A stretch of 64,000 bases of DNA from Sutcliffiella horikoshii (GTDB taxonomy: Bacteria; Bacillota; Bacilli; Bacillales; Bacillaceae_I), in NCBI RefSeq assembly GCF_019931755.1, contig NZ_CP082918.1:290001-354000 (forward strand). The letters are read 5' to 3'. Position numbers and translations under genes: made by a program. Under the pieces are notes generated by a model. The model saw only the letters and a program-made list of their open reading frames with translations. It was not told the origin of the DNA and did no database searches. Below, piece after piece: positions 1 to 64,000 of this stretch. Numbering within the stretch: position 1 is the stretch's first letter; every line of letters starts with the position of its first letter.

Positions 1-81
1 AAGAGGCTAATGGATTCGTTTCAGATAGATTCTTCTTCTGGGGAAGGAACGACAATCCATGCCGTAAAGTGGGTTCGCTAG
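1..81 (+). CDS. rsbT: RsbT, C-terminal end (partial)
   Basis: The first 26 codons visible end in a stop 15 bases before rsbU. The residues include the G-E-G-T-T-I box typical of the last strand of GHKL-type kinases. RsbT is the switch kinase that leaves the stressosome and activates the phosphatase RsbU. Only the tail is inside the window, so the name rests on this motif and on its position directly before rsbU-rsbV-rsbW-sigB-rsbX, which is the known Bacillus order. Confidence 0.8.
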   Translation, partial: KRLMDSFQIDSSSGEGTTIHAVKWVR

Positions 82-96
82 AAGGGGGGATAACCC

Positions 97-1104
97 ATGA
101 ATTACGATAAATTAGAATCAGAATATAAAGAAATACTCTCTGCCTACCTGAACCGCCAGTCGGAGGAAGCTCTGTATAAAGGGCAGGAATTCAGTCGCAG
201 AATACTTGGGGAAAAAGTTTCTCCAGAAGAAATTATCAGTGTGCATAAAGCGATGCTGCAAGATCTTTCTCCTGAGATACCGGATAATATTCTGCATTCT
301 TTGGATTTTCTACTTGAAGTGATGATAGGATATGGGATTGCCTATAGGGAGCACCAAAGTCTTCGCCACAGACAACAGGAGATTCAAACGGAGATTGAAA
401 TTGCAGCAAATGTCCAGCAGACGCTACTTGAGACGAAAATTCCTGAAACGGATTCAGTGGAGATCGGTGCGATAAGTGTTGCTGCTAAACATATGAGCGG
501 AGACTATTACCATTTTGTCCATAACGAAAAAGATTCGTTTAGTGTCGCTATTGCGGATGTCATCGGGAAAGGAATCCCGGCTGCAATGTGTATGAGCATG
601 ATCAAATATGCGATGGATAGTTTACCAGATACCAGGGTTGCTCCAAGCTATGTACTTGGCAATTTAAATAGAGTAGTGGAGCAGAATGTCGATGCGAGCA
701 TGTTCATCACGATGTTCTATGGTATGTATGACCTTCACAAACACCTCTTCTCATTCTCTTCTGCGGGGCATGAACCACCGTTGTATTTTGATGCGAAGAA
801 AAATGAATTCTATGAGCTCGATGCCAGAGGGCTTGTCCTTGGTATCGACAGACTTGCAACTTATCAACAGTATGAAAAGCAAATAGAAGTAGATGATATG
901 GTTATCCTTTTCTCTGATGGAGTGACAGAGTGCCGTACGGAGGAAGGATTTATCGAGGTTGATAAAATAATAGATTTAATTAGGTCATATATTCATTTAC
1001 CCCCTCAAGCTATTGTGGAGCTGGTGTACAGAGACCTTGAGAAAATCCAGGACTTTCAGCTCAGAGATGACTTTACCTTAATTATTTTAAAAAGAAAGGT
1101 TTAA
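97..1104 (+). CDS. rsbU: RsbU, PP2C-type phosphatase of the SigB cascade
   Basis: 335 aa, the usual RsbU length. The N-terminal ~85 residues match the RsbT-binding four-helix region, and from about residue 120 to the end there is a PPM/PP2C (SpoIIE-type) phosphatase domain with the metal-binding segments M-S-G-D-Y-Y, A-D-V-I-G-K-G and F-S-D-G-V-T-E. Known role: when bound by RsbT it dephosphorylates RsbV-P, freeing SigB. The ATG follows a GGGGGG ribosome site. It lies 15 bp after rsbT and belongs to the same operon. No key residue looks missing. Confidence 0.95.
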   Translation: MNYDKLESEYKEILSAYLNRQSEEALYKGQEFSRRILGEKVSPEEIISVHKAMLQDLSPEIPDNILHSLDFLLEVMIGYGIAYREHQSLRHRQQEIQTEIEIAANVQQTLLETKIPETDSVEIGAISVAAKHMSGDYYHFVHNEKDSFSVAIADVIGKGIPAAMCMSMIKYAMDSLPDTRVAPSYVLGNLNRVVEQNVDASMFITMFYGMYDLHKHLFSFSSAGHEPPLYFDAKKNEFYELDARGLVLGIDRLATYQQYEKQIEVDDMVILFSDGVTECRTEEGFIEVDKIIDLIRSYIHLPPQAIVELVYRDLEKIQDFQLRDDFTLIILKRKV

Positions 1105-1123
1105 ATGTTTGAGAAGCGGGTAT
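1099..1123 (+). promoter_or_regulatory. SigB-type promoter upstream of rsbV
   Basis: GTTTAA (1099-1104), 13 bases, then GGGTAT (1118-1123) matches the SigB consensus GTTTAA-N12-14-GGGTAT. It overlaps the rsbU stop codon and precedes rsbV by about 57 bases. B. subtilis has an autoregulatory SigB promoter at the same place, which amplifies rsbV-rsbW-sigB-rsbX after activation. Confidence 0.8.
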
Positions 1124-1180
1124 TTAGTATTGGGATGACCTAAAAATGGAATTCTAATTCATGTTTGAGGTGACGAAAGA

Positions 1181-1489
1181 ATGAATATGGACATTCAGAT
1201 AAAAGAAGATTTAAATCAGACGCTTGTCGTCCTAGAAGGGGAAATAGATGCCTATACCGCACCAAAGGTAAAGGAAAAGGTTGCCCCTCTATTAGAAGGC
1301 TTTACTGGAGAGCTAGTATTTGATTTATCTAGTGTTAATTATATGGACAGCACAGGCTTAGGGATGTTTGTAGGTTTCTTTAAAACCGTAAAGGCAAACA
1401 ACGGTGTCTTTCGTCTGGTAGGGTTATCGGATCGTTTAAAGAGATTGTTTGATATTACAGGTTTAGCGGGAATCATGGAAATAAAATAG
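1181..1489 (+). CDS. rsbV: RsbV, anti-anti-sigma factor
   Basis: 102 aa STAS-domain protein. The phosphorylation site D-S-T-G-L-G is at residues 56-61, with Ser57 as the residue RsbW phosphorylates. Unphosphorylated RsbV binds RsbW and releases SigB. The ATG is preceded by AGGTGA. It is the first gene behind the internal SigB promoter and is followed by rsbW after 48 bp. Length and motif are normal for the family. Confidence 0.95.
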   Translation: MNMDIQIKEDLNQTLVVLEGEIDAYTAPKVKEKVAPLLEGFTGELVFDLSSVNYMDSTGLGMFVGFFKTVKANNGVFRLVGLSDRLKRLFDITGLAGIMEIK

Positions 1490-1537
1490 GCTGCATGCAG
1501 CAGTTGCTAAATAAGTTCACTTAAAGGTGGGGGAACA

Positions 1538-2014
1538 ATGAACCGGGCTTATGACTATATAGAAATGTCTTTTCCGGCGAAAGCAGAGTATGTAGGAGTT
1601 ATCCGACTTACTTTGTCCGGAATTGCAAATCGTATGGGCTTTTCATACGATGAAATTGAAGATATCAAAATCGCATTAAGTGAAGCTTGTACCAATGCGG
1701 TCGAGCACGCTTATAAGCAAGATGAAAAAGGTAATATTCGAATCGGATTCGGTATTTACAAAGACCGACTCGAGTTAGTTGTAGCTGACAATGGACAAAG
1801 CTTTGATTTCGACAAAGTAAGGGAAGAATTAGGTCCATACACCGAGTCGCAACCAGTAGAAACTTTGCCAGAAGGAGGGTTAGGATTATTCTTAATCCAA
1901 ACGCTGATGGATGATGTGAAGGTGCACAGCAATCAAGGCGTTACTGTCTTCATGACAAAGTATGTACAAGGAGAGCAGGTGGAAAGGGATGCGGAATCAA
2001 TCTCCGTCCAGTAA
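1538..2014 (+). CDS. rsbW: RsbW, anti-sigma-B factor / serine kinase
   Basis: 158 aa GHKL kinase. The ATP-binding N-box reads E-A-C-T-N-A-V-E-H-A near residue 50, the G1 box V-A-D-N-G-Q near residue 85 and the G2 box G-G-L-G-L near residue 110. RsbW holds SigB inactive and phosphorylates RsbV. It has a strong AGGTGGGGG ribosome site and overlaps the start of sigB, so the two are likely translationally coupled, which keeps the factor and its inhibitor balanced. Confidence 0.95.
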   Translation: MNRAYDYIEMSFPAKAEYVGVIRLTLSGIANRMGFSYDEIEDIKIALSEACTNAVEHAYKQDEKGNIRIGFGIYKDRLELVVADNGQSFDFDKVREELGPYTESQPVETLPEGGLGLFLIQTLMDDVKVHSNQGVTVFMTKYVQGEQVERDAESISVQ

Positions 2015-2774
2015 GCTGGATGTTAATATGCTATTAGAGCGGTACCAACAAGATGGTTGTGAAGTATCGCAGTTGCAATTAGTAGAGCATTATACTGCAC
2101 TTGTTGAATCCATCGCTCGAAAATATTCAAGAGGCAAAGCCTTTCATGAAGACCTTTCCCAAGTAGGGATGATCGGATTGCTCGGTGCCATGAAGCGTTT
2201 CGATGCAAGTTTTGGCCGAAGTTTTGAAGCATTTGCCGTTCCGACGATTATCGGAGAAATTAAACGTTTCCTTCGCGATAAAACTTGGAGTGTCCATGTT
2301 CCGCGCAGGATCAAGGAAATTGGACCGAAGATAAAGTCAGCTGTCGAAGAACTGACAAATGAACTTCAACGTTCACCAAAAGTATTTGAAATCGCTGATT
2401 ACTTGGAAGTTACCGAAGAAGAAGTGTTGGAAGCGATGGAGATGAGCCAGAATTATCAAGCTCTATCCGTCGATAATGCCATAGAGGCTGATTCTGATGG
2501 AAGCACGGTAACCATTCTCGACATCGTAGGGAACCAGGATGCCGGGTTTGATCAGGTGGATCAGCAGCTTCTATTACAAAAGATTTTCCATGTGCTTTCA
2601 GAAAGAGAGAAACAGATTATCGAATGCACATTTTTCAAGAATATGAGTCAAAAAGAAACAGGGGAAAAGTTGGGTATTTCGCAGATGCATGTATCAAGAC
2701 TGCAACGCAAAGCGCTGACCAAGCTGAAACAAGCATTCATGGAAGATAATGCAAACACGGAGATTTTTTCATGA
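1989..2774 (+). CDS. sigB: RNA polymerase sigma factor SigB
   Basis: 261 aa from the ATG at 1989. I chose this start because AGGTGG sits 6 bases upstream; an in-frame ATG at 1962 has no ribosome site. Region 2 (F-H-E-D-L-S-Q-V-G-M-I-G-L-L-G) and the segment K-R-F-L-R-D-K-T-W-S-V-H-V-P-R-R-I are nearly those of B. subtilis SigB, and region 4 has the helix-turn-helix Q-K-E-T-G-E-K-L-G-I-S-Q-M-H-V-S-R. It directs the general stress regulon. Overlaps rsbW upstream and rsbX downstream (ATGA). Confidence 0.96.
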   Translation: MRNQSPSSKLDVNMLLERYQQDGCEVSQLQLVEHYTALVESIARKYSRGKAFHEDLSQVGMIGLLGAMKRFDASFGRSFEAFAVPTIIGEIKRFLRDKTWSVHVPRRIKEIGPKIKSAVEELTNELQRSPKVFEIADYLEVTEEEVLEAMEMSQNYQALSVDNAIEADSDGSTVTILDIVGNQDAGFDQVDQQLLLQKIFHVLSEREKQIIECTFFKNMSQKETGEKLGISQMHVSRLQRKALTKLKQAFMEDNANTEIFS

Positions 2775-3370
2775 TCGAACAGTTCAAACATGAAAAAGCG
2801 AACGTGAATGCCTACCAGAATGCGAAAAACGGAATGTATTTTTGTGGGGACAGCTACTACGTAAATACCACGGATGACTACTTTTTATGTGTAGTAGCAG
2901 ATGGTTTAGGTAGCGGAGAGTATGCACACGATGCTTCACAAGCAGTCATTTCCGCTGCCAAAGACCATGAAACTGAGGACGTTTCCGTTATCATGAAAGC
3001 TTGTAACGAAGCGATGAGAAATAAGCGTGGTGCAGCGGTTTCTGTGCTGAAAGTCAACTATGACCAGCGAGAAGTTGTGTACAGCTGTGTTGGGAATATT
3101 CGATTTTACCTATATCCTCCTACAGAAAAGCTTATCTACCCACTTCCGGTCAAAGGCTACCTATCTGGAAAACCCCAAACACTTAAAACTCATCGTTTTC
3201 CCTACAGTTCTAAAATGAAGTTCTTCATCTACTCAGATGGTTTAAATATCCCATCCGTAAAAAAATACATCAAAGACATCCCATCCGCCACGTCATTGCT
3301 GGAAATAGCCGCAATGTTCACAGGCAACGGCATGGACGATGTAACCATCATCTCAGGTGAAATCCACTAG
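2771..3370 (+). CDS. rsbX: RsbX, PP2C-type feedback phosphatase
   Basis: 199 aa, start codon overlapping the sigB stop. The PP2C motif V-V-A-D-G-L-G-S-G-E (about residues 42-51) and the C-terminal G-M-D-D-V-T-I-I mark a small PPM phosphatase. In B. subtilis RsbX dephosphorylates the stressosome proteins RsbS/RsbR and resets the cascade. It closes the operon. I see no clear terminator right after it; the next 280 bp hold an interspersed repeat and then tex. Confidence 0.93.
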   Translation: MIEQFKHEKANVNAYQNAKNGMYFCGDSYYVNTTDDYFLCVVADGLGSGEYAHDASQAVISAAKDHETEDVSVIMKACNEAMRNKRGAAVSVLKVNYDQREVVYSCVGNIRFYLYPPTEKLIYPLPVKGYLSGKPQTLKTHRFPYSSKMKFFIYSDGLNIPSVKKYIKDIPSATSLLEIAAMFTGNGMDDVTIISGEIH

Positions 3371-3413
3371 GGAGATCGTATTCTAACTTTTTGAAAATGA
3401 TTGTGGAAACCAA

Positions 3414-3540
3414 GTTGATCGCAGTGGAAGGCACGAAGACTCCTATGGGAGGAAGGGACAGGGAAGACCCCGCAGGGCGAATGCCCGAGGAGGCTTCCGG
3501 ACCGCCCATGGAAAGCGAAGTGCCTGGAACGGAGATCAAC
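3414..3540 (+). repeat. Interspersed GC-rich repeat, copy A
   Basis: About 127 bp that begins GTTGAT and ends GATCAAC, richer in GC than its surroundings. Similar copies lie at 5922-6047 (inverted), 6266-6390 and 26399-26524. Both ends carry an imperfect inverted repeat (GTTGATT...AGGCGC type), so the RNA would fold back. Short open frames across it are not credible genes. Confidence 0.8.
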
Positions 3541-3653
3541 AAGTTAATGCAACTTTCAAAGTCCAAGACTGACATTTCCATGTTAGTCTTTTTTCTTTGT
3601 CCGAATAATTTGCTAAAATAGAAGATGGGTTAATATGTTGGGAGGCTACAAAA

Positions 3654-5840
3654 TTGGAATGGAACGATAAAAACGAGCAATTGGTCAACCTATTAGTGAA
3701 AGACGTAGAAGTGACAAAAGGACAAGCCAAAAAAGTAATAGCACTTTTAGAAGAAGGCAACACCGTTCCTTTTATCGCCAGATACCGTAAAGAACAAACA
3801 GGTTCTCTGGACGAAGTGCAAATCAGAGCTGTCATGGAAAAATGGCAATACATACAAAACCTTGAAAATAGAAAAGAAGAAGTTACCCGCCTGATCGAGG
3901 AACAAGGGAAACTTACACCAGAACTGAAAGCTAGCATTTTAAAATCAACCAAACTACAACAGGTGGAAGATCTCTACCGTCCATACAAACAAAAACGACG
4001 CACAAAAGCGACAGTTGCAAAAGAAAAGGGATTGGAGCCTTATGCCGAGTGGCTGCTCACGTTCCCGTCCTCTCCTTCACTCGAAGAAAAAGCTGCTGAT
4101 TTTCTCTCTGAGGAAAAAGAAGTGGCAACCGTTGAAGAGGTGTTAGAAGGAGCAAAGGATATTCTTGCGGAAACCTTTTCGGATGAACCAACCTATCGCC
4201 AATATATCCGTGACGTTACTTATAAACAAGGCAAGGTCGTATCGGCCGTTAAGAAAGCGGAAAAAGACGAAAAAGAAGTCTTTGCTATGTATTACGAGTA
4301 TGAAGAAGCGATCTCAAGAATCCTTCCGCATAGAATCTTGGCAGTGAACCGTGGAGAAAAAGAAGAAGTCTTACGAATCTCCATTGCTGCTCCAACAGAA
4401 AGAATCGTGGAATACCTGAATCGCCAAGTGATTAAACGAGAATCTTCCATTGCTACACCTCTTATAAAAGAAGCGATTGAGGACGGCTATAAGAGATTGA
4501 TTGAGCCGGCGATTGAGCGTGAAATCAGAAAAGAGCTGACAGAAAAAGCGGAAGAACAAGCGATCCATATTTTCTCGGAGAACTTAAGGAACCTCTTGCT
4601 TCAACCACCTCTTAAAGGACGAGTGGTATTAGGGGTCGACCCTGCTTATCGAACAGGTTGCAAACTTGCGGTTGTCGACGAAACAGGCAAAGTTCTTCAC
4701 ATAAGTGTTATCTATCCGCATACATCTGGGGAGAAGAAACGAGAAGAGTCCATTAAAAAGCTATTGGACGTCCTATCCACATTCGAAATTGAGGTAGTGG
4801 CTATAGGAAATGGGACGGCATCAAGGGAGACGGAGCAACTACTTGCAGATGTCATCCAACAAAGCGGAAAGAGTATCTCTTACTTGATCGTCAATGAAGC
4901 TGGGGCGAGTGTGTATTCCGCATCTGACTTGGCAAGAGAAGAATTCCCGGATCTTCAAGTTGAAGAAAGAAGTGCTGTCTCCATTGCCCGCAGACTGCAA
5001 GACCCGTTGGCGGAGCTTGTGAAAATTGACCCAAAATCGGTTGGAGTCGGTCAGTACCAACATGACGTGGCACAAAAGCGCTTAGCGGAATCCTTGAATT
5101 TCGTTGTAGAAACCGTCGTAAACCAAGTCGGCGTGAACGTGAACACCGCGTCCTCTTCTTTATTGCAATATGTAGCAGGACTATCAAAGACCGTTGCTAC
5201 TAATATCGTGAAGAAGCGGGAAGAAGAAGGGAAGTTCGCTAGCAGGTCTGACCTGAAAGGCATTCCAAGGCTGGGGGCAAAAACCTATGAACAATGTATC
5301 GGCTTCTTAAGAATTATAGATGGAAAACAACCATTAGATAGAACGGGCATCCACCCGGAAACTTACGCGGATGTTAAGAAGTTATTGAAGCAACTTGGCA
5401 CGTCTGAAAAAGACATCGGAACGGAAAAGCTGCAGCAGGCTTTGAAAGATGTAGATGTTGCAAAGTTTGCCGAGGATTTAAACATCGGTCCTATTACACT
5501 ACAGGACATCATCGATTCTCTCATCAGACCGGAAAGAGACCCTCGTGATGATATGCCAACCCCACTCCTTAAGCAGGATGTATTAAAAATGGAAGATCTG
5601 CAAAAAGGAATGGAACTAGAAGGTACAGTCAGAAACGTTGTAGACTTCGGAGCGTTTGTTGATATCGGCGTGAAGCAGGACGGCCTTGTTCATATCTCTA
5701 AACTCAGCAATCGTTTTGTGAAACACCCGCTTGACGTTGTCTCTGTCGGGGATATTGTCACAGTCTGGGTTGACGGAGTGGAAGTAAACAAAGGGCGAGT
5801 ATCCCTAACGATGCTGCAACCGGAAAAGCAAGAAGTATAA
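3654..5840 (+). CDS. tex: Tex family RNA-binding protein (YdcI-type)
   Basis: 728 aa, typical Tex length. In order: an N-terminal helical region, a YqgF/RNase H-like domain around residues 320-450 (V-V-L-G-V-D-P-A-Y-R-T-G-C-K), helix-hairpin-helix motifs around 490-560 (A-S-R-S-D-L-K-G-I-P-R-L-G) and a C-terminal S1 RNA-binding domain around 645-720 (G-M-E-L-E-G-T-V-R-N-V-V-D-F-G-A-F-V-D-I). Tex proteins act in transcription or RNA metabolism. The start is TTG at 3654 (ttggaatgg) behind GGGAGG. In B. subtilis ydcI also lies between the sigB operon and cmpA/ydcK, matching the order here. Confidence 0.93.
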   Translation: MEWNDKNEQLVNLLVKDVEVTKGQAKKVIALLEEGNTVPFIARYRKEQTGSLDEVQIRAVMEKWQYIQNLENRKEEVTRLIEEQGKLTPELKASILKSTKLQQVEDLYRPYKQKRRTKATVAKEKGLEPYAEWLLTFPSSPSLEEKAADFLSEEKEVATVEEVLEGAKDILAETFSDEPTYRQYIRDVTYKQGKVVSAVKKAEKDEKEVFAMYYEYEEAISRILPHRILAVNRGEKEEVLRISIAAPTERIVEYLNRQVIKRESSIATPLIKEAIEDGYKRLIEPAIEREIRKELTEKAEEQAIHIFSENLRNLLLQPPLKGRVVLGVDPAYRTGCKLAVVDETGKVLHISVIYPHTSGEKKREESIKKLLDVLSTFEIEVVAIGNGTASRETEQLLADVIQQSGKSISYLIVNEAGASVYSASDLAREEFPDLQVEERSAVSIARRLQDPLAELVKIDPKSVGVGQYQHDVAQKRLAESLNFVVETVVNQVGVNVNTASSSLLQYVAGLSKTVATNIVKKREEEGKFASRSDLKGIPRLGAKTYEQCIGFLRIIDGKQPLDRTGIHPETYADVKKLLKQLGTSEKDIGTEKLQQALKDVDVAKFAEDLNIGPITLQDIIDSLIRPERDPRDDMPTPLLKQDVLKMEDLQKGMELEGTVRNVVDFGAFVDIGVKQDGLVHISKLSNRFVKHPLDVVSVGDIVTVWVDGVEVNKGRVSLTMLQPEKQEV

Positions 5841-5851
5841 GAAGATAAAAT

Positions 5852-5897
5852 AACCCCCCGAACTGCCAATAAAAAAAGGTTGTTCGGGGGTTTTCTT
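5852..5897 (+). terminator. Rho-independent terminator after tex
   Basis: AACCCCCCGAAC and GTTCGGGGGTT form a near-perfect stem around an A-rich loop, followed by TTTTCTTT. It starts 12 bases past the tex stop codon. Confidence 0.9.
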
Positions 5898-5921
5898 TAA
5901 ATATATGAACACATAAATACT

Positions 5922-6047
5922 GTTGATTTCCGTTCCAGGCGCTTCGCTTGCCTGCGGGCGGTCCGTGAGCCTCCTCGGCTTGCGCCTGTGGGGTCTCACC
6001 TGTCCCTTCCTCCCGCGGGCGTCTACGCGCCTTCCACTTCAATCAAC
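5922..6047 (-). repeat. Interspersed GC-rich repeat, copy B (inverted)
   Basis: Reverse complement of the same family as 3414-3540 and very close to the copy at 26399-26524. It fills the gap between the tex terminator and the 3' end of cmpA. Confidence 0.85.
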
Positions 6048-6062
6048 TAGGTTATTTCACTT

Positions 6063-6173
6063 TCAACTATTCTTTTTATGATAGAAAAACCAGCACTGAT
6101 TCAACATTTTTATCTGATATCGATCCTTCTCCAGGTATGCGCGTTGCATCTGCTTCCTAAACCAAGACGGCAT
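6063..6173 (-). CDS. cmpA: CmpA, cortex morphogenetic protein
   Basis: A 36-aa frame on the minus strand that reads M-P-S-W-F-R-K-Q-M-Q-R-A-Y at its start and N-Q-C-W-F-F-Y near its end. This matches my memory of B. subtilis CmpA (37 aa), an adaptor that targets misassembled SpoIVA for ClpXP degradation during spore coat/cortex assembly. The ATG follows GAAGGGGG at a good distance. The position between tex (ydcI) and sprT (ydcK) is the B. subtilis position. It supports a spore-forming host. Confidence 0.9.
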   Translation of the reverse strand: MPSWFRKQMQRAYLEKDRYQIKMLNQCWFFYHKKNS

Positions 6174-6265
6174 CTTTTCACTACCCCCTTCAACCAATTT
6201 ACTTGAAGGCTCATGAGGGGCTGTTTAGTTAAAGATTGTTTGAAGTCAAAAATAGTGAGAGTTAG

Positions 6266-6390
6266 AGTGGATTGGAGCGGAAGGAACTCGACTCCGGCGG
6301 GAGGTAGCGGTAGACTTGAGACCCCACAGCGCAGCGAAAAGGCTCAAGCACCGCCCCGCGGAAAGCGAGTGCCTGCAGCGGAAAGGAACG
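6266..6390 (+). repeat. Interspersed GC-rich repeat, copy C (diverged)
   Basis: A more diverged member of the same family: it keeps the 5' end GTGGATTGGAGCGGAAGG, the GAGACCCCACAG core and GCGGAAAGCGAG near the 3' end. It lies between cmpA and sprT; an open frame running through it into sprT is not part of the real protein. Confidence 0.75.
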
Positions 6391-6506
6391 GCAAAACTTC
6401 AATGAGAAAACAACAATCTTATAGAAAACAGCCAAACATAAATGACTTATTTTTTTCTATACTATGCAGTATAATGGGGAGGGTTCGAATGAAAGGTGGA
6501 GGACAA

Positions 6507-6980
6507 ATGGAAGACAAAGATCTACAAAAGTTAATAGAAGAAATCTCACTAAAGCATTTCAACAGACCTTTCCTTCACAAAGCCTCTTTCAATCATCGCC
6601 TGAAAACAACCGGGGGAAGATACCTCACTTCCACAAGCAACATCGAAATCAACAAAAAGTATTACGATGCACTCGGAATGGACGAGCTAGTAGGCATTAT
6701 CAAACACGAACTCTGTCACTACCACCTGCACATCCAGGGCAAAGGCTATAAACACCGAGACGCTGATTTTCGTATCTTACTAAAAAAAGTTGGGGCACCA
6801 AGATTTTGCACGCCGATCCATACACCAACAACCAAGCCGAAAACTTTTCGTGTATATGAATGTGTAGATTGTCACCTGCAATACAAAAGAGTAAGAAGAG
6901 TGAATACAAACAAGTATAGATGTGGAAAATGTAGAGGGAAGTTAAGAGAAGTGGAAAAGCATGTTGACACACAACTATAA
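6507..6980 (+). CDS. sprT: SprT-like metalloprotease (YdcK-type)
   Basis: 157 aa from the ATG at 6507, chosen because GGTGGAGG lies 5 bases upstream and the family starts here; the frame is open further upstream only through repeat DNA. The SprT domain has the zinc motif H-E-L-C-H (about residues 61-65) in [12 protein letters not shown], and a C-terminal zinc ribbon with C-V-D-C and C-G-K-C pairs. SprT-like proteins are predicted zinc proteases; the substrate is unknown. A -10-like TATAAT lies at about 6470 within a small inverted repeat. Confidence 0.9.
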
Positions 6981-7064
6981 AATATGATAATTTATTCTAG
7001 TCGCTGTTTTAAAAAACGGCTGGATGACAATTATGATAATATATCATTTTTGTTCCAAAAAAAC

Positions 7065-7093
7065 TTGACTTTTAAGTACAAGCTTATTAAAAT
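7065..7093 (+). promoter_or_regulatory. SigA promoter of the tRNA array
   Basis: TTGACT (7065-7070), 17 bases, TAAAAT (7088-7093), placed about 48 bases before tRNA-Asn, the first gene of the array. Confidence 0.65.
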
Positions 7094-7140
7094 AAAAGCA
7101 GTCGGTTGCGACGAAAGAATTTAATTATTACCGTTTTTAT

Positions 7141-7215
7141 TCCACCATAGCTCAGCGGTAGAGCATTCGGCTGTTAACCGAAGGGTCGTAGGTTCGAATC
7201 CTACTGGTGGAGCCA
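7141..7215 (+). tRNA. tRNA-Asn (GTT)
   Basis: Cloverleaf with acceptor TCCACCA/TGGTGGA, anticodon GTT in CTGTTAA, T-arm GGTTCGAATCC and encoded CCA. Confidence 0.95.
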
Positions 7216-7218
7216 AAT

Positions 7219-7309
7219 GGAGAAGTACTCAAGTGGCTGAAGAGGCGCCCCTGCTAAGGGTGTAGGTCGTGTAAGCGGCGCGAGGGTTCAAATCCCTCCT
7301 TCTCCGCCA
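7219..7309 (+). tRNA. tRNA-Ser (GCT)
   Basis: Class II tRNA with a long variable arm (GTGTAAGCGGCGC), anticodon GCT, acceptor GGAGAAG/CTTCTCC and encoded CCA. Confidence 0.95.
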
Positions 7310-7317
7310 TCTATTAA

Positions 7318-7389
7318 GGCCCGTTGGTCAAGCGGTTAAGACACCGCCCTTTCACGGCGGTAACACGGGTTCGAATCCCGTACGGGTCA
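7318..7389 (+). tRNA. tRNA-Glu (TTC)
   Basis: Acceptor GGCCCGT/ACGGGTC, anticodon TTC in CTTTCAC, T-arm GGTTCGAATCC. The CCA end is not encoded. Confidence 0.95.
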
Positions 7390-7439
7390 CTACAAAGTGG
7401 GATGCAAAACATTCTTGTTTTGCTTCCCATTTCTATCCT

Positions 7440-7515
7440 GGAGGATTAGCTCAGCTGGGAGAGCACCTGCCTTACAAGCAGGGGGTCGGCGGTTCGATCC
7501 CGTCATCCTCCACCA
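7440..7515 (+). tRNA. tRNA-Val (TAC)
   Basis: Acceptor GGAGGAT/ATCCTCC, anticodon TAC in CTTACAA, T-arm GGTTCGATCC and encoded CCA. Confidence 0.95.
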
Positions 7516-7560
7516 GAGGGACTTATTATTAACTCCTTTTATTTAAATCATCATCTTCGA

Positions 7561-7635
7561 TGGGCTATAGCCAAGCGGTAAGGCATCGCACTTTGACTGC
7601 GACATGCGTTGGTTCGAATCCAGCTAGCCCAGCCA
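7561..7635 (+). tRNA. tRNA-Gln (TTG)
   Basis: Acceptor TGGGCTA/TAGCCCA, anticodon TTG in CTTTGAC, T-arm GGTTCGAATCC and encoded CCA. Confidence 0.95.
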
Positions 7636-7651
7636 ACTTTATAAAATGTAT

Positions 7652-7735
7652 GCGGGTGTGGCGGAATTGGCAGACGCGCTAGACTTAGGATCTAGTGTCT
7701 TTGACGTGGGGGTTCGAGTCCCTTCACCCGCACCA
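7652..7735 (+). tRNA. tRNA-Leu (TAG)
   Basis: Class II tRNA: acceptor GCGGGTG/CACCCGC, anticodon TAG in CTTAGGA, long variable arm (TGTCTTTGACGT) and encoded CCA. Confidence 0.95.
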
Positions 7736-7761
7736 TACATTTACACTAGCCATTCATTTTC

Positions 7762-7847
<86 letters not shown>

Positions 7848-7878
7848 AAAACACTGAAAAAATAATTCCGAAAAAGTG

Positions 7879-7907
7879 TTGACACGAAATGCTGGATTTG
7901 ATATTAT
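7879..7907 (+). promoter_or_regulatory. Strong rrn-type promoter inside the tRNA array
   Basis: TTGACA (7879-7884), 17 bases, TATTAT (7902-7907): a consensus -35 and a near-consensus -10. It lies between tRNA-Leu(GAG) and tRNA-Arg, so tRNA-Arg, tRNA-Pro, tRNA-Gly and the rRNA genes are probably transcribed from here. Confidence 0.8.
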
Positions 7908-7954
7908 AGTTAAGTCGCCTCTGAGAGGGACATCAAATAAACAACTTATATGAA

Positions 7955-8031
7955 GCGCCCGTAGCTCAATTGGATAGAGCGTTTGACTACGGATCAAAAG
8001 GTTAGGGGTTCGAGTCCTCTCGGGCGCGCCA
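7955..8031 (+). tRNA. tRNA-Arg (ACG)
   Basis: Acceptor GCGCCCG/CGGGCGC, anticodon ACG in CTACGGA, T-arm GGTTCGAGTCC and encoded CCA. Confidence 0.95.
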
Positions 8032-8048
8032 TTACTTTTTAAAGTAAA

Positions 8049-8122
8049 CGGGGAGTAGCTCAGCTTGGTAGAGCACTTGGTTTGGGACCAAGGGGTCGCA
8101 GGTTCAAATCCTGTCTTCCCGA
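8049..8122 (+). tRNA. tRNA-Pro (TGG)
   Basis: Acceptor CGGGGAG/CTTCCCG (one G-U pair), anticodon TGG in TTTGGGA, T-arm GGTTCAAATCC. CCA is not encoded. Confidence 0.94.
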
Positions 8123-8133
8123 TATTGAATATT

Positions 8134-8207
8134 GCGGGTGTAGTTTAATGGTAAAACCTCAGCCTTCCAAGCTGATGTCGTGGGTTCGATTCCCATCACC
8201 CGCTCCA
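8134..8207 (+). tRNA. tRNA-Gly (TCC)
   Basis: Acceptor GCGGGTG/CACCCGC, anticodon TCC in CTTCCAA, T-arm GGTTCGATTCC and encoded CCA. Last tRNA before the 16S gene. Confidence 0.95.
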
Positions 8208-8329
8208 TAATATTGAATGATCTTTGAAAACTAAACAAAACAACAGCGTCATAAGTCGGTTCTACGGAACACGACAAAATGATTTTAAGTAACACAAGCT
8301 AGCAAATTTTGAGCAAAAGCTCAGACTCT

Positions 8330-9887
<1,558 letters not shown>

Positions 9888-10106
9888 AATGTACGCTTGT
9901 TGTTTTGTTTAGTTTTGAGAGAGCATTCTCTCATATTAGATAAATCTTCGGATTTATCCTTAGACAATTCTTACGAATTGTCATAGTTGTTCCTTGAAAA
10001 CTAGATAATGTAACTAATATCAAGATATTCACAAAATATCGTTCATCTTAGTAATTTTCTTTATAGATATCATCGCTGATATCGACACATGACCATATTG
10101 GTCAAC

Positions 10107-13035
<2,929 letters not shown>

Positions 13036-13161
13036 CCAAATAAGTATTGAAATAAGTGAACGATATGAATACCTTGATAGGAACACATTATCTAGTTTTG
13101 AAGGAACAAGAAAGTTGAAAAACTTCTTGATTTTTCCTACAAGTTATATTATAATAGTAAT

Positions 13162-13280
13162 TGTCTGGTAATGATGGCGAAGAGGTCACACCCGTTCCCA
13201 TACCGAACACGGAAGTTAAGCTCTTCAGCGCCGATGGTAGTTGGGGGATCTCCCCCTGTGAGAGTAGGACGTTGCCAGGC
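13162..13280 (+). rRNA. rrf: 5S ribosomal RNA
   Basis: About 118 bases with the conserved GAAGAGGTCACACCCGTTCC and CCGAACACGGAAGTTAAGC segments and complementary ends TGTCTGGTAA/GTTGCCAGGC. Ends approximate. Confidence 0.95.
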
Positions 13281-13312
13281 AAGTGCTTTTTTAAAATAGC
13301 ATATATTATTAT

Positions 13313-13389
<77 letters not shown>

Positions 13390-13393
13390 ATAA

Positions 13394-13469
13394 GGTCCCG
13401 TGGTGTAGCGGTTAACATGCCTGCCTGTCACGCAGGAGATCGCCGGTTCGATCCCGGTCGGGACCGCCA
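13394..13469 (+). tRNA. tRNA-Asp (GTC)
   Basis: Acceptor GGTCCCG/CGGGACC, anticodon GTC in CTGTCAC, T-arm GGTTCGATCCC and encoded CCA. Confidence 0.95.
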
Positions 13470-13481
13470 TTCTTTTAAAAT

Positions 13482-13512
13482 GCGAAACTAGGTTTCGTTA
13501 TTTTTTTTGTCT
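13482..13512 (+). terminator. Terminator of the rRNA/tRNA operon
   Basis: GCGAAAC, TAG, GTTTCGT stem-loop followed by a run of eight T and another T-rich stretch. It closes the operon just after tRNA-Asp. Confidence 0.8.
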
Positions 13513-13584
13513 TTTTTTAGAAAACAAAAAAGAATGGACCCCCTTTCGAGGCCCCATCCTATCCATTCATCCATCTACCTACTA

Positions 13585-14508
13585 TTAATTATAGTTCGCT
13601 TTATGTGCTTCCAAGATCTCTTCAGAAGTAGCAGCTGACCAGTCTTCAATGCTTGCCCCTTCATTTGCATCAACAAAGGATTTCAGCATCTTATAGCTTT
13701 CGCTGTAGCCATATTGACTTGGTAACCCGTTTCTTCCACCTTTAAAGATTTCTTGTGTCTTTTTATCATCTTCTTTTTCAAGCTCGCCCTCAATTCTTGT
13801 CCATAGATCTTTGTTGTATTCTTCATCTACTGGCGCTACATCAATATTAGGATAAACAAGTTTTTGGAACATGGTTCCTTTTCCTTCAATGACAAGGTTA
13901 TCTAAAACGGTAAATGTTTCGCCGTTATAATGGTTATCAACCCAGTAGCTGTGGTGGTATTTGTTTGCGACACCTCCTTTTAGCAAGTTGTCTGTTGTAT
14001 TTCTATCAAAGAATACGACGATTTTGCCAACACCTGCAGTGACGAAAGTGGCTGGTGCATTGTTGTCAGTCGGGAACACACATACAGTTGTTTTGCTTCC
14101 TTCAAGTGGCAGTTCGTTAGAAGACTTGGTTAATGCGTCTTTAACAGCAGCATTGATCTTTTTGGTATCCATTCTTTTCAGGTTATCTTGAACAGCAATT
14201 CTGTTCTTTGGTGGAGCAAGAGCATAGTCTGTATTTGTTTCGAACTCGCCGCCTTTATAGCATTTATCTGCAACCTCATCAAGGATGCTTGAAGTGTACA
14301 GTGCAGTTGCTTCTTCCCCTTTTAGCCCTTCTTCATAGAATGCCTCGTACAACTGGTACACGTGGATTATCTCGAATTCTTGTCCATTTTCTTCGAAGGC
14401 GTATTCTAAGCCGATTGCCTCTTCGGCATCTGCTTCCGTTCCTCCGTTGTTACAACCTGTTAATGCTACAGCCATGATGAGAAAAAAGAAAAAACTAGTA
14501 AAGCGCAT
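13585..14508 (-). CDS. Lipoprotein resembling DUF2268 putative Zn-protease, active site degenerate
   Basis: 307 aa with a lipoprotein signal peptide: hydrophobic stretch, then L-T-G-C with Cys19 as the lipidated residue. The rest resembles what I know of secreted DUF2268 (YjaZ-like) proteins: an I-I-H-V-Y segment near residue 48, then G-G-V-A-N-K-Y-H-H-S-Y-W at 178-189 and L-D-N-L-V-I-E-G-K near 202-210. Family members usually read A-H-E-Y-H-H; here the first His and the catalytic Glu are Asn182 and Lys183, so zinc protease activity is unlikely. The family match is from memory and moderate. Confidence 0.6.
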   Translation of the reverse strand: MRFTSFFFFLIMAVALTGCNNGGTEADAEEAIGLEYAFEENGQEFEIIHVYQLYEAFYEEGLKGEEATALYTSSILDEVADKCYKGGEFETNTDYALAPPKNRIAVQDNLKRMDTKKINAAVKDALTKSSNELPLEGSKTTVCVFPTDNNAPATFVTAGVGKIVVFFDRNTTDNLLKGGVANKYHHSYWVDNHYNGETFTVLDNLVIEGKGTMFQKLVYPNIDVAPVDEEYNKDLWTRIEGELEKEDDKKTQEIFKGGRNGLPSQYGYSESYKMLKSFVDANEGASIEDWSAATSEEILEAHKANYN

Positions 14509-14635
14509 TGTATTCCCTCCTGTGATAGTATTTGCCCCCTATATAGTATATATCGGCAACCAAGTTTAAATATTCTATAAATTATGACAAATTCCTTCTT
14601 TTTCATTAATTTTTTATTAAGGAAATTTTACCCAT

Positions 14636-14666
14636 GAAAAAAACCACCCCAATGAGGTGGCGGTTG
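14636..14666 (-). terminator. Terminator after the DUF3243 gene
   Basis: On the minus strand CAACC...CCACC pairs with GGTGG followed by seven T. It lies 45 bases beyond the stop of the gene at 14711-15028. Confidence 0.8.
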
Positions 14667-14710
14667 TAAACTTGTAATCTAAACAAATACGTATATTTAG
14701 ACTAGTACTA

Positions 14711-15028
14711 TTAATCCACTAGTTTAACAAGCATATGTGCAAGTTTGTGCCGTTCGTCTTTGTCGCCGACTTTCCATAGTTCCTGAAGAAGTTTTTCTTC
14801 ACTGTTTCTAGGATCTTCATGCTTTGCCAAGTAATCTGCTACTTTTTCTGCGGCCATAGCTAGTTGTTCTTCTCCAAGGCCCACTTTTTTTCCTTTGGAG
14901 ACTTTGTCACTTAAATAGCTCTTGAAGGTATCGAAGTCGGCCAGGATCTGTTCTTTTTTGCCAGGGTCCATATTTTCAACTTTACGTTCTACTCTGTCTT
15001 GAGTAGCTTCACGGTCTGTGTATGCCAT
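14711..15028 (-). CDS. DUF3243 family protein
   Basis: 105 aa, soluble, highly charged. The core D-F-D-T-F-K-S-Y-L-S-D-K-V and the C-terminal E-L-W-K-V-G-D-K-D-E-R-H-K-L-A-H-M-L-V-K-L match the DUF3243 family (B. subtilis YmfJ type), whose function is unknown. The gene has a GGAGG-type ribosome site, stands alone on the minus strand, and diverges from thiL. No signal peptide or membrane segment. Confidence 0.75.
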   Translation of the reverse strand: MAYTDREATQDRVERKVENMDPGKKEQILADFDTFKSYLSDKVSKGKKVGLGEEQLAMAAEKVADYLAKHEDPRNSEEKLLQELWKVGDKDERHKLAHMLVKLVD

Positions 15029-15186
15029 TTCTTATATTCCTCCTCTAAATTTAAGCGTTCTCTTGTCCATATCCTTTTTATGGGAAGGTTAAACCTTATG
15101 ATGCTTTTCTTGGCAGAATTATTTTCTTTATGAAGGTGCTTTCGCTATAATAGTGGGTAGCAGTCGGAAGCAGAGGAGTGAAGAGC

Positions 15187-16164
15187 GTGTCCATTTCAGA
15201 TGAATTTGCTTTTATTAAAGATATTCAACCTGATCGATTATTTCATGCTGAGAAGGTAGTTGGAATCGGAGACGACGCGGCCATTATCGGAGTGGAAGAA
15301 GGCTTCGAGAAAATTGTATGTGTCGATACGATGGTGGAAGGTGTTCATTTTACACGTAAAACGATGAAGCCGTTTGATATCGGCTACAAGGCATTGGCGG
15401 CTAATATCAGTGATGTGGCGGCAATGGGTGGATATCCTTTGTATTACCTTGTATCCATTACGATCCCAAAGAGCTGGACGCAGGAAGAACTGAAGACTAT
15501 CTATGATGGGATGAAGACGCTTGGGGAGCAATATGAGATGGATCTAATTGGCGGTGACACGACTTCCGGCAAAACGATGGTATTGAGTGTATTTGTGATT
15601 GGCAAAGTGGAAAAAGGCAAAAGGCTGCTTCGCTCCAATGCGCGCGATGGAGATGTAGTGTTTGTCTCTGGAACGGTGGGGGATGCGGCAGGCGGTCTAG
15701 ATATTCTTTTACATAATAAGAATGCCGGTAAGTTTGAGGCATTAGTAGAGAGCCACCAGCGTCCGAAGCCACAAGTCGCACTGGGAAGGATTTTAAGTGA
15801 GTTTGAACGTGTTTCTTTAAACGATGTGAGTGACGGCTTGGCAAGTGAGCTTTTGGAGATTGCAGAGGCGAGCCAGGTAGATATTTTAATAAATAAGGAA
15901 ACAATACCTATAAGTGAGGATTTACAGCGTTATGATGCGGAAAATGCCCTTAAGTGGGCTTTGACCGGTGGGGAGGACTTCGAACTGGTCGGTTCCATTC
16001 CTGAAGTGGACTGGGCTAAACTGCAGAAGGAGTGCCTGACAGCCGGAATGAAGATTACGAAAATAGGGACCGTTTCTAGTGGCGAAGGACAGGCGTTCTT
16101 GAAAAGTCATGACGGCGTGCAGGAATTGAAAAAAGAAGGTTATAATCATTTTAATAGAGGTTAG
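15187..16164 (+). CDS. thiL: Thiamine-monophosphate kinase ThiL
   Basis: 325 aa from the GTG at 15187. An earlier in-frame GTG (15178) overlaps the AGAGGAG ribosome site, so the later codon is preferred. It has the PurM-like kinase motifs G-I-G-D-D-A-A near residue 27, A-N-I-S-D-V-A-A-M-G-G (metal binding) near residue 73, G-G-D-T-T-S-G near 118 and S-D-G-L-A near 214. It phosphorylates thiamine monophosphate to the diphosphate. First gene of the thiL-tsaE-tsaB-rimI-tsaD cluster, the same order as in B. subtilis (ydiA-ydiE). Confidence 0.95.
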   Translation: MSISDEFAFIKDIQPDRLFHAEKVVGIGDDAAIIGVEEGFEKIVCVDTMVEGVHFTRKTMKPFDIGYKALAANISDVAAMGGYPLYYLVSITIPKSWTQEELKTIYDGMKTLGEQYEMDLIGGDTTSGKTMVLSVFVIGKVEKGKRLLRSNARDGDVVFVSGTVGDAAGGLDILLHNKNAGKFEALVESHQRPKPQVALGRILSEFERVSLNDVSDGLASELLEIAEASQVDILINKETIPISEDLQRYDAENALKWALTGGEDFELVGSIPEVDWAKLQKECLTAGMKITKIGTVSSGEGQAFLKSHDGVQELKKEGYNHFNRG

Positions 16165-16176
16165 GAGTAGGATGAT

Positions 16177-16632
16177 ATGTTGCAAGTGGAGCTTATGACA
16201 CATTCTGCCGAGGAGACCATGGCAAAGTCCGAGGCGCTTGGCAAGTTGATGGAAGGCGGAGAGGTTCTGTTGTTGGAAGGGGATCTTGGCGCCGGAAAGA
16301 CGACGTTTACGAAAGGGTTGGCCAAAGGACTGGAAATCAAGAGGAATGTGAACAGTCCGACTTTTACCATCATCAAAGAGTATCAAGGCCGTCTCCCCCT
16401 TTATCACATGGATGTGTACCGCTTGGCTAACAGTGAAGAGGACTTGGGTTTTGATGATTATTTTGAAGGGGAAGGGGTCACGGTCGTAGAGTGGGCCCAT
16501 CTGATTGAAGAATTTTTGCCAAGTGAACGGTTGGAAATCTATATCTATCACCATGGCGACGATGAACGAAAGATCGTTCTCACACCTAAAGGGGAAAGAT
16601 ATGAAGCTATATGTAAGGAGTTAATGGAATGA
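16177..16632 (+). CDS. tsaE: TsaE, ATPase for tRNA t6A synthesis
   Basis: 151 aa P-loop protein with Walker A G-D-L-G-A-G-K-T-T near residues 34-42 and the segment N-S-P-T-F-T-I-I-K-E-Y shared by the family. TsaE works with TsaB and TsaD to attach threonylcarbamoyl to A37 of ANN-decoding tRNAs. AGGAGTAGG ribosome site. The stop overlaps the tsaB start (ATGA), which suggests coupled translation. Confidence 0.95.
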   Translation: MLQVELMTHSAEETMAKSEALGKLMEGGEVLLLEGDLGAGKTTFTKGLAKGLEIKRNVNSPTFTIIKEYQGRLPLYHMDVYRLANSEEDLGFDDYFEGEGVTVVEWAHLIEEFLPSERLEIYIYHHGDDERKIVLTPKGERYEAICKELME

Positions 16633-17324
16633 CCAAAGTGTTAGCGATTGATACGTCCACCTATGTGTTGGGCGTTGCAATAGTAGAAGAGGATAAAGTG
16701 ATCGGGGAACTGGTCACAAATGTGAAAAAGAACCATTCGCTGCGCGCGATGCCGGCAGTGGAAAAGTTGATGCAGGACTGCGATGTCACTCCTTCTGAAC
16801 TTGATAGGATTGTAGTCGGAAAAGGCCCTGGGTCTTATACGGGAGTAAGGATTGGTGTGACGCTTGCTAAGACGTTGGCCTGGTCATTGAACATTCCGCT
16901 TGTTGGGATTTCTAGTCTGGAACTTGTTGCGGCGAACGGCCGTTATTTTGCCGGAAGTATCTGTGCTTTGCAGGATGCGAGACGCGGTCAGGTGTACACT
17001 GGGCTGTATCGTTTTAAAGAGGACGAGTTGGTGACAGAGATTGAGGACGTCAACATCTTGATGACAGACTGGCTGCAGGCTTTAAAAGACAGGCAGGAAC
17101 AGGTGTTGTTCATCGGAAATGATGTGCACCTTCATAAGGAAACCATCATAGAGTACCTTGGGGAACTGGCGTATTTTGCACAAGTCAGCGAACATAACCC
17201 AAGACCAAGTGAGCTTGCTTTTCTTGGCTTGAAAAGGGAGGCCGAGGATGCTCATTCCTTTGTGCCGAATTACACGAGGCTTGCTGAGGCAGAGGCGAAA
17301 TGGCTGGAAAGTAAAGAAAAATAG
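16629..17324 (+). CDS. tsaB: TsaB, t6A biosynthesis scaffold
   Basis: 231 aa, peptidase M22-like fold. Shows V-L-A-I-D-T-S-T at the N terminus, G-K-G-P-G-S-Y-T-G-V-R-I-G near residues 64-76 and D-A-R-R-G-Q-V-Y near 117. TsaB lacks catalysis itself and dimerises with TsaD in the t6A complex. It overlaps tsaE by 4 bases and is followed by rimI after 9 bases. Confidence 0.95.
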   Translation: MTKVLAIDTSTYVLGVAIVEEDKVIGELVTNVKKNHSLRAMPAVEKLMQDCDVTPSELDRIVVGKGPGSYTGVRIGVTLAKTLAWSLNIPLVGISSLELVAANGRYFAGSICALQDARRGQVYTGLYRFKEDELVTEIEDVNILMTDWLQALKDRQEQVLFIGNDVHLHKETIIEYLGELAYFAQVSEHNPRPSELAFLGLKREAEDAHSFVPNYTRLAEAEAKWLESKEK

Positions 17325-17333
17325 GTGAGCGGA

Positions 17334-17783
17334 ATGAATTCTTTGATTGATATAACAAAAATGACGGTTTACGATATTGAAGGAGTGCACCGGGTGGAGT
17401 TGAAGTCGTTTGCTACACCTTGGACGCAGGACGCCTTCTATTATGAACTGACCAACAATCCGTATGCTCATTATCTCGTGATGAAAGAGGAGAATCGGGT
17501 AATCGGTTATTGTGGGATTTGGATTGTGATGGGGGAAGCGCAGATTACAAACATTGCGGTGGATCCAGCTTGTCGCGGCAGGAAGCTTGGCGATCTTTTA
17601 CTAGGAAAAGCAATGGAATATTGTAAAATGGTCGGAGCAACCACTGTTTCGCTTGAAGTAAGGGTATCGAATGTAGTGGCGCAGGGACTCTACCGAAAAC
17701 ACGGCTTCCAAAACGGCGGAATCCGGAAAAAATACTATGTGGATAATAATGAAGATGCACTAGTGATGTGGGTGAATATATGA
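17334..17783 (+). CDS. rimI: RimI, ribosomal protein N-acetyltransferase
   Basis: 149 aa GNAT-family protein from the ATG at 17334; an in-frame GTG at 17325 falls inside the likely ribosome site AGGTGAG. The acetyl-CoA loop reads [10 protein letters not shown] near residue 80 and the family segment [14 protein letters not shown] precedes it. RimI acetylates the N terminus of ribosomal protein S18 in E. coli; the Bacillus target is less certain. Sits in the t6A operon, as in many Firmicutes. Confidence 0.92.
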
Positions 17784-18814
17784 AAATAAATGAAGCAAAA
17801 GATGAACTAATATTAGGAATTGAAACGAGCTGTGATGAGACAGCTGTCGCGATTATTAAAAATGGCAAGGAAATCGTGGCGAATATCGTCTCCTCGCAGA
17901 TTGAGAGTCATCAACGTTTTGGCGGAGTGGTACCAGAAATCGCTTCCCGTCATCATGTCGAGCAAATGACAGTGGTATTAGAGGAAGCGTTGGAACAGGG
18001 CGGCGTGACCATGGCAGACATAGATGCAATTGCTGTGACAGAAGGACCGGGACTTGTTGGTGCACTGTTGATCGGTGTGAATGCAGCAAAAGCGCTGGCG
18101 TTCGCTCACCAGAAGCCACTTGTCGGCGTTCATCACATTGCAGGCCATATCTATGCCAACCAGCTTGTGGCAGACCTAGACTTCCCATTGCTTGCGCTCG
18201 TCGTTTCAGGCGGGCATACAGAGCTTGTGTACATGAAAGAGCACGGTTCTTTTGAGGTAATCGGGGAAACGCGTGACGATGCTGTAGGAGAAGCTTACGA
18301 TAAGGTGGCTCGCACGCTTCAGCTGCCATATCCGGGAGGACCTCACATCGACCGTATGGCTGCAGAGGGAACACCTTCTATTAAGCTGCCAAGAGCGTGG
18401 CTTGAAGAAGACTCCTATGATTTCAGCTTTTCAGGTTTGAAGTCAGCTGTTATCAACACCCTTCACAACGCCAAGCAAAAAGGGGAGGAAATTGTCCCTG
18501 AAGACCTTGCGGCAAGTTTTCAAGAAAGCGTGATTGAAGTGCTCGTTGGAAAAACGATTCGCGCGATGAAGGAATATGGCGTGAATCAAGTGTTGCTTGC
18601 AGGCGGTGTAGCGGCAAACAGAGGGCTGCGTGCAGCATTGCAGGAAGCTTTAGATAAGGAAGAGAAGAACTTGGTGATTCCACCGTTATCCTTGTGTACG
18701 GACAATGCTGCGATGATTGCGACTGTGGGCAGTGTGATGTATCGATTAGGAAAGCGATCTGGAATGGATTTGAATGCAAACCCAGGATTGGATATTGAGA
18801 AGCCTTTTAACTGA
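17780..18814 (+). CDS. tsaD: TsaD, tRNA threonylcarbamoyladenosine transferase
   Basis: 344 aa from the ATG at 17780, which overlaps the rimI stop (ATGA); an in-frame ATG at 17768 is possible. The ASKHA-fold signature [11 protein letters not shown] opens the domain and the metal-binding H-H-I-A-G-H lies near residues 109-114, with A-G-G-V-A-A-N near 273. It transfers the threonylcarbamoyl group to tRNA A37. Also known as Gcp/YdiE. Last gene of the operon; its stop lies within the terminator stem. Confidence 0.95.
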
Positions 18815-18841
18815 CTTTGTGCAGTTGAAGGGCTTTTTTTG
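18801..18841 (+). terminator. Terminator after tsaD
   Basis: AGCCTTTTAACTG pairs with CAGTTGAAGGGCT, followed by seven T. The stem includes the tsaD stop codon. Confidence 0.9.
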
Positions 18842-18884
18842 TTGTGGTTGCTTGATAGGCAAGGGCTTACAAGGTGGGAACATG

Positions 18885-19004
18885 TTATCCACACTCCTGT
18901 GGATTAAATGTGGATAGTTACCCGAATATCCACTAAAATAAACCTCCAAAATGTGAATAAAAAATGTGGATAACTTTGTGCATTTTTGTGGATAGTGTGG
19001 ATAG
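18885..19004 (+). promoter_or_regulatory. DnaA-box cluster
   Basis: Seven 9-mers within 120 bp match TTATNCACA with at most one mismatch. Exact: 18885-18893 (+), 18952-18960 (-), 18965-18973 (-). One mismatch: 18898-18906, 18909-18917, 18987-18995 and 18996-19004 (all -), the last two directly adjacent. From memory, B. subtilis has a DnaA-binding cluster in the gcp-ydiF intergenic region, and here too the genes on either side are tsaD (gcp) and, further on, a ydiF homologue. Such clusters titrate DnaA and delay initiation. Confidence 0.85.
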
Positions 19005-19140
19005 TTATCTTGGAAACTTATAAAACAAGGGTGGATATGTGTATAAACCTGTGGGTAAGTGGTGCTAGTCGACAAGCTTCAGCAGAATACCTTTTTTGTT
19101 CGACAAAATGTGCGTTCCCGGATGGGGAGAGTGTTGGTAA

Positions 19141-19460
19141 CTTCGGATTGAAGGTGGATGTGGAGTGTTCTATCGGATGGAAGGGTGGCATTGTGAGTGG
19201 CTTCGGTCGTATAGGAGGGCTCTATTAGACTGAAGGGTAGCTTTGTGGGTAGCTTCGGTAGTATAGAGGGCTTCTATTGGACGGAAGGGTAGCTTTTGGT
19301 GTTGCTTCGGTAGTATAGAGGGCTTCTATTGGACGGAAGGGTAGCTTTGTGGGTAGCTTCGGTAGTATAGAGGGGTTCTATTAGACGGAAGGGTAACTTG
19401 GCAGGGAGCTTCGGTCGTATAGACCGCCTCTATAAGACTCTTTTGGTGCTCAGCAAGTCG
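19141..19460 (+). repeat. Tandem 52-bp repeat array, family 1
   Basis: The block beginning CTTCGGT recurs at 19201, 19253, 19305, 19357, 19409 and, weakly, 19461, always 52 bases apart; a diverged unit starts at 19141. A typical unit contains CTTCGGTAGTATAGA, a short loop, then TCTATTGGACGGAAG, which can fold back on itself, followed by GGTAGC...GGTAGC. No open frame or ribosome site fits the array. Confidence 0.9.
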
Positions 19461-19558
19461 CTTCGGGCAAATAGAAAACTTCAAAGCTACCTGACTTTTA
19501 ATTGGGTGGCTGGAATAACTTTTATCAACGCCCGAAACGGATGCAACTGATCTAAAAA

Positions 19559-19670
19559 GGTAACAGAGAGGCTGTATCAGTGACCGAACTGGCATCGATG
19601 AACCAAGAACGGTAACAGAGGAGCCTTCTCAGTGACCAAACCGGCTCTGTTTACCCAAGTTTGGTAATAG
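19559..19670 (+). repeat. Tandem 52-bp repeat, family 2
   Basis: GGTAACAGAG starts at 19559 and 19611, and GGTAATAGAA at 19663, again exactly 52 bases apart. Each unit holds two dyads: GGTAACAGAGA against TATCAGTGACC, and ACCGAAC against AAGAACGGT. The sequence differs from family 1 but the period and the twofold layout are the same. Confidence 0.8.
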
Positions 19671-19708
19671 AAATCAAATTAATTTTGCAAAAATCGTTAA
19701 TAACCCCA

Positions 19709-19752
19709 TTGACTTCTCCCTCTCTAACTTATATAGTTAGTTACATAACTAA
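19709..19752 (+). promoter_or_regulatory. Promoter with palindromic operator for the GntR-ABC operon
   Basis: TTGACT (19709-19714), 17 bases, TATAGT (19732-19737). A palindrome TTAGTTA-CA-TAACTAA (19737-19752) begins at the last base of the -10 box and covers the start site, a fitting place for autorepression by the GntR protein encoded next. Confidence 0.75.
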
Positions 19753-19811
19753 TGAACCAAATAACACAATAACTAAAACACCAGTCAACCCAAAGAAGGT
19801 GAAATCAAATC

Positions 19812-20180
19812 ATGGAAATCAACCTTAAGAGTGACATCCCCATTTTCCAGCAGGTGGCCGAACTGATCGAGAGCGGCATCTTAGAAGGCAGCATGCAGGA
19901 GGGAGAGCGGGTGCCGTCTACTAACGAATTTGCGAAGTATTATCAGATCAATCCAGCAACAGCAGCGAAGGGAATCAATCAGTTGGTCGATCAGGAAATC
20001 CTATTTAAGAAAAGGGGAGTAGGAATGTTTGTGGCAGAGGGAGCAAAGCAAATCATCCTTACAAAAAGAAAAGCGGCATTTTTTAAAGACTATATCGTTC
20101 CGTTAAAAAAGGAAGCAAGCAAGCTTGGTATAACAGAAGAGGAATTAGCGACATTGATCGGCAAGGGGGAAGAGCAATGA
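19812..20180 (+). CDS. GntR family regulator, YtrA subfamily
   Basis: 122 aa. An N-terminal winged helix (residues about 10-75) contains G-E-R-V-P-S-T-N-E-F-A-K-Y-Y-Q-I-N-P-A-T-A, followed only by a short helical tail, which is the YtrA-type architecture. YtrA-like repressors control ABC transporters encoded in the same operon and respond to cell-envelope stress or antibiotics. AAGAAGGTG precedes the ATG. The palindrome at 19737-19752 is its likely operator. Overlaps the next gene by 4 bases. Confidence 0.88.
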   Translation: MEINLKSDIPIFQQVAELIESGILEGSMQEGERVPSTNEFAKYYQINPATAAKGINQLVDQEILFKKRGVGMFVAEGAKQIILTKRKAAFFKDYIVPLKKEASKLGITEEELATLIGKGEEQ

Positions 20181-21058
20181 AAATAGAGGTAAAGAATGTA
20201 TCCAAAATCTACGGAAACAAAAAAGCTGTGGATAACATGTCACTAACGCTTGAGGAAAACAAAATCTATGGCCTGCTCGGACGAAACGGTGCAGGTAAAA
20301 CGACACTAATGCAAATGCTAGCAGGTCATGCGCTTCCTTCATCAGGAGAAATCCTCATCAACGGTCAGAATCCATTTAACAATAGAGGCATAACCAAAGA
20401 TATCTGCCTTGTGAACGAAAGTAACAACTTCATCAAACGTCTTAAAATCAAAGATATTTTAAAAGTGGCTTCGCTTTTTTACCCGAACTGGTCATGGGAG
20501 ACTGCAAATGCACTGCTCACAACCTTCAATCTAAATCCGACTCTCAAAACGAAAGGCTTATCAAAAGGGATGGAATCCTCGCTTGGGATTATCATTGGGC
20601 TTGCCAGCAGAGCGAAAATCACCATTCTGGATGAACCGTATATCGGACTTGATGCAGCGGCCAGGTTTAAATTTTATGAGGTGCTCTTAGAAGAATACGA
20701 AGAGTTTCCGAGAACGATTATTTTATCCACACATCTGATTGATGAAGTGAGTAACTTGTTTGAAGAAGTTGTGCTGATGAGAAGTGGGCAGCTTGTTTTC
20801 CACAAGTCCACAGAGGAGCTACTTGATTCAAGTATCACGATATCAGGGAAAAAGGAAGCGGTGGATGAGTTCTCACAAGGCAAGCGCGTGTTGCATGAAT
20901 CGATCCTAGCAGGAAGAAAAACGGTAACATTATACGGCGAAGGATTAACAGTTGAAGAGGCGACCCAGCACAACTTGGATGCAGACCGGAGCTCCATTCA
21001 GCAACTAATGGTGTATATGACAGAGGAAGAGTTAAAGGGAGGGAAGCAATATGCTTAA
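20177..21058 (+). CDS. ABC transporter ATP-binding protein
   Basis: 293 aa. Walker A G-R-N-G-A-G-K-T-T near residues 35-43, signature L-S-K-G-M near 126, Walker B I-T-I-L-D-E-P near 148 and the H-loop S-T-H near 180, followed by a ~90-residue C-terminal extension typical of antibiotic or bacitracin-type exporters. It pairs with the membrane protein at 21051. Start overlaps the gntR stop (ATGA). The substrate cannot be read from the sequence. Confidence 0.9.
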   Translation: MKIEVKNVSKIYGNKKAVDNMSLTLEENKIYGLLGRNGAGKTTLMQMLAGHALPSSGEILINGQNPFNNRGITKDICLVNESNNFIKRLKIKDILKVASLFYPNWSWETANALLTTFNLNPTLKTKGLSKGMESSLGIIIGLASRAKITILDEPYIGLDAAARFKFYEVLLEEYEEFPRTIILSTHLIDEVSNLFEEVVLMRSGQLVFHKSTEELLDSSITISGKKEAVDEFSQGKRVLHESILAGRKTVTLYGEGLTVEEATQHNLDADRSSIQQLMVYMTEEELKGGKQYA

Positions 21059-21752
21059 GGATATGAAAGCAGTACTCTATTACTTGGCTGTGGATATGCG
21101 GTTTTCGTTCATGGTGTTTTGGTCCATTCTGTTGCTCAGTTTGACTGCCATGTTCCTTATTGTCCTTTCCTTTGACACGACGATGGTTGTTTCCACAAGC
21201 ATGGCCATTTATATTTTCTGCGGCATCACGGGTTTTTTGACAACCAAGGAGACGTTCCCTTATTGCATTAAGTTTGGTGCGACAAGGAACCAATACTTGC
21301 TCAGTGTTTTGATCTATTGTAGCGTCGTGGCAGTGGTGTTTTCCACCATCCATGTCATCGTTAAGAGCATTTTCGATGGGCTTGTAGGCATGGCAGCAAG
21401 CGGGAGCTTCCTCACTTACCATACGGTTGAGATGACGACTTTGGCAAATACATGGTATAACCAGCTGTTTGTAGATCTGGTCATCTGTTTCCTTCTTTTA
21501 TCACTTGGCTTTTTGCTTGGCACCATCTTTTACCGCCTTGGTTTAATTGGGGGATTTGGAACATTAGCGCTGCTTGCAATTGCTTTTCTCCTGCCCACTA
21601 CAAGGGATTTCTTGTTGGATGCCTTGGTGGATATGGATGGATGGAAAATAGGCCTGAACTTTGTCCTGTTGTTGGCTATTGCACTATTCGCTTACCTGCC
21701 GAACTGGGGAATGCTGAGGAAAGCATCCACTTTGTCCAGTGCGACGAGATAG
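21051..21752 (+). CDS. ABC transporter membrane subunit
   Basis: 233 aa with about six hydrophobic segments (residues roughly 20-40, 47-65, 85-110, 140-162, 168-185, 200-220) and no enzyme motif. It overlaps the ATPase gene by 8 bases and ends the operon before a terminator, so it is the likely permease partner. I do not recognise a closer family. Confidence 0.8.
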   Translation: MLKDMKAVLYYLAVDMRFSFMVFWSILLLSLTAMFLIVLSFDTTMVVSTSMAIYIFCGITGFLTTKETFPYCIKFGATRNQYLLSVLIYCSVVAVVFSTIHVIVKSIFDGLVGMAASGSFLTYHTVEMTTLANTWYNQLFVDLVICFLLLSLGFLLGTIFYRLGLIGGFGTLALLAIAFLLPTTRDFLLDALVDMDGWKIGLNFVLLLAIALFAYLPNWGMLRKASTLSSATR

Positions 21753-21761
21753 AAATATAAC

Positions 21762-21793
21762 AAAACCGCACAGTCCAGTCTGTGCGGTTTTTG
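21762..21793. terminator. Bidirectional terminator
   Basis: AAAACCGCACAG and CTGTGCGGTTTT form a near-perfect stem with A and T runs on the two sides, between convergent genes ending at 21752 and 21794. Confidence 0.9.
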
Positions 21794-21976
21794 CTAGTTA
21801 CGCTGTTTTTTCTTTTGGAAAAATAAATAGTAAATTCCAAGACCCAACCCTGCAAGGTTGATAGCCAGCATGACGAAATAATACGCTTCGATCGGGCCGG
21901 TGAAGATATAGTAAAAGTATCTGATGGTGTTAATAATAATGACCATTAATAATACAATCGAAAAAAATCTATTCAT
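21794..21976 (-). CDS. Small membrane protein, unknown
   Basis: 60 aa from the ATG at 21976, placed 6 bases after AGGGGGAT; a longer in-frame start at 22003 has no ribosome site. Two hydrophobic segments (about 3-22 and 30-50) and a lysine-rich end F-F-Q-K-K-K-Q. It lies directly downstream of the ABC-F gene on the same strand. I do not recognise it. Confidence 0.6.
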   Translation of the reverse strand: MNRFFSIVLLMVIIINTIRYFYYIFTGPIEAYYFVMLAINLAGLGLGIYYLFFQKKKQRN

Positions 21977-21995
21977 CCATATCCCCCTAAAATAT

Positions 21996-23936
21996 TTAAA
22001 CAAGCTCTTCCCATTCCTCCATCAAGGCAAAAAGCCTTTCCTGAAACGCTTCATTCGCAGTGTTCAGCTCCAGCACCTTCTCGTGATCTTGATAAACTTC
22101 AGGCAAGCAAAGCTCGCTTTCGTTATGCTCGATTTTCTGCTCAAGCTCTTCCATTTCTTTTTCAATTTCTTCCACACGGCGTTTGCGCTGGCGTTCCAGG
22201 CGCTTTGCTTCTTTTTCCTGTTCGTAACTCATTTTCTCAGGTGCGTCACTGGTTGCAGTTGAAGTGACCTTTGAACCTTTGGAACTCGCAGTCTCTGCTT
22301 CCAATCGCTCAAGCTCCAACGCTTCTTCTTTTTTCTCGACATAATAGTCGTAGTCCCCAAGGTACTCTGTAGCCCCTACCGTGCTCAGCTCATACACCTT
22401 CGTCGCCAGTCTATTAATAAAATAACGGTCATGCGAAACAAACAGAATCGTTCCGGGATAATCAATCAGAGCATTCTCGAGGATTTCTTTGCTATCTAGG
22501 TCCAAGTGGTTAGTAGGCTCATCCAAAATCAGCACGTTTGAGCGCTCCATCATCAGCTTGGAAAGGGCAAGCCGCGCTTTTTCGCCACCACTCAACGTGG
22601 ATACAGGCTTCAGCACGTCATCGCCGGAAAATAGGAAGTTTCCTAGAACGGTCCGGATTTCTTTCTCCATTTTTTGAGGATATTCATCCCAAAGCTCCGC
22701 TAGAACGGTTTTGTTGGAAGTAAGGTCTGCCTGCTGCTGGTCGTAATAGCTGATCGACACATTGGCGCCAAAGGAAAAGCTGCCTTCAAGCGGCTTTAAT
22801 TTTCCTACAAGCGTCTTTAATAAGGTAGACTTCCCAATCCCATTTGGGCCAACAAGTGCGACACTGTCGCCGCGGCTCATGGAAAAGTCGACATGGCGGA
22901 AGACAGGATTTGTATCATAGGAAACAGATAAATCTTTCGCCTTAAGGACATCGTTCCCGCTTTGACGGTCGATATCGAACATGATGGATGCAGACTTTTC
23001 GTCGCCTTTAGGACGGTCCATCACTTCCATCTTTTCGAGTTGCCTGCGACGGCTTTGGGCGCGTTTGGTAGTTGAGGCACGTGCCAGGTTCTTTGCTACA
23101 AAATCTTGCAGTTTGGCAATCTCGTCTTGCTGCTTCTCAAACATTTTCATCTCGCGCTCATACTGCTCGGCCTTCTGCTCTAGATACTTGCTGTAGTTTC
23201 CGATGAACTTAGCGGATTGCTTACGCGAAATCTCATAAACAATGTTGACGACCTTGTCCAAGAAATAGCGGTCATGGGAAACAATCAGCAGGGCACCAGG
23301 GTAGCCTTGGAGGTAGTTTTCCAGCCAGGAAAGGGTGTCGATGTCCAAGTGGTTGGTCGGCTCATCCAGAATGAGCAGGTCCGGCTTGGTCAAAAGTAGT
23401 TTCGCTAAGGCTAAACGTGTCCGTTGTCCGCCACTGAGCGTTTCAATTGGTGTTTCGTAATCGTACTCGGAAAAGCGGAGGCCGTGCAGGACGGAGCGGA
23501 TATCTGCTTCATATTGAAAGCCGCCTTTTTGTTTGAAGGCTTCTTGCACTTCGTCATATTCTTTGAGAATGCGGGCGTATTGCGTCTCATCTTCAAAATA
23601 AGCGGGATCTCCCATTTTCGCTTCAAGGGTGCGCATTTGTGTTTCGAGTTCGCGCAGGCCGGTGAATACGGTCAACATCTCGTCCCAGATCGAGCGCTCA
23701 GTCTGTAAACCTGTGTCTTGAGCGAGATAGCCGATCGACACGCCTTTAGGTTTAATCAGGTCTCCTGAATCAAAGGAAAGCTGATTGGATATGATTTTTA
23801 ATAGAGTGGATTTCCCTGCCCCGTTGCGTCCGACTAGGGCAATTCGATCTTTGGATTGTACTTCTAGTTTTATATTCGATAAAATAAGGTCAGCGCCGAA
23901 ATATTTGGTCAGCTGATTTACCTGTAAAATAATCAT
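21996..23936 (-). CDS. ydiF: ABC-F family ATPase (YdiF-type)
   Basis: About 646 aa from the ATG at 23936 (6 bases after GAGGTG; neighbouring starts at 23939 and 23945 are possible). Two ABC domains without membrane segments: Walker A G-R-N-G-A-G-K-S-T near residue 36 and G-P-N-G-I-G-K-S-T near 357, signatures L-S-G-G-Q and L-S-G-G-E, each followed by L-D-E-P-T-N-H-L-D; an ABC-F linker lies between and a coiled coil (E-K-M-S-Y-E-Q-E-K-E-A-K-R) closes the protein. ABC-F proteins act on the ribosomal E site. The position beside rex and tatAy/tatCy matches B. subtilis ydiF. Confidence 0.92.
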   Translation of the reverse strand: MIILQVNQLTKYFGADLILSNIKLEVQSKDRIALVGRNGAGKSTLLKIISNQLSFDSGDLIKPKGVSIGYLAQDTGLQTERSIWDEMLTVFTGLRELETQMRTLEAKMGDPAYFEDETQYARILKEYDEVQEAFKQKGGFQYEADIRSVLHGLRFSEYDYETPIETLSGGQRTRLALAKLLLTKPDLLILDEPTNHLDIDTLSWLENYLQGYPGALLIVSHDRYFLDKVVNIVYEISRKQSAKFIGNYSKYLEQKAEQYEREMKMFEKQQDEIAKLQDFVAKNLARASTTKRAQSRRRQLEKMEVMDRPKGDEKSASIMFDIDRQSGNDVLKAKDLSVSYDTNPVFRHVDFSMSRGDSVALVGPNGIGKSTLLKTLVGKLKPLEGSFSFGANVSISYYDQQQADLTSNKTVLAELWDEYPQKMEKEIRTVLGNFLFSGDDVLKPVSTLSGGEKARLALSKLMMERSNVLILDEPTNHLDLDSKEILENALIDYPGTILFVSHDRYFINRLATKVYELSTVGATEYLGDYDYYVEKKEEALELERLEAETASSKGSKVTSTATSDAPEKMSYEQEKEAKRLERQRKRRVEEIEKEMEELEQKIEHNESELCLPEVYQDHEKVLELNTANEAFQERLFALMEEWEELV

Positions 23937-24031
23937 CATCTTCACCTCGTGTAATTCTAGGTTAAGTGTATCTTTCTTTGGGGTTTACATCAAGATTTTG
24001 GGTATCTTGCTTTTGGTCGAGGGCTGGTTTT

Positions 24032-24090
24032 GGCCGAATCGCCCGTAAATCGGGATTATCGCCCGTAAATTTTTATTTTCGCCCGATTCC
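24032..24090 (+). repeat. 20-bp periodic repeat upstream of rex
   Basis: GCCCG recurs at 24041, 24061 and 24081; two units read GCCCGTAAAT. It lies in the intergenic region between divergent ydiF and rex. Confidence 0.7.
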
Positions 24091-24197
24091 GGACAGGGCA
24101 CAAAGGCAGGGTAAAATAGTATAGACATAGAAATGTAATCGTTTTCGTTCCATGTTAAAATAGAAAAGCAAACAGGTTCGACAAATGGGGGAGTAAA

Positions 24198-24836
24198 ATG
24201 AATAACGAACAAATGAAAATTCCACAGGCAACGGCAAAGCGCCTGCCGTTATATTATCGTTTCATCCAGAATTTGCATTCGTCTGGCAAGCAGCGCGTGT
24301 CATCTGCGGAGCTTAGTGAAGCGGTAAAGGTAGACAGTGCCACGATCCGCCGGGACTTCAGTTACTTTGGTGCGTTGGGGAAAAAGGGATATGGATATAA
24401 TGTTCAATATTTGTTAACTTTTTTCAGGAAAACGCTCGACCAAGACGAATTGACATATGTTACTCTAATAGGTGTAGGTAATTTAGGAACCGCCTTCCTA
24501 CATTATAATTTTATGAAAAACAATAATACGAAAATAGTGATGGCCTTTGATGTGGACGAGTCCAAGATCGGCTCGGAAATCGGAGGAGTCCCTGTTTATC
24601 ATTTAGACGATATTGAAGAGCAAATGCCAGAGAATGTTACGGTAGCCATCTTGACGGTTCCGGCTCCGGTAGCGCAGCCAATAGCGGATAGACTTGTAGA
24701 AAAGGGCGTAAAGGGCATACTGAACTTTACACCGGCCCGTATCAATGTTCCGGAAGAGATACGCATCCATCACATTGATTTAGCGGTGGAACTGCAGTCA
24801 TTGGTATATTTTCTCAAGCACTATCCAAGCGAGTAA
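24198..24836 (+). CDS. rex: Rex, redox-sensing transcriptional repressor
   Basis: 212 aa. N-terminal winged helix ([20 protein letters not shown] near residues 35-54) and a Rossmann domain with G-V-G-N-L-G near 92. Rex senses the NADH/NAD+ ratio and represses fermentation and respiration genes when NAD+ is high. GGGGGAG ribosome site. B. subtilis has rex (ydiH) in the same place, between ydiF and tatAy. Confidence 0.96.
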
Positions 24837-24876
24837 AAAAGATGTAGAATAAGAATATTTCGAGGAGGTGTCAAAT

Positions 24877-25059
24877 ATGGGTTCATTAGGAATGGGAAGC
24901 CTCTTACTTATTGTATTTGTAGCACTACTTATTTTCGGTCCAAGCAAGTTGCCTCAACTTGGGAAAGCAGCAGGTAACACGTTGCGCGAATTCAAAAACG
25001 CAACTAAAGGATTGGCCGATGACGACGACGCTAAAGAGAAAAAAGAAGAAACGAAGTAA
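24877..25059 (+). CDS. tatAy: TatA, twin-arginine translocase pore subunit (TatAy type)
   Basis: 60 aa from the ATG at 24877, 6 bases after GGAGGTG. One N-terminal transmembrane helix, the hinge F-G-P-S-K-L-P-Q-L-G-K-A, an amphipathic helix and an acidic/lysine tail (D-D-D-D-A-K-E-K-K). Works with TatC to export folded proteins carrying twin-arginine signals. Followed after 17 bases by tatC. Confidence 0.95.
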   Translation: MGSLGMGSLLLIVFVALLIFGPSKLPQLGKAAGNTLREFKNATKGLADDDDAKEKKEETK

Positions 25060-25076
25060 TGTAAGGATGAACATAT

Positions 25077-25835
25077 ATGCTAGATAGAGAAATGTCGGTG
25101 TATGACCATATAGGCGAGCTCCGAAAAAGAATCATCATCACAGCATCCTTCTTTTTCGTTTCGGCAATCGGCGGCTTCTTCTTGGCCGAACCGATCATTG
25201 TCTATTTACAGCAAACAGATGAAGCGAAAGAGCTGACGATGAACGCCTTTCGTATGACAGACCCCATCAAGATCTTTATGCAATTCGCCTTTCTAATTGC
25301 ATTTATCATCACGTTCCCCGTCACCCTCTATCAGCTTTGGGCCTTCATCAGCCCGGGCTTGTTAGAAAAAGAACGGAGAGTAACGTTAAGCTATATACCA
25401 ATTTCCATTTTCCTATTTTTAAGCGGACTAGCTTTCTCTTACTTCATTTTATTCCCGTTTGTCGTGGATTTCATGGGTAGACTAGCAGACCGATTGGAAA
25501 TAAACCAGGTAATCGGAATCAACGAATACTTTCAATTCTTATTTCAGCTGACCCTACCGTTTGGGTTGCTATTTCAAATGCCAGTAATTGTGATGTTCTT
25601 AACAAGGCTGGGCCTAATTACACCAGACATGTTGGTGCAAATCCGTAAGTTCGCTTACTTTGCGCTGCTTGTAGTTGGTGGAATGATAACACCGCCAGAA
25701 CTGATCTCACATTTGATGGTAACCGTCCCGCTGTTCATTCTATATGAAATCAGCATTGTGATTTCCCGCGTTTCTTATAGAAAAGCGCAGAAAGCGGCAG
25801 CGTTGATGGAGCAGGAAGAGAAGATGAATAATTAG
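25077..25835 (+). CDS. tatCy: TatC, twin-arginine translocase receptor (TatCy type)
   Basis: 252 aa with six membrane segments. The N-terminal H-I-G-E-L-R-K-R and the cytoplasmic L-Y-Q-L-W-A-F-I-S-P-G-L motifs are TatC hallmarks; the Glu of F-I-S-P-G-L-L-E-K-E-R-R is kept. TatC binds the twin-arginine signal peptide. In B. subtilis the equivalent TatAyCy pair exports EfeB and a few others. Ends before a terminator at 25848. Confidence 0.95.
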   Translation: MLDREMSVYDHIGELRKRIIITASFFFVSAIGGFFLAEPIIVYLQQTDEAKELTMNAFRMTDPIKIFMQFAFLIAFIITFPVTLYQLWAFISPGLLEKERRVTLSYIPISIFLFLSGLAFSYFILFPFVVDFMGRLADRLEINQVIGINEYFQFLFQLTLPFGLLFQMPVIVMFLTRLGLITPDMLVQIRKFAYFALLVVGGMITPPELISHLMVTVPLFILYEISIVISRVSYRKAQKAAALMEQEEKMNN

Positions 25836-25847
25836 ATTAGATGACGC

Positions 25848-25886
25848 AGGCTCGTCCCTTTTTGAGAAGGGGGCGGGCTTGTTTTT
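25848..25886 (+). terminator. Terminator after tatC
   Basis: GGCTCGTCCCTT and AAGGGGGCGGGCTT form a stem with some G-U pairs, followed by GTTTTT. Confidence 0.75.
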
Positions 25887-26024
25887 GGATTGGAGGGGGC
25901 TGCGGCCGCGGAGGTAATTTTTTTTTGGGGCGTCGGGACAGGTGGCACGGGAGCGATGGACCGGATGGATCTGGTGGACTGGATCAGTGGGTCAAAGGGA
26001 CAGATGACGGTGCAAATCGTGCAA

Positions 26025-26235
26025 AATGTCCGAAGATTTTCGAAAGTTGACCGAAGTTTCCCAAAATGTGACCAAAGATTTGGCGAAGTTGACCGAAGTT
26101 TTTCCGAATTTGTCCGAACGAAATTTTGAGGTGTCCCAAGGTCGTCCAGAGTTGACCAAACACCGACTTCAAATGTCCGAACATCCTGCTAAGAAACAAG
26201 GAAATTGTCCGAACACCTGAGCGAATTGACCGAAC
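26025..26235 (+). repeat. 21-bp periodic repeat array
   Basis: The tetranucleotide GTCC or GACC, mostly as TGWCCGAA or TGWCCAAA, occurs at 26028, 26049, 26070, 26091, 26112, 26133, 26154 and 26175, exactly 21 bases apart, then at 26207 and 26228 (21 apart after a 32-base step). Because 21 is divisible by three, long open frames with heptads appear on both strands, but none has a convincing start. The preceding 25890-26020 is G-rich with no gene seen. Confidence 0.9.
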
Positions 26236-26398
26236 CCTCCCAGACACCCACCAAAACGAGTATTTCCCCCTGTTTTTGTTCAAAATAGGTAACATTTCAA
26301 AACATCCTCGCTCCAACCCCAAAAGAACAACCCTAATTACCCAAAAACACTTCTAGTAAGACTAACCCAAAACATCCCCCAGTAAGAGCTAACCCCAA

Positions 26399-26524
26399 GT
26401 TGATTGCAGTGAAAGGCGCGCAGACGCCCGCGGGAAGAAGGGACAAGTGAGACCCCACAGGCGCAAGCCGAGGAGGCTCACGGACCGCCCGCAGGCAAGC
26501 GAAGCGCCTGAAACGGAAATCAAC
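26399..26524 (+). repeat. Interspersed GC-rich repeat, copy D
   Basis: About 126 bp, closest to the inverted copy at 5922-6047, with ends GTTGATTGCAGTGAAAGGCG and GCGCCTGAAACGGAAATCAA forming an imperfect terminal inverted repeat. Confidence 0.85.
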
Positions 26525-26547
26525 TGGATCCACAGACTCCCCCTAAA

Positions 26548-26582
26548 CAAAAAGACCCGCACCCTTCAACAGGTACGAGTCT
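26548..26582 (-). terminator. Terminator after ydiK
   Basis: On the minus strand GACTCGTACC pairs with GGGTGCGGGTC, followed by TTTTTG, just beyond the stop of the gene ending at 26587. Confidence 0.8.
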
Positions 26583-26586
26583 CCAA

Positions 26587-26793
26587 TCACTTTTTCTTCT
26601 GTTGTATCTCTTTTATCTTCTGATGCAGCAGATAAGACCGAATGGCGACGCCAAAGTCAAAGGTGGCAATAAGCATCAGCAGGATGGTGTGCCAGTGCCA
26701 GATGGTATCCCTCACAGAAACAATCGCCAGGTACAAGAACAAGCTGCCCATGATCGCATAGAAGAAAACCATTCTTAATGGTGTTATTTTCAT
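26587..26793 (-). CDS. ydiK: Small membrane protein, YdiK-like
   Basis: 68 aa from the ATG at 26793, 8 bases after GGAGG. Two hydrophobic segments (about 6-24 and 35-53) and a basic tail I-K-E-I-Q-Q-K-K-K. Function unknown. Identified mainly by size, topology and position: ydiK lies between tatCy and ydiL in B. subtilis, as here. Confidence 0.8.
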   Translation of the reverse strand: MKITPLRMVFFYAIMGSLFLYLAIVSVRDTIWHWHTILLMLIATFDFGVAIRSYLLHQKIKEIQQKKK

Positions 26794-26835
26794 GTGCAAA
26801 TCCTCCAGGTAAGTTCAGCTCTAGCGGAGAGCTGT

Positions 26836-27582
26836 TTAAAAGAACGAAATGAAATTCGGTAAGTTCTGTTGCATTTCTTCCATTTGACGCATCATTTCTT
26901 CAATATCATCGCGGAACACATATTGCACGATGACCACAAACGAGTTCATGGCAACGTGGGCGATAATCGGAACGATGATGCGGTTTGTTTTTACATATAG
27001 GAAAGCGAAAATGCCCCCCATGACAAAGTATATCAGCAGATGCTCGAAATCTTGATGGACCACCGCAAAAAGCAGGGAACTAACCGTCAGCGCGATGGCA
27101 AAGTTAAACTTCTTATAGATGGAACCGAAAATGATCTTACGGAAAATAATTTCCTCTAATATCGGTCCAGCGACTGCAACGGCAAAAATCATGACAGGGA
27201 ATGCGGAGACAAACCCCATGATTTGTTGGGTGTTCTCAGATCCCGGCTGGATGCCGAAAAGTTGCATTTGAATTTGTGCGGCAAGCGCCTGACCGATCAG
27301 AGCGAGTGGAAAGCCGACAACCGACCAGAGTACTGTTTTTGGGATGGAAGCCGTTTCGCCTCGGAAGTCCCCTTTGGTCCATTCGTTGCGGAGTATCCAG
27401 GCAACAATGGCCAATCCAATCGTAAAACTGATAAATGCCCAGACACCGATGAGATAAGGCTCTCTGGTGGCACGCTCCATGCCATCCCCGACGCCAAGCC
27501 AGATCAACAGCGGGTAACCAAGCAATCCGGACAGCTGCATCAGGACATATGTAATAATGACCAACCAATAGTTTTTTGTCAT
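26836..27582 (-). CDS. ydiL: CPBP family intramembrane protease (YdiL-type)
   Basis: 248 aa with about seven to eight membrane segments. It carries the CPBP (CAAX protease, bacteriocin-processing) motifs: E-E-I-I-F-R near residues 143-148, a histidine in F-A-V-V-H-Q near 171, and H-V-A-M-N near 210. These glutamates and histidines form the predicted active site. Substrate unknown. Followed by ydiK on the same strand and divergent from groES. Confidence 0.88.
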   Translation of the reverse strand: MTKNYWLVIITYVLMQLSGLLGYPLLIWLGVGDGMERATREPYLIGVWAFISFTIGLAIVAWILRNEWTKGDFRGETASIPKTVLWSVVGFPLALIGQALAAQIQMQLFGIQPGSENTQQIMGFVSAFPVMIFAVAVAGPILEEIIFRKIIFGSIYKKFNFAIALTVSSLLFAVVHQDFEHLLIYFVMGGIFAFLYVKTNRIIVPIIAHVAMNSFVVIVQYVFRDDIEEMMRQMEEMQQNLPNFISFF

Positions 27583-27724
27583 AATAAGCTCCTCTTTTTC
27601 AAGGCTATTTTCGTAATAGTTGTTGTTTTATCGTATGAATAAAGCGCTCGTTATACTCCATACTGTCGTGCTCTTTTCTTCCGAAATCAGAAAAGATTAC
27701 ACAGAAAAATAGAGTAGATAAGCG

Positions 27725-27752
27725 GTAAAAAGTCCAATTGCCGACTTTTTAC
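27725..27752. terminator. Perfect hairpin between ydiL and groES
   Basis: GTAAAAAGTC, 8-base loop, GACTTTTTAC: a 10-bp perfect stem but AT-rich. It lies about 140 bases upstream of ydiL, so no gene reads into it. It could be a remnant terminator. Apart from this hairpin and the groES promoter, I see no gene in 27583-28069. Confidence 0.45.
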
Positions 27753-27960
27753 TAGGTATAGCAACTACCTTTGTGAAAAGAGCCTTATGCATTATTCACT
27801 TTTCGTATTGTACCATATAATCTATATGTCCTTGTAACGATAAGGTTTCCCTGAATGTGGCGATTTTACGAAAACAATCTCAATTCGACACGTTTAAACA
27901 GGAAAGCACATGAGGATAATGAAAAGGGTTGCAAGTCTAAAATTTTTTAGATAAAGATAC

Positions 27961-27989
27961 TTGCAAAACAGAAGCAGATTCATTATTAT
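27961..27989 (+). promoter_or_regulatory. SigA promoter of groESL
   Basis: TTGCAA (27961-27966), 17 bases, TATTAT (27984-27989), immediately upstream of the CIRCE operator. Confidence 0.7.
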
Positions 27990-27999
27990 AATAATTGTG

Positions 28000-28026
28000 T
28001 TAGCACTCAAGTGTTAAGAGTGCTAA
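28000..28026 (+). promoter_or_regulatory. CIRCE operator (HrcA site)
   Basis: TTAGCACTC, 9 bases, GAGTGCTAA: a perfect match to the CIRCE consensus. HrcA binds it and represses groESL until heat or misfolded protein titrates GroEL. Confidence 0.98.
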
Positions 28027-28069
28027 TAAAAAATAATCCATTACATATGAAACCAAGGAGGTTGTTTTC

Positions 28070-28357
28070 ATGTTAAAGCCATTAGGCGATCGCATTGTAA
28101 TTGAACTTGTTCAATCAGAGGAAAAAACGGCAAGTGGTATCGTATTACCGGACTCTGCGAAAGAAAAACCTCAAGAAGGTAAAGTAGTAGCAGTAGGATC
28201 TGGTCGCGTACTAGAAAGCGGAGAGCGTGTAGCGCTTGAAGTTGCAGAAGGCGACAGCGTAATTTTCTCTAAATACGCAGGAACTGAAGTGAAATTCGAA
28301 GGAAGAGAACTTCTTATCCTAAAAGAAACAGACGTACTTGCAGTAGTAAGCAAATAA
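28070..28357 (+). CDS. groES: GroES co-chaperonin
   Basis: 95 aa, full length. [10 protein letters not shown] at the N terminus, the mobile loop [12 protein letters not shown] (about residues 16-27) and K-Y-A-G-T-E near 65. It forms the heptameric lid of GroEL. AAGGAGG ribosome site. Followed after 68 bp by groEL and controlled by the CIRCE operator. Confidence 0.98.
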
Positions 28358-28410
28358 TCAACTAGCGGCCAGAGAGTAGCCGCATTACTTATAATTTTTA
28401 AATTTCCTAA

Positions 28411-30057
<1,647 letters not shown>

Positions 30058-30146
30058 TCTGTCCTTCAAACTCTTGATTTAGAAGGATTTGATAGTAAGG
30101 TGAGAGTGAAATGCTAACATTTTGTTAACATAGAGGTAATTTAACG

Positions 30147-30192
30147 GAGGCTTCTCATAAGTTCAATGAACTTGTGGGAGGCTTCTTTTTAT
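30147..30192 (+). terminator. Terminator after groEL
   Basis: GGCTTCTCATAAGTTCA and TGAACTTGTGGGAGGC form a 16-17 bp stem with G-U pairs, followed by TTCTTTTTATTT. Confidence 0.85.
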
Positions 30193-30221
30193 TTCCTAAT
30201 TTACGTTGTGCATATAAAAGT

Positions 30222-30265
30222 GAAGCAATTGCCCTGTTTTGTCTAGTGGTTAGGATAGTTGCTTC
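30222..30265 (+). other. Stem-loop at the island edge
   Basis: GAAGCAATTGCCCT pairs with AGGATAGTTGCTTC around a 16-base loop containing TCTAGTGGTT. There is no T run, so it is not a standard terminator. The rest of 30266-30418 is AT-rich leader before the first island gene, and I see nothing else in it. Confidence 0.5.
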
Positions 30266-30418
30266 TTGATCTAACATAAACTGAATTTTGTCAAATTATT
30301 ATATTTACATTTTGACGAAAAAACATAGGTATTGTAAAAAAATTCAAAATTTGAAGTAATAGTTTTAAGCTGTTAAAGAAAGTACATAAAACTCATTAAA
30401 TTAGGAAGGGGATTTTAA

Positions 30419-30601
30419 ATGACTATTGATTGGACAACCGTTATTACCCACCTATTTACACTTATACTCGGAGCAACAGGGGGTTATGTTTTTAAGTCAA
30501 TAAGGATAACTCGAAAAAACATTAATAAAACAAAAGGAAAAAATAGTCCTATTCTTAATAACAAAGGTGATGTAAAGGGTCATTTCGGTGATGGAAGATG
30601 A
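30419..30601 (+). CDS. Small membrane protein of the ABC-3C-like island
   Basis: 60 aa with one N-terminal membrane segment (about residues 8-25), a basic stretch R-K-N-I-N-K-T-K, then K-G-K-N-S-P-I-L-N-N-K-G-D-V (38-51). The same kind of motif opens the next protein. GGAAGGGG precedes the ATG, and the stop overlaps the next start (ATGA). It is the first gene of a six-gene AT-rich operon. The function is unknown; a membrane anchor or sensor for the system is an inference. Confidence 0.7.
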   Translation: MTIDWTTVITHLFTLILGATGGYVFKSIRITRKNINKTKGKNSPILNNKGDVKGHFGDGR

Positions 30602-31170
30602 CAGGAAGTAAAAATACTACAAAAGGTGATAATAGTCCAGTTTATAACAATAATGGTAATGTATACAACTCAAACGTTATACATATGAGAAGTGACTTTA
30701 TTAATCCCTATAACCTTAAAATGGTAATAAACTTTCTGGAATTAGAGCTTGAAAATGATATAGAGCCTAATCCAGGTGTTGAGGATGATGTTGGATTAAA
30801 TAGGATAAACATTGTAGCCAAAAATACTATTAATAATTTAGAAGAAGAAGGATCTAATGATTACAACAAAGTCATAATTGAAAGCAGTATTTATTTTAAA
30901 ACTATTAAAGATATACTTGCTGACCCTCGTAATAAAAAATTAAAGAAATCATACAATAATATAAAGAAGACCATCAATAGAAAAATCCCAGAAATTAAAA
31001 GAGAAAAGGAATATTTTTGCGAAGTAATTAATGATATTATTGATAGATTTTTAAACTCAAATGATATAGAGATCCTAGAGAATGAGGAAATGGTTAGTGT
31101 TGTAATACATTTTATGTATTATATATGTCACATTGGAGAGAACGGTGATACCAATGCTGAAACCGGATAA
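30598..31170 (+). CDS. Unknown protein, component of the ABC-3C-like island
   Basis: 190 aa, soluble and charged. The start has K-G-D-N-S-P-V-Y-N-N-N-G-N-V (residues 9-22), closely matching the end of the preceding membrane protein. The rest is mostly helical (E-L-E-L-E-N-D-I-E-P, R-K-I-P-E-I-K-R-E-K-E). I do not recognise a family. It overlaps the genes on both sides (4 bases upstream, 17 downstream), so its product probably belongs to the same complex. Confidence 0.7.
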   Translation: MTGSKNTTKGDNSPVYNNNGNVYNSNVIHMRSDFINPYNLKMVINFLELELENDIEPNPGVEDDVGLNRINIVAKNTINNLEEEGSNDYNKVIIESSIYFKTIKDILADPRNKKLKKSYNNIKKTINRKIPEIKREKEYFCEVINDIIDRFLNSNDIEILENEEMVSVVIHFMYYICHIGENGDTNAETG

Positions 31171-31393
31171 ATTTACAGAGTTAAATAGAAGTTTAATTTA
31201 TGTAGTTGCAATATTAATAAAGCTATTCAAAGAAAATGATTACAAGTGTAGCTACGGAAAGCTTTATAATGAATTGGAAAAACAAATTGGTGATGATGCG
31301 TTATATTTCTTTTTACCGGCAATTGATTTTTTATTTTTACTTGGTAAAGTTGACTACGATATCGATTCTGACTTCTTGGAGATGGAAATATGA
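31154..31393 (+). CDS. Probable ABC-3C middle component
   Basis: 79 aa from the ATG at 31154, preceded by GGTGA; an earlier in-frame ATG at 31133 lies further inside the previous gene. It starts M-L-K-P-D-K-F-T-E-L-N-R-S-L-I-Y-V-V and looks like a small winged-helix-type protein. Small proteins encoded immediately upstream of DUF2326-type ABC ATPases are the middle components of ABC-3C systems; this call rests on size, start pattern and position. Its stop overlaps the ATPase start (ATGA). Confidence 0.65.
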   Translation: MLKPDKFTELNRSLIYVVAILIKLFKENDYKCSYGKLYNELEKQIGDDALYFFLPAIDFLFLLGKVDYDIDSDFLEMEI

Positions 31394-33156
31394 AATTATC
31401 AAGGTTGTATAGCGATGATTCAAGGTTTAAAGATATAGAATTTAAAAATGGATTGAATATCATATTTGGTTATGTTCATGATAAAAATGTTAATGATCCC
31501 CACAATCTTGGGAAAAGTGCTCTTGTACAGCTGATAGATTTCATGCTGCTTAAGGAAGTGAAAAAAGGAAACTATTTTTACAACAAGAAAAAGGTTTTTA
31601 AGAATCATACATTTTATCTTGAATTAAAACTAAATAAAGGTGACTATTTAACAATTAGAAGATCTTTTAGTAACGTAACAAGAGTAGATATCAAAATAAT
31701 CAATTATTCTACAAAACTGTTGGATTGTGCAGAATGGGATTATACAAATTTAGTTCTAAATACTACGAGTGAAAATGTGATTCCGGCTACAGCAATTTTA
31801 AATGAAAAGTTGAACTTTGATATATTAGGAGATTATGATTATCGTAAGCTAGTAGGTTATTTTATTAGAACTCAAAACGACTATAGTGATGTTTTCCAAT
31901 TAAAGAAGTTCTCAAGCTCTACAGATCAAGTATGGAAACCTTTTGTATATGAATTATTAGGGTTTGATAGTATTCTTCTTTTTAAAAAATATGAACTAAA
32001 TAGTGAAATTGATGCTTTAAAAACAAAAATAAAAAATATGGAAGACTATTATAGTGCTTCAGATATAGATAGAATTAACGGCCAAATTGATATTCTGAAT
32101 AGAGAAAAAGAAATATTGGAACAGGATCTTGACTCCTTTAACTTCTATTTAAATGAAAAACAAATTAGTAAAGTATTAATTAATGAGATTGAAAACAAAT
32201 CGATTTCCTTACAAAACAAAGCATATAATTTACGGGCTGACATTGACCTTATTGAAAATTCTTTAGCGACGAAAGAGTTTCTTGACTTTGACTACATAAA
32301 AGAGCTTTTTGAAGAAGTCGAAATTTACTTTAGTGATCAACTTGAAAAATCATATGAAGATTTAATTAGTTTTAACAAGTCTTTACTAGAAGATAGAAGG
32401 GTTCATTTATCAAAGCTTCTTATTGACAAACAAGCAGAGCTTAAAGTTGTCGATGAAATGCTAAAAGACTTAGGAAAACAACGGTCAGACATCTTAAATG
32501 TGTTACAAGATAGTGATGTTATAAATAAATACAAAAATTTGAGAGCAAATTTAATTGAAAAGGAAAAGAGCATTCAGAGTCTTGAGACCCAAAAAGATAT
32601 AATTTCACAAACAAGAACAGATATCAAAGAGTTAAATGAAAAAAAGAAGGAACTGGAAAAAATAAATCAAACAATAGATACGAAAATAGAAAGTGGAAAT
32701 CAGGTTCTAAATGATATAAGGTATCTATTTAAGACTTACTTTGAAGCTATAACAAGTAAGAATGGAATAATTGATATTTCAACTAATACAACTTCAAATG
32801 TCGAGTTTAATGCGGGTATTATAACAGATGGTGGAGCTTTGACCCATGAAGATGAAGGTTTTTCATATCGAAAAATGCTGTGTATGTGTTTTGATTTAGC
32901 TATATTAAGCTATTATTCTAATAAAAGTTTCTTTAAATTTTTATATCATGATGGACCTTTTGAGGCATTACATGAAAATCGCAAATGGTCTTATCTTGAA
33001 TTTATTGAAGAATATTGTAATGAAAATGATGTGCAGTATATCATAAATTTAATTGATTCAGATGTCTCTAAAGATAAATTAAATAGAAGAGATATTGTAT
33101 GTGAGCTTGAGCAAACTGAAGATGGATCAGGTGCGTTATTTGGTTTCAAGTATTAG
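31390..33156 (+). CDS. DUF2326-type ABC ATPase with coiled coil
   Basis: 588 aa. It begins M-K-L-S-R-L-Y-S-D-D-S-R-F-K-D-I-E-F and has a Walker A N-L-G-K-S-A at residues 39-44 after an insertion, as in DUF2326 proteins. Residues about 210-430 are a long coiled coil. The C-terminal DUF2326-like part contains Y-R-K-M-L-C-M-C-F-D-L-A-I-L and the Walker B-like F-L-Y-H-D-G-P-F-E-A. Such SMC-like ATPases are the core of ABC-three-component conflict systems. Very AT-rich compared with groEL, which suggests transfer. Confidence 0.85.
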   Translation: MKLSRLYSDDSRFKDIEFKNGLNIIFGYVHDKNVNDPHNLGKSALVQLIDFMLLKEVKKGNYFYNKKKVFKNHTFYLELKLNKGDYLTIRRSFSNVTRVDIKIINYSTKLLDCAEWDYTNLVLNTTSENVIPATAILNEKLNFDILGDYDYRKLVGYFIRTQNDYSDVFQLKKFSSSTDQVWKPFVYELLGFDSILLFKKYELNSEIDALKTKIKNMEDYYSASDIDRINGQIDILNREKEILEQDLDSFNFYLNEKQISKVLINEIENKSISLQNKAYNLRADIDLIENSLATKEFLDFDYIKELFEEVEIYFSDQLEKSYEDLISFNKSLLEDRRVHLSKLLIDKQAELKVVDEMLKDLGKQRSDILNVLQDSDVINKYKNLRANLIEKEKSIQSLETQKDIISQTRTDIKELNEKKKELEKINQTIDTKIESGNQVLNDIRYLFKTYFEAITSKNGIIDISTNTTSNVEFNAGIITDGGALTHEDEGFSYRKMLCMCFDLAILSYYSNKSFFKFLYHDGPFEALHENRKWSYLEFIEEYCNENDVQYIINLIDSDVSKDKLNRRDIVCELEQTEDGSGALFGFKY

Positions 33157-33184
33157 AAAGGTAAGGAATAAAGTAAAATGTATT

Positions 33185-34474
33185 ATGAAAGGATATAGTT
33201 CATTGATTAAATATATAACGAAATATAACCAAGATGATGTACCAACCTTATTTGGTCAGATAATTTTAGATATTGAGTTAATAGAAGACCCTCCGTTTTA
33301 CATAATAGTTACCGATGATAATCAAAGTTGCTTTTTAGGATATATAGAAGTGTTTGCAGAATTTATATCATGTAGAGTGGTTTCAAGAGTCTTTGAATTG
33401 AATCAAGTTTTAAAGAATCCAGATAATTATATCTTGGAACACGAAAAAGAAATTAAAGAAATTAGAGTAGGCGATTTTAAAAGTATTGAATTGAATATCA
33501 GGAGTTTAAAAGAGGCTCTCGAAGTCTCTAGTATTATAGTCTCAAATAAAAACAGTTTTTTATTTAGGGGCCAAGCAAATAAAGAATGGACGATTGAGAG
33601 TAGTTTATTTAGAAAAGGATACAATCAAAGTAAGGAACCGCAATTATATTCTGAGATTAGGCGTATAAATCATGATCAATTTAGTTCTAATGATTTTAAT
33701 CAACTAACCAGTGATATGCAACATTATGGGATTCCTACTAGGCTTGTGGATTGGACTAGCAATATTTTTAATGCAATCTATTTCGCCTGTGTAAGTGGTA
33801 TGGAAGATTTAAGTAAAGATGGAGCTGTTTTCTTAATGGATTGTCCGGAGATATTAAATGTGGATTCGGAAACTTATAAGGATATTCAATCTTTTTTAGA
33901 ATACAGATATGGTTACAAAGATGATGTAGAAGCAATATTCCCTATTCTTTCCAAAGTATATGAGTCCGATAAAAAGTATAAATTCATAGAAATTAGGCTT
34001 TCTAACGAGAGAATAAAACGCCAAAATGGTTACTTCTCCCTATGTTTTGAAGCTAGTGAAGATGAAGCCAACGGTTTTTTAAAGTATATGTTTAATGAAT
34101 ATCTAAAAAGAAATAATAGTAATGTTCCAGACCAACATCTAGATAAAGTTGTCGATCTAATAAGGATACCTCTTGATAATTCCATTAGAGATCCTATTTG
34201 TCACCGGGTTGAAGAGTATAATTCTATAGCTTCTGAGCATCCAATAGACTTGGAGGGGTTAAAGGAGGCTTTAGATAGATTCAGTAGTATTAAACCTTTT
34301 ACTCATATAATGAATGATATTCAAAAGCATGATCAGCATATAAAAATAATTATTCCTTCTACATATAAGAAAGATATTACTATTGAGTTAGATAAAGTTG
34401 GGATTAATAGTAGTACCATATATCCAGATCTAGAAGGTATGACTAAGTATATCAAGGAAAAGTATTCTAATTAA
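33185..34474 (+). CDS. FRG-domain protein
   Basis: 429 aa from the ATG at 33185; upstream in-frame ATGs lie inside the ATPase gene. The FRG domain (roughly residues 110-260) shows F-L-F-R-G-Q-A-N-K-E-W, S-S-L-F-R-K-G and M-Q-H-Y-G-I-P-T-R-L-V-D-W-T-S-N-I-F-N-A-I. FRG proteins are common in defence islands, but their reaction is not established to my knowledge. It follows the ATPase by 28 bp, so it may be the effector. The weak ribosome site AAGGTAAGG is far from the start. Confidence 0.82.
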   Translation: MKGYSSLIKYITKYNQDDVPTLFGQIILDIELIEDPPFYIIVTDDNQSCFLGYIEVFAEFISCRVVSRVFELNQVLKNPDNYILEHEKEIKEIRVGDFKSIELNIRSLKEALEVSSIIVSNKNSFLFRGQANKEWTIESSLFRKGYNQSKEPQLYSEIRRINHDQFSSNDFNQLTSDMQHYGIPTRLVDWTSNIFNAIYFACVSGMEDLSKDGAVFLMDCPEILNVDSETYKDIQSFLEYRYGYKDDVEAIFPILSKVYESDKKYKFIEIRLSNERIKRQNGYFSLCFEASEDEANGFLKYMFNEYLKRNNSNVPDQHLDKVVDLIRIPLDNSIRDPICHRVEEYNSIASEHPIDLEGLKEALDRFSSIKPFTHIMNDIQKHDQHIKIIIPSTYKKDITIELDKVGINSSTIYPDLEGMTKYIKEKYSN

Positions 34475-34489
34475 GGTGGAGGAATTAGA

Positions 34490-35401
34490 ATGGAATACAA
34501 AGAAGCTCGATTAAGAAATCTGAAAATAAAATTATATAAAGTATCACTTTCTAAAGGTAAGGTATTAGAACACTCTCATAGTATAGAAGCTATTAATAAA
34601 AAATTATTTTTCAAAAAATCTGATATAAAAGACCATATTGAATCTTTTTTTAACTCTAGTAATGAAAAATACTTAATAAAACCAGAAATAAAAAAAGAGT
34701 TTGATAATTATTTTGAGAAGTATGATCAATATTCATCAGAACAAGAAGAACTTAAGATGATATTAAAAACTAATTATGAATATATAAGAGACATTTATAT
34801 AAATTTAAAACCAACTGAAGAGGCCAATGAAAAAATTCAGAAAACAAAAGAAATAGCTGCTAAGTTGCATTGGGTATATTTACCTATATATCCTGAGCAA
34901 ACCATAATAAATTCAGGGATTATTCCCGAAGAAAATACTGAAGAATATTATGAGCACTTTCATACTATTGAAGATTTGTACAGAGTAATATATGAAAATG
35001 CTGAAATCGAATGGAATAGTATAGAAGGGGATATTAACTTGAATTCCCCATTGAAAATGAGGGTTTTCTCTTCTAGATGGGGGCATTATGATACCTATTC
35101 TGTAAAAAGAACTATGAAAGGGTGGAATTTCAAGCATTTATCATATGATGTCGATTGTTCCAAAGATGGAACAATAAATAGTACAAAGGAAGACGGACTT
35201 TATAATATATTAGCCCATGATTCAATTCAATATCCTTATGATGGGGTTAGGTATGCACTAAGAACTTTGTGGAAAATTGCGGACTCTACTAGCATGTCTT
35301 CTAAGGAATTAGAAATTAAGCTACAAGATATAGCAGATTGGATTAATGCTGTAGAGAAAGCAACAAAAAGTAATCAGCCTAATTGGGTAGGATATTATTA
35401 A
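34490..35401 (+). CDS. Unknown protein, last gene of the island operon
   Basis: 303 aa, soluble, lysine- and glutamate-rich in the first half. The C-terminal ~120 residues look like a compact domain: S-S-R-W-G-H-Y-D-T-Y-S-V, G-W-N-F-K-H-L, H-D-S-I-Q-Y-P-Y-D-G-V-R-Y-A-L and L-W-K-I-A. I do not recognise the family and give no function. It has a good AAGGTGGAGG ribosome site and follows the FRG gene by 15 bp, so it is probably co-transcribed. Confidence 0.7.
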   Translation: MEYKEARLRNLKIKLYKVSLSKGKVLEHSHSIEAINKKLFFKKSDIKDHIESFFNSSNEKYLIKPEIKKEFDNYFEKYDQYSSEQEELKMILKTNYEYIRDIYINLKPTEEANEKIQKTKEIAAKLHWVYLPIYPEQTIINSGIIPEENTEEYYEHFHTIEDLYRVIYENAEIEWNSIEGDINLNSPLKMRVFSSRWGHYDTYSVKRTMKGWNFKHLSYDVDCSKDGTINSTKEDGLYNILAHDSIQYPYDGVRYALRTLWKIADSTSMSSKELEIKLQDIADWINAVEKATKSNQPNWVGYY

Positions 35402-35507
35402 AGTCACTCATGAAAAAATGCTAACATCTTGATAACGTCATCCCATAAAAAGCAGGTGCTAAACCCCTTAATAGTAAAGGTTTTTTAGTGTGAAAATGTA
35501 AATAGGA

Positions 35508-35551
35508 AGAGGCTTTCATTAGTTGACTAAACAATAGAAAGCCTCTTTGTT
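35508..35551 (+). terminator. Terminator after the ABC-3C-like operon
   Basis: AGAGGCTTTC and GAAAGCCTCT form a 10-bp perfect stem around a 19-base loop, followed by TTGTT. Confidence 0.75.
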
Positions 35552-35617
35552 AATGTTCGGAACAATGACCATGAAAGCTTTGTCTCTATTATGAAACCAC
35601 CTCTCATCCCTCAAACC

Positions 35618-35827
35618 CTACCAAGAACACCCCGGATACCCATATATATCCTGCACTGTAAACACATCATACTGCTTCAAAGCAAACTGTGCATGGTACA
35701 AGTATTCCATCACCAATAGCTTCCCACCAGAGATCCCACATAAAACCCCCGAAGCCCCTGTCCCATCTACAAACGAGATCCCAATAGGCTGATTCATTAA
35801 GTACGGTATTTTTTGTTGCCAAGGCAT
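35618..35827 (-). CDS. Small hypothetical protein
   Basis: 69 aa from the ATG at 35827, behind GAGAGGAG; a longer frame to 35914 has no ribosome site. Sequence pattern I-G-I-S-F-V-D-G-T-G-A-S-G-V-L-C-G-I-S-G-G-K-L-L-V suggests a small beta-barrel such as an Sm-like fold, as in some Bacillus spore-coat-associated proteins, but this is only a guess. No signal peptide. Confidence 0.6.
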   Translation of the reverse strand: MPWQQKIPYLMNQPIGISFVDGTGASGVLCGISGGKLLVMEYLYHAQFALKQYDVFTVQDIYGYPGCSW

Positions 35828-35962
35828 AGCTGACACTCCTCTCCCTCTAGTGTATAACCCATATAGCCGTAAAGTGCCTGTATGAATGTTGTGGGCTGAA
35901 CATGTGTACAGCACCGTGCATAGGTTAGATGTAACAATTAAATGTGTGCAGGGGAGGCTAAT

Positions 35963-36691
35963 ATGAATAGGTATTATTACAATTCCAACTGGAGGATTAC
36001 TGGTGTGGTGGCTTCGGCAACTGGGGATGTAAATGGCGATTTGATCCCTGATAGTGTGTTTGTGACAGGTTATAGAGAATCAGAGGGTTACATCATACAG
36101 AATATGGTGCTTGGTATCCGGGATGGAGCAACAGGTGTCTCGGTTAGTATTCCTCTGAAGGAAAATATGGGGTATGATCCGATGCTGTTTTTGGGTGATT
36201 TTACGGGAGACGGGGTCAATGATATTTTCATTACCTTCCCTACAGGTGGCAGCGGTGGAACGACCAATACCTATATTTATTCTTTTGTTAACAACGAACC
36301 ACGTTTGTTGTTTGACTCGGATGCATTTAACCAAGCGTATCAATATAAGGTAACGTATAAGGACAAATATAAGGTGGAAGTAGTTAGTGAAAGAAATAAT
36401 GCTAAGTATCTTATCGATCTTTCCCTAAGGGACCCTGAGTATTTAAATGGAATTTATGATGCCAATGGCAAATTGAAGGCGCCTTTCAGTGGGTGGGTGG
36501 ATCCCATAAGCGGAATATACCCAGTTGATTTTGGATTTGATGGTGTATTTTATTTACTTGCCTATCAACAGATTGCCGGAAGCTACCATGCAGATACGGT
36601 CGGTACGATGCAGAATAGACTTAAGTGGAATGGTTATATGTTTGTGCTGGACTATCAGGATTTGGCGATCTATGGGGCTGATAACAGTTGA
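35963..36691 (+). CDS. VCBS/FG-GAP repeat protein
   Basis: 242 aa from the ATG at 35963, preceded by AGGGGAGG. Two calcium-loop repeats are clear: G-D-V-N-G-D-L-I-P-D-S-V-F-V near residue 21 and G-D-F-T-G-D-G-V-N-D-I-F-I near residue 77, the FG-GAP/VCBS pattern of beta-propeller proteins. There is no classical signal peptide. Similar single-domain proteins occur in many Bacillus genomes with no known role. Confidence 0.75.
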   Translation: MNRYYYNSNWRITGVVASATGDVNGDLIPDSVFVTGYRESEGYIIQNMVLGIRDGATGVSVSIPLKENMGYDPMLFLGDFTGDGVNDIFITFPTGGSGGTTNTYIYSFVNNEPRLLFDSDAFNQAYQYKVTYKDKYKVEVVSERNNAKYLIDLSLRDPEYLNGIYDANGKLKAPFSGWVDPISGIYPVDFGFDGVFYLLAYQQIAGSYHADTVGTMQNRLKWNGYMFVLDYQDLAIYGADNS

Positions 36692-36715
36692 AAAACATGA
36701 TTTATCATAGAGGAG

Positions 36716-36790
36716 CGGGGCGGTTCTAGCGCTCAGCAGGAAGTATGAGAACCGTCCTTCTACTTCCTGGGAGTGACAAACGGGCTTCCT
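36716..36790 (+). repeat. REP-like hairpin element 1
   Basis: GGGGCGGTTCTAGCGCTCAG, then AGGAAGTATGAGAACCGTCC and TTCTACTTCCTGG: GGTTCT pairs with AGAACC and AGGAAGTA with TACTTCCT. Nearly the same block lies at 41733-41810 before the second ygjP copy. Confidence 0.75.
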
Positions 36791-36892
36791 TTTGGGATTA
36801 GGGTTTTGGAGTAAGGAATTAATCTCCGCTACTTTTTAAAGGCGAAATTTTATATAATTACTTGAAAAAGTACATTGAAGTAAGGTGATAAA

Positions 36893-37600
36893 ATGATACA
36901 TACATATTCAGGAGAAACCATCCATTTTGAGATAAAATACAAAAATCGCAAATCCATTGCCATTCATATGGACGTCTATGGAAATGTGGAAGTCCAGGCT
37001 CCTAAAGGTACACAGGATGAAAAAGTGATTCAATTGCTGGAGGAAAAGTGGGAACTGATTCAAGAAAAATCAAAAAAGATGAAGGACAGGCTGCTTGGGC
37101 AGCAGGAGAAGGAATACAGTCAGGAGGAGAGGGTTCTTTATTTAGGAAACACCTATCCTGTAAAGGTTTATCAAGATACTACTATTGAACAAGATTATGT
37201 CGTGTTTGATGAGAAACATATAAATGTATATGTGAAACAGGTGGAGGACGGAAGGATAAAACAAGCTTTAAAGAGATTTTATTACCAGCAATGCAAAGCT
37301 ATAGTGGAGAAGAGTGTAAGATCCTATCAAAGTAACTTTAAAGTAAAACCACGGTCTATCCGTATATCTGATAGTAAGACTACATGGGGAACCTGTGATT
37401 CCCAATTACAGTTAACTTTCAATTGGAAGTTGGCCATGGCTCCAATGAAAGTAATCGATTATGTAGTAGTACACGAAATGTGCCATATGATTCATCTTAA
37501 TCACGACCGCTCCTTCTGGCGGCTTGTAGGAAAAATATCGCCTGATTATAAAGAACAGGAAAATTGGTTGGCGCTGTCAAGTTGGAAGATGACTATTTAG
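36893..37600 (+). CDS. YgjP-type (DUF45) metal-dependent hydrolase, copy 1
   Basis: 235 aa. The zinc motif H-E-M-C-H is at residues 194-198, with H-L-N-H at 201-204, preceded by the family block T-T-W-G-T-C-D and L-T-F-N-W-K-L near 163-179. YgjP proteins are predicted M48/SprT-related metallopeptidases of unknown substrate. TATAAT lies about 40 bases upstream of the start, behind AAGGTG. A second copy at 41836 differs at nine residues. Confidence 0.85.
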   Translation: MIHTYSGETIHFEIKYKNRKSIAIHMDVYGNVEVQAPKGTQDEKVIQLLEEKWELIQEKSKKMKDRLLGQQEKEYSQEERVLYLGNTYPVKVYQDTTIEQDYVVFDEKHINVYVKQVEDGRIKQALKRFYYQQCKAIVEKSVRSYQSNFKVKPRSIRISDSKTTWGTCDSQLQLTFNWKLAMAPMKVIDYVVVHEMCHMIHLNHDRSFWRLVGKISPDYKEQENWLALSSWKMTI

Positions 37601-37656
37601 GCAGGAGAGGCTTAGGGAAGGAGGACAGGTTTCATGGATCCAACAAAAATTCAAAA

Positions 37657-37685
37657 GGAAGCAGAAGGACCGTCCCCCTGCTTCC
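37657..37685 (+). repeat. REP-like hairpin element 2
   Basis: GGAAGCAG and CTGCTTCC form a perfect 8-bp stem around GGACCGTCC, itself an inverted repeat. It interrupts a short frame starting ATGGATCCAACA (37634), which matches the start of the small gene behind the second ygjP copy. The rest of 37686-37878 is AT-rich leader with nothing else seen. Confidence 0.75.
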
Positions 37686-37878
37686 CATTTCTATATTACT
37701 ACAGTAGTTTCATTTATGAAATATGAGGAAATGCTTATGGAAATATTTAAAAAATAATTTAAATTCCATATAATAGATATGTTGGGATATAATGTAGGGA
37801 GAATTAAATTTTAAATAATAAAATAATACTGCTTTAAGAACAAATAGATTAAAAAATAAAGTAAAGTGGGAGTTACCA

Positions 37879-40812
37879 GTGGAAGTTAAAGAAAAAATTG
37901 AAAAGTTTAGTCAGGAGTATGAGTTAAGTCAATTTACTTTTAGTAATTATTGTAGCACCGTTGCGAACATTTTAAAGTCATTATTAAAAAAGCATTCTCT
38001 CCAGTATCAAATTGTAGCAAGCCGTTTAAAAGATTTTTCATCAATAGAAAATAAATTGATAAAGGGCTCTTTACCTGAGGGTATAAGCACTATTTTTGAT
38101 ATAGATGATATAGCAGGTTGTCGTGTTATTTTTTATTTGGAAAGTGATATCCAGAAGTTTTCAAATTTGCTTTATGATGAGTTTATGGTTGAGAAGCATA
38201 ACTTGAGATATTCAGAGGATGGGTATAACGCTTTACACTTAGTAGTAAAGCTTAATAAAAATAGGTTAGAATTGATGGAATATGCGGAGTTTAATGAATT
38301 AAAGTGTGAAATACAATTGACAACAGTTCTTTTTCACGCTTGGTCGGAAATGTCACATAATATTATATATAAGCTTCCCGATGGACTTTCAGAGTTTGAT
38401 GAACAATCTGTTAATGCTCTTAAAAAACAATTCGGAGAGGTCATGAAAAATCAAATTAAGCCTGCTAGTTATACTTTTGAATTTATAAATGAGAGGTTTG
38501 AAAAACTAAAGCAAGGTAAACAGATTTTCGATGTAAATTTTTTGCAGAGCATCATGTTTGCATTATCACGTAATGAAGTTTATGAAAAAGTAAGTTTGCT
38601 TCATCAATTTATAATCGAATTTGGTGATAAGACGCCTGATGGTTTTAACTTAACAGAATTTATTCCTAAAATTATTCAAAAATCTAGAGAGCTTGAAACA
38701 ACTGATGTTGAAACTGCATTAGGAAGCATGTATGGATTTGAACATTATCATGTTGTTGAGAAATGTCTAGATATATTAAATCAAATTAGATATCTCTATT
38801 TAGAAGACACTTTAGATATACTTTTGATATTATCTATCGATGATGGACCAAAAATTAGGGAAAAAGCCATTCAGGTTCTTATTAATCTATGTAAGTATAA
38901 TTTAAAAGTTATTGATAAAGTTGGTTACTTTCCTCAAATGCAAATGGTATCCAAAATAAAAAAAGAGTTAGCTATAGCCATTGATTTTAATAAGTGGGTT
39001 GTTTTAAAAACAATTTTTTCAAATCTATTAAAGCTAGAATTTGATGACGTTTCATTTACTGATTATAAGGAAATTAGTATTCGGACAGGAACCATAGGAT
39101 TAAATTCACATCTCCAAGAAATTAGAAAAGAAGTAATTGACCTATTGGAGTATATTTATCAAAATACTTTTGAAATTGAAATTAAGGTAGAGATAATAAA
39201 GATATTAATGGAAGTCACTAACTTACCTAGAAGAGTAGAGTATAATCAGCAAATCCACGAATTAGTAAGAGAAAATGCAAATGAAGTCATTAGCTGGCTA
39301 TTGGACAATTTTGCTGGGTTTCAACTTTTGGAAATTAAGGCTATTGATGAAAATTCTTTTAGATTAAAACAATTAATACCTGAGTCTGAAGAAATAAAAA
39401 GATTAATTACTTTAATAGAAATGGACATTGAATATGAAGTTTTCAAAACTTTGGTCGGTAGTGATTTATCATATAGTAGAGACCTTGGATGGCGAGAGGC
39501 TGAAGATTTAAGACGGGCTGGCATAATTAAGTATCAGAATGAGATCAATAGTGAAAACTTCCCTTCTTGGGAAAAGAGAATAGTATCAATTGCTACTTGC
39601 TGTACCGGTACTAACTTATGGGAATTTGGAAATTTCCAAACCTTTTTATTTGGAATAGGAAAATTAAAGCCGTCATTGGCCAAAAATGTGATTATCAATA
39701 ACGAAGAAAAGTTAGAGGTTTTCCTCCCTAACTTAATTGCAGGAATATTGTATTCTGATAAGGAAAATGTTGCTAAGGAATTTATAAAAGATTGGATAAC
39801 ACAAAATAAATATATAGAGCAATGTGCAGCAGTATTTAACTTAGTTGAAGAACATGATTTTGAATTGATGGAGCAAATCTTTCTTAAAGCTTCTAAAGAG
39901 ACAAATATAAAGGCATTATTTAATTTACTTCATGCAATTATACGAAATGTCGATTGTTATGAGCAATCAAGCATTTTATTTGTTGAAATTGTTAAAGAGC
40001 TTTCAAAACATGAACAATACAATTGGACTAGCTTGATTTGGTATGATGAAAACTCAATTTTACATTTTTTAAAAGAGGAAGACTTAGAAGTTATACTAGG
40101 TGAGTTAGAAAAGTATAATACCTTAGGAGTTCATGAAGAGGAGATATTAAAGCCTACTTGTATAAAAGAGCCAGAAAAGGTTATTTATTTTTTTGGAAGA
40201 CGTATTGAAAAAGAAATACAAATGCAAAATCAGGGTAAAAACAGATTAATAGATAAATACGATGCGGTCCCGCATAATTTTTATGAATTAGATAAATTTT
40301 TAATAGATAAATCAGAAATAATTTTGCCACAGATAATACAATGGTTTAATAAATCCGAATGGTTGTACCAATGGGAAGCTGCTCAGTTAATTAAGAATAT
40401 CTTCCCTAATTTTGAACAACCACTACAGGAGTTTCTTAATACCCTAATTTTCAATGGTGAAGCGAATGAGGCTAAAATTGTTCTAAGAGTTATAAAGGAA
40501 TACGAAGGTTCTCCTGTTACATATGAAGTATGCAAAAACTTAATAAGAACAAATGTGGGAAATAAGGAAATGATGCAAGAACTAATGAGTGCATTGACAC
40601 AAACAGGAGTTGTTTCAGGGGAGTATGGGTTTGTAGAGGCTTATAAACAAATTAAGAAAGAAGTTCGTAAATGGCAGAGAGGGGAAAAAAGTCAGGAAAT
40701 TAAAACATTTGTTGTAGAATTTATGAGATATATTAATCCATTGATACTTCACGAAATTCGAAGGGCAGATAAAAATATAGAGATGATGAAAAGACGATAT
40801 AATAGTCAATGA
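37879..40812 (+). CDS. RelA/SpoT-like nucleotidyltransferase fused to a long helical-repeat region
   Basis: 977 aa, GTG start behind GTGGGAG. Residues 1-180 carry a RelA/SpoT synthetase domain: R49-x-K51-x-x-S54 with Lys59, D-I-D-D-I-A-G-C-R at 74-82, G-Y-N-A-L-H at 115-120, E144-I-Q and H-A-W-S-E-M-S-H at 153-160. The residues expected for pyrophosphate transfer are present. The remaining ~790 residues are alpha-helical and look like HEAT/ARM repeats (for example I-R-E-K-A-I-Q-V-L-I-N-L near 330). No hydrolase domain. A role as alarmone-type toxin or phage-defence effector is inference. Strongly AT-rich. Confidence 0.75.
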   Translation: MEVKEKIEKFSQEYELSQFTFSNYCSTVANILKSLLKKHSLQYQIVASRLKDFSSIENKLIKGSLPEGISTIFDIDDIAGCRVIFYLESDIQKFSNLLYDEFMVEKHNLRYSEDGYNALHLVVKLNKNRLELMEYAEFNELKCEIQLTTVLFHAWSEMSHNIIYKLPDGLSEFDEQSVNALKKQFGEVMKNQIKPASYTFEFINERFEKLKQGKQIFDVNFLQSIMFALSRNEVYEKVSLLHQFIIEFGDKTPDGFNLTEFIPKIIQKSRELETTDVETALGSMYGFEHYHVVEKCLDILNQIRYLYLEDTLDILLILSIDDGPKIREKAIQVLINLCKYNLKVIDKVGYFPQMQMVSKIKKELAIAIDFNKWVVLKTIFSNLLKLEFDDVSFTDYKEISIRTGTIGLNSHLQEIRKEVIDLLEYIYQNTFEIEIKVEIIKILMEVTNLPRRVEYNQQIHELVRENANEVISWLLDNFAGFQLLEIKAIDENSFRLKQLIPESEEIKRLITLIEMDIEYEVFKTLVGSDLSYSRDLGWREAEDLRRAGIIKYQNEINSENFPSWEKRIVSIATCCTGTNLWEFGNFQTFLFGIGKLKPSLAKNVIINNEEKLEVFLPNLIAGILYSDKENVAKEFIKDWITQNKYIEQCAAVFNLVEEHDFELMEQIFLKASKETNIKALFNLLHAIIRNVDCYEQSSILFVEIVKELSKHEQYNWTSLIWYDENSILHFLKEEDLEVILGELEKYNTLGVHEEEILKPTCIKEPEKVIYFFGRRIEKEIQMQNQGKNRLIDKYDAVPHNFYELDKFLIDKSEIILPQIIQWFNKSEWLYQWEAAQLIKNIFPNFEQPLQEFLNTLIFNGEANEAKIVLRVIKEYEGSPVTYEVCKNLIRTNVGNKEMMQELMSALTQTGVVSGEYGFVEAYKQIKKEVRKWQRGEKSQEIKTFVVEFMRYINPLILHEIRRADKNIEMMKRRYNSQ

Positions 40813-40827
40813 CTAGCTGAAGGAAAG

Positions 40828-40852
40828 GGTGTAGCTTAAATTAAGCTACACC
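40828..40852 (+). terminator. Hairpin after the RelA/SpoT-domain gene
   Basis: GGTGTAGCTTAA, A, TTAAGCTACACC: 12-bp perfect arms 15 bases after the stop, but followed by TATATT rather than a T run. Confidence 0.6.
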
Positions 40853-40953
40853 TATATTGAGAAACTGATATTTTTCACACTAAATAAATAGAATTTGAGG
40901 AACTTTTAAGGTACACATTCCTTAAAATACGAAAAATTAGGAGGTTGGTGTGT

Positions 40954-41430
40954 TTGGAAAGTTTTGAGTTTTATATGATGCTAAATGCCCTAGGTTTCAT
41001 CTTTTTAGTTTTTGCAATTGGCATTGGTGTTAGCATTATTCAAGAAGAGAAAATAGAAAAAAAGGACAAACTTATTTTTGGTCTGTTTTCACTCTTTTTC
41101 CTATCAGTCATTATTTTTGCAATAAACACTGGGAATGTTGACCCTAATGCTCCTTTATCGAAAGAGATTTTTAATATTTTAGCAGCATCGTTAACTTGCT
41201 CTGGTTTATGGAACTTAAAAAACAAAGCTAAAGGAAATAATTCTACTTTAAAGAGTAGTTTCAAAATAGTTTCAACACTTATTTTGATTTGGACTATTGT
41301 AAGTGCTTTGTTTGGTTTCAACGCTCTTAGACACGCAAATACTTTGGCTTTATCAATTGCATCCATCGGATTTTTCTTCCTGCCGATATTTGTAAATCAA
41401 TATCTTGAAAAATACAAAAAAATGAACTAG
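40954..41430 (+). CDS. Multi-spanning membrane protein, unknown
   Basis: 158 aa from a TTG at 40954, 9 bases after AGGAGG; starts at 40945 (TTG) and 40948 (GTG) are too close to the ribosome site. Four hydrophobic segments (roughly residues 6-26, 38-56, 95-112 and 122-140). I do not recognise the family. It follows the RelA/SpoT-domain gene on the same strand, within the stretch between the two ygjP copies, and may be its partner. Confidence 0.65.
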   Translation: MESFEFYMMLNALGFIFLVFAIGIGVSIIQEEKIEKKDKLIFGLFSLFFLSVIIFAINTGNVDPNAPLSKEIFNILAASLTCSGLWNLKNKAKGNNSTLKSSFKIVSTLILIWTIVSALFGFNALRHANTLALSIASIGFFFLPIFVNQYLEKYKKMN

Positions 41431-41452
41431 ACCAAGATTAATAATTGAAACA

Positions 41453-41486
41453 TTAAGGCGCTAAAGCTTACTCTTGCGCTTTTTTG
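41453..41486 (+). terminator. Terminator after the membrane protein gene
   Basis: AAGGCGC...TTGCGCTT stem followed by TTTTTTG, about 25 bases past the stop. The following 41487-41732 holds no gene that I can support. Confidence 0.6.
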
Positions 41487-41732
41487 TTTGCTTATTTTAT
41501 GCACCTTCAAATTATTACACTATATATCTAATAAAATAGTGTTGAGATGATTGTTAGCCTATTGTTGCTGTAGAAAGCGAATGCTCCGTTTGGTGAAAAC
41601 CACTATATCACTGAATTAAAATTAGACTGGATACGTCTTTTATATACGAAGTTTCAAAATAAGTTTAAACTCTATACGCACCATCATTATGATGTTACTT
41701 AAATGGTATGATTAGTAGTTACCAGAGTGCAT

Positions 41733-41810
41733 CGGAATCATTCTAGCGCTCAGCAGGAAGTATGAGAACCGTCCTTCTACCTCTTGGGAGTGACAAAAGG
41801 GCTTCATCTT
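41733..41810 (+). repeat. REP-like hairpin element 3
   Basis: Matches 36716-36790 almost base for base from TTCTAGCGCTCAGCAGGAAG onward, and the match continues through GGGATTAGGGTTTT. It precedes the second ygjP copy. Confidence 0.75.
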
Positions 41811-41835
41811 GGGATTAGGGTTTTAAGGTGATAAA

Positions 41836-42543
41836 ATGATACATACATATTCAGGAGAAACCATCCATTTTGAGATAAAATACAAAAATCGCAAATGCAT
41901 TGCCATTCGTATGGACGTTTATGGAAATGTGGAAGTCCAGGCTCCTAAAGGTACAGAGGATGAAAGAGTGATTCAATTGCTTGAGGAAAGGTGGGAACTG
42001 ATTCAAGAAAAATCAAAGGAAATGAAGGACAGACTGCTTGGACAGCAGGAGAAGGAATACAGTCAGGAGGAGAGGATTCTTTATTTAGGAAACACCTATC
42101 CTGTAAAGGTTTATCAAGATACTACTATTGAACAAGATTATGTCGTGTTTGATGAGAAACATATAAATGTATACGTGAAACAGGTGGAGGACGGAAGGAT
42201 AAAACAAGCTTTAAAGAGATTTTATTACCAGCAATGCAAAGCTATAGTGGAGAAGAGTGTAAAATCCTATCAAAGTAACTTTAAAGTAAAACCACGGTCT
42301 ATCCGTATATCTGATAGTAAGACTACATGGGGAACCTGTGATTCCCAATTACAGTTAACTTTCAATTGGAAGTTGGCCATGGCTCCAATAAAAGTAATTG
42401 ATTATGTAGTAGTACACGAAATGTGCCATATGATTCATCTCAACCACGACCGATCCTTCTGGCGACTTGTAGGAAAAATATCACCTGATTATAAAGAGCA
42501 GGAAAATTGGTTGGCGCTGTCCAGTTGGAAGATGACTATTTAG
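41836..42543 (+). CDS. YgjP-type (DUF45) metal-dependent hydrolase, copy 2
   Basis: 235 aa, nine substitutions from the copy at 36893, mostly in the first 85 residues; the zinc motif H-E-M-C-H (194-198) is intact. The upstream match to copy 1 breaks: 75-odd bases present before copy 1, including its TATAAT, are absent here, while AAGGTGATAAAATG is kept. It may be poorly transcribed unless read from an upstream promoter. Confidence 0.85.
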   Translation: MIHTYSGETIHFEIKYKNRKCIAIRMDVYGNVEVQAPKGTEDERVIQLLEERWELIQEKSKEMKDRLLGQQEKEYSQEERILYLGNTYPVKVYQDTTIEQDYVVFDEKHINVYVKQVEDGRIKQALKRFYYQQCKAIVEKSVKSYQSNFKVKPRSIRISDSKTTWGTCDSQLQLTFNWKLAMAPIKVIDYVVVHEMCHMIHLNHDRSFWRLVGKISPDYKEQENWLALSSWKMTI

Positions 42544-42576
42544 GCAGGAGAGGCTTAGTAAAGGGGAATAGACCTA

Positions 42577-42780
42577 ATGCATCCAACAGAGATAATGGCA
42601 CTTGGTTATTATGGGGAGGCTTTATCAATGTGTCAAAGAAGAGATTTATCCGCTGATTACGCTCGAATGAATATGGAAATTGCTTTAATCGCTGAAGATG
42701 GTATGAATCTATTAATTGAAAACGGTTGGATGGAACAACCCCCTACTGCCACTGACCATGAAAACCTGACGAAGAATTAG
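42577..42780 (+). CDS. Short DUF3231-like fragment
   Basis: 67 aa. Y-A-R-M-N-M-E-I-A-L-I-A-E-D-G-M-N-L-L-I followed by E-N-G-W-M-E-Q-P-P resembles the C-terminal end of DUF3231/CotF-like ferritin-fold proteins, which are several times longer, so this is probably a truncated remnant that gained a new start. The start A-T-G-C-A-T-C-C-A-A-C-A is shared with the broken frame at 37634 behind the first ygjP copy. A GGGG-type ribosome site is present. Confidence 0.5.
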   Translation: MHPTEIMALGYYGEALSMCQRRDLSADYARMNMEIALIAEDGMNLLIENGWMEQPPTATDHENLTKN

Positions 42781-42838
42781 AACAAGGTGTTCATACTTTC
42801 CTTGTATCATGGATACATATATGAGTTTTTTGTACGAA

Positions 42839-42874
42839 CTAAAAAAGCAGACCCAAACGGATCTGCTTTTTTTT
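42839..42874. terminator. Bidirectional terminator
   Basis: AAAAAGCAGACCC and GGATCTGCTTTTTTTT form a stem with A and T runs on both sides, between convergent genes. Confidence 0.85.
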
Positions 42875-43592
42875 AGGATGGATTTGTGGACCATAATCCA
42901 GCTGTTTTAATAAATACTCTTGGATTAAATTTCAAACTAGCCACGACTAATTCTGCAAGGTCTTCTGGGTGCATCACGTTTTCTTCATTGCCTTTAACAA
43001 GATTTGTATCAATCGCTAAATCGGTAACGACCGTACTTGGTGTTAAAGCAGTGACACGGACATTATGTTTTCTTACTTCTAGCATTAGTGATTCTGTTAG
43101 GCCTAAAACAGCGAATTTAGAAGCACTGTAGGCACTTGTAACAGGAGCACCTTTTTGTCCTGCAGATGAAGAAATATTGATGATATCTCCTGATTTTCTT
43201 TCGATCATTCCTGGTAATACTGCTCTTGTTACATTGTACACACCCATTAAATTGACTTGGATGATTTTTTCCCATTCTTCTGGTGTTAGATCAAGGAACC
43301 CACCAAATTTAGCAACACCAGCGTTGTTGATTAGGATATCAATTGGACCTAAGTCTGATTTGATATGTTCAACAGCATGGGTAACGGATTCAAGATCGGT
43401 CACATCTGCTGTTGCTGCAGAAACCTTCACATCAAATTGTGCTAGTTCAGCAGCTACCTTTTCTAGATTGGACATATTTAAGCCGATTAGGCCTAAATGA
43501 ACGCCTTCTTTAGCTAAGGCGATAGCAGTTGCACGGCCAATGCCTCTTCCTGCGCCAGTAACTATTGCAGTTTTTCCATTTAAAGAAATCAT
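42873..43592 (-). CDS. Short-chain dehydrogenase/reductase (FabG-like)
   Basis: 239 aa classical SDR. NAD(P) motif T-G-A-G-R-G-I-G at residues 12-19, N-N-A-G near 88, catalytic Ser in I-S-S-S-A-G near 142 and Y-S-A-S-K near 155. Close to the 3-ketoacyl-ACP-reductase-like oxidoreductases common in Bacillus; the true substrate is not known. Stands alone on the minus strand, downstream of hxlB but behind that gene's terminator. Confidence 0.88.
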
Positions 43593-43636
43593 TTTATCAC
43601 TCCTAAAATTATTATAAATAGTAGTTCATTCTAGCA

Positions 43637-43676
43637 GAAAGACCGCAAACTTGCATGGAAACAGTTGCGGTCTTTC
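43637..43676 (-). terminator. Terminator after hxlB
   Basis: GAAAGACCGCAACTG and CAAGTTTGCGGTCTTTC (minus strand) form a strong stem, followed by TGC rather than a long T run; the T residues lie in the stem end. Confidence 0.7.
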
Positions 43677-43703
43677 CTATTTTGAACTTGAGGAATAATA
43701 TAT

Positions 43704-44261
43704 TTATTCTAAGTTGGCATGTTTACCATACATTTTATTGGTATCCAACCCTTTTTTCTCCATGAAACGAAGAATCACTGCGTCGTAAAATAGTAGAAGT
43801 GTTTGCTCAAATAATGAGCCCATTGGTTGAATCGTCTTAAAATTACTCTCCGACTGATCTTTAGGTGAGCCAGGCAACTTAATAGTGATATCCGCTAATT
43901 GTCCAATAGTGGACTCAGGGAAAATCGTTACAGCTGCAATAGTCCCACCGATGCTTTTTGCTTTCTCAGCCATGGAAACTAAACCTTTTGTTTCTCCTGA
44001 ACCTGATCCAATGATTAAGATGTCATCTTTTTCAAAATTAGGGGTTACTGTTTCGCCAATCACATAGGCATCTATCCCCATGTGCATCATTCTCATGGCA
44101 AATGATTTGGCCATAAATCCAGATCTACCTGCGCCAGCAACAAAGATTTTTTTGGATTCAAGAATCCCATTAACTAATTTTTCAGCTTCATCATTGGAAA
44201 TTAAATCTCCCGAGCGAATTAACTCTTTTATGATTTTAGCTAGGTATTGAGTTGTATTCAT
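43704..44261 (-). CDS. hxlB: 6-phospho-3-hexuloisomerase
   Basis: 185 aa SIS-domain protein: V-A-G-A-G-R-S-G-F-M-A-K near residues 40-51, I-G-S-G-S-G-E-T near 83-90 and a C-terminal E-Q-T-L-L-L-F-Y-D-A-V. It isomerises 3-hexulose 6-phosphate to fructose 6-phosphate, the second step of the ribulose monophosphate pathway. It follows hxlA by 8 bases and is surely co-transcribed with it. Confidence 0.94.
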   Translation of the reverse strand: MNTTQYLAKIIKELIRSGDLISNDEAEKLVNGILESKKIFVAGAGRSGFMAKSFAMRMMHMGIDAYVIGETVTPNFEKDDILIIGSGSGETKGLVSMAEKAKSIGGTIAAVTIFPESTIGQLADITIKLPGSPKDQSESNFKTIQPMGSLFEQTLLLFYDAVILRFMEKKGLDTNKMYGKHANLE

Positions 44262-44269
44262 GATCTGAA

Positions 44270-44902
44270 TTACCCTTGATTAATCATTTGTTGCATTTTT
44301 GCAGCAGCAGCTTTTTTATCAGCTTGTCCAGTAATCCCGCCACCTACAATGACAAGGTCTGGTTGTACTTTGATAACTTCTGGAAGTGTTTCTAACTTAA
44401 TACCACCTGCGATTGCAGTTTTAGCATTTTTCACAATACTTTTGATGGTTTGTAAATCTTCAAAAGAGTTCTTTCCAACTGCTTGAAGATCGTAGCCAGT
44501 ATGAACACAAATATAATCAACGCCCATAGCGTCCACTTCTTTTGCACGTCCAGCAAGGTCTTTAACAGCAATCATATCAACAAGGATTTTTTTACCTTGT
44601 TTTTTCGCTTCTTCAACAGCACCTTTAATGGACATATCTTCAGCAGTACCAAGAATTGTCACGATATCTGCACCAGCTTCAGAAGCTTTCATTACTTCAT
44701 AACCAGCTGCATCCATGATTTTTAGGTCTGCTAATACCTTTAAGTTAGGGAACGCTTCTTTTACTGCTTTTACTGCATGAAGTCCTTCATTGATTACAAC
44801 CGGTGTACCGATTTCGACGATATCAATGTGATCCTCCACTTCTTTAACTAACTCAATTGCTTCTGGAATATTTACTAAATCTAATGCTAATTGTAATTCC
44901 AT
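44270..44902 (-). CDS. hxlA: 3-hexulose-6-phosphate synthase
   Basis: 210 aa TIM-barrel protein of the orotidine-phosphate-decarboxylase superfamily: A-D-L-K-I-M-D-A near residues 60-67, V-D-M-I near 108-111 and A-G-G-I-K near 164. It condenses formaldehyde with ribulose 5-phosphate and so detoxifies formaldehyde. AGGAGTG ribosome site. Upstream motifs at 45008-45048 resemble those before hxlR. In B. subtilis hxlAB is induced by formaldehyde through HxlR. Confidence 0.94.
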   Translation of the reverse strand: MELQLALDLVNIPEAIELVKEVEDHIDIVEIGTPVVINEGLHAVKAVKEAFPNLKVLADLKIMDAAGYEVMKASEAGADIVTILGTAEDMSIKGAVEEAKKQGKKILVDMIAVKDLAGRAKEVDAMGVDYICVHTGYDLQAVGKNSFEDLQTIKSIVKNAKTAIAGGIKLETLPEVIKVQPDLVIVGGGITGQADKKAAAAKMQQMINQG

Positions 44903-45007
44903 CTATATTCACTCCTATAATTTTTTTTATTGTTGTACAGTGATAGCTTTTCCACCATGGCCTCTCACTGAACAATTGCAAGTATATAACGTATGATTAA
45001 ATATTAA

Positions 45008-45048
45008 AAGTACGCACTTTTATTTTACATAGTGCTAAAAAGTATACT
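45008..45048. promoter_or_regulatory. Likely HxlR operator upstream of hxlA
   Basis: AAGTACGCACTT (45008) and AAAAAGTATACT (45037) in the hxlA leader region. The same two blocks, one base different in spacing, occur before hxlR at 48423-48471. HxlR in B. subtilis binds two repeats upstream of hxlAB. Confidence 0.65.
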
Positions 45049-45164
45049 GTAAGACAGACCGCTGTTTGTGACACCTCCCGTTTAAATAGCCCGCTTATTA
45101 TGCCCAAAGCTTCAACACATAAAAAAATACTGTTTTCAAAAAATTAATATCATATATGTTTGTG

Positions 45165-45200
45165 GCCGGGGAGAGGATGCTCACCCTGGCTTTTAATTTT
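45165..45200 (+). terminator. Terminator-like hairpin between hxlA and zwf
   Basis: GCCGGGG and CCCTGGC with a 12-base loop, then TTTTAATTTTTTTT. No plus-strand gene reads into it, since hxlA points away. It could end a short RNA or attenuate zwf. I see no gene in 44903-45386. Confidence 0.6.
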
Positions 45201-45273
45201 TTTTGCACATAAATAGAAGAGTTTATTTCCTATGGTATACATTTTGTTATTAAGTTATTTTTTTATCACTATT

Positions 45274-45293
45274 TAAATAAAAAGTGCGTACTT
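45274..45293. promoter_or_regulatory. HxlR-like half motif upstream of zwf
   Basis: AAGTGCGTACTT preceded by TAAATAAA, the inverted form of AAGTACGCACTTTTATTTTA at 45008-45027 (17 of 20 bases the same). It lies about 95 bases before the zwf start. Confidence 0.55.
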
Positions 45294-45386
45294 CCATTTG
45301 AAAAATGTAGGTATTATACTTACATCTTGTTGCAACAATGTTTCACGAAACACTGAAATTCATTTCTGATTTTGGAGGTATGTAAA

Positions 45387-46844
45387 ATGGAGGCAATGAC
45401 ATTTGTCTTATTTGGGGCGACAGGGGACTTAGCAAAAAGAAAAATCTTCCCTGCTCTATATAATTTATTTTTGGATAAAAAATTACCTCTGCCCATCTCC
45501 ATTATTGGGGTGGGCAGAGGAGAATTATCAGATACTGATTTCCAAAAACATGTGAAAGATTCTTTAAAAGCATTTTCTAGACGATCACTACATGACGATT
45601 CAAACCTTGAAGTGTTTATCCGTGCCTTTCGTTATAGCCATGTAGATGCTATCAAGGCTGAAGGTTATAAAGGATTACTTGAACTCGTTAAACAACGTGA
45701 AGAAGAATTGAATATTCCAGAAAATCGTATGTTCTACCTATCTGTTGCTCCAGAGTTATTTAATGTGATTGCTTCCAACATTAAAGAGAGTGGTCTAGGT
45801 TCTACTAAAGGTTGGAAACGTCTTATTATCGAAAAACCGTTTGGGCATGACCTAAAATCAGCTCAAGTATTAAACGATAAACTAAGCAAAGCTTTTGATG
45901 AAGAAGAAATTTTTCGCATCGACCACTATCTTGGAAAGCCGATGGTACAAAACCTGGAAGCGTTAGGGTTTGCAAATCCAGTGCTTCAAGCATTAAGGAA
46001 CAACCAATACATTGCAAATGTGCAAATTACTGCAACCGAAACAGTTGGGGTTGAAGAAAGAGCTGATTATTATGATAAAGCCGGGGCTATTCGCGACATG
46101 TTTCAAAATCATATGCTGCAAATGTTAATGATGACAGCAATGCAGTTGCCAAAACAAATTAATGCAGAAGAGATCCGCAATGAAAAGAGAAAAATAATAG
46201 AATCACTACGTCCGTTAAAGAAAGAAGATGTAGTGAATCATGTGATTCGAGGTCAATATGGTCCTGGTGAAATCCAAGGTAAACCAGTTGTTGGCTATAC
46301 AGGAGAATCTGAAGTTGCTCCTTCTTCATTAAATGACACATTTGTAGCTGCCCGTCTATATGTGGATGATGATTTTTGGAGAGGGGTTCCTTTCTATATC
46401 CGTACAGGAAAAAGAATGACAGAGAAATCCACCCGAATTGTGATTGAATTCAAAAATACTTTAAAGGATTTGTATAGGGCTCAAGAAGAAGAAACTGCCC
46501 CAAATCTTTTAGTGATTGAAATCAATCCAAACGAAAGTGTTTCATTACAATTAAATAGTAAAAACCCATTAAACAATGGAAAAATCGAACCAGTCAGTGT
46601 TGATTTTTCTTCTAAACAAGCAGATGTTCCTGAAGCGTATGAGCGTTTAATTTACGATGCAATGCGTGGCGACTCAACTTTCTTTGCGCATTGGAAAGAA
46701 GTGGAGTTGTCTTGGAAATGGGTACAGCCTATCTTAGAGGCTTTTGAGGAAAATACAATTCCCCTTCCATTATATCCATCCGGGTCAACGGGACCAAATG
46801 CTTCCCATCGATTATTGGCAGAGCAAGGATATAAATGGTGGTAG
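45387..46844 (+). CDS. zwf: Glucose-6-phosphate 1-dehydrogenase
   Basis: 485 aa from the ATG at 45387, 7 bases after GGAGGT. N-terminal F-G-A-T-G-D-L-A-K-R-K (NADP site, residues about 8-18) and the active-site block R-I-D-H-Y-L-G-K near 178-185. It oxidises glucose 6-phosphate to 6-phosphogluconolactone. Next to gnd and divergent from hxlA, with a shared upstream motif, so it is probably induced together with the formaldehyde pathway. Confidence 0.95.
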   Translation: MEAMTFVLFGATGDLAKRKIFPALYNLFLDKKLPLPISIIGVGRGELSDTDFQKHVKDSLKAFSRRSLHDDSNLEVFIRAFRYSHVDAIKAEGYKGLLELVKQREEELNIPENRMFYLSVAPELFNVIASNIKESGLGSTKGWKRLIIEKPFGHDLKSAQVLNDKLSKAFDEEEIFRIDHYLGKPMVQNLEALGFANPVLQALRNNQYIANVQITATETVGVEERADYYDKAGAIRDMFQNHMLQMLMMTAMQLPKQINAEEIRNEKRKIIESLRPLKKEDVVNHVIRGQYGPGEIQGKPVVGYTGESEVAPSSLNDTFVAARLYVDDDFWRGVPFYIRTGKRMTEKSTRIVIEFKNTLKDLYRAQEEETAPNLLVIEINPNESVSLQLNSKNPLNNGKIEPVSVDFSSKQADVPEAYERLIYDAMRGDSTFFAHWKEVELSWKWVQPILEAFEENTIPLPLYPSGSTGPNASHRLLAEQGYKWW

Positions 46845-46880
46845 TAATAAAAGATGAACAATATTAAGGAGGAAATGAAT

Positions 46881-47774
46881 ATGAAAATTGGATTAATTGG
46901 TTTAGGAAAAATGGGATTAAACTTAGGTCAAAATTTAATTGATAACAAGCATGAAGTAGTAGCTTTCGATGTAAATAGAAGTTCCGTTGAAGAAATGAAG
47001 AAATACGGTGCTCAAGGTACATCTGATTTAAAAGAACTTGTTGCATCATTAGAAAAACCAAGAGTTGTATGGATTATGGTTCCGCATGCTGTAGTGGATT
47101 CAGTAATTGATGAAATGACACCATTATTAAGCGCTGGAGATATCGTAATTGAAGCTGGGAATTCTCACTATAAGGAATCCATCCGCAGATATAACCAGCT
47201 AAAGGAGGTAGGAATTCACTTCATGGATGCCGGTACTTCTGGTGGAATGGAAGGTGCTCGTAATGGAGCATGTTATATGATTGGTGGAGACCCTGAAGCC
47301 TGGAGCATCGTGGAACCTATTTTCAAGGATACAGCTGTCGAAAATGGATTTATCTATGCTGGTAAAGCAGGGAGCGGCCATTTCTTAAAAATGGTTCACA
47401 ATGGAATTGAATACGGCATGATGGCAGCGATTGGTGAAGGATTCGAGGTGCTAGAAAAAAGCGAATTCGATTTTGACTACGAAAAAGTAGCTAGAGTGTG
47501 GAATAACGGCTCCGTTATTCGTTCATGGCTCATGGAGTTGACTGAACGTGCATTTTCAAAAGATGCAAAGCTAGATGAAATTAAAGGGATTATGCACTCT
47601 TCTGGTGAAGGGAAATGGACAGTTGAAACAGCTCTAGATTTACAAGCAGCTACTCCCGTTATCGCAATGTCGCTTTTGATGCGTTACCGTTCATTAGACA
47701 ACGATACCTTTACAGGTAAAGTGGTAGCTGCATTAAGAAACGAATTTGGTGGACATGGTGTTGAAAAAAACTAA
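46881..47774 (+). CDS. gnd: 6-phosphogluconate dehydrogenase, decarboxylating (short GndA/YqeC type)
   Basis: 297 aa from the ATG at 46881, behind AAGGAGGA; the short ~300-aa form rather than the 470-aa Gnd. G-L-G-K-M-G at residues 7-12 binds the nucleotide, D-A-G-T-S-G-G near 117-123 and K-M-V-H-N-G-I-E-Y near 169-177 are the catalytic segments. It releases CO2 and ribulose 5-phosphate. It follows zwf by 36 bp, forming an operon that regenerates the acceptor for HxlA. Confidence 0.92.
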   Translation: MKIGLIGLGKMGLNLGQNLIDNKHEVVAFDVNRSSVEEMKKYGAQGTSDLKELVASLEKPRVVWIMVPHAVVDSVIDEMTPLLSAGDIVIEAGNSHYKESIRRYNQLKEVGIHFMDAGTSGGMEGARNGACYMIGGDPEAWSIVEPIFKDTAVENGFIYAGKAGSGHFLKMVHNGIEYGMMAAIGEGFEVLEKSEFDFDYEKVARVWNNGSVIRSWLMELTERAFSKDAKLDEIKGIMHSSGEGKWTVETALDLQAATPVIAMSLLMRYRSLDNDTFTGKVVAALRNEFGGHGVEKN

Positions 47775-47846
47775 AAGAATTACATCTGTTATTAGTGAGA
47801 TGGTATTGAAACAATGAATATGATGGTAGGAAAGGATGTGTAGTTC

Positions 47847-48338
47847 ATGAATGTATTGGATGCAAAAATGATAAATACTCAGTATGGAATAGAAACTTAT
47901 CTGGATCTATTGGAAAATGTTGAAGTGAAAGACGTTCAATATGTTACAGAGACAGCTTCTTTTTACGAAATCACTATAGGTGTAGAGTATTTTCGGTTGA
48001 GGAATGAAAATTATTATAATAGTGAAAAGAGATATTTTAAGATACGGATGAATTCTGATTTAAATGCTATTACTATAATAGAAACAAAAAGAGAAAGTTT
48101 ATTTGCTGTGAAAAATGAATTTGAAAGATCTGCAACAAAAGAACTAATTGGAGAGTGGCTGATTAAAAGCAGTGCTTTCAGAAAAGTTCTTAGTGATTTG
48201 ATAGATGATAAGAAAATGGAAAACGTTACAACCGAGGAAAATATAATAGGAACAATAGGAACAATTAGGTTCCTGAAGAAATTACTTGAAATCACAACAG
48301 AAGATATTTTAAGTGCTCGTGTTGAGACCTCTCACTAG
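47847..48338 (+). CDS. Hypothetical protein
   Basis: 163 aa, soluble. A beta-rich first half (V-E-V-K-D-V-Q-Y-V, Y-E-I-T-I-G-V-E-Y-F) and a helical second half. I do not recognise the family. AGGAAAGGATGTG lies before the ATG. It stands between gnd and hxlR on the same strand, 72 bp behind gnd, so it might be read with zwf-gnd. Confidence 0.6.
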   Translation: MNVLDAKMINTQYGIETYLDLLENVEVKDVQYVTETASFYEITIGVEYFRLRNENYYNSEKRYFKIRMNSDLNAITIIETKRESLFAVKNEFERSATKELIGEWLIKSSAFRKVLSDLIDDKKMENVTTEENIIGTIGTIRFLKKLLEITTEDILSARVETSH

Positions 48339-48422
48339 TTTCCGTAACGCATCTTCCTAATGAACATCAGAATAGAGAATTATATGTTCACTGCTAATAT
48401 AATTTGTATGGAAGGATATAAC

Positions 48423-48471
48423 AAGTACAGACTTATATTTTATTTAGTGAAAAAAGTATACTATGGGCTAT
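48423..48471. promoter_or_regulatory. Likely HxlR operator upstream of hxlR
   Basis: AAGTAC..ACTT, TATTTTA, TAGTG and AAAAAGTATACT follow in the same order as before hxlA (45008-45048), with one base difference in spacing. It ends about 24 bases before the hxlR start, consistent with autoregulation. Confidence 0.65.
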
Positions 48472-48494
48472 AATAAATATGGAGGTGATGATAA

Positions 48495-48845
48495 ATGTCG
48501 CGAATGCAGGAAAAGATGTTTAATTGTGAAAAAGAATTAACACTTTCCGTTATTGGTGGTAAATGGAAGATGCTTATACTATGGCATCTAGGGAAAGAGG
48601 GAACGAAGCGATTTGGTGAATTGAAAGCTCTTATGCCAGGGATCACGCAGAGAATGCTAGTTAATCAATTGCGAGAACTGGAAGAAGACTTGATTGTAAA
48701 ACGCGAAGTCTATCCCGTCGTTCCTCCAAAAGTAGAATACTCCCTTACTGAACAAGGAAGAAGCTTGATGCCGATTCTCGATGCTATGTATAACTGGGGA
48801 AAAGATTATATGGAAACTGCAGGATTGAATCCTTTAGTAAGATAA
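48495..48845 (+). CDS. hxlR: HxlR, formaldehyde-responsive regulator
   Basis: 116 aa winged-helix protein of the HxlR/MarR-like family. F-N-C-E-K-E-L-T-L near residue 9 (the conserved sensor cysteine Cys11), [14 protein letters not shown] near 19-32 and the wing K-V-E-Y-S-L-T. It is strikingly like B. subtilis HxlR, the formaldehyde-induced activator of hxlAB. GGAGGTGAT ribosome site. Confidence 0.92.
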
Positions 48846-48878
48846 GAGTTGGTTAGGTGAATTTTAACTGGTAATTTA

Positions 48879-48912
48879 AGGTTGACTTCGTTCGAGGTAG
48901 TCAACCTCTTTT
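48879..48912 (+). terminator. Terminator after hxlR
   Basis: AGGTTGACT and AGTCAACCT form a 9-bp perfect stem, followed by CTTTT. Confidence 0.8.
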
Positions 48913-49017
48913 CAATCCCCACTAAAAATTGGCATAAATATAACTAATCATTTCATTGACTTTCCAAACTGTATTAATTAATATTACAGTACAGGAGCCA
49001 AGAGGAAGTGAAATCCA

Positions 49018-49434
49018 GTGAATAGTGAATTTACGATAGCCGTTCATAGCTTAGTTCTTTTAGCGCATTTGCCTGATCACATGGCAAGTAGTCAAAAGAT
49101 TGCAGACAATGTTTCCACAAATCCGGCAAGAATTCGTAAAATAATGAGTTGTTTGCGTAACCATGGATTTGTACGAACAAAGGAAGGAATAGGAGGAGGC
49201 TACATTCTTCAAAGAGATCCTGATGAAATTACATTGGGGCAAATCTATCGCTCAGTGTCAGGTGCAACGATTAAACCCAATTGGTGCTCTGGAGATCCTG
49301 AGGAGGAATGTGTGGTTGCTTCTAATATTCAACTTGTGATGGATGAGGTCTTTGAGGAAACCGATCAATATTTTTCAGCGTACCTCGATCGTATTTCCAT
49401 TGCATCTATCTTGAAGAAAATAAAACAATATTAA
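49018..49434 (+). CDS. Rrf2 family transcriptional regulator (YwnA-like)
   Basis: 138 aa, GTG start behind AGAGGAAGTG. Winged helix with S-S-Q-K-I-A-D-N-V-S-T-N-P-A-R-I-R-K-I near residues 22-40 and the wing G-G-Y-I-L near 62. Only two cysteines (W-C-S-G-D-P-E-E-E-C), so no three-Cys [Fe-S] cluster of the IscR type; YwnA-like members sense other redox signals. It probably regulates the following genes. Confidence 0.85.
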   Translation: MNSEFTIAVHSLVLLAHLPDHMASSQKIADNVSTNPARIRKIMSCLRNHGFVRTKEGIGGGYILQRDPDEITLGQIYRSVSGATIKPNWCSGDPEEECVVASNIQLVMDEVFEETDQYFSAYLDRISIASILKKIKQY

Positions 49435-49610
49435 TAAGTTGTTTTATTTTTGATCTAAATGTAATGTTTTTTGTTACAGATGATAAATGCTCTTTTAGTC
49501 CGATGGTTTAAGTCTCTTTTTGTGTAAACTGTAACTATTTTAAGTTCAGTTTACTGCTATAAATCTTATGAGGTTTCATTCAATAAAATAAAGAAAGGTG
49601 TGATAAATGT

Positions 49611-49790
49611 ATGGGTATGTCAAATGCAAAACATAGACACGTTTGCGACAAATGCCTAACGATAACGAAAGAAATTGGTCATTGTCCTAAATGTGGCCAT
49701 TCCGAATTACGACCATTCATGTTTTTTTTACAGAGTGGGGGCAAATATCATGTCGTAAATACAAATTCAGTAAAGCAAGAAACTGCATGA
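49611..49790 (+). CDS. Small zinc-ribbon protein
   Basis: 59 aa. Two CxxC pairs, C-D-K-C at residues 12-15 and C-P-K-C at 26-29, form a zinc ribbon; the tail K-Y-H-V-V-N-T-N-S-V-K-Q-E-T-A is short. Start at 49611 (or ATG 49617); AAAGGTGTG lies upstream. I do not know the function. It precedes the oxidoreductase gene by 72 bp. Confidence 0.65.
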   Translation: MGMSNAKHRHVCDKCLTITKEIGHCPKCGHSELRPFMFFLQSGGKYHVVNTNSVKQETA

Positions 49791-49862
49791 TAAACAGGGA
49801 AGTTCACTTATTCACAAAGGAAGACTGATAGGTTGGTTTTGAAAGGGGAGAGTTTAAAAAGT

Positions 49863-50807
49863 ATGAATAAATTTGAAAAGCATAAAGGTTTTTCACGCAC
49901 ATTCCAAGAAAACAAACTTTCACTTGGGTTATTCTTTCCTTTAGAAGCATATAAGGGAAGTATCCCGGTTATGGATTTAAAGCAACAGATAGATCTTGCC
50001 CGGATAGCTGAGGAGGCTAATTTTGCTTCTTTATTTGTTAGGGATGTTCCATTGAATGACCCGTCCTTTGGTGATGTTGGTCAAATATATGATCCTTGGG
50101 TTTTTCTAGGTTACTTAGCAGCTCAAACAAAAGAGATTGCATTAGGGACAGGGAGCATTGTGACGACACTACATCATCCACTTGATCTAGCGAAAGCTGC
50201 TGCATCTGTAGATCAAATATCCAATCAAAGGCTTCTCTTGGGTATTGCAACTGGAGACCGACCTATTGAATTTTCAGCATATAAAGTTAACCGAGAAGAA
50301 CGAACAGAATTATTTCAAGAGGCACTTATTGTTATGAAAGAGGCATGGAAACAGTCATTCCCACTGATCGACTCACAAAGAGTTGGATTAGAACAAGGAG
50401 ACCTCTTGCCGAAACCCGTTTTATCAGATATTCCTTCTTTCGTGACAGGGCGTTCAGGGCAGTCACTAGAGTGGATAGCTGAAAACAGTGACGGTTGGAT
50501 TAGTTATCCGCGAAATATTGATGTACAAGCTAAACTCATTAATGATTGGCGTTCTTTAACGTATGATTTCCAGCCATTTTCTCAATCGCTTTATATTGAT
50601 TTAGCAGAAGATCCGGATGAAGGCCCTACTCCTATTCACCTTGGGTTTAGGAGCGGATACAAATTTTTCATTGAATATCTGAATCGCTTACAAGAAATTG
50701 GAGTTAATCATGTTATTCTGAATTTAAAATATGGTCAACGTCCGGCAAAGGATGTAATTAATGATTTAGGAGAAAAGGTAGTACCTAGGTTTCCTGCATT
50801 TAAGTAA
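49863..50807 (+). CDS. Luciferase-like (LLM class) flavin oxidoreductase
   Basis: 314 aa from the ATG at 49863; an upstream in-frame start at 49833 is possible. TIM-barrel bacterial-luciferase family: A-R-I-A-E-E-A-N-F-A-S-L-F-V-R-D near residue 44, L-G-T-G-S-I-V-T-T-L-H-H-P near 90-102 and G-R-S-G-Q-S near 197. These enzymes use F420 or FMN; in Bacillus FMN is likely. It resembles the BA3436-type subgroup, from memory. The substrate is unknown. Confidence 0.8.
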   Translation: MNKFEKHKGFSRTFQENKLSLGLFFPLEAYKGSIPVMDLKQQIDLARIAEEANFASLFVRDVPLNDPSFGDVGQIYDPWVFLGYLAAQTKEIALGTGSIVTTLHHPLDLAKAAASVDQISNQRLLLGIATGDRPIEFSAYKVNREERTELFQEALIVMKEAWKQSFPLIDSQRVGLEQGDLLPKPVLSDIPSFVTGRSGQSLEWIAENSDGWISYPRNIDVQAKLINDWRSLTYDFQPFSQSLYIDLAEDPDEGPTPIHLGFRSGYKFFIEYLNRLQEIGVNHVILNLKYGQRPAKDVINDLGEKVVPRFPAFK

Positions 50808-50830
50808 CATTTAATTGAATAAGAGATTGA

Positions 50831-51924
<1,094 letters not shown>

Positions 51925-52001
51925 TAGGAAACTGACTAAATCCGTGAAAGTTCAATCCTTACTAGACTATTAAAATGAAAAGTATATCGGGGGAATAATA
52001 C

Positions 52002-52865
52002 ATGAAAATGTTAGTTACAGGTGCGACAGGAAAATTAGGATCTAAAATTGTAGAGGCTTTATTAAAAAAGGTACCAGGAAACCAATTAGCTGTAAGTGTT
52101 CGTAATCCAGAGAAAGCTGAAGGATTGCGGGCTCGAGGAGTAGATGTCCGAAAAGGTGATTTTGATTATCCAGAAACACTTGATGCGGCTTTTGCTGGCG
52201 TTGATCGCTTGCTAATTATCTCTGCGGATGGGGAAAATGAAACAAGAATACGACAACACGCGAATGCAATAGCTGCGGCCGAGCGTGCTGGAGTGAAATT
52301 TATTGCTTATACTAGCATAGCGAATGCAAAGGAAAGTGAAAACTTCCTTGCTCCAACGCATAAAGCAACAGAAGAAGCTATCATGAAAACAGGTATTCCT
52401 TATTCATTTTTAAGAAATAATTGGTACTTGGAAAATGAAATTTCAAGTATTCAAGGTGTTCTAGCAGGTGCTCCTTGGGTGACATCAGCAGGAAATGGTA
52501 AGGTAGGATGGGCATTACAACAAGATTACGCAGATGCTGCGGTTGCGGTATTGACTGGTAATGGGCACGAAAATTCTATCTACGAGCTTTCTGGAAAACT
52601 ATTAACTCAGGAAGAGTTTGTATCAGCTCTTGGTAATGTATTGGGGAAAGAAGTACCTTTACAACAAGTTGATGACAATACTTATGCAGACATTATGAAA
52701 GGTGCAGGTGTACCAGATTTTCTAATTCCTTTTCTTGTGGAAATCCAAACAGGCATTAGAGAAGGTACGCTTGAAGTCGAAAGCAATGACTTCGAAAAAC
52801 TTCTTGGGCGTTCAGCTACACCAATTAGTGACGGACTCAATCAAGTTGTTAATGATATCTCTTAA
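52002..52865 (+). CDS. NmrA/QorB-like NAD(P)-binding oxidoreductase
   Basis: 287 aa atypical SDR. V-T-G-A-T-G-K-L-G at residues 5-13 binds NADPH; Y-T-S-I-A-N-A near 103 and L-R-N-N-W-Y-L-E-N near 138 match the quinone oxidoreductase 2 (QorB/YtfG) group, which reduces quinones. The exact substrate is unknown. GGGGGAA ribosome site; followed by a terminator. Confidence 0.85.
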   Translation: MKMLVTGATGKLGSKIVEALLKKVPGNQLAVSVRNPEKAEGLRARGVDVRKGDFDYPETLDAAFAGVDRLLIISADGENETRIRQHANAIAAAERAGVKFIAYTSIANAKESENFLAPTHKATEEAIMKTGIPYSFLRNNWYLENEISSIQGVLAGAPWVTSAGNGKVGWALQQDYADAAVAVLTGNGHENSIYELSGKLLTQEEFVSALGNVLGKEVPLQQVDDNTYADIMKGAGVPDFLIPFLVEIQTGIREGTLEVESNDFEKLLGRSATPISDGLNQVVNDIS

Positions 52866-52940
52866 ACACTGAATCATTTTAAGTATTAAGACGACAAACC
52901 CTTGCTATTATTGAGTATTAGTATGATATATAAAATTTTA

Positions 52941-52985
52941 TGAGGCTTTCCATAAGTTTAGTAACTATGGGGAGTCTCTTTGTTT
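52941..52985 (+). terminator. Terminator after the QorB-like gene
   Basis: GAGGCTTTCCATA and TATGGGGAGTCTC form a 13-bp stem with G-U pairs, followed by TTTG. Confidence 0.75.
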
Positions 52986-53101
52986 ATGATTGAAAAAACA
53001 TTAAATGTTTATGGCTTTTGAAAACAATACATCCACCCCCACTTTTAAAACCCCACAATTCCGGGTATAAAAACCCTATATGATTGTGAGGGGACAGCCA
53101 C

Positions 53102-54061
53102 ATGATAAGAATAGCCGGAATGACAAGGGATCATCAAATCACCAAAAACATTAACATCAATAACCTCGATAGAAACGCCTATAAATGGATTTGGGTTGAC
53201 TTTAACCAGCCTACGGAAGAGGAAATAAAACATTTAGACAGTACTTTTCAATTCCATCCATTGGCGATAGAGGATTGCATACATAGACTACAGCGGCCGA
53301 AGCTTGATCATTATGAGGATCATACTTTTTTCGTGACGCACAGTATTCAGGAAAAGGATGAGGAGCTTCATAAGGAGGAAGTGAATTTCTTTTTAGGGGA
53401 AAATTATGTCGTGAGTTTTCATCAGGCACCTTCTAAAGAGGTGGATGAGGTGTGGAAGAGCTTAGACAAGCCACCCAAAGACGTGGAAAATTGGGATGAA
53501 TATTATGTGTTTTATGAAATCCTGGATGACATTGTCGATAATTATTTTCCGTTCCTTTATAAGCTGGAGGACCAGCTGGACAAAATCGAGGAGAACACGC
53601 AAGATAAATCAATGAATCAGCTGATGGAAGAGCTGTTCGATACAAGGTATTCCTTATTGGAGCTAAGACATACGATCAACCCAATGCGTGATCTGCTGTA
53701 CCGCATGCTCAATAATCATCGTCTGGATGGGGTGATGAAAAGAAAAGAGTACTTCGCGGATATTTATGACCATCTCTTGAAGCTTTCTGACTTGATTACC
53801 TCCAACCGGGAATTGACGGCGGACATTCGGGATAATTACCTTTCCTTGAACTCCCATCAAGCCAACAATGTGATGAAGGTCCTTACCATCATCACGTCCA
53901 TCTTCGCACCATTGACTTTTATAGCGGGAATCTACGGGATGAACTTTCAAAACATGCCTGAGCTGACTTGGAGATACGGATACTTTGTGGCGCTTGGAGT
54001 CATGGCCGTCATGGGGATAAGCTTGTTTATTTGGTTTAAGTGGAAGGGTTGGTTTAAGTGA
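53102..54061 (+). CDS. corA: CorA family magnesium/cobalt transporter
   Basis: 319 aa. A large N-terminal cytoplasmic domain (H-P-L-A-I-E-D-C near residue 57), two C-terminal membrane helices and the signature Y-G-M-N-F between them near residue 280, with the basic tail F-K-W-K-G-W-F-K. A homopentameric Mg2+ channel. Its last 151 bp are repeated at 55103 and 56295, so the locus has been rearranged at this gene's 3' end. Confidence 0.93.
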   Translation: MIRIAGMTRDHQITKNININNLDRNAYKWIWVDFNQPTEEEIKHLDSTFQFHPLAIEDCIHRLQRPKLDHYEDHTFFVTHSIQEKDEELHKEEVNFFLGENYVVSFHQAPSKEVDEVWKSLDKPPKDVENWDEYYVFYEILDDIVDNYFPFLYKLEDQLDKIEENTQDKSMNQLMEELFDTRYSLLELRHTINPMRDLLYRMLNNHRLDGVMKRKEYFADIYDHLLKLSDLITSNRELTADIRDNYLSLNSHQANNVMKVLTIITSIFAPLTFIAGIYGMNFQNMPELTWRYGYFVALGVMAVMGISLFIWFKWKGWFK

Positions 54062-54083
54062 GATACCTATATGTAGACTGAAG

Positions 54084-54110
54084 CGAGTATGAAACCTATA
54101 CTCGTTTTTT
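54084..54110 (+). terminator. Terminator after corA (first copy)
   Basis: CGAGTAT, 7-base loop, ATACTCG, TTTTTT. The same terminator recurs at 55276-55302 in the second unit. Between it and the collagen-like gene (54111-54406) I see no credible gene. Confidence 0.85.
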
Positions 54111-54406
54111 GTTTTGAGAACTAAATAAAAAACAGCATAGTTAATCCAATGAGAAAGAAATCAGTAGCGCGGACTATTGGGGAGATGATTGGATATGGAA
54201 AGTGGTTAAGCCATTATAGAAGTAAGCCGACCTTGAAAATTTTATCCGAAGACGAACCCACCTGGCTAAATATTTCGAAAGTAGGTAGCCCATGCTCCGC
54301 TCAAACGGAAATTAGGTACTTTTATATTTACCTAACCGTTTAAAAAGTCCAAGCGTTTTTATTTTTATCGCATAACTTGAGGTAGTAGGACTGGAGGTGA
54401 TTAGCT

Positions 54407-54967
54407 TTGAAGAGGAAAAAATACTCCGATTGTAGTTGTCATATATTCCCGGTTTTGAAATCAACAAAATATGACTGTCCTCTTGGAAGACGCGGTCCAA
54501 CAGGTCCACCAGGCCCACCAGGTCCACCAGGTCCACCAGGTCCACCAGGTCCAGCTGGAGGAATTGGTTTTTTTGGGTTTGACCAAACTGGAGAGGGTGC
54601 AGTGTTAACTCCTGAAGTTGAAACTACTGTGTTGACGGTGTCTGTAAATTCTGACGCTGACCAATCAGTAAAAATAGATTCGGTAGCAGCAGTAGATATT
54701 ATAGTAGGTTTGTCTACTACTTTTCAGTTCACAATAGAGTATTCTTTGTATAGGGATGATATCCTTTTGGCTACTATCGTAGAAAATGACGAAGGAGATA
54801 AACCAGGTGGGATTGTACGCTTATTTAGCAATATTCCTAATTTAACTTGGGTTGATACACCTGGTTCTGGTATGCACACTTATGAGATTCGATTAACTGT
54901 AAGAGGGTCTAACATATTAACAGCCACTACAAGTACTAGGTCTTTAAATGTCTTTGCATTAGATTAG
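54407..54967 (+). CDS. Collagen-like spore-surface type protein, copy 1
   Basis: 186 aa from a TTG, 8 bases after GGAGGT. An N-terminal part with Cys residues (C-S-C, C-P), then about eight Gly-X-Y triplets (residues 30-52; mostly G-P-P), then a ~130-residue beta-rich domain (F-G-F-D-Q-T-G-E-G-A, E-Y-S-L-Y-R-D-D, T-Y-E-I-R-L-T-V). The build recalls exosporium proteins such as BclA, but with a much shorter collagen stretch. The pro-rich run GGTCCACCA is repeated at the DNA level. Confidence 0.75.
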   Translation: MKRKKYSDCSCHIFPVLKSTKYDCPLGRRGPTGPPGPPGPPGPPGPPGPAGGIGFFGFDQTGEGAVLTPEVETTVLTVSVNSDADQSVKIDSVAAVDIIVGLSTTFQFTIEYSLYRDDILLATIVENDEGDKPGGIVRLFSNIPNLTWVDTPGSGMHTYEIRLTVRGSNILTATTSTRSLNVFALD

Positions 54968-55028
54968 AAATTAAGGCAACTCAGTAATCTCATTTATATT
55001 TATGTTGGGCGAGATAAGATTATTTGCT

Positions 55029-55102
55029 AGCGGTAGCAGGGGGACGGTCCTGTCACTTCCATCTAACTCCAAAAGAAGCATGGGAACCGCCCCCCCTGCT
55101 TT
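55029..55102 (+). repeat. REP-like hairpin element 4
   Basis: AGCAGGGGGACGGTCC on one side and GGGAACCGCCCCCCCTGCT on the other fold over a 35-base middle containing CACTTCCATC. Related in motif to elements at 36716, 37657 and 41733. Confidence 0.7.
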
Positions 55103-55253
55103 ATTGACGTTTATAGCGGGAATCTACGGGATGAACTTTCAAAACATGCCTGAGCTGACTTGGAGATACGGATACTTTGTGGCGCTTGGAGTCATGGCCG
55201 TCATGGGGATAAGCTTGTTTATTTGGTTTAAGTGGAAGGGTTGGTTTAAGTGA
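55103..55253 (+). pseudogene. corA 3' fragment, second copy
   Basis: Encodes only the last 49 residues of CorA (L-T-F-I-A-G-I-Y-G-M-N-F onwards) up to the stop, including the pore signature. No start signal of its own; a frame running in from the hairpin at 55002 has no ribosome site. A duplication fragment, not a gene. Confidence 0.9.
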
Positions 55254-55598
55254 GATACCTATATGTAGACTGAAGCGAGTATGAAACCTATACTCGTTTT
55301 TTGTTTTGAGAACTAAATAAAAAACAGCATAGTTAATCCAATGAGAAAGAAATCAGTAGCGCGGACTATTGGGGAGATGATTGGATATGGAAAGTGGTTA
55401 AGCCATTATAGAAGTAAGCCGACCTTGAAAATTTTATCCGAAGACGAACCCACCTGGCTAAATATTTCGAAAGTAGGTAGCCCATGCTCCGCTCAAACGG
55501 AAATTAGGTACTTTTATATTTACCTAACCGTTTAAAAAGTCCAAGCGTTTTTATTTTTATCGCATAACTTGAGGTAGTAGGACTGGAGGTGATTAGCT

Positions 55599-56159
55599 TT
55601 GAAGAGGAAAAAATACTCCGATTGTAGTTGTCATATATTCCCGGTTTTGAAATCAACAAAATATGACTGTCCTCTTGGAAGACGCGGTCCAACAGGTCCA
55701 CCAGGCCCACCAGGTCCACCAGGTCCACCAGGTCCACCAGGTCCAGCTGGAGGAATTGGTTTTTTTGGGTTTGACCAAACTGGAGAGGGTGCAGTGTTAA
55801 CTCCTGAAGTTGAAACTACTGTGTTGACGGTGTCTGTAAATTCTGACGCTGACCAATCAGTAAAAATAGATTCGGTAGCAGCAGTAGATATTATAGTAGG
55901 TTTGTCTACTACTTTTCAGTTCACAATAGAGTATTCTTTGTATAGGGATGATATCCTTTTGGCTACTATCGTAGAAAATGACGAAGGAGATAAACCAGGT
56001 GGGATTGTACGCTTATTTAGCAATATTCCTAATTTAACTTGGGTTGATACACCTGGTTCTGGTATGCACACTTATGAGATTCGATTAACTGTAAGAGGGT
56101 CTAACATATTAACAGCCACTACAAGTACTAGGTCTTTAAATGTCTTTGCATTAGATTAG
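55599..56159 (+). CDS. Collagen-like spore-surface type protein, copy 2
   Basis: 186 aa, identical in sequence to the protein at 54407-54967, with the same TTG start, ribosome site and upstream region. See that entry for domains. The identity shows that the duplication is very recent or that the copies are kept alike by recombination. Confidence 0.75.
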   Translation: MKRKKYSDCSCHIFPVLKSTKYDCPLGRRGPTGPPGPPGPPGPPGPPGPAGGIGFFGFDQTGEGAVLTPEVETTVLTVSVNSDADQSVKIDSVAAVDIIVGLSTTFQFTIEYSLYRDDILLATIVENDEGDKPGGIVRLFSNIPNLTWVDTPGSGMHTYEIRLTVRGSNILTATTSTRSLNVFALD

Positions 56160-56220
56160 AAATTAAGGCAACTCAGTAATCTCATTTATATTTATGTTGG
56201 GCGAGATAAGATTATTTGCT

Positions 56221-56294
56221 AGCGGTAGCAGGGGGACGGTCCTGTCACTTCCATCTAACTCCAAAAGAAGCATGGGAACCGCCCCCCCTGCTTT
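56221..56294 (+). repeat. REP-like hairpin element 5
   Basis: Exact copy of 55029-55102 in the second duplicated unit. Confidence 0.7.
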
Positions 56295-56445
56295 ATTGAC
56301 GTTTATAGCGGGAATCTACGGGATGAACTTTCAAAACATGCCTGAGCTGACTTGGAGATACGGATACTTTGTGGCGCTTGGAGTCATGGCCGTCATGGGG
56401 ATAAGCTTGTTTATTTGGTTTAAGTGGAAGGGTTGGTTTAAGTGA
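56295..56445 (+). pseudogene. corA 3' fragment, third copy
   Basis: Same 49 codons of the CorA C terminus as at 55103-55253. Identity ends just after the stop codon (GTGAGATA, then ACTAG instead of CCTAT), which marks the right edge of the duplicated unit. Confidence 0.9.
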
Positions 56446-56508
56446 GATAACTAGAAGTTTTGCGCAAATCTACTGAGGAGTGTCATTTTGCTTTCTTAAC
56501 AAAATGAT

Positions 56509-56551
56509 TGCCTAGAAGTTATCCTGTTGGAGGCAAGATAACTTCTAGGCA
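56509..56551. terminator. Strong hairpin terminator after the binding-protein gene
   Basis: TGCCTAGAAGTTATC and GATAACTTCTAGGCA are a 15-bp perfect inverted repeat with flanking A and T runs, just beyond the minus-strand gene ending at 56559. Another inverted repeat, TCATTTTG/CAAAATGA, lies at 56483-56507. Confidence 0.85.
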
Positions 56552-56558
56552 TTTTGTT

Positions 56559-57803
56559 TTATTCGTAGCTCATTTCTATTTCTTGATTAATTAATTCTTT
56601 TGCACTTTCTAATGTTTCTTTGACATCATCGCCCTCTGAAATAAATGTCAATGCATTAGCCATTGGATCCCAAACTGCTGAGAGTGCAGGTACTGGAGGG
56701 AAAGGCTTTGCATGCTCAAGTTGTGTTGCAAAACCAGTTAATAAAGGATCATTTTGAAATTCCTCGCTGCTAAGGATGGAAGATTTGGCTGGCATTTCTC
56801 CTGTTTCAGCAAAGTAATAGTTCAAAGATTCTTCATTTGTTAAATAAATTGCTAATTCTGTTGCCTCTTTTGGATATTCCGTGAACTCAGAAAGCATCCA
56901 GCCTTTTGTTCCTAAAAACGTTATAGGATGTTCCCCGTTCTCAAGCTTTGGTAGTGGAGCCGTTCCTAATTTATCTCCTAGTTGTTCTTGTAATTCCTTA
57001 AGTGCCCAAGGACCATTAATGATTGCGCCTACATCTCCTTCAGTAAATAAGCCACCTACAACATCCATTGTAATTCCTTGTGGGATGTACCCTTTTTCAA
57101 ACCAACTTTGAATTAATTGTCCACCTTGTTGAGCTCCTTCGCTTGCTATGCCTATATCGCTTGTATTATAGACATTGTTTTCTTGACCAAAAATCTCTGC
57201 TCCATACCCCGCCATAAATGGAAAGGAGAAATAGAAATCTATTGCAGGATATAAGAAACCAAACTTATTGTTTGGCATATCGGTTAATGATTTCGCGATT
57301 TCTTCTAAATCTGCCATTGTTTCCGGTGCTTCTGGAACAAGGTCTTTGTTATAGTAAAGCGCAAGTGATTCTACGACTGCAGGAAGTCCATAAACTTCTC
57401 CTTCAAAGCTTAAAGCTTCTACTGAACCTTCTGAATAAGTATCAAGAATTGCTTGATCCACTTCCATTGGTCGAACTAACCCTTTCACTGCCAAGCTTCC
57501 GATACCTGGTTGAAAGAACAAATCAGGACCTTTTCCAGCCGGGCCATCAAGTGACAATGCTTCTTCTTGTTTATCCATCGCAAATGGAAGGACTTTTACG
57601 GGAATACCTGTTTCGTCAGTAAATCCTTTTACTATTTCTTCAACCGCTGGAGCTTGATCTGTTGGTGTCCAAACTAATAATTCCTCTGGAGCACCTGCTT
57701 CACTTGTATCTGAATTACTATTCTGCGCTCTGTCTGGACCACAAGCAACTAAGAACATCAATACTAAAATTGAAGATAGAATAGCCAATTTATTTTTCAT
57801 CAT
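56559..57803 (-). CDS. Sugar ABC transporter substrate-binding lipoprotein (maltodextrin type)
   Basis: 414 aa. Lipoprotein signal with L-V-A-C-G, Cys21 lipidated; extracellular solute-binding family 1 fold with V-W-T-P-T-D near residue 44, G-P-D-L-F-F-Q near 95, Y-Y-N-K-D-L near 149 and N-G-P-W-A-L near 263. It resembles MalE/MalX-type maltose or maltodextrin binders. AGGGGGAG ribosome site. No permease or ATPase genes adjoin it; downstream lies the corA duplication. Upstream are LacI-type palindromes and a cre site. Confidence 0.85.
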   Translation of the reverse strand: MMKNKLAILSSILVLMFLVACGPDRAQNSNSDTSEAGAPEELLVWTPTDQAPAVEEIVKGFTDETGIPVKVLPFAMDKQEEALSLDGPAGKGPDLFFQPGIGSLAVKGLVRPMEVDQAILDTYSEGSVEALSFEGEVYGLPAVVESLALYYNKDLVPEAPETMADLEEIAKSLTDMPNNKFGFLYPAIDFYFSFPFMAGYGAEIFGQENNVYNTSDIGIASEGAQQGGQLIQSWFEKGYIPQGITMDVVGGLFTEGDVGAIINGPWALKELQEQLGDKLGTAPLPKLENGEHPITFLGTKGWMLSEFTEYPKEATELAIYLTNEESLNYYFAETGEMPAKSSILSSEEFQNDPLLTGFATQLEHAKPFPPVPALSAVWDPMANALTFISEGDDVKETLESAKELINQEIEMSYE

Positions 57804-57883
57804 AACTTTCTCCCCCTTTTAATTAATACGATAAGCATGTTAATTTTCGAGTTGAATAAGTGTTATCACCACCTTCCATGAGG

Positions 57884-57972
57884 GTTAATCGGTTAAGTGA
57901 TTAAAAAGTATTCTGATTATAAGCGCTTACAATTTAATCAACTTTAAGTAGATTAGGTTAACCGTTTAACCA
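57884..57972. promoter_or_regulatory. LacI-type operators and cre site before the binding-protein gene
   Basis: GGTTAATCGGTTAAGT (57884-57899) and GGTTAACCGTTTAACC (57957-57972) are palindromes close to the one before lacI (59066). Between them TATAAGCGCTTACA (57919-57932) matches the CcpA cre consensus. This suggests local repression plus carbon catabolite control. Confidence 0.75.
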
Positions 57973-58025
57973 AGTTTTTAAAATTTAAAGTGCTATATGT
58001 TAGTTAATAGCACTTCTAAATTTTT

Positions 58026-59054
58026 TTAGTTACGTTTCTGGGTCGATTCTCTAATGATAAGTTCTACTGGCATTTCAACCGTTTGATGTTCGATATCTAT
58101 TGATTCAATAGAATTTAAGAGTAGGTTTCCGGCTGTTTTTCCTTTTTCAATAATGTCTTGTCGGACTGTCGTTAAACTAGGCGTCGTATAGTTACTGATA
58201 GTTAAATCATCAAAACCGACAATCGAATAATCACCAGGAACTTGTTTACCTTGCTTTTGTAGAGCTTTAATAATTCCAATAGCCAACACATCTGACACCG
58301 TTACAATTCCTGTTAATTTTCGATTATAGTTTACAATCTTCTTCCCAATCTTTAATCCATTATCAAATGTAATATCTTTCGTTTCAAAAATTAACTTCTT
58401 ATCTAAGCTCAGACCAGCTTCTTGTAATGCTTTTTTATATCCCTCAAAACGCTTTGTGTCGACAGGGCTTGATGTAAGATTCGTAGCGACAAAACCGATG
58501 TCTTTGTGTCCCAAATCAATTAAATGTTTAGTTGCTAAATATCCACCATGTTCATCATTTACTTTCACATTATCAAATAGATTTGTATATTCCTCATAAG
58601 TATCAATAAGGACAGTTGGAATGTTAAGCGCTTTCAATTCATTGTATAAGTTTTGGGAGAACATCCCCAAGAATATCAATCCATCTAAATTTCTTTTCTT
58701 TACCCAATTTCTACATTCTTCAGGATTGCCAACACCTGCGATCATCGTATCAAACTTACGGTTTCGAGCGACTGACTCCACTCCGCTAACAAACTCGTTG
58801 TAATATAAGTTGTTCTTAAACACCGAAGCCGGTGAATCTTCCACTAACGGGAGCATTATTCCAATCAGATTGGATTTCTTCTTTGACAAGCTAATGGCGG
58901 TAAAATCAGGGTAGTAATTTAAAACTTCAACCGCTTCAAGTACTCGCCGCTTTGTATCATCCGATACTTTTTTTACACCGTTTAGTACATAGGATACGGT
59001 TGCAGGCGATACTTCCGCATATTTAGCTACATCTTTAATAGTTGTTTTTTTCAT
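58026..59054 (-). CDS. LacI family transcriptional regulator
   Basis: 342 aa. N-terminal helix-turn-helix T-T-I-K-D-V-A-K-Y-A-E-V-S-P-A-T-V-S-Y-V (residues 3-22) and hinge, then a periplasmic-binding-protein-like effector domain. AGGAAAAG ribosome site. Palindromes GGTTAACCGGTTAAC-type lie in front of this gene and in front of the binding-protein gene just downstream, so it probably represses both and responds to a sugar, likely a maltodextrin. Confidence 0.88.
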   Translation of the reverse strand: MKKTTIKDVAKYAEVSPATVSYVLNGVKKVSDDTKRRVLEAVEVLNYYPDFTAISLSKKKSNLIGIMLPLVEDSPASVFKNNLYYNEFVSGVESVARNRKFDTMIAGVGNPEECRNWVKKRNLDGLIFLGMFSQNLYNELKALNIPTVLIDTYEEYTNLFDNVKVNDEHGGYLATKHLIDLGHKDIGFVATNLTSSPVDTKRFEGYKKALQEAGLSLDKKLIFETKDITFDNGLKIGKKIVNYNRKLTGIVTVSDVLAIGIIKALQKQGKQVPGDYSIVGFDDLTISNYTTPSLTTVRQDIIEKGKTAGNLLLNSIESIDIEHQTVEMPVELIIRESTQKRN

Positions 59055-59065
59055 CTTTTCCTCCA

Positions 59066-59081
59066 GGTTAACCGGTTAACT
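59066..59081. promoter_or_regulatory. LacI-type operator upstream of the lacI gene
   Basis: GGTTAACCGGTTAACT, an almost perfect palindrome 12 bases before the start codon, implying autoregulation. Confidence 0.8.
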
Positions 59082-59212
59082 CCTTGTGTTATAAGATTAA
59101 TACATTTCAATAAAAGTTGTCAATATGCTTTATTTTTTGGCAGGATCGTTCTTTCAATATGAAGCATGATATCTGCTACAATAATGATTTTCCGCATTAC
59201 CCTAGTCAACAT

Positions 59213-59253
59213 AAAAAAACAGCATACCTAACCCCTCCGGATTAAGTATGCTG
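59213..59253 (-). terminator. Terminator after guaC
   Basis: On the minus strand CAGCATACTTAA pairs with TTAGGTATGCTG, followed by TTTTTTT, 22 bases beyond the guaC stop. Confidence 0.9.
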
Positions 59254-59274
59254 CCATGTTTGTTCCCCTAAACC

Positions 59275-60258
59275 TTAGTAAACCTTATCCCCATTAAAAA
59301 TGGAGTTCTTTACAATCACATAATCTACGTGACGGATGGAGTCTAAAGTGGTTCCACCAGCGTAAGAGATGGAAGATTGAAGGTCTTGTTCCATTTCAGT
59401 TAATGTATCTTGTAAGGCACCTTTATGCTCAACGAACATTTTTTTGCCTTCTACGTTTTTCTTTTCGCCTTTTTGGAATTCGGAAGCGGAGCCGAAGTAT
59501 TCTTTCACTAGCTTTCCGTTTACTTCGCTCGTTTCTCCTGGTGATTCTTCATGGCCTGCAAAAAGGGAGCCGATCATGACCATCGTTGCACCAAAACGTA
59601 CGGATTTCGCGATGTCACCGTGTGTACGGATTCCGCCGTCAGCGATAATTGGTTTGCTTGCTGCCTTTGCACATAAACGAAGTGCTGCCAACTGCCAGCC
59701 ACCAGTTCCGAAACCAGTTTTAATTTTTGTGATACATACTTTACCAGGTCCAATCCCGACTTTAGTTGCATCTGCGCCCGCATGTTCGAGTTCGCGCACT
59801 GCTTCAGGTGTACCAACGTTGCCAGCAATGACGAAGCTCTCTGGTAGGTGTTTTTTAATATGCTGAATCATATTGATGACAGCATTGGAATGCCCATGGG
59901 CAATGTCGATTGTAATGTATTCAGGAGTAAGACCTTCTGCTGCAAGTTCCTCAACGAAGGAATATTCTTCTTCTTTCACTCCCACACTGATGGAAGCGTA
60001 AAGGCCTTTTGCATGCATGTTCTCGATGAATGTTTGACGCTTTTGTGGCTCAAAGCGATGCATGATGTAAAAATAGTTATTTTCAGCAAGATACAGGGCA
60101 ATCTTTTCATCAATGATCGTTTGCATATTGGCTGGCACTACAGGAAGTTTAAATTGACGGCCACCAAGTGTTACCGTTGTATCACACTCAGATCGGCTGT
60201 TAACGACACATTTATTTGGCACTAACTGAATATCTTCATAATCAAATACATTTTCCAT
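59275..60258 (-). CDS. guaC: GMP reductase
   Basis: 327 aa from the ATG at 60258, preceded by AGGAGTG; this start gives [13 protein letters not shown] as in B. subtilis GuaC. IMPDH/GMPR TIM barrel with the catalytic cysteine in [10 protein letters not shown] near residue 175 and G-G-I-R-T-H-G near 205. It converts GMP to IMP with NADPH, moving guanine nucleotides into the adenine branch. Its leader carries a purine riboswitch (60351-60419). Confidence 0.96.
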
Positions 60259-60312
60259 GAGACACACTCCTAAAAGAATTATTTTCATAGTAATGTTCGG
60301 TTTTTACACAAC

Positions 60313-60419
60313 AAAAAATCCAGACTGAAAATGGGCAGAGTGAATCCACCCATTCGTAGTTAGGATTTTACGGCTCCTAGTAGAAACTCTTAGACCATAT
60401 CTCTAAGAATATACGAATG
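60313..60419 (-). promoter_or_regulatory. Purine (guanine-type) riboswitch with overlapping terminator
   Basis: Minus strand. Aptamer 60419-60351: P1 CATTCGTA/TACGAATG, P2 CTTAGA/TCTAAG with loop GATATGG, J2/3 GTTTCTAC, P3 TAGGA/TCCTA with loop GCCGTAAAA. The specificity base is C (60359) in A-A-C-T-A-C, which indicates guanine rather than adenine. A terminator, AAAATCC (60369 downward) with GGATTTTTT (60313), plus inner pairs GAATGGG/CCCATTT, uses bases of the aptamer's P3 and P1. Confidence 0.88.
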
Positions 60420-60450
60420 AAACTTTATAAGTAATTTCAACACAAGTTCG

Positions 60451-60479
60451 ATTATAAACGAACTTTCGCAGAGTGTAAA
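60451..60479 (-). promoter_or_regulatory. SigA promoter of guaC with inverted repeat
   Basis: Minus strand TTTACA (60479-60474), 17 bases, TATAAT (60456-60451). AGTTCG, 8 bases, CGAACT straddles the -10 box and could be an operator; it is somewhat like PurR boxes but the half-sites are closer together than usual. Confidence 0.75.
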
Positions 60480-60740
60480 CATTTATTGTTCGTATTTTAT
60501 TAAAAAATAGATATAATTTTAAGTGTTATCGCTCATAAAAATGATTTTTTACGACAGAGCAGTAGTATGTTCATCAGAAAATATACGTATATAGCAATTT
60601 TTAAACAAACGTTTGTACAACTGATTTTCAAATGTTGTTTTGAAGGGGATTAAATTAAATCGATAAATATCGACTATTTTTACATGCTATAGCAAAATAG
60701 GGATAGTTTAAAGACGGGTCGGCAAACCTGTCCCGACGAC
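60480..60740. other. Intergenic region, no gene seen
   Basis: AT-rich stretch between the guaC promoter and the kinase gene. GTCGG (60718) and CCGAC (60733) could form a weak hairpin just past the kinase stop, but without a clear T run. I see nothing else. Confidence 0.5.
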
Positions 60741-62207
60741 TCACCCCATTGGCAAACAAACATAAAATTTAGCGCCTTCCCCCGGGGCACTAACAACATC
60801 CACACTTCCATGGTGTGCTTCTACAATCGCTTTCGTAATGGAGAGTCCGAGCCCGGCACCTCCATATTCACGGTTTCTGGAATAATCAATTCGATAAAAC
60901 CGCTCAAAAACATGCGGCAGTTTGTCCTTTTCTATTCCGGAGCCATTATCCTCCACGCTTAAATGAATGGAAGAATCCTTTACCTCTAACCGAATATCAA
61001 TCCTGCCTTGCGCAGCATCTGTATGTTGAATGGCGTTTTGAAAAAGGTTTAAGATTACTTGCTTTATTTTGTCAGGGTTCACATTCGCGTACACATCGTT
61101 TACCAAATGAAAGGTAACTATTCTTTTTCCCGCCAGAATGCTAAGCTGTGGCTTCATGTCGCGGATGAGTTCGGTTAGGTTGGTTGATTGCAGTTCTAAT
61201 TGTGGTGCTTGATCCAATTTAGCCAACAGTAATAATTCCTCTACTAGCTTAATCACCCGCTTGGTTTCGCCGTACATATTATCAAGTGCCATCGACAATT
61301 GATTCGGATTTTGGGCAGCGCCTCTTAACAATACTTCCAGATATCCATGCACAGATGTAAGAGGGGTTCTGAGTTCATGGGAGGCGTCCGCGATGAAACG
61401 TCTCATTTGTTCCTTTGCTTCTCGTTCTTGTCCAAAAGATAGCTCTAGGCGTTTTAGCATATCATTGAAGGATTCGGATAACAGATCTATTTCTTCTTGT
61501 CCTTGTTTCTGTGGAATTCGGTACGCCATGTTGGTAGCGTTGATGGTCTGAACAGATGATACGATGTTGGATAAAGGTCCCAATGTCTTTTTAATAACAG
61601 AGAAGTAGATCCAGATCCCTACTGCAATCGCAAAAGCGGATAGGATCATAAAGGTTAGCCATTGTTTCCATAATAACTGCTGCAAGGGAGCGGTGCTGAC
61701 TCCCATTTGTAGTATCGCACCTTCTCCATTTTGAAATCTTTTTGGATTTCGTAAGGCAGGTCGGAATAGGACAAGCTGTTCCGTGCCGTTTTCATCTTTT
61801 AATAAATGATAATCTGCTCTATTCCTAACGCCTATGTTTTGTTTTATTGCCTCTAATTCCGCTTGAGAAAGCTTTGGTGAAACCAATCCGTTGTTTTCTA
61901 ATAAGTCGATATATGTTCCATCCTCCTGAATGAGGGAGAGAGACATATTCTCCATTAAGAAAAAATGAGGGCGCTCTCTGCCGCCGGGAGGATCCGCTAA
62001 TTCTCCCAACGCCCCTATAGGTACAGACATGATGGTTCCTCTTAATTGCTCGGCCTCATTTTTATAAAGAAAGTCCTTTAAGACAATATATTGAAAAAAG
62101 CCGATCACCACTAAAATGAGAGAGAGGATGATGAGCATTTTAGAAAGAAGCTGATACCGAAGTGAGGAAGGGGATAGGATTTGTAGGATTTTCCGAATAG
62201 GCTTCAT
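60741..62207 (-). CDS. Sensor histidine kinase
   Basis: 488 aa. Membrane helices at about 20-42 and 182-204 enclose a ~140-residue extracellular sensor domain; then HAMP (about 205-258), HisKA with D-A-S-H-E-L-R-T-P (His277) and HATPase_c with N-L-F-Q-N-A-I-Q-H, D-N-G-S-G-I and G-A-G-L-G-L. It overlaps the response regulator gene by 4 bases. The ligand is unknown; the neighbouring ABC permease suggests an envelope or antibiotic-stress theme. Confidence 0.92.
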   Translation of the reverse strand: MKPIRKILQILSPSSLRYQLLSKMLIILSLILVVIGFFQYIVLKDFLYKNEAEQLRGTIMSVPIGALGELADPPGGRERPHFFLMENMSLSLIQEDGTYIDLLENNGLVSPKLSQAELEAIKQNIGVRNRADYHLLKDENGTEQLVLFRPALRNPKRFQNGEGAILQMGVSTAPLQQLLWKQWLTFMILSAFAIAVGIWIYFSVIKKTLGPLSNIVSSVQTINATNMAYRIPQKQGQEEIDLLSESFNDMLKRLELSFGQEREAKEQMRRFIADASHELRTPLTSVHGYLEVLLRGAAQNPNQLSMALDNMYGETKRVIKLVEELLLLAKLDQAPQLELQSTNLTELIRDMKPQLSILAGKRIVTFHLVNDVYANVNPDKIKQVILNLFQNAIQHTDAAQGRIDIRLEVKDSSIHLSVEDNGSGIEKDKLPHVFERFYRIDYSRNREYGGAGLGLSITKAIVEAHHGSVDVVSAPGEGAKFYVCLPMG

Positions 62208-62887
62208 GATAAATCCAACCTATATCCAGCCCCTCTGATCGTACGAATGAGTTGATGCTGTTTATCACCGAGCTTTTCCCGTAAGGAACGGATGTAGACT
62301 TCTACGATGTTATCCTCTCCTTGGAAGGTATATCCCCATACCTTATCTAGTATTAACAACTTACTCATGACCATCCCGTGATTTAAGACGAGATACTTTA
62401 ATAGTTCATACTCTGTCGGGGAGAGGGTCAGTCCTTTACCTTTGTACTCAATCTCTTTCCGTCTGTCATCTATTCGAAAAGGACCGTAGACGACTTCACC
62501 GAATTGGTCCGGAAACTGGTTTCGGATCCGAGCTTGAATACGTGCTAATAATTCCTCAAAGCTAAAAGGCTTCACGATATAATCGTCTGCTCCAATTTTT
62601 AACCCTTTTACCCGATTGTCGACCTCATCTCTTGCCGTCAGCATGATGATGGAGGTTTGGACACCGGTCTTTCTTATCATATTACAGACCTCAAATCCAT
62701 CTAACCCAGGCATCATGACATCTAAAATGACGACATGCGGCTTGAAGTCTGGTAACAGGTTCATCGCAATAATCCCATCTGATGCTGTCATTACTTTATA
62801 TCCTTCATTGGATAAGCCAAGCTCGAGGAATTGTAATATATTTTTTTCATCATCGACCAGCAGTATTTTAATTTCTTGGTTATTCAT
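62204..62887 (-). CDS. OmpR-family response regulator
   Basis: 227 aa. Receiver domain with D-D-E at 12-14, phospho-acceptor Asp56 in V-I-L-D-V-M-M-P and Lys in I-V-K-P-F near 108; C-terminal OmpR/PhoB winged helix (R-T-I-R-G-A-G-Y-R at the end). First gene of the two-gene operon; it diverges from the ABC permease gene at 63068, a likely target. Confidence 0.94.
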   Translation of the reverse strand: MNNQEIKILLVDDEKNILQFLELGLSNEGYKVMTASDGIIAMNLLPDFKPHVVILDVMMPGLDGFEVCNMIRKTGVQTSIIMLTARDEVDNRVKGLKIGADDYIVKPFSFEELLARIQARIRNQFPDQFGEVVYGPFRIDDRRKEIEYKGKGLTLSPTEYELLKYLVLNHGMVMSKLLILDKVWGYTFQGEDNIVEVYIRSLREKLGDKQHQLIRTIRGAGYRLDLS

Positions 62888-63067
62888 GGCAACATGTACC
62901 TCTCTCCGTTTACCTTCATACCGCTTATTGTAACCCCAATATGGCTGGATGATGGCCCTTTGAATAAAATTTTCAGCTAACTTTCAGTTTCTTTTAAGGA
63001 CCAAATCAGTTTGGTTTTGAATAATACCTACTATAGCTTGTTTTAAAAAAAGAGGAGGTAATAAGGA

Positions 63068-64000
63068 ATGAATTTTATCAAAAGGGCGTATTGGAGTGTA
63101 ACAGCCAGGAAAGGGAAAAGCCTGATTCTTCTTGTTGTACTTGCTGTTATATCTGTATTTGTATTGACTGGTTTAACGATCCAGACAGCTGCGGAGGAGT
63201 CTAGTAATTTAGCAAGACAGGAGCTTGGTGGAGATGTCACGTTAACGGTCGACAGGCAAAGTCTGGTGGAAAATGGTGGGGAAGAGAGAAGAAGGCAAGC
63301 CATGTTCCAACCCATTCCCATCGATATAGAAGATGCAGAATCACTCATTGGTTCTGATTATGTGGAAGGGTATAACTTCTACTCTACAACTAGTGCCATG
63401 GCAGCTGATTTCACGGCGATTGGAGGAGCAGAGGAAGAAAGTACAATAGAAGAAGATCAAGATCAAGGAAGCATGATGCCTGGTAGAATGGGTGGCGGTA
63501 TGAATGCTGATTTGGATGTCCAAGGAGTATTATATAGTGATGCGGCTACATCTTTCATGGATGGCCAATCTGAAATGGTAGAAGGAGAACATCTTACAGG
63601 GGATGATGCAGGGAAAATGGTCACGTTGGTGGAGGAAAACCTAGCCTCTGAAAATGACTGGTCAATAGGCGATGAAATCTCCATTACATCAGTGGAAACA
63701 GAAGAAACGGTAACACTTGAAATCAAAGGTATCTATTCTACTAGTGCGGAAATACCTCCACAAGCAGAAAGAATGCTATCAATGAACCCTTATAACTCTA
63801 TTTATGTACCGATAGAAGCAGCTAATCAATTGAAGGGTGAAGAAGGGATCATTAATCAGGCCATCTATTATATGAATGACCCGTTAAACATTGATGCGTT
63901 TATGGAGGAAGCAAAAAATGAGAGTACCATTGATTTTGATACGTTTATTCTAAATGCGAATGATCAGCTCTATCAACAAATGATGGGACCGATCGAGAAT
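63068..64000 (+). CDS. ABC transporter permease, MacB/FtsX-like (partial)
   Basis: The frame is open from the ATG at 63068 (behind GAGGAGGT) to the end of the window, at least 311 aa. One N-terminal membrane helix (residues about 18-38) is followed by a long extracellular domain rich in Glu, Asp, Met and Gly (for example M-M-P-G-R-M-G-G-G-M near 140), the MacB_PCD type layout; the C-terminal FtsX helices would lie beyond the window. Probably an exporter regulated by the divergent two-component system. Confidence 0.75.
   Translation, partial: MNFIKRAYWSVTARKGKSLILLVVLAVISVFVLTGLTIQTAAEESSNLARQELGGDVTLTVDRQSLVENGGEERRRQAMFQPIPIDIEDAESLIGSDYVEGYNFYSTTSAMAADFTAIGGAEEESTIEEDQDQGSMMPGRMGGGMNADLDVQGVLYSDAATSFMDGQSEMVEGEHLTGDDAGKMVTLVEENLASENDWSIGDEISITSVETEETVTLEIKGIYSTSAEIPPQAERMLSMNPYNSIYVPIEAANQLKGEEGIINQAIYYMNDPLNIDAFMEEAKNESTIDFDTFILNANDQLYQQMMGPIEN

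Follow-up and report, generated by a model that had tools for sequence, protein, structure and literature searches.

The six open reading frames that follow groEL in the Sutcliffiella horikoshii window (the whole 64,000-nucleotide stretch that was analysed, to which all coordinates refer) form two units, one of four genes and one of two, and not a single unit of six. On balance, we lean towards an explanation in which the first four genes are a mobile ABC-three-component (ABC-3C)/Lamassu-like cassette with a separate membrane effector and matched-motif signalling. As far as the sequences indicate, what would be new here is an effector that stands apart from the CTD chain and is linked to it by matching short motifs.

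The block lies downstream of groEL (28426-30057), a universal chaperone gene. The original prediction had described six tightly packed AT-rich genes, and all six ORFs were indeed found, on the + strand, with a G+C content of 0.288 over 30419-35401 versus 0.404 in the window and 0.449 in groEL. The groEL stop codon and a post-groEL block of element type (a hairpin and AAATGCTAACATTTTGTTAAC at 30109-30129) occupy 30055..30129 (+) and likely represent the left junction of an integrated element. The 21-nt post-groEL repeat recurs at the right flank (35416..35436, +), where 19 of 21 positions are identical to 30109-30129, such that the island carries the repeat at both ends. The interval between groEL and the cassette contains a terminator-like hairpin, a pattern match with a 19-pair stem and a T run (30146..30186, +), and is followed by a conserved region 5' of the cassette, the presumed promoter (30312..30418, +).

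Profile searches support the proposed ABC-3C core, with all three components above their Pfam cut-offs. Gene 2 (30598..31170, +; 190 aa) is a CTD12 protein of ABC-3C (PF20279, 63.3 bits, cut-off 25), whose domain spans residues 36-180 and is preceded by the motif-bearing head alone, with no effector domain fused N-terminal to it. Residues T8, G10, S13, P14 and G20 are invariant in a CTD12 alignment of 21 sequences (A1); AlphaFold modelled CTD12 too poorly for use (pLDDT 52.7), with low confidence in the head region. Gene 3 (31154..31393, +; 79 aa from ATG) is a middle component that matches both MC6 (PF20293, 33.9 bits, cut-off 27.2) and MC8 (PF20295, 30.8 bits, cut-off 25) in a scan that began at the TTG at 31133. 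Gene 4 (31390..33156, +; 588 aa), which closes the four-gene cassette, is a DUF2326 SMC/Rad50-like ATPase, a placement that the profile supports at 84.5 bits (PF10088, cut-off 28.7). Its predicted fold is nearest to YydD, then to LmuB and Rad50, and PADLOC matched it to PDC-M68B (1.9e-47) and LmuB (8e-12). A PDB sequence search with genes 2, 4 and 5 returned chance-level matches or none.

The cassette also occurs by itself. An Alkalihalobacterium locus (L003) carries the same four genes, 84-88% identical, without genes 5 and 6, and its DNA homology with the window runs from 30312 to 33155, ending at the ATPase stop codon. Among 16 genomes of the genus, a close relative of gene 4 was found in one, the genome of the window itself, which agrees with the proposal that these are accessory rather than core genes; one other genome (G012) carries a more distant DUF2326 ATPase.

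Genes 5 and 6 are a pair separate from the ABC-3C cassette. Gene 5 (33185..34474, +; 429 aa if translation begins at the likely ATG; in-frame starts further upstream overlap gene 4) is an FRG-domain protein (PF08867, 70.4 bits, cut-off 25, in a scan that began at 33140) and was matched by PADLOC to PDC-S15 (2.4e-41). Its partner, gene 6 (34490..35401, +; 303 aa), has a C-terminal third that matches the M1E1E6-like integron cassette protein family (PF21648, 36.1 bits, cut-off 27), and it also matched PDB entry 3fy6 (E=3.1e-4). Relatives of gene 6 that are 73% identical adjoin FRG genes in two other genomes (G021 and G119), the pair recurs in L142, L143 and L144, and outside the window it sits behind other genes. 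The idea of one six-gene system thus did not hold, as genes 1-4 were found without genes 5-6 and genes 5-6 without genes 1-4.

The presumed effector of the cassette, as judged from its sequence, is the small membrane protein encoded by gene 1 (30419..30601, +; 60 aa), which overlaps gene 2 by 4 nt. Its single span has a borderline hydropathy of 1.46 over 19 residues, compared with 1.8-3.3 in other lineages. The tail is predicted to lie inside because five K/R are present among the 12 residues following the span. No family match was obtained for gene 1 in Pfam, PADLOC or NCBIfam. A small membrane-protein ORF is located just upstream of the CTD12 gene in all 14 loci with an unfused CTD12, and in 13 of the 14 its tail bears the head motif of its own partner, the exception being L056, in which the ORF ends ahead of its motif. 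Loci dropped before these counts were L064 (contig starting within the gene), L052 (record without upstream sequence), L055, L079, L081, L082 and L084 (no CTD12 match), and L061 and L062 (under the family cut-off). When the ATPase alignment (A2) was used as the query against viral contigs, 22 loci were recovered, of which 16 have a fused CTD12, several being near-identical (L072, L074, L075, L077), one is short (L063), one is cut by the contig end (L064) and four have no CTD12 match. No match was found in the phage collection with the CTD12 of L048, or in the viral contigs with alignment A1.

We consider the motif that genes 1 and 2 have in common the most interesting part of the locus. The motif lies at C-terminal residues 36-52 of gene 1 (NKTKGKNSPILNNKGDV) and N-terminal residues 6-22 of gene 2 (NTTKGDNSPVYNNNGNV); close relatives also conserve residues 53-60 of gene 1, which follow the motif. 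The sharing had been noted in the original prediction, which built no conclusion on it, and it is borne out by a local score of 62, far above the 24.4 +/- 4.8 of 2000 shuffled tails. The own-pair score exceeded that of shuffled tails in 13 of 13 pairs, L056 being the one locus omitted from the motif tests on the ground given above. Three motif types were seen. Among nine representatives, the cognate head ranked first for every tail (two of them tied), and the motif type switches jointly in both proteins (0 of 20,000 permutations), a test that omitted L003, L006, L046 and L086 as near relatives of kept rows. When all 13 pairs were considered, the tails of L046, L006 and L085 scored the head of a near relative above their own, and those of L003, L048 and L060 tied their own head with another. 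Specificity is therefore evident between lineages and not within them. For the NSPI-like type alone, the true arrangement was the best of 6 and the best of 24, a comparison with almost no power.

The cassette resembles the ABC-3C/Lamassu superfamily (LmuABC, DdmABC), of which ABC-3C was reportedly first described by Krishnan and others 2020, in combining an SMC/Rad50-like ATPase, a small middle component and a third protein with a C-terminal docking domain (CTD) in one operon, and the similarity of gene 4 to LmuB in predicted fold and PADLOC match points the same way. However, effectors of ABC-3C systems are as a rule fused to the CTD, and a review of Lamassu reports effector domains, for the most part enzymatic, at the N terminus of the CTD protein (PMC10586767), whereas the effector in the window is unfused and a motif-matched membrane protein replaces the fused domain. 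Because of this separate membrane protein, we regard the cassette as an ABC-3C variant and not a standard member. For B. subtilis YydD-YydB (PDB 9a6c, an integrative model), the ATPase alone was compared. The PADLOC entries matched by genes 4 and 5 belong to candidate systems and carry no description, and PDC-M68 is not named in the open-access literature searched. A parallel to the motif pair is offered by bacterial amyloid signalling sequences (BASS), for which a motif common to the N terminus of a sensor protein and the C terminus of an adjacent small membrane-targeting effector, in several motif families, is described in PMC7889193, PMC12261475 and PMC8086366. Like the cassette, BASS 1-10 with Bell-domain effectors have a short motif at the sensor N end and the effector C end, encoded by adjacent genes. 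In contrast to BASS, the sensor side here is CTD12 with an SMC-like ATPase and not an NLR, and the host is a Bacillales genome and not a filamentous bacterium. The cassette is thus not a BASS/NLR signalosome, since its sensor side is not an NLR, although it may work like one. The term 'amyloid signaling' was not found among the matches listed in the open-access literature.

The explanation that we favour, by a narrow measure, is that a DNA-sensing ATPase complex triggers the separate membrane effector via the matched motifs and brings about abortive infection. The ATPase dimer, the middle component and CTD12 would sense invader DNA, and sensing would free or cluster the CTD12 head motifs. These could then bind the matching tails of the membrane protein, like to like, and draw them into clusters, whose spans would perturb the membrane and halt the infected cell. 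That the two sides are alike in all three motif types would fit a stacking of like on like. We judge the likeliest form of the head/tail contact, ahead of static docking, to be a putative templated cross-beta (amyloid-type) assembly; an inhibitory clamp is an equally good reading of the pairing.

Static docking, in which the motif is a plain beta-strand or coil tag that permanently anchors the CTD12 complex at the membrane without templating, seems rather unlikely to us. The observations go no further than a short matched motif, and the tails are predicted to be cytoplasmic, as such docking would have it, but a static heterodimer has no need of similar sides, complementary ones being enough, and the likeness extends over three motif types. 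We give a still lower probability to a toxin-antitoxin logic, with gene 1 as a constitutive membrane toxin whose tail is masked by the CTD12 head until the ATPase senses an invader. It fits a small, hydrophobic product of the operon's first gene and the 4-nt overlap with the second. Set against it is the description of the Lamassu effector as activated on sensing (PMC10586767), but this overlaps with the masking view and does not tell the two apart.

It is improbable that the six genes are a single ABC-3C system with FRG as its effector, even though FRG, of the ART superfamily, is a proposed NADase effector (PMC9503650) and the gap between gene 4 and the likely gene 5 start is just 28 nt. The four genes of L003 lack FRG and their homology with the window goes no further than the stop codon of gene 4, and FRG with gene 6 is found without ABC-3C on an Exiguobacterium plasmid, in G021 and in G119. 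With each unit occurring without the other, FRG as the ABC-3C effector is largely refuted. We find it scarcely credible that the shared motif is a functionless relic of recent DNA duplication. The two window motifs do start only 89 nt apart and agree at 34 of 45 nt, but the match holds in lineages with other motif types, and over the 13 pairs the codons of matched residues differ in 66 of 127 cases, with 59.8 expected under independent draws. Because the codons differ as in independent draws, the motif likeness is kept at the protein level, and this comparison led us to reject recent DNA duplication as its source.

For the surroundings of the cassette, our favoured explanation treats the FRG/gene 6 pair as another module, independent of the cassette and located behind it, and the groEL stop codon as the integrase target at which such modules would accumulate. 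In the genus, the stop codon of groEL serves as an attachment site for integrases. The feature sought was a short exact repeat shared by this stop codon and the far end of a tyrosine-integrase element. The stop-codon region forms the repeated att core in G013 (exact repeat of 19 bp, element of 49.7 kb), G014 (20 bp, 37.4 kb) and G007 (17 bp, 5.8 kb); integrase domains were called in G013 and G014, and in G007 there is just a short ORF, which groups with them. In G006 a 15-base repeat was seen, but it leaves out the stop codon and was not counted. The AAATGCTAACATTTTGTTAAC motif occurs with 1-4 mismatches just behind groEL in six other genomes of the genus (positions 335-466 of the stretches fetched), and defence-type cargo is found behind groEL in several species of the genus. 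A second att core or exact att pair was sought around the window island and not found. At the level of the order, ORFs were listed in 15 stretches and proteins profiled in five; G174, from another family, has an ABC-3C cassette directly behind groEL, and no PADLOC match was obtained for the proteins tried at the L121 and L126 junctions. The defence hot spot envisaged after groEL thus stands for the genus, by its att repeats and defence-type cargo, and is only suggested for the order by G174, because most other junctions carry ordinary-looking genes.

The cassette is a compact, testable candidate, with two short matched motifs, one span and a DNA sensor of a known kind; lineages that differ in their motif pairs are natural specificity controls. 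It suggests a route from a DNA-sensing SMC-like complex to a membrane target on another chain. More tentatively, and with somewhat less than even confidence, we propose that it may represent prion-like signalling outside NLRs, in which an SMC/Rad50-like sensor would template its motif onto a membrane effector, in insulated types that move by horizontal transfer among unicellular bacteria. The groEL stop codon, for its part, offers a fixed address for finding further defence-type systems in the genus, and perhaps in the wider Bacillales.

The six ORFs on the + strand downstream of groEL (28426-30057) lie where the original prediction placed them, and Pfam profile searches bore out its family assignments. 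Gene 3 (31154-31393), the claimed middle component, matches MC6/MC8 of ABC-three-component (ABC-3C) systems, gene 4 (31390-33156) matches DUF2326 as expected for the ATPase, and gene 5 (33185-34474) matches FRG, all above cut-off. Gene 2 (30598-31170) encodes CTD12, a C-terminal docking domain of ABC-3C systems, and the C-terminal third of the gene 6 product (34490-35401) belongs to the M1E1E6-like integron cassette family, both above cut-off; gene 1 (30419-30601), encoding a 60-aa membrane protein, matched no Pfam family. PADLOC assigned gene 4 to PDC-M68B, and more weakly to LmuB, and gene 5 to PDC-S15. The stretch is indeed AT-rich (G+C 0.288 versus 0.449 in groEL), and a terminator-like hairpin lies at the end of groEL.

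The six genes had been read as a single system, but they form two units, genes 1-4 and genes 5-6, each of which occurs without the other. Alkalihalobacterium chitinilyticum (L003) has genes 1-4 (88, 88, 84 and 86% identical) and lacks genes 5-6; Halalkalibacter (L006) carries genes 1-3 and the on-contig part of gene 4 at 75-86% identity. Because DNA homology between the window and the A. chitinilyticum locus spans 30312 to 33155, the final bases of gene 4, the mobile unit consists of a ~107 bp leader and four genes. Genes 5 and 6, judged from their homologues, are a pair of their own. This pair is found behind a small regulator on plasmid pE73 of Exiguobacterium alkaliphilum (L142; identities 32.5 and 37.5%) and at ~73% identity in two genomes: in G021 it follows a HerA-type ATPase gene, itself preceded by a gene for a DUF4297-type protein (L143, 6231-11614), and in G119 it follows similar-looking ORFs (L144, 676-6060). 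By tblastn, none of the window's ABC-3C proteins was found in these three stretches. FRG has been described as a member of the ART superfamily and a proposed NADase effector (PMC9503650). Since the pair stands behind a HerA-type ATPase in G021 and behind an SMC-type ATPase in the window, these two genes may act as add-on effectors, joining different sensors as a pair.

The third component of ABC-3C and Lamassu systems is described as a fusion in which an effector domain precedes the CTD at the N end (PMC10586767). In contrast, the window's CTD12 has no fused effector domain, and a small membrane-protein ORF lies upstream. We compared CTD12 loci from the window, relatives, plasmids and viral contigs; 34 of the 39 loci scanned contained a match, L060 was added separately, and L064, whose contig starts inside the gene, was left out of the long/short counts. 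Long, fused proteins are encoded at 20 loci, and the heads (N ends) inspected among them resemble, by eye, restriction-endonuclease- or HNH-type domains. Fourteen loci are short and lack an effector domain (the window, L003, L006, L046, L047, L048, L053, L056, L057, L058, L060, L063, L085 and L086; L053 is an Alteromonas plasmid and L063 a viral contig). In each of the 14, CTD12 is directly preceded by a small ORF that encodes a hydrophobic span.

As predicted, genes 1 and 2 share a motif, the tail (C end) of gene 1, NKTKGKNSPILNNKGDV, resembling the head of gene 2, NTTKGDNSPVYNNNGNV. The tail matches its own partner's head in 13 of the 14 short loci, for example KVNGNSNTVTGRDYN and EIDGTSNTAVGRDYN in G314 (L047), QTVFGRDNKTAGNDI and QAIVGRDNKSAGRDI in G174 (L048), QLAIGTNNRIAGRDIND and QLVFGNNNRVAHRDINE in the viral contig, and NIAKAKNNSVSIINN and NSAEANNNSVAAVNN in Alteromonas; at L056 (reverse strand, 1220-1420) the membrane-protein ORF closes before the motif, and motif-like residues lie in another frame, which may reflect a sequence error, gene decay or regulated reading. 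No matching motif was seen by eye among the hydrophobic upstream ORFs inspected at the 20 long loci. The head has invariant T, G, S, P and G across 21 aligned CTD12 sequences.

Against 2000 shuffled tails, the match reached z = 4.8 to 11.3 in 13/13 pairs. Among nine representatives, every tail scored its own head top, with two ties, and the summed cognate score of 482 (permutation mean 279, sd 39) was reached by 0/20,000 permutations. When all 13 pairs were scored, near relatives included, the own head was strictly top for seven tails and tied for three, and three tails (L046, L006, L085) scored a near relative's head above their own; given these ties and preferences, tag specificity, as read from the scores, is between lineages. 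Because motif type supplies much of the signal, we also ran within-type permutations, which for the GRDIN-like type gave 4/720 and 2/120 arrangements, counting the true one; in the NSPI-like sets, which offer little power, the true arrangement ranked first out of 6 and out of 24. Merely duplicated DNA is disfavoured as the origin of the matched tags: 66/127 identical aligned residues use different codons, about as independent draws from codon use at the start of gene 2 would give (59.8 expected), so tag likeness is maintained at the protein level.

A hydrophobic stretch is present in 13/13 small proteins with matched tails. It begins at residue 3-7 in 12 of them, with flanks favouring a predicted inside tail; the exception is the longer Alteromonas protein, whose strongest span adjoins the tail. 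By hydropathy the window-type span is weak (1.42-1.56 over 19 residues; others 1.80-3.26).

The cassette is accessory and not fixed core: a close ATPase relative occurs in 1/16 genus genomes, its own only, and in 2/61 relatives searched, namely its own genome and one with a fragment, in a search that detects close relatives only and left the more distant DUF2326 ATPase of the congener G012 unreported. Across the order, 5/397 genomes, counting its own, gave a match to gene 2; identity was 79-100% in three and 35-36% in two. Full-length ATPase identity of 83-92% in Oceanobacillus, Cytobacillus, Bacillus, Planococcus and others indicates recent horizontal spread. Inserted DNA splits the homologous ATPase gene of Heyndrickxia sporothermodurans (L004/L046), the pieces lying ~7 kb and 1.5 kb apart.

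Within the genus, the suggested insertion hot spot after groEL held up, with changing cargo, defence-type in several congeners, and att-type repeats. Downstream stretches were taken from 15 congeners, one just 463 bases; a ygjP-like gene follows groEL inside the stretch in 10 of the 15 genomes whose stretch was usable, its own among them, at ~0.3 kb (G008) up to ~10.8 kb. Among ORFs of at least 80 aa between the two genes, the only families that recurred from genome to genome at 40% identity were one integrase-like family and two located beside ygjP. We compared 20 chosen proteins from 12 congeners with Pfam, and ten of them also with PADLOC; defence-type matches appeared in 6/12, namely RT-Toprim (G001), a caspase (G003), HamB with an MkoC-like helicase (G006), an SMC-like Ppl match (G007), SngC with BrxC/D and TerB domains (G011), and, in G012 (L030, 964-4413), the other DUF2326 ATPase with a calcineurin-like metallophosphoesterase, an endonuclease effector in the PADLOC listing. 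G013 and G014 carry integrases, and what was profiled from G002, G009, G010 and G015 proved to be a transposase, glycosidase, solute-binding protein or of no family. Exact repeats of the groEL stop region lie at the far end in G013 (19 bp, 49.7 kb off) and G014 (20 bp, 37.4 kb off), and a 17-bp repeat lies around 5.8 kb in G007. Displaced groEL 3' ends occur ~6 kb (L119, G056) and ~3 kb (L032, G003) downstream of the intact gene, which in G056 is directly followed by an integrase gene. The block that follows groEL in the window belongs to the element type; its 21-nt post-groEL repeat recurs behind gene 6 with 2 mismatches, and a search for a second att core of the island found none remaining. 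In the order beyond the genus, groEL is followed directly by an ABC-3C cassette in G174, at ~5 kb by Gabija genes in G026, and by integrases and type I restriction-modification in G021.

Elsewhere in the window, two ygjP copies (36881-37645 and 41824-42588, 95.6% over 765 nt) flank a second AT-rich module, which looks like a further defence candidate brought in by insertion. It encodes a protein of 977 aa whose N end carries a RelA/SpoT domain (37879-40812; PADLOC PDC-S33, 4.8e-17) and a small protein that is apparently membrane-bound (40945-41430). There is also a tandem duplication of a gene for a collagen-like protein (54109-55261 and 55301-56453, 99.9% over 1153 nt). One gene, presumably mnmA, reads as two ORFs (50834-51385 and 51475-51924), a possible frameshift or assembly error.

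With the parts, predicted fold, matched motifs and joint change of the motifs established, we propose that the ATPase complex would sense invader DNA and so release or cluster the CTD12 heads. The heads would then capture membrane-protein tails, like to like, and the clustered membrane protein may damage the membrane, leading to abortive infection. Static docking of the membrane protein to CTD12 and a toxin-antitoxin-like clamp are less likely explanations. Tail capture by the heads would have a counterpart in bacterial amyloid signalling, in which, as described, an NLR carries a motif N-terminally and a small membrane-targeting Bell protein carries it C-terminally, the two genes adjoin, and the motif is thought to transmit a cross-beta fold (PMC7889193, PMC12261475, PMC8086366). 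The cassette's sensor is not an NLR, so it does not belong to that class. A review among these sources raises the question of whether such signalling occurs in bacteria without NLRs, and for the cassette bacterial amyloid signalling is the closest working analogy, the likeness lying in the working principle.
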